From NCBI GenBank assembly GCA_025355875.1, contig JANXYV010000006.1:1-35083 (forward strand): DNA of 35,083 nt. The letters run 5' to 3'. Made by a program: the position numbers and the translations under genes. Under the pieces are notes generated by a model. The model was not told where the DNA came from. It searched no databases and worked only from the letters and a program-made list of their open reading frames with translations. Positions 1 through 35,083 of the stretch are shown in pieces. The stretch comes from Prolixibacteraceae bacterium (lineage in GTDB: Bacteria; Bacteroidota; Bacteroidia; Bacteroidales; Prolixibacteraceae). Positions within the stretch are counted from its first letter, which is position 1. Each line of letters begins with the position of its first letter.

Positions 1-142
1 CATTAAGCGTTCCGTATTGCGATACTTTGATTTTTGTTTTTGCTATTTTATTTCTGTTCACTTTCCTTTCTCAGACACTTTATTTCAACCCATTATTTTT
101 GATTTTTGGTTATCATTTTTATTACCTGACAACAGCAACCAG

Positions 143-368
143 CTCTTCGGGATATATTAAAGCCCGCAGTCGCTAGTGCTGATTTGCAATCAGCACTTAT
201 TAGCTCTGGATTTAAAATCCAGTTTTACGGTTGAACGAGTAGAAGATTGTGTTTACAGTTTAGCCAGGGATTATGCAAGAGAAAATGGTTGGTTTAAATT
301 GAACTGGTAGATATCGGATCGCAGATGCGCAACCTGAAGGTGAGGATTGCAAATCAGCACCAGCGTTC
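143..368 (+). repeat. REP-type interspersed element, copy 1
   Basis: This 226-bp unit recurs at 1144-1369 with six differences (copy-1 positions 157, 165, 173, 175, 295, 343). It contains two perfect hairpins: 176-196 (9-bp arms, gtgctgatt/aatcagcac) and 206-222 (7-bp arms, ctggatt/aatccag). The first 13 bases of the left hairpin (176-188) are the exact reverse complement of 348-360, so the core has 13-bp inverted ends. Between them lies a short coding relict (230-310). The organisation is that of a non-autonomous element derived from a REP/REP-associated transposase unit. The repeat and palindromes are seen directly; the family assignment is inference. Confidence 0.8.
230..310 (+). pseudogene. 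Relict C-terminus of a REP-associated (Y1) transposase, copy 1
   Basis: The frame 230-310 encodes 26 residues and a TAG. It contains YSLARDYA, which resembles the end of IS200-like REP-associated tyrosine transposases, where a YSSARDYA-type motif precedes the stop. No start codon or catalytic HUH/Tyr region remains, because the relict directly abuts the REP hairpins. It is most likely the 3' end left by an internal deletion. The match is short and judged from memory of the family, so it is tentative. Confidence 0.4.
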
Positions 369-486
369 GTTATATTGCAGACTGAAGTACTGGAATACCC
401 GCGTGTTAGATCTAAAAATTAGGTGTTTGTTTATATCAGAGCATTTTAGAAGTCATTAGTTTTCCTTTAAAATTTTGAATTAAAAC

Positions 487-526
487 TTTCATAAATACAA
501 AAGATCACATAAATTTGTATCCAAAT
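487..526 (+). promoter_or_regulatory. Promoter and possible operator of higBA
   Basis: TTTC (487-490), a 19-bp spacer and TAAATTTG (510-517) fit the Bacteroidota primary promoter pattern (-33 TTTG/TTG, -7 TAnnTTTG). Transcription would start near 524, just ahead of the toxin ATG at 541. A short inverted repeat, ATTTG (513-517) / CAAAT (522-526), overlaps the -7 element and is a plausible binding site for the antitoxin, since HigA-type proteins usually repress their own promoter. The operator role is inference. Confidence 0.5.
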
Positions 527-540
527 GAATACATTGGTAA

Positions 541-840
541 ATGTACATAATTGAAAAAACAGACGAATTTGATAAATGGCTTAGAAAACTAAAAGATTTA
601 AGAGCCAAAGCCAAAATATTGTTTCGCATTCAAAAAGTTGAAATTGATGAACACTTTGGAGACTGCGAACCTGTTGGCAATGGGATTCGGGAATTAAAAA
701 TAGACTATGCAAAAGGATACAGAGTATATTTTAAAGAATCTGATGGGAAAATCATTATTTTGCTTATAGGTGGTGATAAATCAACTCAGCAGAAAGACAT
801 AGAAAAGGCAAATGAGATTTTAAAACGAATTAAAAAGTAG
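541..840 (+). CDS. higB: HigB/RelE-type toxin (addiction-module killer protein)
   Basis: This 99-residue basic protein matches the RelE/ParE-superfamily 'addiction module killer' group, known as ribosome-dependent mRNA interferases. Seen: an N-terminal helical segment with DEFDKWLRKLKD, then the beta-strand core with GIRELKIDYAKGYRVYF (about residues 47-64), a LLIGGDKSTQQKDI segment and a Lys-rich C-terminal helix. Its length is normal. It precedes the antitoxin gene by 4 bp, the toxin-first order typical of HigBA. The ATG at 541 follows a good promoter. The toxin frame looks intact, so a working antitoxin is presumably still made. Mechanism is family knowledge, not shown here. Confidence 0.88.
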   Translation: MYIIEKTDEFDKWLRKLKDLRAKAKILFRIQKVEIDEHFGDCEPVGNGIRELKIDYAKGYRVYFKESDGKIIILLIGGDKSTQQKDIEKANEILKRIKK

Positions 841-844
841 AGAC

Positions 845-1183
845 ATGGAAACATCAAAATTTGATATAGCAGACTATTTAGATAGTAACGAAATGATTGC
901 AGAATATCTTAATGCTGTTTTAGCAGAAGGAAATGATTCCGACGTAATTACAGCAATCGGACATATTGCAAAATCAATTGGAATGACAAAAATTGCTCAA
1001 GAAACAGGACTCAGCAGACCAAGTTTATACAAAGCTTTATCTGATGGGGCTAAACCTCAATTTGAGACAATTATGAAAGTATTGAGAGCAATCGGCGGAC
1101 AAATACAAATAAATCCAGATAGCTTAAGGAAAAACGCACCCCACTCTTCGGGATATACTAAAGCCGGCAGTCGTTCGTGCTGA
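845..1183 (+). CDS. higA: HigA-type antitoxin with C-terminus running into a REP element
   Basis: This 112-residue protein matches the 'addiction module antidote' group, with a Cro/CI-type helix-turn-helix. The HTH lies at about residues 58-90 (MTKIAQETGLSRPSLYKAL). It should bind the HigB toxin and repress the operon promoter. It starts 4 bp after the toxin stop, so the two are translationally linked. Oddity: codons from residue 101 to the stop lie inside the second copy of the 226-bp repeat, which starts at 1144. The tail SSGYTKAGSRSC is therefore repeat sequence, not ancestral protein. Family members are usually about 95-105 residues, so the fold is probably complete and only the extreme tail was replaced. 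Whether that affects antitoxin stability is unknown. Confidence 0.85.
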   Translation: METSKFDIADYLDSNEMIAEYLNAVLAEGNDSDVITAIGHIAKSIGMTKIAQETGLSRPSLYKALSDGAKPQFETIMKVLRAIGGQIQINPDSLRKNAPHSSGYTKAGSRSC

Positions 1184-1369
1184 TTTGCAATCAGCACTTA
1201 TTAGCTCTGGATTTAAAATCCAGTTTTACGGTTGAACGAGTAGAAGATTGTGTTTACAGTTTAGCCAGGGATTATGCAAGAGAAAATGGTTGGTTGAAAT
1301 TGAACTGGTAGATATCGGATCGCAGATGCGCAACCTGAAGGTGGGGATTGCAAATCAGCACCAGCGTTC
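1144..1369 (+). repeat. REP-type interspersed element, copy 2
   Basis: Second copy of the repeat at 143-368, same orientation, offset by exactly 1001 bp, with six substitutions and no indels in 226 bp. The same hairpins and 13-bp inverted ends are present (1177-1197, 1207-1223, 1349-1361). It overlaps the last 40 bases of the antitoxin gene and supplies its stop codon. Its hairpins may also act as transcript ends for the toxin-antitoxin operon. Confidence 0.8.
1231..1311 (+). pseudogene. Relict C-terminus of a REP-associated (Y1) transposase, copy 2
   Basis: Same 26-residue relict as in copy 1, with one Phe-to-Leu change five codons before the TAG. No other part of a transposase gene is present. 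The identification rests on the YSLARDYA motif and on the flanking REP hairpins. Confidence 0.4.
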
Positions 1370-1460
1370 TCACTTTTTTTGACATATCCCGGCAGTGGCA
1401 GCAGTGGTTTTCGGTGTGCATCTTTTTGCTCAGTCGCGGTTTACCGGGATTGACAGGAAA

Positions 1461-2069
1461 TTAAAATTCTTTCAGCTTTGGATTTTCTTTAAAGAATTGT
1501 TGTTGGTGTTCTTCCATTTGCCGCATCTGATCCTCAAAGATTTTCAACATTTCATCCATTGAGCCATTTTGGAATCCATGAAGTTTTTGATGAGGAGACT
1601 TTGCCGAAAGGCTGTCGTTCGGTGTTAACCCGAAATCTTTATAAAAATCATCCGGATTTTTGAAATTCATCGCCAGTGAATCGTTGTTGAATTCAACCCC
1701 GGGAAAATTAGAATTTGGTCCGAATCTTTTTAAAAGTACTGAATCCTGCTTCGCGCCAAACAGGTTAAAGAACGGATCAGATCCTCCAAAGAATGAACCG
1801 CCAGGGAAAGCGCTGTCAGGAAAGTTCCCGAAATGGCCTCCGAAAAGTTGTTGAAAGTTTTCAGGAGAAATAGATTTCATTAAAGTGCTGTCTCCCGACC
1901 AGCTGTAGCTGTAAACTGAGTCGAACCTGATCAGATTACCATGTTCATCATATTCGCGGTTTACTTTGATGTCTTCTTTCGGTACGATGGGTTTCTGATC
2001 ATTTTTTTGTGCCTTTAGATTTAGGAAAAGGCACATGGCCACCGCCAAAAATGCAAAATGCCGCTTCAT
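1461..2069 (-). CDS. Secreted/periplasmic protein of unknown function
   Basis: I do not recognise this 202-residue protein. The ATG at 2069 gives a clear signal peptide (MKRHFAFLAVAMCLFLNLKA, cleavage before Q). A longer frame from 2108 would add 13 residues but starts upstream of the likely transcription start. After the signal, residues about 35-60 carry a hydrophilic stretch with YDEHGNLIRFDSVYSYSW, resembling YD-type strands. The middle is rich in Gly, Phe, Pro and Asn (GGHFGNF, PGGSFFGGSDPFFNLFG). The C-terminus is a charged, Gln/Met-rich predicted helix (DEMLKIFEDQMRQMEEHQQQ). Low-complexity composition and export suggest an envelope protein. It stands alone between the toxin-antitoxin region and the divergent chemosensory operon. 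Confidence 0.7.
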   Translation of the reverse strand: MKRHFAFLAVAMCLFLNLKAQKNDQKPIVPKEDIKVNREYDEHGNLIRFDSVYSYSWSGDSTLMKSISPENFQQLFGGHFGNFPDSAFPGGSFFGGSDPFFNLFGAKQDSVLLKRFGPNSNFPGVEFNNDSLAMNFKNPDDFYKDFGLTPNDSLSAKSPHQKLHGFQNGSMDEMLKIFEDQMRQMEEHQQQFFKENPKLKEF

Positions 2070-2093
2070 AACGATCTGTTTTAAAATCACGTA

Positions 2094-2101
2094 CAAAATT
2101 A
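2094..2101 (-). promoter_or_regulatory. -7 element of the secreted-protein gene
   Basis: On the minus strand TAATTTTG (2101 to 2094) matches TAnnTTTG and lies 24 bp before the ATG at 2069. No good -33 element is visible at the expected distance, so support is moderate. Confidence 0.35.
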
Positions 2102-2226
2102 AACTCAAATCAGGATTTAGATTCTAAAAAAATCTTAAAACAATTTAAAATTTTCAAACTTGAGCTTGCTCCACCAAATGCATCAACTGCAATTTAACAG
2201 GTTTTTGACTTTTCAGAGTCAACTCA

Positions 2227-2256
2227 GTTGTAATTTAAGAAATTCGCTTATCTTTA
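2227..2256 (+). promoter_or_regulatory. Promoter of the chemosensory operon
   Basis: GTTG (2227-2230), an 18-bp spacer and TATCTTTA (2249-2256, one mismatch to TAnnTTTG) form a good Bacteroidota promoter. Transcription would begin near 2263, only about 14 bases before the STAS ATG at 2277. This excludes a longer frame that begins at 2160. Confidence 0.5.
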
Positions 2257-2276
2257 ATTTTTTCAACAACAGCCTG

Positions 2277-2600
2277 ATGGAGAACAATATCTTTCATATA
2301 ACATCTGATGAACACGACCGGATTGCAGAAATAGAGATGAGCGGTTTTTTGGCGCTTGAAAATGCACAAATAATTAAGGAAGAGTTGATTAGGATTACAG
2401 ATTTGCTAGGTGACAGAGTTAAAATTACGATTTCAGCGCCCGAGGAAATGGATATCTCCTTTGTCCAGCTTCTGGTGGCTTTTATCAGGCGTTTAGATGA
2501 AGTCAATGTAAAATACCAATTGGAGTGGAATATTGATGAAGATCAAAAGTTCCTGCTTGAGCATGTTGGACTGGGGAACGAATTATTTATGAACAATTGA
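2277..2600 (+). CDS. STAS-domain protein, first gene of the chemosensory operon
   Basis: This 107-residue single-domain protein has the STAS pattern: N-terminal strands (HITSDEHDRIAEIEMSGFLAL), a helix with ENAQIIKEEL, a strand KITIS, and the signature loop MDISFVQLLVAF at about residues 58-69. In anti-sigma antagonists such as SpoIIAA the loop reads DSSGL and its second Ser is phosphorylated; here Ser61 occupies that place (D-I-S). The C-terminal helix has HVGLGNELF. It overlaps no neighbour but ends 1 bp before cheY. STAS proteins occur in some chemosensory and partner-switch systems; here it could bind the kinase-like proteins downstream. The start at 2277 is chosen because the promoter lies just upstream. 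Confidence 0.72.
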   Translation: MENNIFHITSDEHDRIAEIEMSGFLALENAQIIKEELIRITDLLGDRVKITISAPEEMDISFVQLLVAFIRRLDEVNVKYQLEWNIDEDQKFLLEHVGLGNELFMNN

Positions 2601-2601
2601 T

Positions 2602-2967
2602 ATGTCGAAACAAATTCTAATTGCCGACGATTCGGAAAGCATTCGCGAAGTGTTGGCATACAGCCTGAAGAATGCCGGATACGAGGTATTGATGGCTTGC
2701 GATGGAGTCGATGCCTTGAAATATTTGGACGGTCGTACCGTCGATTTGTTGCTGACCGATTATCATATGCCCAATATGAATGGTCTGGAACTGATAGGCA
2801 AGGTCAGGAAGATTGAGAATTATAAGTTTATTCCGATTTTGGTCCTGACTACCGAAAATCAAAATAATTTAATGAAGGAAGCCAGGGATTCCGGGGCAAC
2901 AGGCTGGTTAACAAAACCTTTCAATACTGAAAAATTATTACAGACTTTACGGAAAGTGATTCGTTGA
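2602..2967 (+). CDS. cheY: CheY-like single-domain response regulator
   Basis: This 121-residue stand-alone receiver has all the conserved residues: acidic pair D9/D10, phospho-acceptor D53 (LLLTDYHMP), T83 and K105 (GWLTKPF). It has no output domain, so it acts by protein contact, as CheY does. It starts 1 bp after the STAS stop, which suggests that the two work together. The likely phospho-donor is CheA, encoded after a 136-bp gap. With no flagellar genes here, its target need not be a flagellar switch; a gliding or adhesion apparatus or another kinase are alternatives. The family call is firm, the partner is inferred. Confidence 0.88.
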   Translation: MSKQILIADDSESIREVLAYSLKNAGYEVLMACDGVDALKYLDGRTVDLLLTDYHMPNMNGLELIGKVRKIENYKFIPILVLTTENQNNLMKEARDSGATGWLTKPFNTEKLLQTLRKVIR

Positions 2968-3030
2968 TTATCCGAACATTTTTTCGCAAATCATTCAATG
3001 GTGGCAATACTAAAATAGAATATAGTTCAA

Positions 3031-3060
3031 ATTGGAAATCTTCGGGAATGAGATTCCAAT
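3031..3060 (+). other. Hairpin between cheY and cheA
   Basis: ATTGGAA (3031-3037) pairs with TTCCAAT (3054-3060), extended inwards by TCT/AGA across one bulged base. No T-run follows, so it is not an obvious intrinsic terminator. It lies in the only large gap (2968-3103) of the operon's first half and could be an RNA processing or stability element separating the STAS-cheY part from cheA. Confidence 0.4.
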
Positions 3061-3103
3061 GCTAATGTTCATTTATTCAGTTATTTAACATCGATATTTT
3101 CTC

Positions 3104-5161
3104 ATGAATTCATTTGCTGAGAAATTTAAGGCAGAAGTAGGAGAGTACTGCGAACGGCTTGAGTCCGGGTTGTTACTTTTGGAACAGGATAAAGAAAATG
3201 ATCAGGTCATTGACGAAATTTTCCGGATCATGCATTCCATGAAGGGTAGCGGCGGGATGTTTGGATTCGACCTGATCAGCGATGTCACGCATGATCTCGA
3301 ATCTTTGTACGATCTTTTTCGGAACAAAAAGCATAAAATTGACTCGGAGGTTATTACTTTCACATTAAATTCAATTGACGGTTTACATCACTTGATGGTT
3401 CAGAAGCCTGAAGATGAACACCTTGCCAGAGCTGAAGAATTGAAATTGGCTACCCGTCAGCAAATTCTCCGTCTGACACAGGAGGAAATTACTCCTGAAA
3501 ATCTGAAATCACCAGTACGAAGCTCTGCTTTGGAGCAGGTTTCAAATCCAGTCACATACTTTATTTCATTTATTCCTGATGAAGATATTCTTGCCAATGG
3601 AACGAATCCTCTTTACCTGATCGACGAACTTCATGCCTTGGGTGAATGCAATATCCGGGTTTCTTTCTCCCAGCTTCCGGCCCTGTCCGAAATCAATCCG
3701 GAGAAGTGTTATCTTTCCTGGAATCTGTTTATTGCCAGCACCGAGAATGTTGAAACCCTGCATGATGTTTTCATTTTTGTCACCAAACATGCACAGGTAA
3801 CTATTGAAAAGGTTGCAACATTCAATGTGCTTCAAAATGAAGCAGTTTTATCGGATTTTCTGAACGCGAAATACAAAAATGAACAATGGATTTCCCTTGA
3901 ACCTGAAGTACAGCCAGCCATAAAAACTGAAATTATTGACCCCGATGAAAATGAAGAAGCCGGGGTTTTACTTAAATCTGTGGCTGAGGTTTCCAAAAAT
4001 TCAGTTTTTGCCCAAACGACGGTGGATTCCATCCGGGTAGATTCGCTGAAGATCGATCAGTATATGAATTTAGTCAGCGAACTAATCACTGCCCAATCGA
4101 GGCTGGAAATGATTTCAACGAAAATCAAGAATCCGGATCTGGAGCAAATATCCGAAGCCTTTGAAAAATTAAGTCGTCAGCTTCGCGACAATGCATTTTA
4201 TATGAGTCTGATCCCTTTGCAGAGCATTGCGGTCCGGTTTAAAAGATTAGTTCATGACCTGTCGAAGTCTCTCGAAAAAGAGGTGGTCTTGGTTACCGAT
4301 GGGATGGAAACAGAACTGGATAAAAACATCATAGAAAAGCTTATCGAACCCATTCTTCATATCATCCGAAACTCTTTGGACCACGGCATCGAGAGCAAAA
4401 GCGCCAGATTGGCTGGTCAAAAGGATCCGGTTGGGACCATCTCGATCAAGGCTTCGACCATTGGAAGTTATGTTCAGATTGTGATTGAAGACGATGGGGC
4501 AGGCCTTGACCTAAACAAAATCAAGGAAAAAGCCATATCAAAGGGAATTTTTCCTGATCTGGCTTCAATGACACAGGAAGAAATTTTCCACCTGATTTTT
4601 GAGCCCGGCTTTTCAACTTCCGAATTGATTACCGATGTTTCGGGGCGCGGTGTAGGAATGGATGTGGTAAAGCGGAGGGTACAGGAAATGAGAGGTTCAA
4701 TTGAAATCAGTACCGAAAAGAACCGGTTTACCAGGTTTACGATTAAATTGCCTCTTTCATTGTCGATTATCGACGGATTATTAACTTCGGTCGGCGAAAG
4801 CTATTATGTCATTCCTTCGTCGGTCATTAAGAAAATTTATACCATAAAGCGTGAATTGTTAAAAACTGAATTCAGACAAGTGGTTGAACTGGAAGGGATT
4901 CAATTCCCATACATCAATCTGCATCAGGAATTTGAAAACGGGAACCATCTACCTGAGGAACAATTTGTAGTGGTTGTTGCATTTGATAACCAGTCATTCG
5001 GATTGGTTGTAGATACAGTAATCCGCGAATACCAGGCTGTGATCAAACCCTTGGGAAGGCAGTTAAAGGGACAGGATGTGTTTTCAGGAGCCAGTATTTT
5101 GGGGACTGGTCAATTGGCACTGGTGATTGATACCAACAAAATGATTCAAAAATATTCGTAA
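3104..5161 (+). CDS. cheA: Chemotaxis histidine kinase CheA
   Basis: This 685-residue cytoplasmic kinase has the CheA order. P1/HPt is at about 1-110, with phospho-site H44 in HSMKGSGG. A P2-like region (about 150-250) contains NPLYLIDELHALGECNI and CYLSWNLFI. The P3 dimerisation helices start at SIRVDSLKIDQYMNLVSEL. The P4 ATPase has an N-box HIIRNSLDHGIE, a G1 box EDDGAGLDL and a G2 box SGRGVGMDVVKRRV, and the C-terminal CheW-like P5 covers about 550-685. All catalytic boxes look intact. It should phosphorylate CheY and CheB under MCP/CheW control. It ends 2 bp before cheW, implying coupled translation. Length is typical for a one-HPt CheA. Confidence 0.95.
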   Translation: MNSFAEKFKAEVGEYCERLESGLLLLEQDKENDQVIDEIFRIMHSMKGSGGMFGFDLISDVTHDLESLYDLFRNKKHKIDSEVITFTLNSIDGLHHLMVQKPEDEHLARAEELKLATRQQILRLTQEEITPENLKSPVRSSALEQVSNPVTYFISFIPDEDILANGTNPLYLIDELHALGECNIRVSFSQLPALSEINPEKCYLSWNLFIASTENVETLHDVFIFVTKHAQVTIEKVATFNVLQNEAVLSDFLNAKYKNEQWISLEPEVQPAIKTEIIDPDENEEAGVLLKSVAEVSKNSVFAQTTVDSIRVDSLKIDQYMNLVSELITAQSRLEMISTKIKNPDLEQISEAFEKLSRQLRDNAFYMSLIPLQSIAVRFKRLVHDLSKSLEKEVVLVTDGMETELDKNIIEKLIEPILHIIRNSLDHGIESKSARLAGQKDPVGTISIKASTIGSYVQIVIEDDGAGLDLNKIKEKAISKGIFPDLASMTQEEIFHLIFEPGFSTSELITDVSGRGVGMDVVKRRVQEMRGSIEISTEKNRFTRFTIKLPLSLSIIDGLLTSVGESYYVIPSSVIKKIYTIKRELLKTEFRQVVELEGIQFPYINLHQEFENGNHLPEEQFVVVVAFDNQSFGLVVDTVIREYQAVIKPLGRQLKGQDVFSGASILGTGQLALVIDTNKMIQKYS

Positions 5162-5163
5162 CC

Positions 5164-5646
5164 ATGGCAGCAGAAATCATACAAGGATTAAACTCCTATT
5201 TTACATTCAGGCTGGGTAGTGAGTTGTTTGCTGTAAATATCGGCCACGTAACCAAAATTTTGGGCTTATCTGAAATTACCCGTGTGCCAAATTCACCAAA
5301 ATATTTCAGAGGGATTATTAACCTTTTTGGCGATGTTTTGCCCGTATTTGATGGTCGCCTGAAATTTGGTTTTCCTGAAGTTGAAAGCACCCGGAATACC
5401 TGTATTCTGGTTTTTGTTTTTGAATTGGATGGCCAGGTGGTGAGCTCCGGTATTATTGTCGATTCGGTTGAAAAGGTCCTTATTTTTGAATCTGATCAGA
5501 TTCGTCCGGCACCTACTGTTGGTAAAGGTTTTAATAATGAATACATCCATGGAATAACCACATACAAAGATGAATTTGTCATCATTTTAAATCTGGAGAA
5601 GATTTTTTCGGAAGAAGAAATCAGTTTAATTAAATCGGTAGAATAA
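5164..5646 (+). CDS. cheW: Adaptor protein CheW
   Basis: This 160-residue protein is a single CheW domain, the scaffold linking the MCP to CheA P5. Visible are the strand pair [18 protein letters not shown], the conserved loop [28 protein letters not shown] (quoted here in two parts: [13 protein letters not shown] and [13 protein letters not shown]), and a final strand with [11 protein letters not shown]. The canonical RGxINLRG Arg is replaced (FGDVLP), a change in the MCP/CheA-contact region also known from divergent CheWs. It lies 2 bp after cheA and 20 bp before the MCP, so the array core is encoded as a block. Confidence 0.92.
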
Positions 5647-5666
5647 TCAACATAAAAAATCAAGCT

Positions 5667-7463
5667 ATGAGATTCGTCGACATGAAAATACGAACCAAAC
5701 TGATCGGTGCTTTCAGTATTCTAATCCTTGCCGGGTTATTAATTTCAGCTTATTCAGTTGTGAACCTGTTGTACTTTAAGAAAGGGATGACCACTTTTTC
5801 GGAAGAGTTTGTCCCTGAACTGGATCTCGCAACAAGATTTAGTAATAAGGCGCAAAGTACGGCATCTGATATGCAAGGGTATTATCTGACCTACAAACCT
5901 GAATATTATAAATCAGCAAGATTCGAACTCGACACTTTGAAATCCATTCTGGCCGAAGGGGAACAATTGCTCGAAAGGTCAAAAAGCCTCACAAAACTGG
6001 AACAAAACCTTAGCGAATCAAGCATTCTGATTGCTCATTACGAGCAAATTATGGTGATGGCATTTAAAACGATTCAGGATATTAATTTCATTCAGGTCAA
6101 ATCAAAGCGTTTGCCTATGGCCGGTGTTGATAATCTGAAAACGAAGAAAAAGATTAAAAGAAATACGGCCAGGACTGAAGAAAAAATCATTCCGGATGAT
6201 CAACTTGTCCTTATTCAGATTGCTGAAAAGAAGGCCAAAATTCAGGAATTGCAAAAGAGCGATATCCTAATCTCCGGAAAACTCCAGCGAAATTCGTCCA
6301 TCCTGCGGACTGCGGCTTTGGCTCATACCAATGAGGTCGCCTCAAGTTTTACCAATTCAATCAACCTCTCGGTTGCGATACAGCTCCTTGTCGGACTCAT
6401 TTTGCTAGGATTTTCTGTTTTTGTTAGTTTCTTCATTTCAGGAAAGATTACCGAACCACTTATGAAGGGAATTCAATTTGCACAGAAGATGGCAAAAGGC
6501 GATTTGACGGCAGAAATTCAGGTAAACCAGAAAGATGAAATCGGAATTCTGGCACACAACCTTCAAGAAATGAACAATCGGATCAGAGAAATAATTTCGT
6601 ATGTGGCAACTACTTCTGAAAGCTTGTTTGCAGCAAGCCTTGAGCTGAGTTCAAGTTCACAACTGGTTTCGCAGGGAGCTTCTGAGCAGGCTTCTTCAGC
6701 GGAGGAAGTCTCGGCGGCAATCGAAGAAATGGCGGCCAATATCCAGCAAAACAAAGAGAATGCAAAACAAACCGAAGTTATCGCCGTGAAAGCCGAAAAA
6801 GATATTTATGCCGGAAGTGGAAGGGTTATTCAAACGGTGGATGCCATGCGGGAAATTGCCAACAAAATATCTATCATTGGCGATATCGCCTTTCAAACCA
6901 ACATTCTGGCCCTGAACGCTGCTGTTGAGGCTGCCCGGGCCGGGGAACACGGCCGTGGATTCGGAGTGGTGGCATCCGAAGTCGGCAAACTGGCCGACCG
7001 AAGCAAACTGGCTGCAACGGAAATCGATAACCTGACTAAATCGAGCATGCTGAATGCTGAAGAGGCCGGAAAACTGATGAAAGACATTGTTCCGGATATT
7101 CAGAAAACTTCGCAGCTGATTCAGGAAATATCGTCGGCAAATTATGAGCAAAGTTCTGGTGCTGAACAAATTAATCTGGCAATCCAGCAACTCAACATGA
7201 TCACCCAGCAAAATGCAGCGACTTCCGAAGAATTGTCAACCAATGCGGTGGAGTTGTCGGCTCAGGCAGAACAACTTCAGGAGATTATTTCATTTTTCAG
7301 GATTAGCAATGTTGAACCGCAAGCACGAAAGGCTAAAGCGAAGATGAACAGCAGTCAAAAACATTCCACTTCCACCACTGAACCAGAATCTGAAGTGAAA
7401 CGGGGAATTGTAATTGATCTGGGTGGTCCCGATAATTTGGATGAAGAATTTGAACGCTTTTAG
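5667..7463 (+). CDS. Methyl-accepting chemotaxis protein with a tethering pentapeptide
   Basis: This 598-residue transmembrane chemoreceptor has TM1 at about residues 12-33, a helical four-helix-bundle-like sensor (34-230) with a Lys-rich insert (KTKKKIKRN, about residue 158), and TM2 at about 233-256. A HAMP domain with [17 protein letters not shown] follows, then a long signalling coiled coil whose tip contains [20 protein letters not shown] and [19 protein letters not shown]. After the coiled coil comes a polar linker of about 50 residues ending in EFERF. That end fits the CheR/CheB docking pentapeptide pattern x-[HFYW]-x-x-[HFYW]. No ligand can be predicted. A second ATG five codons on is an equally plausible start. 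It is the only receptor gene here. Confidence 0.93.
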
Positions 7464-7501
7464 TAAATTTATTTTCAGCATTAACCCATTATCTGACAGC
7501 G

Positions 7502-8359
7502 TTGAATTCAGAATTTGTTCAAATATCAGACGAGCTTTTCCTTCAGATAGGAAAAATGATCACCCAAAGGTATGGGATTAAAATGAGTCCGGATAAGAAG
7601 ATCATGTTTCAGGCGCGGCTTCAACGGCGGCTCCGTGAACTGGGAATAAACTCATTTGATATGTATGCTGAAAAATTGCTTGGTGAACATAGTGAATCAC
7701 CCGAACTGGCTATTTTGGTTGATTATATCTCAACCAATAAAACAGATTTTTTTCGCGAAAAGGAACATTTCAACTTTCTTTCGACTCAACTGGTTCCTGA
7801 ATTTTTGGGTCGGGCGTCAAAACTGGGATTTCAGCGGTTAAATATATGGAGTGCAGGGTGTTCCAGCGGACAGGAACCTTATTCGATTGCTATTACCCTG
7901 GAAGAATTTATGCGCTTAAAAGGCATCAGCTTCGATTATTCAATTGTTGCCACCGATATTTCAGGACGGATGCTGAAAGCACTGAGGGAAGCCATCTATC
8001 CGATGGCGCAGATCGAAGAGGTGTCTCTGGATGTTAAGCATCGCTATTTTTTGAAGAGTAAAAATGTGCATGAGCCGAAAGTCAGGGTGATCAAAGAAGT
8101 AAGAGATCATGTGCAACTGGCTTACTTAAACCTGATGGACAATTCTTATACTTTTAATACAAAATTTGATGTTGTTTTCCTTCGAAATACCTTGATCTAT
8201 TTCAACTCTGAAACACAGCGCAGAGTTTTAGTGAAAGTTCTTGAAAACATGAATGCCGGGGCTTATTTAATTATCGGACATTCTGAATCGCTTATCAATA
8301 TGGAATTGCCCATAAAAACAATTGCTCCAAGTGTTTATATCAAAACAAATACCATTTAG
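7502..8359 (+). CDS. cheR: MCP glutamate methyltransferase CheR
   Basis: This 285-residue S-adenosylmethionine-dependent enzyme methylates MCP glutamates. Seen: the helical N-domain with a basic face (FQARLQRRLRELGI), the SAM loop IWSAGCSSGQEPYSIAI, VATDIS, and the catalytic-domain signature FLRNTLIYFN (usually CRNVLIYFD), ending with LIIGHSESL. The beta-subdomain loop YFLKSKNVHEPKVRV appears to have the same length as in E. coli CheR, which binds receptor pentapeptides; this fits the EFERF end of the upstream MCP. The start is a TTG; the next ATG at residue 19 would cut into the N-domain, so TTG is preferred. The 38-bp gap from the MCP has no terminator. Confidence 0.92.
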   Translation: MNSEFVQISDELFLQIGKMITQRYGIKMSPDKKIMFQARLQRRLRELGINSFDMYAEKLLGEHSESPELAILVDYISTNKTDFFREKEHFNFLSTQLVPEFLGRASKLGFQRLNIWSAGCSSGQEPYSIAITLEEFMRLKGISFDYSIVATDISGRMLKALREAIYPMAQIEEVSLDVKHRYFLKSKNVHEPKVRVIKEVRDHVQLAYLNLMDNSYTFNTKFDVVFLRNTLIYFNSETQRRVLVKVLENMNAGAYLIIGHSESLINMELPIKTIAPSVYIKTNTI

Positions 8360-8361
8360 TG

Positions 8362-9246
8362 ATGAATACAGAAAATGAACTTCGAAACGAATTGAAGAGT
8401 TGCCTGGAGCAGATTTCAATGCTCAAAATCGAAAATGATGATTTGGCCAAAAGCCTTTCCAAAGTCAATGAAAAACTTCACGATTCGGAACAGCTGAAAG
8501 GTCATTTTATCAGCAATATCACGAATGAGATCGTAAATCCGTTTACAAGCGTACTGGCTCTTGCTCAAAATATCAAACAACTGAAAGAAGGCGACATGGT
8601 ACAGGCCCACCGGATGGCCGATCTGATTTTTATTGAAGCTTTCCATCTTGATTTTCAATTGAAAAATATTTTTGCCGCAGCTCTGATCGAAGCTGGCAAA
8701 GAGGATTTGAAGAGGACTTCGTTTCGGCCCGATGAAATGTGCGATCAAATCGTCCGATATTTTGAAGCACTTATGAGTAAGAAGAACATTCATCTTGTGG
8801 TCAGCTACATTAACAATGAGTTGCCTGGCACAGCAATTTCATTGATTTCAGATAGGGACAAAATTGAGCTGATCCTGAAAAACCTGATCAGTAATTCAAT
8901 CAAGTACAGTCCGGATCATGCGGTTATTGAACTCAAATTTATCCTGGGACAAGGACATCTTGCCATCGAGGTTTCTGATCATGGTAAAGGAATCCTTACC
9001 GCCGACCGCAAAATTATTTTCGACCGGTTTAAACAACTTGATGAAAAAATCAATTCGATCAACACAGGTCATGGACTTGGGTTATCGATAGTACAGTCAT
9101 ACACTGAAATGTTGGGGGGTAAAGTTAGCCTCAATGATAATCCGGATGGAGGTTTGCAGATTACAGTTTCCATTCCTGAAAGCCTTGAAGCTGATGATTG
9201 GGACGATCTGGAAGGCTTTTTACTTGATTCTGAAGCAAGTTTCTGA
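8362..9246 (+). CDS. Histidine-kinase-like protein lacking the phospho-histidine
   Basis: This soluble 294-residue protein has an N-terminal coiled coil (about 5-45), a DHp-like segment and a complete HATPase domain. The H-box, normally SHEIRTPL, reads TNEIVNPF, so the phospho-accepting His is Asn55 (codon aat, 8524-8526), and the following Arg and Thr are also changed. In contrast the ATP-binding boxes are intact: N-box with N174 and N178 (NLISNSIKYS), G1 D206 (SDHGKGI), F-box-like IFDRFKQLD, G2 GHGLGLS. It may act as an ATP-binding scaffold, a phosphatase, or a kinase towards another protein. GTG at 8359 overlaps the cheR stop; ATG at 8362 is preferred. Its stop overlaps the cheD ATG by one base, so it belongs firmly to the operon. 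Confidence 0.85.
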   Translation: MNTENELRNELKSCLEQISMLKIENDDLAKSLSKVNEKLHDSEQLKGHFISNITNEIVNPFTSVLALAQNIKQLKEGDMVQAHRMADLIFIEAFHLDFQLKNIFAAALIEAGKEDLKRTSFRPDEMCDQIVRYFEALMSKKNIHLVVSYINNELPGTAISLISDRDKIELILKNLISNSIKYSPDHAVIELKFILGQGHLAIEVSDHGKGILTADRKIIFDRFKQLDEKINSINTGHGLGLSIVQSYTEMLGGKVSLNDNPDGGLQITVSIPESLEADDWDDLEGFLLDSEASF

Positions 9247-9737
9247 TGAACAAACAAAAGCAAACTCCACATTTTCTCCATCCATCAACGATGTATATCA
9301 GTAAAGATCCGATGTGGATTATTACCGTTCTTGGATCGTGTGTGGCAGTATGTTTATTCGATCGGAAAAGATCCATCGGAGGGATCAATCATTACATGCT
9401 TCCATATTGGAATGGCGATGGTTTGGAGTCTCCGAAATATGGAAATGTGGCAATTTTTCAATTGTTTCAGAAAATGCTTGATTTTGGCGCAAAAAAAGAA
9501 GATATTGTATGTAAAATTTTCGGGGGAGGTGAAGTGCTTGGTGAACAATGTTCGATTTATAATGTTGGTCAACGAAACATCGAACTTGCTTACAAAGTGA
9601 CTGGAGAAATGGGAATTTCGGTGATGAGTTCAAGCACCGGTGGAAAACTTGGCCGAAAAATCTATTTTAATACAGCGACAGGTGAGGTTTTACAAAAGTA
9701 TTTGGTAAAAACAAGTCAAAATGGTTCGAAAGATTAA
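9246..9737 (+). CDS. cheD: MCP glutamine deamidase CheD
   Basis: This 163-residue enzyme deamidates receptor glutamines. The catalytic Cys is C32 in TVLGSCVAVCLFD, the His is H49 in GGINHYMLP, and the C-terminal Thr lies in the STGGKLGRKIYFNT region. The glycine-rich KIFGGGEV motif (about residue 95) is also typical. Length is usual. The ATG shares one base with the stop of the kinase-like gene, and its last 17 bp overlap cheB. CheD with CheB and CheR gives a full receptor-modification set for the one MCP. Confidence 0.93.
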   Translation: MNKQKQTPHFLHPSTMYISKDPMWIITVLGSCVAVCLFDRKRSIGGINHYMLPYWNGDGLESPKYGNVAIFQLFQKMLDFGAKKEDIVCKIFGGGEVLGEQCSIYNVGQRNIELAYKVTGEMGISVMSSSTGGKLGRKIYFNTATGEVLQKYLVKTSQNGSKD

Positions 9738-10803
9738 AGTTCTGGTCGTTGATGATTCAGTTTCGGTACAAAATGTTTTGTACCAAATATTAAGCAGTGA
9801 CCCTGAAATTGAAGTCATCGGAATTGCATCTGATCCGTTTGATGCGGTTTCAAAAATTGCAGAGAACCTTCCTGATGTTATTACCCTTGATATTGAAATG
9901 CCGCGGATGGACGGCCTGACCTTTTTGGGGAAACTTATGAAGCAGCATCCTATTCCGGTCGTTGTTATTTCTTCTTTGGTAGGCGAAGGTTCTGAAAAAG
10001 GAATCAGGGCACTGAAACTCGGGGCAAGCGAAATCATCCCAAAGCCTAAAGTATCCGACATGGAGCAATTTGAAGAATATGGCATCCGGATTACAGATGC
10101 TATAAAAGCGTCTGCCTTATTAAAGCGGATAAGACCTAAACCGGATAAAACTTTTAAAAATGAAGAAATTAAGGCCAGGATTGGTGAAATAACCGATGCT
10201 TCTAAAAAATTACCGATCAAACATTCCGAAAAAATCATACTATTGGGGGCTTCCACCGGAGGAACCGAGGTTATTTCAAAAATATTACAAAAAATAAGGA
10301 ATGACCTTCCTGGAATATTGATTGTGCAGCACATGCCAGGCGAGTTTACGAGAGCTTTTGCTGACCGTTTAAATAAGGAATGCCAGCTAAATGTAAAAGA
10401 AGCCGAGCAAGGTGATGTCATTCAGCCGGGTTTTGTTTATATTGCCAATGGTTATAATCACTTGCAGTTAATCAAAGAAAATGGCCAGTTCAAATGCAAA
10501 CTTGAAATGGGTCCGTTGGTAAACAGGCATCGGCCTTCGGTGGATGTGTTGTTTCATTCAGCAAGTAAATTTCCGGCTAAAAATATTTCGGCAATCCTTC
10601 TAACCGGCATGGGATCTGACGGTGCAAAAGGAATGCTGGAATTACACGATGCCGGGGCAATGACATTTGCACAGGATGAAAAATCGTCCGTAATCTTTGG
10701 TATGCCAAAGGAAGCGATAAGGCTGGACGCTGCAAAAATGATAGGGAATCCCGATGAATTAGTGGATTGGTTAAATAAAGCATTTCTGAGCGATGAAAGA
10801 TAG
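9721..10803 (+). CDS. cheB: Protein-glutamate methylesterase CheB
   Basis: This 360-residue protein has an N-terminal receiver (about 1-125; D11/D12, phospho-acceptor D57 in VITLDIEMPRMDG, and K in IIPKPK), a variable linker to about 170, and a C-terminal methylesterase. The catalytic triad is visible: S178 in LGASTGGTE, H204 in IVQHMP and D300 in LLTGMGSDGAKGM. It removes methyl groups from MCP glutamates when phosphorylated, giving adaptation. It overlaps cheD upstream (17 bp) and the hybrid kinase gene downstream (11 bp), a tight translational chain. Confidence 0.95.
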   Translation: MVRKIKVLVVDDSVSVQNVLYQILSSDPEIEVIGIASDPFDAVSKIAENLPDVITLDIEMPRMDGLTFLGKLMKQHPIPVVVISSLVGEGSEKGIRALKLGASEIIPKPKVSDMEQFEEYGIRITDAIKASALLKRIRPKPDKTFKNEEIKARIGEITDASKKLPIKHSEKIILLGASTGGTEVISKILQKIRNDLPGILIVQHMPGEFTRAFADRLNKECQLNVKEAEQGDVIQPGFVYIANGYNHLQLIKENGQFKCKLEMGPLVNRHRPSVDVLFHSASKFPAKNISAILLTGMGSDGAKGMLELHDAGAMTFAQDEKSSVIFGMPKEAIRLDAAKMIGNPDELVDWLNKAFLSDER

Positions 10804-12367
10804 TATTCAATATTCAAAAATCCTGATTGTGGATGATGTTCAAATGAACCTTGAATTGATGAAAGAAATTTTGTCGGAACAGGGATACCAGATTGCCACT
10901 GCAATTAACGGAAAATCAGCGATTGCCAAAGCCAAGGCACATAAGTTTGATTTAATTTTACTCGATGTTGTCCTGCCTGATATTGATGGATTTGAAGTTT
11001 GTACCCATCTGAAATCAAATCACCAAACCCAGGAAACCCCTATTATTTTTCTTACTGCCAAAAAGGAAAAGGACAGCATCATTAAAGGATTTCAATTAGG
11101 CGCGGTCGATTATATCCCTAAGCCATTCAGTAAAGAAGAACTTCTGGCCCGGGTGAACCTTCATCTTACGCTCCGAAGAACCCAGGAGGAGTTAATATTC
11201 TCAAAGGATAAGGCTGAAGCTGCAGCAAAGGCAAAAGCCATATTTTTGGCTAACATTTCGCATGAAATAAGAACACCGATGAATGGGATCATCGGTATGA
11301 TTGATATTCTTAAACGGACTGAACTTACGAAGGAGCAGATTGAATATATTGATATTATCGGGATTTCAGGTGAGAATCTGCTCATGATCATTAACGATGT
11401 ACTCGATTTCTCTAAAATCGAAGCCGGACAGATTACCTTTGAAAAAATACGTTTTTGCTTACCTCACGAAATCAGCGAAGTCATTAAAATTCTTCGATAC
11501 AAAGCCATTCAAAAGAATTTGGAATTATCTTTTCACATCGATCCTGATGTTCCTGAACTGTTGGTTGGAGATCCTTTACGTTTAAAGCAAATACTCATCA
11601 ATTTGTGCAACAATTCGCTGAAGTTCACTTCGGAAGGATATGTTAAAATCGTGGTCAAATTGATTCAAATAAACGACTTGAAAGTTCGGCTTAATTTTGA
11701 GGTTCAGGATTCAGGGATCGGAATTTCTCCTGAAAATCAATTAAAACTCTTCAAATCATTTTCACAGGCCGATGTTTCAACTACCCGAAAATTTGGAGGT
11801 ACAGGACTGGGGCTTGCCATCTCTAAAAACCTGGTTGAGTTAATGAATGGAACCATAGGCATTTTTAGCGAAGAAGGAAAAGGTGCAATCTTCCATTTTG
11901 ACTGTGAATTTGATATTTCAACAAAATGGTTTGCAGGGGCCGAAAAACCCGAATTAAAAGTCGCACTGGATCAAGATAAAAAATTAAAAATATTATTAGC
12001 TGAGGACAATGTTATTAATCAAAAAGTCGCTATCTTAAATCTGCAAAAATTAGGTCATCAGGTAATCGTCGTTTCTGATGGTTTTCAGGCTGTTGAACGG
12101 TTTATTTCCGATGCACCCGATGTTATTTTTATGGATATTCAGATGCCTGAAATGGATGGCGTAGAGGCAACTGGTAAAATTCGTGAATGGGAAAAAGCAA
12201 ATAACACTAAAAATCATGTCCCGATTGTTGCTATGACAGCCAATACAATGAAGAGGGATAAAGACTTATTTATAGCCGCCGGCATGGATGACTATTTGGG
12301 CAAACCATTCAATTCGGCTGAATTAGCTCTTCTTATCGAGCGTATTTATTGCCAGATTGAACAATAG
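10793..12367 (+). CDS. Soluble hybrid kinase: receiver - histidine kinase - receiver
   Basis: This 524-residue cytoplasmic protein has an N-terminal receiver (1-122; D58 in [14 protein letters not shown]110), a coiled-coil linker, a DHp domain with intact H157 ([15 protein letters not shown]), and an HATPase (N-box [11 protein letters not shown]1 VQDSGIGI, G2 [11 protein letters not shown]). A C-terminal receiver from about 400 has phospho-acceptor D448 ([13 protein letters not shown]) and KPF. No membrane segment or sensor domain exists, so its input probably comes through the N-terminal receiver, perhaps from CheA. This would place a second phosphorelay behind the chemosensory array. Its 11-bp overlap with cheB supports a shared role. 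Partners are inferred. Confidence 0.9.
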
Positions 12368-12391
12368 AATTTATAATTAATACTTTAAGAA

Positions 12392-12799
12392 ATGGATTTC
12401 ATTGATGCAACTTATTCCTGGACAGGAAAAACCGTTTTAATCGTTGAAGATAATGAAACGAGTAATATTTATTTTGAAGCTGCTTTAAGGAAAACCAAAG
12501 CAACCCTGATATGGGCAAAAAATGGATTTGATGCCGTCGAAATTGCAAAAAAGAATGGAAACATTGATTTGATTTTGATGGACATCAATATGCCCAAAAT
12601 GGATGGAATTGAAGCTACAAGAATCATAAAATCTATTTACCCCAACATGATCATTGTCGTACAGACGGCCTTTATCCTTTCGGGTGAAGAACGCTTGTGT
12701 CAGGAAGCCGGATGCGACGAATTCATTACCAAACCAATCCGTCTGAAATATTTGCTCGATACAATTAACCGCTATTTAGCCGATCCTAAAAATATATAA
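12392..12799 (+). CDS. Stand-alone response regulator, end of the operon
   Basis: This 135-residue receiver has acidic residues E19/D20 (LIVEDNETSN), D64 (LILMDINMPKMDG), a conserved Thr (VVQTAF) and K in ITKPI. The W-x-G-K lead-in before the first strand (YSWTGKTVLIVED) is common in Bacteroidota receivers that follow hybrid kinases. No output domain is present. It lies 24 bp after the hybrid kinase gene and is its most likely final acceptor. Its last 28 bp overlap the convergent ATP-grasp gene at the 3' ends. Confidence 0.85.
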   Translation: MDFIDATYSWTGKTVLIVEDNETSNIYFEAALRKTKATLIWAKNGFDAVEIAKKNGNIDLILMDINMPKMDGIEATRIIKSIYPNMIIVVQTAFILSGEERLCQEAGCDEFITKPIRLKYLLDTINRYLADPKNI

Positions 12800-14001
12800 G
12801 CACCAAATTTTCCGTTTGGCTCAGGTTCTGCCAGAGATAGAAAACCGGAAATAATTTTGCCTTCCCTGAATTTGGGTTCATTTTCTTGTGACTGTTGCTT
12901 AACCTTATTCATGAATTCGTCTGACTTCGCATAAAAAAGTTCAAACTTACCCTTTGCATCCCGATGAATCACTTTTTCTAACTGAAGTCCAAGTAAACCC
13001 ATGGTCATCCGGCAATTGATTTCGATACAAGGTTGAATCTTTAGTTGGCCATTTTGCCTGAAAATCAATGAATCAATACCTAAATAACCACGATAATACT
13101 GAGTATAATCCGATATTTTTAAGGCTTCCTGCAAAATCCCCGAAGTTGTTTCAATCATTTGCCTCACAACAGTTGTGTCATCATCCGGCAAAAGAGTTTT
13201 CAAATCAGGACGGATAAAGGTTCCTTTGTACTGGCCGTTCGAATTGGTCTCGAAAACAGAGTATCCCAGGTAAGCAACTTCACAATGGTCTAAAATCTCA
13301 AATTGAAACGAAAGGTCAATCACCTTATTCAGAAATGGTTCAGCAATCAGATACTTTTGTTGTTTCAATACTCCTGAAATCCATTTCAGGTTCGATGCAT
13401 TCAGTTTTCCATTGCGGATGATCTGGATTCCTCGTCCGGAAGAGCTGAGCGGAGCTTTCAGCACAATTTCCGGATGTTTCTTCAGCATGGTTTCAATTTC
13501 GGAACAATTTTCGACCATTTTTCCACACCTATTCTCGTCGATAAGCCAGCCAAAACAATTGTTTTTCAGTATTTTGTGAAGTAAATCAAGCGAAGTAGAT
13601 CTTTCGTAAAGCAGTTGATGTTCAGCCTTCCAATCGAAAACCGGACTCTTTTTAAATTCGTCGGAGCATTTTTCTTTAAGTTCCTTAAGAATGAAATGAG
13701 ACGAAGGACTCCATCCCCAGGGAACTATTGAATCAATCGAACCGGATGGAATTGCATTCAGTTCTTTGAAGGTGTAAAATTTGGGCAGATTAAACCCAGC
13801 CATTTTTAAAGTATTCATGAACTCGGAAGATGGCTTGTTCTCAGTCAAAATGATGTCATTTGCCGATGCAAAAACAAAAGGCAAAACAGATAAATCCTTT
13901 TCCATTTCCTGAAGTAGAAGTGGAGGCATATAACTGAACGAACCATTGGCGATTGCCAGTTCACAGGTCGGGTTGAAGTAGTATACTTTTGCTTTGTCCA
14001 T
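12772..14001 (-). CDS. ATP-grasp-like protein of unknown substrate
   Basis: This 409-residue cytoplasmic protein has several ATP-grasp marks: a phosphate-binding loop IVLKAPLSSSGRGIQII (about residue 180-195), the adenine-region strand YLIAEPFLNKVIDLSFQFEI, GYLGIDSLIF (about 310), and the metal-binding end PCIEINCRMTMGLL (about 325-340). The first 170 residues look like an N-terminal preATP-grasp part with YYFNPTCELAIANGSFSY. Such enzymes join a carboxylate to an amine or thiol; the substrate cannot be read from sequence. I recall it only as a conserved Bacteroidota hypothetical family. It is transcribed alone, convergent to the chemosensory operon and divergent from the sulfur operon. Confidence 0.65.
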   Translation of the reverse strand: MDKAKVYYFNPTCELAIANGSFSYMPPLLLQEMEKDLSVLPFVFASANDIILTENKPSSEFMNTLKMAGFNLPKFYTFKELNAIPSGSIDSIVPWGWSPSSHFILKELKEKCSDEFKKSPVFDWKAEHQLLYERSTSLDLLHKILKNNCFGWLIDENRCGKMVENCSEIETMLKKHPEIVLKAPLSSSGRGIQIIRNGKLNASNLKWISGVLKQQKYLIAEPFLNKVIDLSFQFEILDHCEVAYLGYSVFETNSNGQYKGTFIRPDLKTLLPDDDTTVVRQMIETTSGILQEALKISDYTQYYRGYLGIDSLIFRQNGQLKIQPCIEINCRMTMGLLGLQLEKVIHRDAKGKFELFYAKSDEFMNKVKQQSQENEPKFREGKIISGFLSLAEPEPNGKFGAYIFLGSAK

Positions 14002-14082
14002 GAAATCGTATCCTATAACGGAAGTAAATAAAGCCTATTTTATTTTAATTGAAAGAATTAGCGAAAATAAAATCCAAATTGT

Positions 14083-14112
14083 TTTGAAATGTGAAATTTG
14101 AGCCTACATTTG
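14083..14112 (+). promoter_or_regulatory. Promoter of the sulfite-reduction operon leader
   Basis: TTTG (14083-14086), an 18-bp spacer and TACATTTG (14105-14112) match the Bacteroidota -33/-7 consensus exactly. Transcription would start near 14119. This places the leader ORF (14151-14264) and the terminator (14289-14320) inside a roughly 220-base 5' untranslated region ahead of the first structural gene at 14339. Confidence 0.7.
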
Positions 14113-14150
14113 CAGTATTAAACATTTCAAGATATTAAAGTCTTTTATTT

Positions 14151-14264
14151 ATGAATCAATTTTCTTCTGAAATATCAATGATGAAATCTATATCCAATAT
14201 GAAGTCTTGTATGGGAATGTGCATGTTTTTTCATTTGACTTTTCAGAAGTTTAATAAGATATAG
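14151..14264 (+). CDS. Met/Cys-rich leader peptide
   Basis: This 37-codon ORF starts about 32 bases after the predicted transcription start. It encodes Met at 1, 10, 11, 17, 21, 23 and 25 and Cys at 20 and 24; the core MKSCMGMCM has six of nine residues Met or Cys. This is the pattern of a control peptide on which ribosomes pause when sulfur amino acids (charged tRNA-Met or tRNA-Cys) are scarce. It is followed by an intrinsic terminator and then by genes for assimilatory sulfite reduction, which make sulfide for Cys and Met. It probably has no function as a protein. Composition and context are seen; the attenuation role is inferred. Confidence 0.65.
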   Translation: MNQFSSEISMMKSISNMKSCMGMCMFFHLTFQKFNKI

Positions 14265-14320
14265 GTAGGTTATACCAAAGTTTATTTTAGCCCTTCTGAA
14301 ATCCGGAAGGGCTTTTTTTT
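14164..14320 (+). promoter_or_regulatory. Candidate transcription attenuator (alternative hairpins 1:2, 2:3, 3:4)
   Basis: Three 9-base segments can pair exclusively. Segment 1 (14164-14172) and segment 3 (14293-14301) are identical, cttctgaaa. Both are perfectly complementary to segment 2 (14241-14249, tttcagaag), which lies in leader codons 31-33. Segment 3 is also part of the 5' arm of the terminator, whose 3' arm is segment 4 (14304-14313). Pairing 2:3 therefore destroys the terminator (antiterminator), while 1:2 frees segment 3 to form it. A ribosome at Met/Cys codons 20-25 (14208-14225) would leave segment 2 free; one at the stop (14262) would cover part of it. Segment 1 lies upstream of the main control codons, so its role is less clear than in trp. 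Confidence 0.65.
14289..14320 (+). terminator. Intrinsic terminator in the leader of the sulfur operon
   Basis: AGCCCTTC (14289-14296) pairs perfectly with GAAGGGCT (14306-14313), extended by a G-U and a G-C pair, and is followed by eight Ts (14313-14320). It lies between the leader ORF and the DUF2061 ORF on the same strand, so it must be read through for the operon to be expressed. Confidence 0.85.
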
Positions 14321-14338
14321 GATCTGAAACAAACAAAT

Positions 14339-14569
14339 ATGAGCGAAAAATCATACAGAAGTCTGGCAAAGTCAATTTCGTGGCGCACCATTGGAACCAT
14401 TGACACTTTTCTGATATCGCTGATTGTGACCGGTAAACTTGATTTTGCCTTAACCATCGGCGGTGTTGAAGTGTTTACAAAAATGACACTCTATTATTTA
14501 CATGAACGAACCTGGAACCGGATTAGTTTTGGCCGCGTGAAACCGGCAAAAGTTGATTATCAAATTTAA
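14339..14569 (+). CDS. DUF2061 membrane protein
   Basis: This 76-residue protein matches DUF2061: opening SYRSLAKSISWRTIGTIDTF, a membrane segment at about residues 20-35 (FLISLIVTG), a second amphipathic or membrane stretch with ALTIGGVEVFTKMTLYYLHER, and WNRI near the end. Members are small inner-membrane proteins, often encoded beside sulfate-assimilation genes, but with no established biochemical role that I know. Here it is the first structural gene after the attenuator and 6 bp before the siroheme gene, which supports a part in sulfur uptake or reduction. Confidence 0.85.
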   Translation: MSEKSYRSLAKSISWRTIGTIDTFLISLIVTGKLDFALTIGGVEVFTKMTLYYLHERTWNRISFGRVKPAKVDYQI

Positions 14570-14575
14570 AAGGAA

Positions 14576-15028
14576 ATGAAACGAATATTTTTACCTATAT
14601 CCATTGATATATCGGACCAGAAAATTCTGGTCATCGGTGGAGGACAAACTGCATTAAAGAAGATTAGGATTTTGCAGCGGTTTGGAGCCAACATAGAAGT
14701 GGTGGCCGAAAAAATCCAGGATGAAGTTTATGCAACAGGAGTAGTTTGCATGAAAAAAAAGTATGGAAAGGACGATCTGAAAGGATATTTAATGCTCTAT
14801 TCCTGCACCAATCACAATGAGCTTGACCAGCAAATAGCACTAGATGGCAAAGATGCGGGAGTTTTGGTCAATATTCATGACCTTCCGGCTCTTTGCCAGT
14901 TTATTTCTCCAGCCATTTACCAGGATGGTAATATCAGCGTGGCGGTAAGTTCAAACGCAGAGGATGTTCAGGAATCCATTCGGTTGCGAAACCTGATTCA
15001 GAACTATTTGGAAAACATAAAAACATAA
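14576..15028 (+). CDS. Precorrin-2 dehydrogenase (siroheme synthase N-domain, Met8-like)
   Basis: This 150-residue protein corresponds to the NAD-binding part of siroheme synthase: a Rossmann loop KILVIGGGQTALKKI (about 16-30), a strand IEVVAEKI, a VNIHDLPALCQFISPAI motif (VN...F..PA, typical for this family) and SVAVSSNAEDV. It oxidises precorrin-2 to sirohydrochlorin and may also insert iron. It is shorter than Met8 or CysG N-modules (about 190-210), lacking most of the C-terminal helical dimerisation part, as in several Bacteroidota. The substrate comes from CobA, encoded at the far end of the operon; the product siroheme serves CysI. It lies 2 bp before cysJ. Confidence 0.85.
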   Translation: MKRIFLPISIDISDQKILVIGGGQTALKKIRILQRFGANIEVVAEKIQDEVYATGVVCMKKKYGKDDLKGYLMLYSCTNHNELDQQIALDGKDAGVLVNIHDLPALCQFISPAIYQDGNISVAVSSNAEDVQESIRLRNLIQNYLENIKT

Positions 15029-15030
15029 GG

Positions 15031-16806
15031 ATGAACATTCAATTCAATCCGTTAAACGATCAGCAAATTAATGCGTTGACTAGCCTATCTTCAGGTTTGA
15101 CTAGGGAGCAGACAATTTGGGTCAGCGGATATTTTCAAGGACTGTTGGCTAGTGCCGGAACGAATAAAATTCAGGCATCGCCCACTGTAATTCAGAAACA
15201 GAAACTGACTATTTTGTACGGAACTCATACCGGAAGAAGCAAAACCATTGCGGCTCAACTGACTGGAAAGCTTGCCGGCAGCGGGATAGAAGTTCAGTCG
15301 GTGGCTTTGGACGATTATAAAACCCGACAACTGACATCCGAAACTCAGTTGGTTTTTATCGTCAGCACGCACGGCGAGGGAGAACCACCGGCTATGGCCG
15401 AAGATTTTTACCAGTTTATTACCGGAAAGCGCGCGCCACAATTGCCCAATCTGAATTATTCGGTGGTGGCTTTGGGCGATAAAAGCTACAAACTTTATTG
15501 CCAGACCGGAGTCGATATCGATCAAGCGCTGAGCCGGATTGGAGCAAAAAGCATTCTTCCGGTGCTGAAACTGGATGTCGATTTTGAGGACGAAATTGAG
15601 CACTGGATCAACGAGTTTGCTGAAGTTTTTATCCGTGATTTCGCTCCTGAAAATCCGGTCAGCCAAGCAAGAGTCGAAGGTTTTACTGAAGTTTTGTACA
15701 CCCGAAAAAAGCCATTTATGGCAACGGTTCTCGACAAGGTAAAGATTACCGGGCGCGATTCTGACAAGGAGGTTTATCATGTCGAACTTTCGCTCGAAGG
15801 CTCCGGAATTGTCTACGAACCGGGCGATTCGGTGGGGATTCTGGCAAATAATCCGTCAGGCCTGGTCAATGCGATTCTTTCGCATACAGGATATACAGGA
15901 TGCGAATTGGTTCAGGTGAAAGAAGGTGAGTTTTCACTGAAGGAAGCCTTGTTCCAACACCTGGAAATCACGGTTCTGAACCGCGATGTATTGCAGAAAT
16001 TTCAGGAGAAAACCGGAAACCAGCCGCTTCTGGAGATCATTTCCAATGAATATCAACTGGACCAATACCTATACGGGCACGATGTTATCGATCTTTTGGA
16101 AGATTTTCCTTTTCAATTTTCGGCTCAGGAATTTGTCGATATTTTGAGGAGTTTCCCTGCCAGGTTGTATTCCATTTCATCGAGCCAGTCGGCAGTTGGC
16201 GACGAGGTACACATCACCGTTGCAACAGTTCGGTATACCCGAAAAGAACGGGAGCGGGCAGGAGCATGTTCCAGTTATCTGGCCGACCAGATTGAGATAG
16301 ATTCACAGGTTCCGGTTTTTATCGAAAAGAATCCGGCATTTAAACTTCCTGAAAATGAGGAAACTCCGGTGATTTTGGTGGGTGCCGGGACAGGCGTTGC
16401 ACCTTACCGCGCTTTCCTTCAGCAACGTGAGGCGAACAATCAAAAAGGGAAAACCTGGCTTTTCTTTGGCGAACGGCGGTTTCATTCTGACTTTTTGTAT
16501 CAGATTGAGTGGCAGAAGTTGCTGAAAGACGGTTATCTGGAAAAGATTGATGTAGCTTTTTCGCGCGATCAGAAGGATAAAATTTATGTGCAGCATCGCC
16601 TGATCGAACGCCAGAAAGAAATTTTCGAATGGCTGAACCGGGGCGCCAATATTTACCTTTGTGGCGACATGAAACAGATGGCACGCGATGTGCAGAACAC
16701 CTTGCTCCGGATTTTTGAAACCGAAGGCGGAATGACAGAAGAAAAAGCACACGAATTCCTAAAAAAACTAAAAAAAGAAAAACGGTTTCAAACAGATGTT
16801 TACTAA
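15031..16806 (+). CDS. cysJ: Sulfite reductase flavoprotein subunit CysJ
   Basis: This 591-residue diflavin reductase passes electrons from NADPH to the CysI hemoprotein. Order: N-terminal region (1-60), FMN flavodoxin domain (about 65-205; FMN loop LYGTHTGRSKTIA, STHGEGEPP, ALGDKSYKLYC), connecting and FAD domain (about 225-440; YEPGDSVGI, FPARLYSISSSQ) and NADPH domain (about 445-591; ILVGAGTGVAPYRAFLQQRE, WLFFGERRF, YLCGDMKQMARDV) ending in FQTDVY, with the terminal aromatic residue typical of the family. It starts 2 bp after the siroheme gene. A 340-bp gap separates it from cysI. Confidence 0.94.
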   Translation: MNIQFNPLNDQQINALTSLSSGLTREQTIWVSGYFQGLLASAGTNKIQASPTVIQKQKLTILYGTHTGRSKTIAAQLTGKLAGSGIEVQSVALDDYKTRQLTSETQLVFIVSTHGEGEPPAMAEDFYQFITGKRAPQLPNLNYSVVALGDKSYKLYCQTGVDIDQALSRIGAKSILPVLKLDVDFEDEIEHWINEFAEVFIRDFAPENPVSQARVEGFTEVLYTRKKPFMATVLDKVKITGRDSDKEVYHVELSLEGSGIVYEPGDSVGILANNPSGLVNAILSHTGYTGCELVQVKEGEFSLKEALFQHLEITVLNRDVLQKFQEKTGNQPLLEIISNEYQLDQYLYGHDVIDLLEDFPFQFSAQEFVDILRSFPARLYSISSSQSAVGDEVHITVATVRYTRKERERAGACSSYLADQIEIDSQVPVFIEKNPAFKLPENEETPVILVGAGTGVAPYRAFLQQREANNQKGKTWLFFGERRFHSDFLYQIEWQKLLKDGYLEKIDVAFSRDQKDKIYVQHRLIERQKEIFEWLNRGANIYLCGDMKQMARDVQNTLLRIFETEGGMTEEKAHEFLKKLKKEKRFQTDVY

Positions 16807-17146
16807 ATAGGAAAAGGAAAGAGAAAAAAGGAAAGAGAAAAAGTTGGTTGATTTATAGAATAGAATAACTGGCATACCGGGATAAGAATTGAAGGAGTTA
16901 GAAAGACTTTGGTTTTTCCATTAAATGGTTGAATATCAATAACCCCGGGTTTCAATCCTGGGGAAAACGAAATCAAAGGCAAGCCGTCCGCAGGAAAACG
17001 TTTTTAAGGATAAAAATATTCTTTCGGACGGAATAAACTCAGCCTTCATAAGAGTGTTAATAATAGAAAATCAACTAGTTAAAAATTAATAGTCACTTTT
17101 TTCAACCATTTTCAAACGAGAATTTCAACAAAATACGAGCAGTATC
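16807..17146 (+). other. Gap between cysJ and cysI with palindromes, no gene
   Basis: No ORF of interest is visible. The stretch starts with a purine-rich tract (16808-16843, GGAAA/GAGAAA units) and contains REP-like palindromes (16943-17031). I see no TAnnTTTG promoter before cysI and no T-run terminator, so cysI is probably read from the same transcript as cysJ, with the palindromes possibly adjusting the relative mRNA levels. Confidence 0.5.
16943..17031 (+). repeat. REP-like palindrome pair between cysJ and cysI
   Basis: CCCCGGG (16943-16949) pairs with CCTGGGG (16957-16963) with one G-U. Next, CCGTCCG (16984-16990) is the exact reverse complement of CGGACGG (17025-17031). GC-rich palindromes in an AT-rich gap are typical of intergenic REP/BIME-type repeats. 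They differ in sequence from the repeat at 143-368, and only this one copy is present in the window, so repetition elsewhere is an inference. Confidence 0.45.
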
Positions 17147-18847
17147 ATGAGCGACGAGATAAACTGGAACGAACTTTCTGAGATCGAAAAAATCAAATAC
17201 GACAGCAATTTTCTGAGGGGAACCCTCGTGGAAAGCCTGGCAGACGCAATTACCGGATCGATGGCTTTTGCTGACACACAGATTTCGAAGTTTCACGGCA
17301 TGTACCAGCAAACCGACCGCGATCTGGAGAAAGAACGTAAGCGGCAGAAACTCGAACCAGCCTATTCCTTCCTGATTCGGGTGCGGATTCCGGGGGGGGT
17401 GGTAAGTCCGAAACAATGGTTGCGTATGGATTCCTTGTCGGAGGAATATGCCAACCATACCCTGAAACTGACTACCCGACAGGCGTTTCAGCTGCATGGG
17501 GTGATCAAGACCAATCTGAAAAAGACCATTCAGGGAATCAATTCCGAATTGATGGATACCATTGCGGCCTGTGGCGATGTCAACCGGAATGTGATGTGCC
17601 ATCCGAACCCAGCCGAGTCGGAATTGCATGCCGAAGTGCTCGAAACGGCCCGGAAGCTCAGCGAACATTTGTTGCCATCGACGACAGCTTATCACGAAAT
17701 ATGGCTCGATCAAAAACTGGTAGCCGATAGTAAAAAAGATGTTGAGCCACTCTATGGCGACCGCTACCTTCCCCGGAAGTTCAAAATTGCAGTGGCGATA
17801 CCACCATACAACGACACCGATCTTTTTTCTCAGGATCTGGGATTTATTGCCATCGTCGAAAACCGGAAAATTACGGGCTACAACGTGGCGGTTGGCGGCG
17901 GCATGGGTTCAACCTTTGGAATACCTGAAGCCTATCCGCGCCTGGCCGAGGTAATTGGTTTCTGTTTGCCTGAACAGGTGATCGATGTGGCCGAGAAGAT
18001 CCTTCTGGTTCAGCGAGATCACGGAAACCGGCTGAACCGGAAACGTTCGAGGATGAAGTACACCATTGACGATCATGGCATCGACTGGTTCAAGTCTGAA
18101 GTGGAAAAATATCTCGGATATTCTTTTCAGGAGGCAAAATCCTATCAATTTACGCGAAACGGCGACCGTTTTGGCTGGAAAAAAGGTATCGATTCGAAAT
18201 GGAGCCTCACACTTTTCGTGGAAGGTGGACGGGTAGCTGACAAATCGGATTTCAAACTCAAATCAGCCCTTCGGAATATTGCACAAGTATTTGATGGGCA
18301 GTTTATTCTGACCGGAAATCAAAACCTGATTATCGCCAATGTGACGGCAGACGAAAAGAAGGAAATCGGCGAAATTCTGAAGAAATACGGAGTTCTGCCC
18401 GGAGAGATTTCCGGACTCCGGCAGAATTCGATTGCCTGCGTGGCCTTGAACACTTGTGGGCTTGCTTATGCCGAAGCCGAGCGGTATTTGCCATCGCTGA
18501 TCACAAAGATTGAAACAATTCTGGCAGAATACGGTTTATTCAACGAGGAGATTGTAATCCGTATGACCGGTTGTCCGAATGGCTGTGGAAGGCCATATCT
18601 GGCAGAGATTGGTTTTGTCGGCAAATCGGAAGGTCATTACAACCTGTATCTGGGTGGAAATTTTACCGGAACACGTCTGAATACCTTGTACAAAGAGACA
18701 CTGACTGAAGATGAAATACTGGCCGAATTGAAACCAATAGTTGCTGATTATGCCGTGAACCGGAACCCTGAAGAGAAATTCGGAGATTTCGTCATCCGGA
18801 AACAGTATGTGAAGGAAACGCTGAAAGGCAGCGATTTTAAACATTAA
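17147..18847 (+). CDS. cysI: Sulfite reductase hemoprotein subunit CysI
   Basis: This 566-residue enzyme reduces sulfite to sulfide by six electrons at a siroheme-[4Fe-4S] centre. The cluster ligands are all visible: C431 and C437 (SIACVALNTCGLAYAEAER) and C476 and C480 (RMTGCPNGCGRPYLAEI). Ferredoxin-like half domains start near residues 60-140 (FLIRVRIPGG, LKLTTRQAFQLHGV) and 330-400, and the siroheme-binding GDVNRNVMCHPNP is at about 142. Length is normal (E. coli 570). It follows cysJ after a 340-bp gap and precedes siroheme-pathway genes by 11 bp. Confidence 0.95.
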   Translation: MSDEINWNELSEIEKIKYDSNFLRGTLVESLADAITGSMAFADTQISKFHGMYQQTDRDLEKERKRQKLEPAYSFLIRVRIPGGVVSPKQWLRMDSLSEEYANHTLKLTTRQAFQLHGVIKTNLKKTIQGINSELMDTIAACGDVNRNVMCHPNPAESELHAEVLETARKLSEHLLPSTTAYHEIWLDQKLVADSKKDVEPLYGDRYLPRKFKIAVAIPPYNDTDLFSQDLGFIAIVENRKITGYNVAVGGGMGSTFGIPEAYPRLAEVIGFCLPEQVIDVAEKILLVQRDHGNRLNRKRSRMKYTIDDHGIDWFKSEVEKYLGYSFQEAKSYQFTRNGDRFGWKKGIDSKWSLTLFVEGGRVADKSDFKLKSALRNIAQVFDGQFILTGNQNLIIANVTADEKKEIGEILKKYGVLPGEISGLRQNSIACVALNTCGLAYAEAERYLPSLITKIETILAEYGLFNEEIVIRMTGCPNGCGRPYLAEIGFVGKSEGHYNLYLGGNFTGTRLNTLYKETLTEDEILAELKPIVADYAVNRNPEEKFGDFVIRKQYVKETLKGSDFKH

Positions 18848-18858
18848 AATTCTACATC

Positions 18859-19206
18859 ATGAAGAGTCCAGTCTTGTTTATCGGACAGAAATTGTCTGAG
18901 TTTACTCATCAATGGTTGTATAATCAGGAAATTGAGTATGTAGAGGTAGATAATTTGACGCCGGTCGAAAAATTTGAAAGCCAAATTTTCGACATTTTTC
19001 TCTTTTTTAGCCCGGCCGGAATAGAAAGTTTCAGAGCCTCCGGAAGTTTTCCTCCTCCAAACTCAGCCATTATGGTGAACGGAAATGCCGCTGCTCAAGC
19101 AGCCTGGCGCTATTTTACCAACAAAGTTTCGTTGATTGACGAACTGGACGAATTGCCGTTTGTGCAGTATTCCATTGCGCGATGGATGAAAGAAAATCAC
19201 AAATAA
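18859..19206 (+). CDS. HemD-like (uroporphyrinogen-III synthase) half protein
   Basis: This 115-residue protein resembles one lobe of uroporphyrinogen-III synthase: a beta-alpha N-terminus with VLFIGQKLS, the family-like strand-loop FDIFLFFSPAGIESFRASG (about residues 48-66), then an IMVNGNAAAQAAW segment corresponding to the place where HemD reads GxxTAxA. Complete HemD proteins have two such lobes and about 250 residues, so this cannot be a normal HemD alone. It could be a decayed copy, an accessory subunit, or a divergent enzyme. Its place between cysI and siroheme genes, 11 bp after cysI and overlapping the next gene by one base, argues that it is expressed and related to tetrapyrrole supply. 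Confidence 0.55.
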   Translation: MKSPVLFIGQKLSEFTHQWLYNQEIEYVEVDNLTPVEKFESQIFDIFLFFSPAGIESFRASGSFPPPNSAIMVNGNAAAQAAWRYFTNKVSLIDELDELPFVQYSIARWMKENHK

Positions 19207-20030
19207 TGAAATCCGGAACAGTCTCAATTTTAGGATGTGGTTGGCTGGGAGTCGCTCTGGCCGGCCATTTGCTCCGGAAAGGATTTTCATTGAAAGGTTC
19301 GGTCACTTCCGCTGAAAAACTGGGATCTCTCCGGAATCTGGGAATCCAAGCTTACCAGATCGTTTTGAATGAAACAAATTTTGAGCTCAGCTCTGAGGTT
19401 TTTTTTGATTGCGACGTGCTGATCATTTCCATTCCACCACGTCGGATTCAAGCCATTGAGCATATATTTCCGGCACAGATTGGGCATCTGATTCCGCTGA
19501 TCAGAAAATCCGGGATTCAAAAAGTTTTGTTTATTTCTTCCACTTCAGTCTATCCTGATTTGGGCCAGATTGCCATAGAAACAGATGTTTCATTGCCTGA
19601 TAAGGAAAGCGGGAATGCCTTGCTCACCGCCGAAAATCTGTTGAAAAGTGAATCGGACTTCAAAACTACTATCCTTCGTTTTGGCGGACTTATCGGGGAG
19701 AACCGTAATCCGGCACGATTCCTTCAGAAAACATCAAAAGCCTTGGCAAATATCCCGGTAAACCTGATTCATCAGGAAGATTGTATCCGAATAATTTCTG
19801 AAATAATTGAACAGGAACTTTGGGGTGAAACTCTGAATGCCTGCTGCCCGGAACATCCGCTCAAGAAAGATTTTTACGGAAAGGCCTCCCAAATTTCAGG
19901 ATTGCCCGAACCACTTATGTCTGATGAAAAGGCGTCGTTTAAGCTGGTCGATAGCAACAAGCTGATCAGATTGTTGAATTACCAATTCCGGTATCCAAAT
20001 CCGATGGATTTTTTGGATTCGATAAAATAG
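19206..20030 (+). CDS. NAD(P)-binding epimerase-like protein (YeeZ-like)
   Basis: This 274-residue extended short-chain dehydrogenase-like protein has an N-terminal Rossmann loop VSILGCGWLGVALAGHLLRK (residues 5-24), the pattern of YeeZ/YPO-type proteins rather than classical epimerases. It continues with a CDVLIISIPPRR strand, KVLFISSTSVYPDLG (SST-x3-Y, the likely active-site Tyr) and TTILRFGGLIG. The substrate is unknown. The ATG at 19206 overlaps the preceding stop (taATG) and leaves the loop at its usual distance from the N-terminus; a frame from 19182 is less likely. Family members recur next to cobA and siroheme genes in Bacteroidota as far as I recall, without a defined reaction. Confidence 0.75.
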   Translation: MKSGTVSILGCGWLGVALAGHLLRKGFSLKGSVTSAEKLGSLRNLGIQAYQIVLNETNFELSSEVFFDCDVLIISIPPRRIQAIEHIFPAQIGHLIPLIRKSGIQKVLFISSTSVYPDLGQIAIETDVSLPDKESGNALLTAENLLKSESDFKTTILRFGGLIGENRNPARFLQKTSKALANIPVNLIHQEDCIRIISEIIEQELWGETLNACCPEHPLKKDFYGKASQISGLPEPLMSDEKASFKLVDSNKLIRLLNYQFRYPNPMDFLDSIK

Positions 20031-20034
20031 GAAA

Positions 20035-20139
20035 ATGGAAAAAGCGATCAGTCATAGTGTTCCGTTGCAGTTGGTTGGTGAAGGAAACCAAAATGGATAT
20101 TCTATTCCATCGGGATTGGGTTGGGGGAGGTTGTTATGA
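20035..20139 (+). CDS. Small 34-residue ORF between YeeZ-like gene and cobA
   Basis: An ATG 4 bp after the preceding stop opens a 34-codon frame that ends with an ATGA overlap with the preferred cobA start (20136). Both junctions are those of translationally coupled genes, and the frame fills the otherwise unexplained gap exactly. The product has no recognisable domain; it ends in a Gly-rich part (GYSIPSGLGWGRLL). It may be a true small protein, or simply a reading frame that delivers ribosomes to cobA, or chance. Low confidence as a protein, moderate as a coupling device. Confidence 0.35.
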   Translation: MEKAISHSVPLQLVGEGNQNGYSIPSGLGWGRLL

Positions 20140-20873
20140 ATCACCTGATTTCCATAGTTGGTGCGGGTCCTGGTGATCCGGAATTACTTACAGTAAAAGC
20201 TTTGAAGCGAATTCAGGAAGCAGATTGTATTTTGCACGATGCCCTTGTGAGCGACGAAATCTTAAATCTTGCCAGGGCTGAAGCGCAACGGATTTATGTA
20301 GGTAAGCTTTATCAGGATGGACAAGACCAAACTGACCGGCAGGAATGGATTAATCAACTGATCATAGATTTGACAGAAAGAGGGCAGAAGATTGTCCGCC
20401 TAAAATCGGGCGATCCGATGATTTTTGGCCGAGGCGCCGAGGAAATCCGGTTTTGCATTGAAAATCAGTTGAACTATGAAGTAATTCCCGGAGTGACTTC
20501 AGCCCTTGGTGCAGCTGCACTTTATGGAATTCCGCTAACCGAGCGTGGCAAAAACAGCATGGTTTTATTTGGAACCGGACATTATCAGGAAGGAGATTTT
20601 TGTGATCTGGAAACCTTTGTTTCGGTACTGAAATCAGATTCACCCATCATTTTCTTTATGGGACTGAATAAACTGGTTCAACTGGCGCAGCGATTGCTTG
20701 AATCTGGTGTTTCATCCGAAATGAAAGTACAAATACTGAGCAAAGTTTCGCAACCCGATTCAAGCACGTTGGAAGCTACAATCGGATCTATTAGCCAAAT
20801 TTTTGAAATTCAGAATCCTCCAATGCCAGCCCTGGTCATTATCGGAAAAAATGCAGAAAGACTGAGCAAATGA
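20136..20873 (+). CDS. cobA: Uroporphyrinogen-III C-methyltransferase (SUMT)
   Basis: This 245-residue S-adenosylmethionine-dependent enzyme makes precorrin-2, the first committed step to siroheme. Motifs: SIVGAGPGDPELLTVKALK (residues 5-23), the DAL loop with CILHDALVSDEIL, VRLKSGDPMIFGRGAEEI (about 85-102), YEVIPGVTSALGAAALYGIPLT (quoted as VIPGVTSALGAAA) and the C-terminal PALVIIGKNA. It is a single SUMT domain, unlike E. coli CysG, where this is fused to the dehydrogenase; here that activity is the separate protein at 14576. ATG 20136 is preferred over a TTG at 20121 because it places GAGPGDP at the usual distance. It is the last gene of the sulfur operon, 18 bp from a convergent gene. 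Confidence 0.92.
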   Translation: MNHLISIVGAGPGDPELLTVKALKRIQEADCILHDALVSDEILNLARAEAQRIYVGKLYQDGQDQTDRQEWINQLIIDLTERGQKIVRLKSGDPMIFGRGAEEIRFCIENQLNYEVIPGVTSALGAAALYGIPLTERGKNSMVLFGTGHYQEGDFCDLETFVSVLKSDSPIIFFMGLNKLVQLAQRLLESGVSSEMKVQILSKVSQPDSSTLEATIGSISQIFEIQNPPMPALVIIGKNAERLSK

Positions 20874-20891
20874 TTTCGCTGTCGAACTATC

Positions 20892-21899
20892 TTATCGGAT
20901 ATCCCATTCTCCGGGAATTTCATAAAAAGGGAAAATGCTTTTTTTGCCGGGATCCTTCAGCAGATATGAAATCGACAATTCTATGGCGCCATGCGAGCGG
21001 AGACCAACACCTTTCAGATTCAGGTCGTACGAAATGGCAGTTTTAAGCTGCTTGCCAATGAATCCGGCCATCAGGATCATATCCGAACTTTTATGTGTAG
21101 TGAGCCGGTTCCACATCCCGAGTGAAAAGCCTTTCCGGTTGGCATATATTCCGTAAGTCAGATTTTGGTCCTTTCCCTGCGACTGAAGGATAAAATTGGG
21201 GTTCAGTTTACAAAATTTCCTAAGGTGACCGAGATGAAACCAGGGAAGATTAACTTCAAAGTGCATGGTATATTTCCGTGGAAGTGCCTGCGGATTCTGC
21301 GAATAGATCGATTGATCGGGCGCACTGAGATGGTCGGCTGCCAGTCCAAAAAAATACCGCCCATTAAACAGCAGGATTCCTGCTCCGAAATCCGGAAAAA
21401 GGTGGTGGTTGTTATCCGGTACTGTTTCTGCCGTTGGCTGATTTTGTCCGTAAACAGGATCAAGTTCATCAGCAAAAACCAGGCGGCTGAAATTTAATGA
21501 ATTAAGCTGTGCACCTGCTGATATACTTCCATACATGGTCCAGTCTTCGCTGATCAGAATTTCCTTCGAATACACGAATTTGAAACTGGTTTCCGTGTAC
21601 ATTCCATCTCCCTGAACATCATTGTACAGGAGCAGTCCGATCCCGCTTTTTACAGAAGGAAGGTAGGTATCAAAGCTGGCAAAATACGTGGTATAGGCAT
21701 TGTTGAAAGCCGGCCATTGGTTGCGGTACTGAACTCCGGCACGAGGAACTTTCATCGAGCCCGCATATGCCGGGTTCAAATACACCGGGTTCATGAAAAA
21801 TTGCGAGAAATAAGCATCCTGAGCTTGCAAGAACCTGCATGATCCGGTTATGATACTGACAATCAGTATCATTCTCCTAAAAAAAATGGTTTGGTTCAT
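20892..21899 (-). CDS. PorP/SprF family outer-membrane protein
   Basis: This 335-residue protein has a signal peptide (about 1-26) followed by the family opening QDAYFSQFFMNPVYLNPAYAG, then YRNQWPAFNNAYTTYFASFD and an amphipathic beta pattern to the end, consistent with a 14-strand-like outer-membrane barrel. PorP/SprF proteins help export and surface attachment of T9SS clients, often those carrying a gliding-type sorting domain. Such genes usually follow a large adhesin gene; none is adjacent here. Start at 21899: a longer frame from 21932 would begin inside the promoter. Confidence 0.88.
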   Translation of the reverse strand: MNQTIFFRRMILIVSIITGSCRFLQAQDAYFSQFFMNPVYLNPAYAGSMKVPRAGVQYRNQWPAFNNAYTTYFASFDTYLPSVKSGIGLLLYNDVQGDGMYTETSFKFVYSKEILISEDWTMYGSISAGAQLNSLNFSRLVFADELDPVYGQNQPTAETVPDNNHHLFPDFGAGILLFNGRYFFGLAADHLSAPDQSIYSQNPQALPRKYTMHFEVNLPWFHLGHLRKFCKLNPNFILQSQGKDQNLTYGIYANRKGFSLGMWNRLTTHKSSDMILMAGFIGKQLKTAISYDLNLKGVGLRSHGAIELSISYLLKDPGKKSIFPFYEIPGEWDIR

Positions 21900-21929
21900 C
21901 TTCGCTCGTTTTGCCAGAAAGTGGTAGTT

Positions 21930-21958
21930 CAAAAGTATGAAATAATACCTTTTGGCAA
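21930..21958 (-). promoter_or_regulatory. Promoter of the PorP/SprF-like gene
   Basis: On the minus strand TTG (21958-21956), an 18-bp spacer and TACTTTTG (21937-21930) match the Bacteroidota consensus. Transcription would start near 21922, 23 bases before the ATG at 21899. Confidence 0.6.
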
Positions 21959-21994
21959 TCTTGCCAATTTTCAGGAAATCGTTGGAAAAAAGTT

Positions 21995-22002
21995 TATTTT
22001 TG
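21995..22002 (+). promoter_or_regulatory. -7 element of the DUF4293 gene
   Basis: TATTTTTG (21995-22002) matches TAnnTTTG and lies 16 bases before the ATG at 22019, which would leave a very short untranslated leader. The -33 element is unclear; TTTC at 21969-21972 lies 22 bp upstream. Confidence 0.4.
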
Positions 22003-22018
22003 TCAAAAAATATTCATC

Positions 22019-22462
22019 ATGATTCAGCGTATCCAAACTTTATATCTTTCAGTTTCTGCAGTTCTGCTGGTACTTCTTTTTGTTTTACCTTTTGCCGAAA
22101 TTGCGAAAGACGGTGTGGTTTATATCTTCAATTTCAAAGGCATTTTATTGGAAGGTACTGTAATTCCGACCGGGATTACAATTCTGGTACTGGCTTTCTT
22201 TCTCATTGTTTTGCAGGTAATTGCAATTGCGAACTTCAAAAAACGACTCTTTCAGATTCGGCTGGTTAAATATTCAATTGCAGGTTTGCTGGTTTTATTT
22301 GGCCTGTTTTTCTTCATTGCCTATTATACCTTCAGTGGTGCACAAATCAGTTTCAAAATCAGCCATACTTTTCCTGTAATTGCAATCATTATCAACTATT
22401 TGGCCATTCGGGCTATCGGTAAAGATGAAGCCTTGATTCGTTCGATCGACCGGATCAGATAG
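22019..22462 (+). CDS. DUF4293 membrane protein
   Basis: This 147-residue protein has the marks of DUF4293: start MIQRIQTLYL, four membrane helices (about 7-28, 53-73, 84-105, 116-133) and the end DEALIRSIDRIR. The family is restricted largely to Bacteroidota and its function is unknown. It is often found near transcription termination or cell-envelope genes. Here it stands alone, divergent from the PorP-like gene and convergent with the glycosyltransferase gene 5 bp away. Confidence 0.88.
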   Translation: MIQRIQTLYLSVSAVLLVLLFVLPFAEIAKDGVVYIFNFKGILLEGTVIPTGITILVLAFFLIVLQVIAIANFKKRLFQIRLVKYSIAGLLVLFGLFFFIAYYTFSGAQISFKISHTFPVIAIIINYLAIRAIGKDEALIRSIDRIR

Positions 22463-22467
22463 AAATA

Positions 22468-23598
22468 TTACTTCGATTGATTTTCAGCAATTATCCGAAT
22501 GATTTTCAGCGCGTTCTGGTGATTCGAAAAGGTGTCTTCCAGAATTATTTTTCGCTTTTCTATTTCTTCGGAAGTAAAATCCTGAACAAATAATTCGTTG
22601 ATCAGCCTGATCATTTCATCCGGGGTATCAGCCAGATGACATAGGTGTTCAAGCCCTGTTTTGTGGATCATGGGCGTGTTTGCAATACAAAATCGACCCG
22701 AAAAGAGCGAAGCCAGCAACTTCAATTTCAAACCGGTATCCTGAAATGTAGGCAACAGGCATATCTGCGAATCACGAATCAAATCTTCCATGACATCTTG
22801 TTCAGGATTGGAAATCAGCTGAATATTTGGATAGGAGCTAATCTTCTGAATAAGACTGACAGGAGGATTCTTCCCGGCGATCATAACGGCATGACTAATT
22901 TTTGAAAATACATGCTTGATCAAAAATTCAACCGCCTGAAGGTTTTCGGATACAGAAAGGTTTCCATGGAAAAGGATGTAATTTCCGCGCCCCAGCCTGG
23001 ATTTGATTTCACTGAACGGATGAAAGGCCGGAATAAAACGCGAATGTCCGTAATGGTGGTCAAAATAGAAATTGTCGTTTGGCGAGATGCAGAGCAGTTT
23101 CAAAGCATTTTTAAGCACTTTTTCGTACCGCTTTAGTTTGCAGGATTCCATCCTGAAAAACAATTTTTTGAACAGGTTTTGCTCGGCGTGGTATAAATTC
23201 AGGTAATATTCGTGTTCCAAATTGTGGGTTCGTACCAGGCGTATATGGTTTTTTATGCGGGAATCATCCAAATAATGGCAGCAATGAAGACCTTCAAACA
23301 AAATAGGTGCCGTATTTTCTGATAAGTTATTTATTAACTGATTGTTCGATCTTGTAATTACAATGTATGGTTTAGAAGATAACTGAAAGCGAAGACCTTT
23401 TTTCCGGGAATAATAAAAAACCTTCGCACAATATTTTTCAAGTTCTTTGGCTTTCGGACGATCATATTCGAAACAGTGGAGGTAAACCAAAGCGCCAGAT
23501 TCAGAAAGCGCTTTCAATTTGTAGAAAATGTCGATTACACCGCCGTAGTCGGGGGGATAGGGAATGTTAAAAGCGACCAGTTGAATTGCTGTTTCCAC
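22468..23598 (-). CDS. Glycosyltransferase (GT-B type)
   Basis: This 376-residue cytoplasmic protein shows a GT-B arrangement: N-lobe with FNIPYPPDYGGVIDIFYKLK (the Gly-Gly acceptor loop), a middle with VRTHNLEHEYY, and a C-lobe with NYILFHGNLSVSENLQAVEFL, AVMIAGKNPP, and a nucleotide-sugar segment ICLLPTFQDTGLKLKLLASL (GxxxK-L pattern as in GT4-like enzymes). It should move a sugar onto a lipid, polysaccharide or protein acceptor; donor and acceptor cannot be read. No other polysaccharide genes are adjacent. It starts shortly after the terminator of the upstream sigma-factor operon. Confidence 0.78.
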   Translation of the reverse strand: METAIQLVAFNIPYPPDYGGVIDIFYKLKALSESGALVYLHCFEYDRPKAKELEKYCAKVFYYSRKKGLRFQLSSKPYIVITRSNNQLINNLSENTAPILFEGLHCCHYLDDSRIKNHIRLVRTHNLEHEYYLNLYHAEQNLFKKLFFRMESCKLKRYEKVLKNALKLLCISPNDNFYFDHHYGHSRFIPAFHPFSEIKSRLGRGNYILFHGNLSVSENLQAVEFLIKHVFSKISHAVMIAGKNPPVSLIQKISSYPNIQLISNPEQDVMEDLIRDSQICLLPTFQDTGLKLKLLASLFSGRFCIANTPMIHKTGLEHLCHLADTPDEMIRLINELFVQDFTSEEIEKRKIILEDTFSNHQNALKIIRIIAENQSK

Positions 23599-23628
23599 CG
23601 ATGAAATTTTATCCTAAATATAAAAGAA

Positions 23629-23658
23629 AAACCACGATTCGTCCCTGAATCGTGGTTT
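23629..23658 (-). terminator. Terminator of the sigma/anti-sigma/DUF4097 operon
   Basis: AAACCACGATTC (23629-23640) and GAATCGTGGTTT (23647-23658) form a perfect 12-bp stem with a 6-base loop. Read on the minus strand it is followed by a T-rich run, so it terminates the operon ending at 23697. Confidence 0.85.
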
Positions 23659-23696
23659 AAAATTTCCGGAATGTATTTTCCGCTTTCTTTTTTCTT

Positions 23697-24734
23697 TTAT
23701 TCTGTCAGTTTCACCCCACCATAACGGCTGGTAATTGTAACCGAACCCCCTCCATTGCCAACATTTCCGTCGAGGCTATAGGTATGGTTATCTTTGATCC
23801 GATTTCCTTTGTAACGTTCTTCTGGAAAGTTGATATCGCAATATTCACAATCCGCTTTAAGTTTGTAATTTAGATTGTTAAGGCCTAGATTTATGCCGCC
23901 ATAGCTGCTTGTGATCCTGATTTGCCCGAATTTGGGATCCACTTTACTGATCCTGACTGATCCATATCCGTTGTCAAGCTCAAAATCTCCGCTCAGTTCG
24001 CTGATTTTATAGTTAGTGTAACGCGACTGGGACTTCAGTTTGCCAAGTTCGTCAATGTTAATGGCATCATATTTCGAATCCAGTGACATGTTGGCCGTTT
24101 TGTGCAAGGTTAGCGTTGAATACTTGGTGTCGAGGGTAAGATGTTCAATTTCGTCGGCGTTCAGCTTCGAGTATTTGATCTCAATTTCAGCTTCATTGAT
24201 GGTTTCCAGATCGGCTTTTCCGTAACTGAGCGAGATTTTGACAGGGCTTCCGGCAGGCGCTTTCATTTTGCCGGCAGTCATCGACCCGTAGCTGACTTCG
24301 AACTGACCTTTGGCTTCCAAATCGTTGAGAATAAGGTTCCCATACTTATTCGTAATGCTCAGGTTCCGGTCTTTTGGTATATTGACCAGGTAATCAATCG
24401 AAAACGATTCATTGTTCCGGAAACCTTCTTCAATTTGTGTTTCAGCTCTAACCAGCGATCCGGTTTTGTCAAACTGGATCCTTATTTTTTCAAGCAGTTC
24501 TTTTGCCTTTCCTGAAGAAGCGTTGTTGATGGTAATCAGCACTTTGATGGTCATCGAATCGCCTCCCATATCATTGATTTTTACTTCGCCGAATTTGTTG
24601 TTTATTTCGAGAGAGTTTACTTCGCTCCTGAGCCAGCCTTTCCGGTATTGTTTGGTGAATTCGGATCCGGCCGCAGTGGCGAATGCAGTCGACAGGATCA
24701 GCAAGGCAATTGCAAGTTTAAATTTTGATTTCAT
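23697..24734 (-). CDS. Secreted DUF4097-type beta-repeat protein
   Basis: This 345-residue exported protein has a signal peptide (about 1-22, ending AAGS) and then a chain of short strands each closed by a Tyr-containing turn: NKYGN, SYGS, SYGK, KYSK, KYST, KYDA, RYTN, GYGS, SYGG, RYGG. This periodicity marks DUF4097/adhesin-like beta-helix proteins of unknown function. It is the third gene of an operon with an ECF sigma factor and a membrane anti-sigma-like protein; its ATG lies 17 bp inside the upstream gene. It is probably an envelope-stress or surface component controlled by that sigma factor. A terminator follows the stop. Confidence 0.8.
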   Translation of the reverse strand: MKSKFKLAIALLILSTAFATAAGSEFTKQYRKGWLRSEVNSLEINNKFGEVKINDMGGDSMTIKVLITINNASSGKAKELLEKIRIQFDKTGSLVRAETQIEEGFRNNESFSIDYLVNIPKDRNLSITNKYGNLILNDLEAKGQFEVSYGSMTAGKMKAPAGSPVKISLSYGKADLETINEAEIEIKYSKLNADEIEHLTLDTKYSTLTLHKTANMSLDSKYDAINIDELGKLKSQSRYTNYKISELSGDFELDNGYGSVRISKVDPKFGQIRITSSYGGINLGLNNLNYKLKADCEYCDINFPEERYKGNRIKDNHTYSLDGNVGNGGGSVTITSRYGGVKLTE

Positions 24735-25284
24735 GGCTTTTATTTTTTGATTGTTTTACTTCTTTTAATTTGTTGATAACGAGTGCCATTACATTCATCC
24801 GTGCCTGATAATAATCGAGCATGGCATTGATGACGCGCTCATCGTCAGGATTCGCTTTCAGGTCGACCAGGAGTTTCTGGTACATCTCGTCGAATTCTGC
24901 TTGCTCCTTTTGCATCATCACTTCATCCGACTTCGAAATCATCCCTTCTTTTTTGAGCTGATTCCATTGATTCATACCCGATTGAATGGAATTGGTGTAG
25001 TAGAATTCTACTTCGCGGTATTCCGGCGAAATAGATCCCAGGGAGAGGGTTTCGTGCTTTTCAGAAAAAAAATAGATGCGGGCCTGATTTAATGCAAGAA
25101 GCGCAAAAACTACGATGGCCGCAATTTTCAATATCAGTCCGGAATTGAATTTCGGTGAAGGTTTTGATGCCTTTCTGAGGCGTGCTTCAAATCGTTCCAG
25201 ATGCCCTTCCATTGGTTCTTCATCCTGAAAAGAAGGTCGGTTATTTAAGATTAATCTTTCCAATTCGTCGTTCATGATCGTCAT
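24718..25284 (-). CDS. Membrane anti-sigma-factor-like protein
   Basis: This 188-residue protein has a cytoplasmic N-terminus (about 1-45, with LERLILNNRPSFQDEEP), one membrane helix at about residues 46-64 (LILKIAAIVVFALLALNQ), and a C-terminal periplasmic helical domain with DEVMMQKEQAEFDEMYQKLL. It lies between the sigma-factor gene (2 bp upstream) and the DUF4097 gene (17-bp overlap). Topology and place fit an anti-sigma factor or its sensor, but I see no zinc-binding HxxxCxxC motif. Start at 25284 or three codons later (25275) cannot be separated. Confidence 0.65.
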   Translation of the reverse strand: MTIMNDELERLILNNRPSFQDEEPMEGHLERFEARLRKASKPSPKFNSGLILKIAAIVVFALLALNQARIYFFSEKHETLSLGSISPEYREVEFYYTNSIQSGMNQWNQLKKEGMISKSDEVMMQKEQAEFDEMYQKLLVDLKANPDDERVINAMLDYYQARMNVMALVINKLKEVKQSKNKSHEIKI

Positions 25285-25286
25285 TT

Positions 25287-25841
25287 TTAATTGTATTCGA
25301 ACATCTCCTCTTTGTGTAACATCTGCCTGAGCTTCAGCTTAGCCCGCAAAAATTGTGATCGTGATGAAACATTGGTTATCCCCAGAATTTGAGCTATTTC
25401 TTCATGGTCATACCCTTCAAGTAAATAGAGGCTTAAAACTACCCGGTAGCCATCCGGCAGGCGTTGAATTGCATTTTTTAGCTTGTCCAGATGGATTTCC
25501 GAAACATTGATTGAAATCGCCTCCTCGTCGGGTATCTTTTCATTCAGTTCAACGAATTTGACTTTCCTTTTCTTTAATTCGTCCAGTGAACGATTAATTA
25601 CAATTTTCTTCAGCCATGAACCAAAACTTACTTTACCTTCGTAGGTGTCGATTTTAGTAAATGCTTTCAGAAAGGCTTCCTGCATTACATCTTCAGCTTC
25701 AACTTCATTGCCAACCAAGCGTAAGCAGATGTTATACATGGGTTTATAGTACAATTTGTAAAGCTCAAACTGCGCCTTGATATCGCCTTCACGACACCGG
25801 TCAATGACATCCTGATAAATATTTTGGTACAGTGTTTCCAA
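25287..25841 (-). CDS. ECF-type RNA polymerase sigma factor
   Basis: This 184-residue sigma-70 family factor has region 2 (about 25-95: YYKPMYNICLRLVGNEVEAE, DVMQEAFLKAFTKI, GSWLKKIVINRSLDELKKR) and region 4 (about 120-175: LPDGYRVVLSLYLLEGYDHE, EIAQILGITNVSSRSQFLRA), with no region 3, as in ECF factors. It heads a three-gene operon with a membrane anti-sigma-like protein, so release from the membrane partner is the likely control. The ATG at 25841 leaves a 77-bp divergent spacing to the CDF exporter gene. Confidence 0.92.
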   Translation of the reverse strand: METLYQNIYQDVIDRCREGDIKAQFELYKLYYKPMYNICLRLVGNEVEAEDVMQEAFLKAFTKIDTYEGKVSFGSWLKKIVINRSLDELKKRKVKFVELNEKIPDEEAISINVSEIHLDKLKNAIQRLPDGYRVVLSLYLLEGYDHEEIAQILGITNVSSRSQFLRAKLKLRQMLHKEEMFEYN

Positions 25842-25918
25842 CTATTTGCCTGGTTTTCTGTTTCAAAGACGAAGGCTGAAATACAAATGTTGCATGAGCC
25901 CGAAAAATTTCTTTATTT

Positions 25919-26818
25919 ATGCCCGAAAATACGAATCTGATGGAACATGATTACCAACATACCGGACGGAATCTGGCAATAACCGTTATTTTGAATGGAA
26001 TCATCACCCTGGCTCAGTTTACCGGGGGAATTATCTCCGGAAGTTTGGCCCTGCTTTCTGATGCCCTGCACAATTTGAGCGATGTCATTTCGGTGATTTT
26101 GGCCTGGTTGGCTCACCGGATCGGATTGCGTCCGCAAACCCAGAAATCAACTTTTGGCTACAAACGGGCCGAAATCCTTGCTGCATTTATTAATGCCATC
26201 ACGCTGATAGCCATTTCAATATATATCCTGATTGAAGCAGTGAAACGATTCCTGAATCCGAAGGAAGTTGATTTTCGCTGGATGCTGGCTCTTGGAATTC
26301 TTGGCGTAATCGCAAATGGACTATCAGTTTTGATACTTCAGCGAAACAAGGAAGAAAACCTGAACATCCGGGCGGCTTACCTTCATCTGATCGGTGATGC
26401 GCTGACTTCTGTTGCTGTCGTTATTGGCTCTGTATTTATCTGGCTTTTTAAAATATTCTGGATCGATCCGCTGGTAACCGTGCTGATAAGCGTCTATATA
26501 TTCATCCATACTTTCCAGATCCTGAAAGAAAGCGTTGGCATCCTGATGCAGTTTTCACCTCCTGAAATCGACCAGCTTCAGCTTGTTCTTGTACTTCAGG
26601 AAATACCTGAAATCAGAAGTGTCCATCACATCCATTTATGGCAATTGTCAGATCATCAGATCAATTTTGAAGCACATTTGGTATTGGCTGAAAATATCCG
26701 GGTTTCTGAAACCAATGCTATTGCAATCAATGCAAAACGAATACTGAGCAGTCGTTTCGGAATTAGCCATACTACTTTTCAGTATGAATATTCTTCGGGT
26801 GAAGGATGTGATTGTTGA
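25919..26818 (+). CDS. Cation diffusion facilitator (zinc/metal exporter)
   Basis: This 299-residue CDF transporter has six membrane helices (about 18-38, 44-64, 85-106, 121-139, 158-176, 180-197) and a cytoplasmic ferredoxin-like C-domain (about 205-299). The metal site is visible as H51-x3-D55 in TM2 (SDALHNLSD) and H156-x3-D160 in TM5 (HLIGDALTS), the HxxxD pair typical of zinc-transporting CzcD/ZitB-like members. It exchanges cytoplasmic metal for protons. The C-terminus ends GEGCDC, a possible extra metal ligand cluster. It is divergent from the sigma operon and probably unrelated to it. Confidence 0.92.
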   Translation: MPENTNLMEHDYQHTGRNLAITVILNGIITLAQFTGGIISGSLALLSDALHNLSDVISVILAWLAHRIGLRPQTQKSTFGYKRAEILAAFINAITLIAISIYILIEAVKRFLNPKEVDFRWMLALGILGVIANGLSVLILQRNKEENLNIRAAYLHLIGDALTSVAVVIGSVFIWLFKIFWIDPLVTVLISVYIFIHTFQILKESVGILMQFSPPEIDQLQLVLVLQEIPEIRSVHHIHLWQLSDHQINFEAHLVLAENIRVSETNAIAINAKRILSSRFGISHTTFQYEYSSGEGCDC

Positions 26819-26857
26819 AATACTTTCCGGAGAAATAAATCCGGAATTTATAAGCCA

Positions 26858-26865
26858 TATATTTG
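26858..26865 (+). promoter_or_regulatory. -7 element before the small membrane-protein gene
   Basis: TATATTTG (26858-26865) matches TAnnTTTG. Transcription would start near 26872, about 49 bases before the ATG at 26921. A frame from 26867 would begin at the -7 element itself, so it is rejected as start. No clear -33 element is seen. Confidence 0.4.
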
Positions 26866-26920
26866 AATGGTCTTTACGCACTTTCAAAGGCGCGTCTATT
26901 TAGGAAATAGTTTGAGAAAT

Positions 26921-27496
26921 ATGGAATTTTACGAAAGATATCAAAACCATACTGACGGACAGATTCTGGAAATCCTGAAGAATCGCAAAGACTATCAGGA
27001 AGCTGCAGCAGAGGCTGCAATCAGGATTGCAATCGAGCGGCAATTAATAAATTCCGAGCAGGATTTGTTCTCTTCTGAATTTCAGAATGTTAAGTCAAAT
27101 GGCAATAAACTCTTCCCTGAATTATCGAATGCTTATCATCGGCAAAGGCTTGTTGCCAGCATATTCCGCTTTTTATATATCTTATCATTTCTACCAGCGG
27201 TTTTTGGATTTATTAATTATGTCAATGGCCAACTGCCTTTATCCTTCCTTGCCTTTGGAGTTGCATCAATTTGGTTCCTGCTAAGCTTCCTTTTATTTAA
27301 AAATCAAAATGTTGTATTCTTTATTCCATTGATTTTTATGCTATTTTCAGTCTCTGCATTCATCGGAGTAAAGATATTTACCCATACACCCTTTATAATC
27401 TGGAATCTGGTTTTGCTCCTGATAGTTACCTTGATAGTGGTATACTTGTTATTATTTCTGAAAAAGCTGATTCAATACAACGCTGAAACGAAATAA
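26921..27496 (+). CDS. Membrane protein of unknown function with a repeat-type N-terminal motif
   Basis: This 191-residue protein is not recognised as a named family. Residues about 1-40 carry a pattern often seen at the N-terminus of Bacteroidota membrane proteins (YERYQNHTDGQILEILKNRK, then DYQEAAAEAAIRIAIERQLI), a short helical hairpin of unknown role. Residues about 76-185 hold four membrane helices (about 78-98, 101-123, 127-148, 155-180). The ATG at 26921 is chosen over 26867 because of the promoter position and because the motif normally begins near the N-terminus. It lies between a metal exporter and a GIN-domain gene with no clear link to either. Confidence 0.65.
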   Translation: MEFYERYQNHTDGQILEILKNRKDYQEAAAEAAIRIAIERQLINSEQDLFSSEFQNVKSNGNKLFPELSNAYHRQRLVASIFRFLYILSFLPAVFGFINYVNGQLPLSFLAFGVASIWFLLSFLLFKNQNVVFFIPLIFMLFSVSAFIGVKIFTHTPFIIWNLVLLLIVTLIVVYLLLFLKKLIQYNAETK

Positions 27497-27500
27497 AACT

Positions 27501-27528
27501 CCTGTTCAAAATCCATTTTGAAATCAGG
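27501..27528 (+). other. Palindrome after the membrane-protein gene
   Basis: TTCAAAAT (27505-27512) and ATTTTGAA (27515-27522) are perfect inverted arms, flanked by CCTG (27501-27504) and CAGG (27525-27528) with two unpaired bases. No T-run follows. It may end the upstream transcript weakly or bind a regulator. Confidence 0.35.
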
Positions 27529-27607
27529 ATAATCCTTAAATGTCCTGTTTCACCTAAGGAAATCTGGTATTCATCGATAAGAAAATGTCATAGACTGTCA
27601 GTTTTGA

Positions 27608-27615
27608 TAGCTTTG
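27608..27615 (+). promoter_or_regulatory. -7 element of the GIN-domain gene
   Basis: TAGCTTTG (27608-27615) matches TAnnTTTG and lies 32 bases before the ATG at 27648. The -33 region has no good TTG at the expected distance. Confidence 0.4.
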
Positions 27616-27647
27616 GGTCAAAATAAATACTTTCTAAAACTGAAATC

Positions 27648-28367
27648 ATGTATCTTCTCCGAATAAGCAGTTTGATTTTTTCATTGGGCCTGATGGTTTC
27701 CAGACTTTTTGCCAGTCCGGTCATACCATTTCAACAAAATCTGGATGACTCTGACATCCGAAGCTACCAGGTTCAGCCATTTACCAAAATTCATCTCGAG
27801 GGAACATTTAAAGTGATTCTTGAACAAGGAACTCAGCCAGGACTTCGAATCAAAACCGACGAAGGTAATTTTAAGTATATCGACGTAAATTCTGATTCAC
27901 AATCGCTTGGCCTAAAGATCACTAAAAAGCACTTTGATTTTGATGAACTGATCCTATACATTTCGTTTAAAGATCTCGAAGAATTGTATATAGAAGGTGG
28001 CATAAGTCTTGAAACAAAAGGGTATGTTGATTTGAAAGATTTTTTCCTTCATGCTGAAGGGGGCGCAAACATTGAAATGAATCTGAAAGCCAATAAAGTC
28101 AAGGTGGTAGGGCAAGGAGGTATGAAACTTGAATTTGATGGTATTGCTGATGAGTTGGACGCTTCGTTGTCGGGGGCAGCATATTTGAACGCGATTGATT
28201 TAAAAACAAAAAAAACAGATATCAAAATTGAAGGAGTAGGAGCGGGAAGTGTTTATGCAACTGATGAACTGAATGCCAGAATCAGTGGTGTAGGTAAAAT
28301 ACGGTATAAAGGTGATCCAAAAGTCTTCAAAAATATTGAAGGTATAGGATTGGTATCAAATGATTAG
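27648..28367 (+). CDS. Secreted GIN-domain (DUF2807) protein
   Basis: This 239-residue exported protein has a signal peptide (about 1-23) and then a single beta-helix of the 'head GIN domain' type (DUF2807): it opens with QVQPFTKIHLEGTFKVILEQ, which matches the family start (F..I...G.F.V.l.qG), and continues with repeating strands (LEELYIEGGISLETKGYVDL, LDASLSGAAYLNAIDL, INGAGS-like GVGAGSVYATDELNARISG). The function of the family is unknown; surface or periplasmic adhesin-like roles are suggested. It resembles in style, not in sequence, the DUF4097 protein at 23697. It forms a single-gene unit with its own terminator. Confidence 0.85.
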   Translation: MYLLRISSLIFSLGLMVSRLFASPVIPFQQNLDDSDIRSYQVQPFTKIHLEGTFKVILEQGTQPGLRIKTDEGNFKYIDVNSDSQSLGLKITKKHFDFDELILYISFKDLEELYIEGGISLETKGYVDLKDFFLHAEGGANIEMNLKANKVKVVGQGGMKLEFDGIADELDASLSGAAYLNAIDLKTKKTDIKIEGVGAGSVYATDELNARISGVGKIRYKGDPKVFKNIEGIGLVSND

Positions 28368-28392
28368 AAATACATATTTGGTAAATAGCACG

Positions 28393-28421
28393 AGGGTTAT
28401 CTGTTTCGGGTAGCCCTTTTT
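28393..28421 (+). terminator. Terminator of the GIN-domain gene
   Basis: AGGGTTA (28393-28399) pairs with TAGCCCT (28411-28417, one G-U) and runs into TTTTT (to 28421), 26 bp after the stop at 28367. The rest of the 352-bp gap up to folE (28422-28704) is AT-rich; I see no gene in it. Confidence 0.75.
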
Positions 28422-28704
28422 AATTTAATAATATCCAACTACAGGAATGCGAATTTCCCGGATGTTTTAAATCTGGCAGATCATACTTCACACTGAGGAT
28501 TGCATTTGTACCTAAACATATCGGATGAATAGGTGTTTATTCAGAAAAGATGATTGCTGAATCTGTTTAAATTTGAATAAAACCATAAATGATTCAATGT
28601 CTTTAATATGAGGATTATGCAATATTTTAAAAGCTTATTTGTTTAAATAAAATTCGAAATGTTTGAACAAAATATAAGATGTACCGTTATATTCTAAAAT
28701 TAAA

Positions 28705-28711
28705 GAGGAGG
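28705..28711 (+). promoter_or_regulatory. Perfect Shine-Dalgarno before folE
   Basis: GAGGAGG (28705-28711) lies 8 bases before the folE ATG at 28720. Other genes in the window have no such motif, as usual in Bacteroidota, where start regions are AT-rich and rarely use Shine-Dalgarno pairing. It fixes the start codon and so the N-terminal extension of FolE. Confidence 0.7.
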
Positions 28712-28719
28712 ATATAAAA

Positions 28720-29454
28720 ATGAAAGTAAATGGATTTTTAAAAACCGAAACGGCAAAGACTAGTTATTTAGGTACTCGTCTTTCACGCAACAGTGATCAA
28801 AACGGTCATGATTTAATAGGTGATAACCATGTGGCAACTTCGCTGGAGACTCCCATGCGTGAAGATGCTTTTTTACTCAGTGACGAACAGAAAATGCTTT
28901 TGATTGAAGATAAATTCAGGGACATAATGAACGTTTTAGGTCTGGATTTAAATGATGATAGCTTAAACGGAACGCCGCACAGAGTAGCAAAAATGTTTGT
29001 CAAGGAAATATTTTCAGGTCTCAATCCTGAAAATAAACCCAAAATTTCGGTTTTCGAGAATAAATTCAAGTACGGTGAAATGCTCGTCGAAAAAAACATT
29101 AACTTGAATTCAACCTGCGAGCACCACTTTTTACCTATTGTGGGTAAGGCCCATGTGGCCTATGTTTCAAGTGGACAAGTTGTAGGTTTGTCAAAAATAA
29201 ACAGAGTAGTTGATTACTTCGCACGTCGTCCTCAGGTGCAGGAACGCCTGACCGTTCAGATAGCCAATGAGCTTAAACGAATCCTGAAAACAGAAGATGT
29301 TGCAGTAGTCATTGATGCCCGGCATTTGTGTGTATCATCGCGCGGTATTCAGGATGAAAGCAGTTCGACTATTACGGCTGAATACGGTGGAGTTTTTAAA
29401 GAACAAGGACGGAAAGATGAGTTTTTAAAGTATCTTTCGCTCAATGTTGCCTGA
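28720..29454 (+). CDS. folE: GTP cyclohydrolase I
   Basis: This 244-residue enzyme converts GTP to dihydroneopterin triphosphate, the first step to folate and other pterins. Core motifs: zinc ligands C133 and H136 (CEHHFLPIVGKAHVAY) and C204 (RHLCVSSRGIQDESSSTIT), with H202, VVGLSKINRVVDYFARRPQVQ (quoted as VVGLSKINRVVDYFARR) and the substrate-binding GTPHRVAKMF. An unusual N-terminal extension of about 50 residues, polar and without known motif, precedes the core (usual length about 190-220). The strong ribosome-binding site supports that start. It is followed 12 bp later by ywbE. Confidence 0.93.
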   Translation: MKVNGFLKTETAKTSYLGTRLSRNSDQNGHDLIGDNHVATSLETPMREDAFLLSDEQKMLLIEDKFRDIMNVLGLDLNDDSLNGTPHRVAKMFVKEIFSGLNPENKPKISVFENKFKYGEMLVEKNINLNSTCEHHFLPIVGKAHVAYVSSGQVVGLSKINRVVDYFARRPQVQERLTVQIANELKRILKTEDVAVVIDARHLCVSSRGIQDESSSTITAEYGGVFKEQGRKDEFLKYLSLNVA

Positions 29455-29466
29455 GATTGCAGAATC

Positions 29467-29670
29467 ATGGATGGAAGAAAACGATCGGACCTGAAAATTG
29501 GAACGTTGGTGAATATTGTTGAAAAGCATCATCAGCGCTCCGGTGAATTGACTGAAGGTTATGTGAAAGACATTCTGACCAATTCTCCAAGCCATCCACA
29601 TGGAATTAAGGTAAGGCTTGAAACAGGTGAAGTCGGACGTGTTTCTGAAATTATTGAGGAGAACGAATAG
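29467..29670 (+). CDS. ywbE: YwbE-family small protein (DUF2196)
   Basis: This 67-residue protein is one YwbE/DUF2196 domain: KIGTLVNIVEKHHQRSGELT, EGYVKDILTNSP, HPHGIKVRLETGEVGRVSEI. The small beta-barrel-like fold with conserved HPxGIKV and GxVGRV patches suggests nucleic-acid or ribosome contact, but no function is established. Length is normal. It is sandwiched closely between folE (12 bp) and the MOSC gene (25 bp), so the three are probably co-transcribed. Confidence 0.9.
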   Translation: MDGRKRSDLKIGTLVNIVEKHHQRSGELTEGYVKDILTNSPSHPHGIKVRLETGEVGRVSEIIEENE

Positions 29671-29695
29671 ACTATAGATTTTCAAAACCTTATTA

Positions 29696-30340
29696 ATGCA
29701 AGTTGTTTCGACCAACACGGGGATACCGGTCACTTTCGAATGGATGGGACAACCAATTCGAACCGGTATTTTTAAATATCAGCGAGAAGAACCTATTTTT
29801 CTTGGAGAAGAGGATGTTGTGGACGATCATGTTATTGACCGACGTTATCATGGCGGTGCCGAAAAAGCATGCTATCTTTATTCAGCCGATCATTATACGT
29901 TCTGGAAGGAAAAGTATCCAGATCTGAATTGGCAATGGGGAATGTTTGGAGAAAACCTTACTGTAATCGGACTTGATGAGTCCGAAATCAGAATTGGCGA
30001 TCGTTTTCAGATTGGTGAATCGGTAGTTCAGGTAACTCAACCCCGGCAACCTTGTTTTAAATTAGGCTTTCGCTTTGGAGATCAATCGGTGGTTGATGTT
30101 TTCTGGAAATTGCTATATCCGGGAATTTATGTCAGAATTCTTCAGGAAGGAAAGGTGAGAATTGGTGACCAAATTATCAAAATGAACCAAAACATGGAAA
30201 GTATAACGGTTAGTGAGGTGTTTTCGATATTCGATCGTAACCGTAAAAATCTAGACTTGATTCAAAAAGCTTTGCTGGAACCTTTTTTAGCAGAATCGTG
30301 CAGAAGAGATATTCAAAAAATATATGATATTGCTAAATGA
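29696..30340 (+). CDS. MOSC-domain protein (YiiM-like)
   Basis: This 214-residue protein has the MOSC beta-barrel: VIDRRYHGGAEKACYLYS (D-x2-HGG), WQWGMFGENLTVIGLDE (GENL), IRIGDRFQIGESVVQVTQPR followed by QPCFKLGFRFG. The Cys in QPRQPC is the conserved ligand thought to bind sulfur or molybdenum in MOSC proteins; YiiM-type members act in reduction of N-hydroxylated compounds. The C-terminal 60 residues (about 155-214) form the helical YiiM-type tail. Substrate here is unknown. It ends 12 bp before a convergent gene. Confidence 0.88.
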   Translation: MQVVSTNTGIPVTFEWMGQPIRTGIFKYQREEPIFLGEEDVVDDHVIDRRYHGGAEKACYLYSADHYTFWKEKYPDLNWQWGMFGENLTVIGLDESEIRIGDRFQIGESVVQVTQPRQPCFKLGFRFGDQSVVDVFWKLLYPGIYVRILQEGKVRIGDQIIKMNQNMESITVSEVFSIFDRNRKNLDLIQKALLEPFLAESCRRDIQKIYDIAK

Positions 30341-30352
30341 TTTTTTTTATTG

Positions 30353-31792
30353 TCACTTGATAATAAACAACTTGCCTAAGAAATTCTCCCTCCCTCCATC
30401 TGCTTGTACAAAGTAAATACCAGCTTTATACAGATTCAGCTTTACAATGGAGGATTGTAGTTTTATGGCTAGCACTATTTCTCCTAAAGCATTAAATACT
30501 CGCAATTCCTTCGCTCCATCAGGTACTTCTATCATACAGGTTCCGCCGGCAGGATTTGGGTAGATCTTTAAAATCCGTGTGGGATTCACTTCTTCGATAC
30601 CAGCAAAGATCGGATCAGTTTCAACCAAGGTGCCCCAGGGCTGATAACCATTGGTTGCATCAAACATATGCAACACTGAATAAGTGTATGTTGTGGGATC
30701 CAAACAATAAATAACTCCGCCGCCAAAACCAGCAACTAGCGAGAAGTCTCCGCCGAAAGTAGTCATACCGTAAAGTTTTCCATCGAAGGCAAGCATAAGT
30801 CCACCCATGGAAGGAGTACCATCTGTGCCATTGAAATCATGAATGGAAGTACATTGATGCTCAGGCACAAAACCTTTTCCAACCGTATCTGTTTGAAAAA
30901 TTGTTCCTTTCCCGAAAAGCCCGCCGGCACTGGCTTCGCCGTAAATTTTACCGAGTGGACTGATCACGAAATCAGTCAAGATTTGTGAGCCGGAGTTTTG
31001 ATTTAAAAAGCGATGGTCATTGAAATTGCCACCATTGGTATTTGTGCTAAATATCCAGCCTGTGGTTTCGCTGGTCCCGATAGAAAATGCTCCGAATATT
31101 CGTGCATTGGCTCCCTCCACAAGTGAGGCGACAGGGTAAGTTCCCTCGTAATATGCGTTGAAATCGCGGATATCGGTGTACAAATTGTTTTGAATATCAA
31201 AAGAGAACATCACACCTTCATTGAAGGTTATTCCGCCATTATAAGTGGTACCATACAATTTTCCGTTCGAAGCCTGAAGCAATCCTCCTCGTGGGTTTCG
31301 GCCCGTATTGCCTTCAAAATCATAAAGTTTGGTGTAGGTGCTGCTGGCGGGATCATATGCGAAAATCACGCCGACATTACTGATTCCACCTTCATCAGTG
31401 ACCCCGTATAAACGACCATCCTTACCCTGAATCAAAGCTGAGCGGAAAGGCTTCTTTCCATCCAAACCGTTGAAATCGTGGAGATCGGTATAGACGTTGG
31501 TATGCGGATTGAAGCGATAGATGACTCCGTTCGAAAACTTTCCGCCATTGTTGGTTGTGCCGTAAAAATTCCCATCGACTGCCATAAGCAAACGTCCATT
31601 GGCTGCAAAGCCGGTGGCTATGGCGAATGAATATACTTTCTGATATCCGCTTCCATCTGGATTGATGTGAAAGATCACTCCCACTTTATTATCGCCTCCT
31701 GAATTGGTGGTTCCCCATAACTGTTTTCCCCAACCGGCGAAACTAAATAATGAAAATCCGATGCATAATAAAAAGGTGAGTTGTTTTTTCAT
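30353..31792 (-). CDS. Secreted GloVer-repeat protein with T9SS sorting tail
   Basis: This 479-residue exported protein has a signal peptide (about 1-22), about seven tandem repeats of 45-60 residues built on LYGTTxxGG...GVIYxFxP...YTxLHDFNG (GloVer-type, beta-propeller-like), and a C-terminal type A T9SS sorting domain (about 405-479: ILKIYPNPAGGTCMIEV, LRVFNALGEIVL, LNLYKAGIYFVQ). It should cross the outer membrane by type IX secretion and be attached to the surface or released. Enzyme function is not evident; the repeats may form a binding propeller. It has its own promoter just upstream. Confidence 0.88.
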   Translation of the reverse strand: MKKQLTFLLCIGFSLFSFAGWGKQLWGTTNSGGDNKVGVIFHINPDGSGYQKVYSFAIATGFAANGRLLMAVDGNFYGTTNNGGKFSNGVIYRFNPHTNVYTDLHDFNGLDGKKPFRSALIQGKDGRLYGVTDEGGISNVGVIFAYDPASSTYTKLYDFEGNTGRNPRGGLLQASNGKLYGTTYNGGITFNEGVMFSFDIQNNLYTDIRDFNAYYEGTYPVASLVEGANARIFGAFSIGTSETTGWIFSTNTNGGNFNDHRFLNQNSGSQILTDFVISPLGKIYGEASAGGLFGKGTIFQTDTVGKGFVPEHQCTSIHDFNGTDGTPSMGGLMLAFDGKLYGMTTFGGDFSLVAGFGGGVIYCLDPTTYTYSVLHMFDATNGYQPWGTLVETDPIFAGIEEVNPTRILKIYPNPAGGTCMIEVPDGAKELRVFNALGEIVLAIKLQSSIVKLNLYKAGIYFVQADGGRENFLGKLFIIK

Positions 31793-31831
31793 ATCCTATA
31801 TTTTAGAATGCTATAATTGGAACTAATCACT

Positions 31832-31859
31832 CAAACATATTATATGTATATGCCGCAAA
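31832..31859 (-). promoter_or_regulatory. Promoter of the GloVer-repeat gene
   Basis: On the minus strand TTTG (31859-31856), a 16-bp spacer and TATGTTTG (31839-31832) fit the Bacteroidota pattern, the spacer being slightly short. Transcription would start near 31824, about 32 bases before the ATG at 31792. It separates this gene from the protease gene upstream. Confidence 0.5.
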
Positions 31860-31885
31860 TTGGATCGCTGACCCAATTCTTTGCC

Positions 31886-34843
31886 TTAATAAATTGAAAT
31901 TTTGCGGGTATCAGTTTTATTCCCAATATTGATCTGCAAAATATAAACACCAGGTAGAAATCCCACTATAGGTATTTCGAGAATATTTCCAATTGAAGAA
32001 TAACAATAAATCTCTTGTCCCAAAAGATTAGATAGGCTCACCTCATTGAAACTTTCAGATGTTTCAATTGTGATTAATTCATTTGCAGGATTTGGATAAA
32101 CCTTCACTGCCAGTTCATTTTCAGGAATACTTGTAGGTACCCATGCATCAGTACATACGGCATCCGATACAATTTTCTGGTATATCGCAACAACGCAATA
32201 GGTTTTCTTACCACTTCTCAAAGGTATGTACGGATAATCCCCGATACTCGTACCGACATTAAAAGGGTATTGATTTAGTAAGGTGTCGTTTCGGTACACA
32301 TTATAAAATACATCAAACTCACCAAGTCCCATTGCAGGAGGATCCCATTGCAGGCTCACGCCCCCGTCTTTAGGGGTAGCCACTAAATTTCTCGCCGGGT
32401 TCATAATCAAAACATCGGTACATATTAAATCCGATTCACCGGCGGGGTACACAGTGCCAATACAATAGGTTTGCTTACCACCGGCAACTTTATTTTCATT
32501 AAAAACCGGACTACCAATAATTGATGTATTTAACAAGGTATCGTTTCGGTAAACATTATATCCTGAATAGTTGTCTGTTACAGGTGCTTTCCATTCCAGA
32601 TTTATGTTTTTGCCGGTAACCTTGGCAATAAGGTCAGTAGCGGGAATAAAGAACTTTTTACTTTTTATTTTCCCGACAAACTTAAACATCCCTCCAACGG
32701 TGGCGCTGGCATTGAACCCGCTGGCCCATCCTGTCAAAGGGCTTAAAAAGTCAACTTTATTCATCTGGTCTTCCTCATTTACTTCAAAAGAAACCCATGA
32801 ATGCCCACCATCTAAACTGTAAGAAACCCCATAAAGTCCACTACCAGTTGTACCTTTTTTAATTCCTGTACTGATCCAGGAATTTTCAGTTCCGGGAATA
32901 TAACAGAAATCGTTTGTACCAATCAGACCGGTAATATCTACTGCTTTCCAGGTTAATCCTCCGTCGAATGTTTCCGAAAGAGAACCTGTAGAATTTGATT
33001 CTTTATCCTGCGCCAACCCATGAAATTGATCAGCAAATTCTACATCAACGGTTTTCCCTGATAAAGCTGTCGTACTAACTTCCCAATGAAGCCCTCTGTC
33101 GTTTGTGCGATAAACTCTTCCTTTCGTTGTTCCGAACCATGCATTTTTACCAATAGCCGAATAGTAGCCAACAACACCTGCCTCATCTGCAAGGGAAATA
33201 GGAATGCTTTCAGCAGCAATCCGGTTCCAGGTAACCCCACCATTATTGGTTGTATAAATTTCAAACACCCCACCTACCGGATCACCCATGCAGAACCCAT
33301 TGTTTTGATCGAAAAAATGCACTAGGTTAGGAAATGAAGCAGGATCACTGAAGGTTGCTGTAGCCTGCCTATACCAAGTTGTACCGCCATCTGTTGTGAC
33401 ATAAATACCTTTTTGATTTGTACCCGACTTCCAGAACATTGGGCAATAAGCCGTATTGGCATTCAGGGCGAATATCATGGAAGGTACAAGTCCACTGCAA
33501 TTAGGAATCGAACCAGAAGACCAGGTTTTGCCACCATCTATGGTACGAGTGAACTCCTGGATAGGGCTGTTTACGTTAAGCGCGTCATAGGCTGTTGCCC
33601 ATACAACCAGTGAATCGACAGCATATATATGGCTTATGCCTCTCGAAGGTTTTGGAAACGCTGATGCCTGTGTAATCCATTCGCTGTTCCTTACAGTAAC
33701 TTCATGAAATGCAGTATCTGTTGAATTGACAGCCTCCACTTTTATTGTATGGCTGCCAATCGCATAATCCTTGGTAAGCAAGCTATATGTAAACTTTGAT
33801 TGGCCAGCTGTATATATCTTATTGTTATCAACATAAATATTCACTGCACTGGAAGTTCCTTTAAGCACAGAGCAATCAATAGCTACTGATGAGTTACAAG
33901 CGATTAACTGATTGTTCTTCAAATTAGTAATTCTTACGACTAAATTCGAACTGGCAGGTTTGATACCAATCACAGCCTCGTTATCTTTATTGAATGTGCC
34001 TTGAAATGCAATATTAAATTGTCCGATGCGATACCAGCCATCGCAATTGCCACCCCAACCCCAGTTCATGTGGAACATATCATCGCTCAACCGCCAGCCG
34101 TCGCAAACCCAGGCATGTCCATCAGAACCATAACCTCCATAATATATCGGACGAAAAGCATGAAGTTCAGTTTTCAACAGTTCTTTCCACTCATTATCAG
34201 AATAGGAGGCTTTTTTAACGTATTTAACAGATGTCGGATCATAGTTAAAATAGGTAGTTAGCGCCCAAGGTACACTTTCCGGATTAGCGCTCGATGCACC
34301 CGGACCATAATTCATATCATCCGATACTCCAGCCTGGTATAAGAGTGTTGCGATATCCTGATAGCTTGAACTGCTGGCAGTTTTTCCCATTGCTCTCCAG
34401 TTATATGTACTTTCCCCGAAATTAGCTGTTTGAGTTCCATAGACCGGGTGGTCATAAGAATGTGACAGAAAGCCTTTCTCAGGAAAGTTGTAATATTTCA
34501 TGATCTGACCCATCGCAATGGCAACACAGCCAACCAAGGTATGTCCGCCTGAACCACTGGGCACAGCCGGACAATAATAATTATACCATTCTCCCTGATC
34601 CCAGGTTGTGGTAAGCAAAGGGCCTGCATCATCAAGTGATTGCTGAGTGTTTTTAGAGAGAGCACTGTTCCATTCTTTCAGCGACTCGGTGTTGTCGAGA
34701 TTTTGGATAATGATATGCTCGATTTCTTTGCTGTAAGAATCAAACCAGTATTTGACAGCTAGATTGGTGATATTCTGTTCGATCGAACCTTCGTTCGATT
34801 GCGCCAAAATTGGAGTGGAAGCATCGGTTGCAGCAACCACCAC
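31886..34843 (-). CDS. C10 (streptopain-like) protease with T9SS tail, 5' end missing or broken
   Basis: This large secreted cysteine protease frame has 985 codons from a GTG at 34843. Order: end of the inhibitory prodomain (1-60), C10 catalytic domain (about 75-290; C106 in TLVGCVAIAMGQIMKYY, H243 in GHAWVCDGW, NWGWGG), an Ig-like part (about 300-385), about six Asp-box/BNR repeats (TxDGGxTW, 400-740), two fibronectin-like domains (about 755-920) and a T9SS sorting tail (VKVYPNPANELITI to the end). The frame is open for 36 more codons upstream, continuing the prodomain (NGHIVYHVFNYQGGGFV), but meets a TAA at 34952-34954 without any ATG or signal peptide. The real N-terminus has been lost or frameshifted, so the gene may be a pseudogene or affected by an error. 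Domain calls are firm. Confidence 0.8.
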   Translation of the reverse strand: MVVAATDASTPILAQSNEGSIEQNITNLAVKYWFDSYSKEIEHIIIQNLDNTESLKEWNSALSKNTQQSLDDAGPLLTTTWDQGEWYNYYCPAVPSGSGGHTLVGCVAIAMGQIMKYYNFPEKGFLSHSYDHPVYGTQTANFGESTYNWRAMGKTASSSSYQDIATLLYQAGVSDDMNYGPGASSANPESVPWALTTYFNYDPTSVKYVKKASYSDNEWKELLKTELHAFRPIYYGGYGSDGHAWVCDGWRLSDDMFHMNWGWGGNCDGWYRIGQFNIAFQGTFNKDNEAVIGIKPASSNLVVRITNLKNNQLIACNSSVAIDCSVLKGTSSAVNIYVDNNKIYTAGQSKFTYSLLTKDYAIGSHTIKVEAVNSTDTAFHEVTVRNSEWITQASAFPKPSRGISHIYAVDSLVVWATAYDALNVNSPIQEFTRTIDGGKTWSSGSIPNCSGLVPSMIFALNANTAYCPMFWKSGTNQKGIYVTTDGGTTWYRQATATFSDPASFPNLVHFFDQNNGFCMGDPVGGVFEIYTTNNGGVTWNRIAAESIPISLADEAGVVGYYSAIGKNAWFGTTKGRVYRTNDRGLHWEVSTTALSGKTVDVEFADQFHGLAQDKESNSTGSLSETFDGGLTWKAVDITGLIGTNDFCYIPGTENSWISTGIKKGTTGSGLYGVSYSLDGGHSWVSFEVNEEDQMNKVDFLSPLTGWASGFNASATVGGMFKFVGKIKSKKFFIPATDLIAKVTGKNINLEWKAPVTDNYSGYNVYRNDTLLNTSIIGSPVFNENKVAGGKQTYCIGTVYPAGESDLICTDVLIMNPARNLVATPKDGGVSLQWDPPAMGLGEFDVFYNVYRNDTLLNQYPFNVGTSIGDYPYIPLRSGKKTYCVVAIYQKIVSDAVCTDAWVPTSIPENELAVKVYPNPANELITIETSESFNEVSLSNLLGQEIYCYSSIGNILEIPIVGFLPGVYILQINIGNKTDTRKISIY

Positions 34844-35083
34844 AAATCCTCCTCCCTGGTAATTAAAAACGTGGTAAACAATATGCCCATTGTAGTTTAC
34901 ACTGAATGAACTTTCAAGGGATTTGGAAGCATTGCCATTGAAATTTTTGGGTTAATGGACAAAAAGAATGGTGAAAACCTCTGTAATCCTTTATTGGTAT
35001 AGCTTTGCGAGAAATCAAAAATATGAATAAAAAAAGTGCTTTTATTGTGGTTCAAAAATAACGCTCAAATACGGTAAAATTGA
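34844..35083 (-). other. Degenerate upstream end of the C10 protease gene
   Basis: Bases 34844-34951 continue the protease frame in sense (prodomain strands), then an in-frame TAA follows at 34952-34954 and a second one further upstream. In the other two minus frames I find no signal-peptide-like sequence up to 35083. A run of five Ts (34944-34948) at the break could mark a frameshift site. Nothing else is recognisable. Confidence 0.5.

Follow-up and report, generated by a model that had tools for sequence, protein, structure and literature searches.

A candidate Met/Cys leader-peptide attenuator preceding the sulfite reductase operon of a Prolixibacteraceae bacterium and sulfur genes of its relatives

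The DNA analyzed here, termed the window, is a stretch of 35,083 nt from a Prolixibacteraceae genome. Its forward strand carries the siroheme/sulfite-reductase operon that a sequence-only reading of the same DNA had proposed, and the cysG parts, cysJ and cysI are now assigned by TIGR families. The operon opens with a gene for a DUF2061 membrane protein (14339..14569, PF09834), followed by cysG_Nterm, the siroheme synthase N-terminal domain (14576..15028, TIGR01470), cysJ, the sulfite reductase flavoprotein (15031..16806, TIGR01931 over cut-off), and cysI, the sulfite reductase hemoprotein (17147..18847, TIGR02041 over cut-off). Farther along are an ORF that found no family match in domain searches (18859..19206), a gene for a NAD(P)-binding/epimerase-like protein (19182..20030, PF13460) and one for uroporphyrinogen-III C-methyltransferase, the cysG C-terminal part (20136..20873, TIGR01469 over cut-off).

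A leader region precedes the operon on the same strand; the gene upstream of it lies on the opposite strand. The promoter (14083..14112), present as the earlier reading described it, comprises TTTG at 14083-14086, an 18-nt spacer and TACATTTG at 14105-14112, and we take this TTTG-type promoter to be the Bacteroidota motif. A generic sigma-70 scan, not built for that motif, made no call for TTTG-N18-TACATTTG. TAxxTTTG is present in the leaders of 18 of 19 relatives (the exception is L019), and in L020 it lies 61 nt 5′ of the ORF start, in the other 17 at 46–49 nt. From this conserved motif the transcript is predicted to start near 14119, upstream of the leader ORF. The promoter precedes that ORF, which begins 39 nt 3′ of the promoter's TTTG end and is predicted not to be leaderless. 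Ahead of it the predicted fold has a small 5′ hairpin (AAGAT/GTCTT, 14129..14144); most rows of the relatives' alignment show a similar hairpin (AGA..../..TCT).

The leader ORF (14151..14264) has 37 codons from ATG to TAG, encodes MNQFSSEISMMKSISNMKSCMGMCMFFHLTFQKFNKI, and shares its position with the ORFs of relatives. The core MKSCMGMCM, already noticed in the sequence-only reading, forms codons 17-25 (14199..14225) and serves as the putative control run, which also appears in the alignment of relatives; its Cys codons (14208-14210 and 14220-14222) are the only two in the core. Segment 2 (TTTCAGAAG, 14241..14249, codons 31-33) is complementary at all nine bases to 14293-14301 and equally to 14164-14172, whose sequence is identical, exactly as had been claimed, and can partner either segment 1 (CTTCTGAAA, 14164..14172) or segment 3. 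Segment 1 was defined by sequence, fold and permutation, and segment 2 by sequence, duplex energies, permutation and spacing. The intrinsic terminator (14289..14320), identified by terminator scan and by covariation, consists of segment 3 (14289-14301), segment 4 (to 14313) and T8 (14313-14320). G-U accounts for one of the 10 pairs in its stem (14289-14313); the stem and T8 of the earlier description stand, and the word ‘perfect’ applies to the stem only with G-U allowed.

The leader RNA folds more stably than all of 200 shuffles (200/200, z -3.4), and at minimum energy it is predicted to adopt the terminated state, with 1:2 and 3:4 paired. Since the 2:3 duplex (-11.9 kcal/mol, p 0.027) is weaker than the terminator (-16.3 kcal/mol), the choice between them would have to depend on folding order or timing. 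The control run lies 15 nt from segment 2, which in turn ends 12 nt before the stop codon.

We found cysJ in 26 of 61 genomes searched, with 21 distinct loci having DUF2061. Nineteen of the 21 have, at the same upstream position, a short ORF whose core is Met/Cys, and a terminator follows each of the 19. One of the two exceptions, L012, has an interrupted DUF2061 gene and a misplaced upstream region, and its leader (L121) was recovered by covariance model. At L023 (Prolixibacter) no leader stands beside DUF2061; the contig does carry one (L290) ∼2.2 kb upstream, which precedes cysD-like (PAPS_reduct) and cysN-like (GTPase) genes. Near this Prolixibacter denitrificans leader there is also a DUF805 RNA (RF03081) on the minus strand (L290:882-948). 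Covariance model R1 gave 18 strong matches (E < 2e-12) in 17 of the 23 same-genus genomes; in the remaining six, close cysJ was not found (four) or lay at a contig start (two). One genus genome, G011, carries the leader-DUF2061-cysJ region twice (contigs C16 and C3), each with a separate leader.

A collection of named genomes scanned with DUF2061 yielded 75 loci. A locus was scored positive if it had a terminator and a uORF in which five codons held four or more Met/Cys, including two Cys. This combination occurs at 35 of the 75 loci as against 0 of 1480 dinucleotide shuffles, three of which have such a uORF but no terminator. The positives are named Prolixibacteraceae, Draconibacterium, Mariniphaga, Maribellus, Marinifilum, Labilibaculum, Marinifilaceae or plain Bacteroidota/Bacteroidetes, and include MAGs labelled Odoribacter, Chlorobiota and Ignavibacteriae (labels as deposited). 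The set's Flavobacteria, Actinobacteria and archaea fall among the 40 negatives, together with three loci of the genus whose one-Cys core scores negative under this definition (L037, L039, L040); L102 has only 74 nt upstream. L031 was dropped as a duplicate of L001, and L026, with one Cys in its core, is absent from the terminator and duplex-energy set. On the contig labelled Ignavibacteriae (L072) the leader precedes an operon with DUF2061 whose ORFs read by eye as cysH, cysD, cysN and sulfite reductase. On a contig labelled Campylobacterales (L051) a cysK-like ORF ends just 5′ of DUF2061, with no leader. Named cultured strains also carry leaders: Draconibacterium orientale, Prolixibacter denitrificans, Marinifilum and Labilibaculum.

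In the order at large the leader is uncommon. A scan of 295 genomes found the DUF2061 family in 56, and 29 loci were inspected (the window locus, L257, was left out, and L255 was misplaced). Two of these have almost pure poly-Cys uORFs before DUF2061, CCSCCCCS at L247 (G073) and CCCMCSFCCC at L253 (G296); because no terminator was detected at either, they perhaps represent another mode of control. The third ORF of both operons reads by eye as what is presumably a hemA-like gene. A strict DNA pattern had three matches in the 295 genomes and none in the window's own genome, since the run there does not fit the pattern; a looser pattern run on 11 genomes returned 19 rows, eight of them known leaders. 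Searching the own genome with the single peptide returned the peptide itself and one weak match (E 0.89).

The pairings were examined by partner exchange among 26 leaders less than 80% alike, with 20,000 permutations. Own partners pair at -13.8 kcal/mol for 2:3 against -11.0 for exchanged ones (z -6.7, 0/20,000), and for 1:2 at -16.5 against -12.4 kcal/mol (z -7.3, 0/20,000). The helices change as wholes among leaders, for example CAGAAGG/CCTTCTG, GCAAAAAGG/CCTTTTTGC, TGTGGAGGG/CCCTTCACA and GGGAAGG/CCTTCCC. Two-sided change is seen at 6 of 11 pairs of the terminator helix, with a covariation score of 0/500; these pair counts come from alignment A4, made without cysK, and alignment A3 (all classes) was unused, its cysK terminators being one base off. 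To judge from partner exchange, the 1:2 and 2:3 pairings are under selection. Taken singly, leaders vary: the 2:3 duplex beats shuffles at p 0.05 in 49 of 69 and does not in 20, with six of nine further leaders doing so and three not, and the 1:2 duplex does so at p 0.05 in 15 of 26 and not in 11. Weak single-leader duplexes are frequent in cysK leaders and in the second leaders of Marinifilaceae. The set of 1:2, 2:3 and 3:4 pairings proposed from the window is borne out by these comparisons. The sequence-only reading had suggested looking upstream of DUF2061/cysJ for conserved Met/Cys codons and covariation, and both are there; it had named as adverse the loss of ORF or pairings with the terminator kept in relatives, and the outcome is the opposite.

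Across 58 distinct leaders the gap between the Met/Cys run and segment 2 has a median of 13 nt and falls within 9–16 nt in 50, and segment 2 lies a median of 11 nt from the stop codon. This spacing fits a ribosome that would free segment 2 when stalled in the run and would cover it when at the stop. Marinifilaceae have a tandem arrangement: 11 of 12 loci carry two uORFs with a terminator after each, and L052 yielded a single one. In the second leaders (L053, L056-L061, L063-L065, L107) segment 2 is at the stop codon, and 10 of the 11 peptides end in Pro-Pro-stop; slow release at this Pro-Pro end could keep segment 2 covered.

The leader occurs before other sulfur genes as well. Weaker model matches have the same design with different sequence, and MKANFSYMYMCCCYKQSGEGMFS-type leaders precede cysK in 15 of the 23 genus genomes, including the window's own (a model match on contig C183, 36933-37054). 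No cysK leader is among the model matches of the other eight; the G011 locus, read directly, has none, and the other seven were judged by the matches alone. In G011 a terminator before cysK directly follows the preceding gene, with no leader. Among 30 cysK loci of an 80-genome scan, a Cys-run leader with terminator was found at two, that of the own genome and L205 (CCCCC). MCMCSCM-type leaders stand before an OsmC/ThiS/MetY-like operon at three loci in two genomes, not including the own genome; the MetY-like gene is presumably so named, from its sequence. At a fourth OsmC locus, which is more distant, this kind of leader with terminator is absent. L202 (58% OsmC), with a uORF ending FCACCRMYR and no terminator detected, was excluded from the leader count. 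Model R2, run on 18 handles representing 17 distinct genomes (G030 and G334 are identical), placed leaders upstream of cysK (in Maribellus, Draconibacterium orientale and three more) and also of cysG/J, cysD/N-like, sulfite-reductase-like and DUF4395 genes. Eleven of 40 weak model matches fetched are Met/Cys leaders. Together these matches support the assignment of the leader element to a sulfur-gene regulon that would include cysK in the own genome and further sulfur genes in relatives. Some cysK and DUF2061 loci of relatives are, as a counterpoint, without a leader (G011; most of the order).

Given the computed ORF, codons, pairings, spacing, gene context and conservation, the element at 14083-14320 is very probably a classical ribosome-mediated transcription attenuator, the reading that the sequence alone had suggested and that conservation of ORF, control codons, three pairings and spacing in relatives supports. 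It has a codon run for the pathway end product, a terminator between ORF and first gene and, by sequence and permutation, a 2:3 pairing exclusive with the terminator plus a 1:2 protector; the stall and stop geometry is read from spacing. The steps that follow, from transcription start and stalling to the tRNA signal and read-through, are inferred, as is how much Met matters relative to Cys. Transcription would start near 14119 and a ribosome would translate the leader ORF. Given ample Cys and Met, it would pass the Met/Cys codons, reach the stop and cover segment 2, leaving 3:4 to pair and transcription to end near 14320. With charged tRNA-Cys (probably also tRNA-Met) scarce, it would stall at codons 20-25 and hide segment 1; segment 2, free 15 nt downstream, would pair with segment 3 and allow read-through into DUF2061-cysG-cysJ-cysI. 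If there were no translation, 1:2 would form and the terminator would win by default.

The residues that the ribosome would sense are less certain. Among 16 genus leaders, differences are about equal over the three codon positions (1348, 1224 and 1382 of 4231 comparisons). One Cys column is kept in 16 of 16, using both TGT and TGC, and three Met columns, read from the same alignment, in 16, 16 and 15 of 16. This pattern indicates that the control codons are selected and the remaining peptide is not. In three leaders of the genus (L011, L016, L027) the last Cys codon of the run is Trp (TGG). In the 20 leaders whose run closes with Met, the median distance to segment 2 is 15 nt from that Met and 18 nt from the last Cys; in the 38 with a final Cys it is 13 nt from that Cys. 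Conservation and, weakly, spacing favor Met as part of the stall site. The Met/Cys control proposed earlier is retained as to conserved codons and refined in that Cys appears to be the more general control codon, because uORFs in two other Bacteroidales families are almost pure poly-Cys. We tentatively put at a little under an even chance a two-input regulon, in which a mixed Cys/Met stall site would report lack of either, sulfate/sulfite reduction and cysteine and homocysteine synthesis would be switched jointly with neither repressor nor riboswitch, and the serial pair of Marinifilaceae (the second with segment 2 at the stop behind Pro-Pro) would sharpen the switch.

A possible, somewhat doubtful alternative keeps the same mechanism with Cys codons alone regulatory, Met being there for spacing, re-initiation or descent. 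The near-pure poly-Cys uORFs, before cysK with a terminator (L205) and before DUF2061 with none detected (L247, L253), suggest that Cys can suffice, and Ile or other residues replace Met in some cysK leaders (L295, L303). Yet the Met columns are no less conserved than Cys in an otherwise drifting peptide, and the distances of 15 nt from the final Met and 18 nt from the last Cys weakly favor Met in the stall site. It is very unlikely that the product is an arrest peptide, a Cys/Met-rich nascent chain sensing metal or thiol in the ribosome with codon supply irrelevant: Met/Cys runs do resemble metal-binding motifs and the second Marinifilaceae leaders have the Pro-Pro-stop ends noted above, but the downstream genes are for sulfur assimilation, and there is wide variation in Cys/Met order and elsewhere in the peptide.

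Still less likely is that a metabolite-binding riboswitch or another structured RNA operates here, with the ORF present only by coincidence. The stable fold of the leader would suit it, as would the presence of SAM riboswitches in 11 of the 23 genus genomes, the own genome among them. The leader in the window, however, had no Rfam match at gathering score (Rfam 15, with Bacteroid-trp RF01692, SAM riboswitches and T-box included), and no leader match was found at E up to 0.1 for loci L126, L136, L137, L290 and L296; what is conserved is codons, with TGT and TGC interchanging, and simple pairings, with no common core. SAM-I (RF00162) regulates sulfur amino acid genes, and differs in binding SAM and in having no leader peptide. 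The earlier remark that sulfur control in Bacteroidota is known mainly through SAM riboswitches was fair, and the own genome's SAM-I riboswitch (L235) lies elsewhere, at G000:C44:32664-32765. At another SAM riboswitch (L234, in G012) the downstream ORF, by eye, presumably encodes a DUF39-type homocysteine synthesis protein. That the ORF stands by chance ahead of an ordinary terminator is hardly credible, the leaderless terminator before cysK in G011 notwithstanding, given the opposite strand of the upstream gene, the promoter ahead of the ORF, the absence of such an ORF with terminator from all 1480 shuffles and the conservation in relatives.

The trp/his/ilv attenuators of Proteobacteria have a leader ORF with product codons, 1:2/2:3/3:4 pairings and an intrinsic terminator. 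The present element shares these three features and differs in its Cys and Met codons, its sulfur genes, its Bacteroidota hosts and the tandem copies of Marinifilaceae. Bacteroid-trp RF01692 we take to be a trp leader. It is described, in the available text, as a cis-regulatory motif of Bacteroidetes (PMC2864571), a trait in common with our leader, which differs in having no Rfam match. As far as the accessible text goes, Actinobacteria have Cys leader peptides with Cys codon runs before cys genes and no obvious terminator (PMC1262725), mycobacterial ones acting by translation attenuation as cited in PMC13236596; short ORFs with Cys codons before cys genes are common to both, but our leader has an intrinsic terminator, a mixed Met/Cys run and a predicted start that is not leaderless, and falls outside that class. 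The uORFC-8-2 motif before cysS of Rhodobacterales likewise combines, in the text available, a uORF having tandem Cys codons with an intrinsic terminator (PMC8632094); it concerns a tRNA synthetase gene, two Cys codons, no Met and another phylum, whereas ours precedes DUF2061-cysG-cysJ-cysI and lies outside the motif's definition. For Bacteroidota, the accessible part of one paper speaks of ‘strong clues’ at Flavobacterium psychrophilum operons for amino acids (PMC9723704), that of another describes sORFs resembling leaders in B. thetaiotaomicron (PMC7366714), and the available text of PMC2965389 has no word beginning ‘bacteroid’. In what could be seen of the literature found, leader-peptide attenuation in Bacteroidota amounts to hints or predictions only and Cys leaders are limited to Actinobacteria and Rhodobacterales. 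The literature search returned no Cys/Met leader in Bacteroidota and none for its sulfur genes, a weak negative, subscription papers being mostly outside its scope.

The leader probably lets the cell turn on sulfur assimilation when Cys or Met run short. As a conserved regulon with exact coordinates, present also in named cultured strains, it makes two questions testable: whether transcription-translation coupling in Bacteroidota is tight enough to support attenuation of the classical type, and whether a single leader can combine the signals of Cys and of Met supply; serial attenuators offer a natural test of switch sharpening.

Similar leaders may exist for other amino acids. Seven of the other 29 weak model matches are, we presume, poly-Val/Leu leaders before an ilvD-like ORF. 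Val/Leu-rich leader-like stretches with a terminator occur at L173, L174, L176, L185, L186, L189 and L199 in the same genus and at L292 (G073), before an ORF that we take by eye to be ilvD-like, and from this arrangement leader attenuation seems to be used for branched-chain amino acids too. At L188 (G006:C80) a terminator lies shortly 5′ of an ORF that is, by eye, presumably leuA-like.
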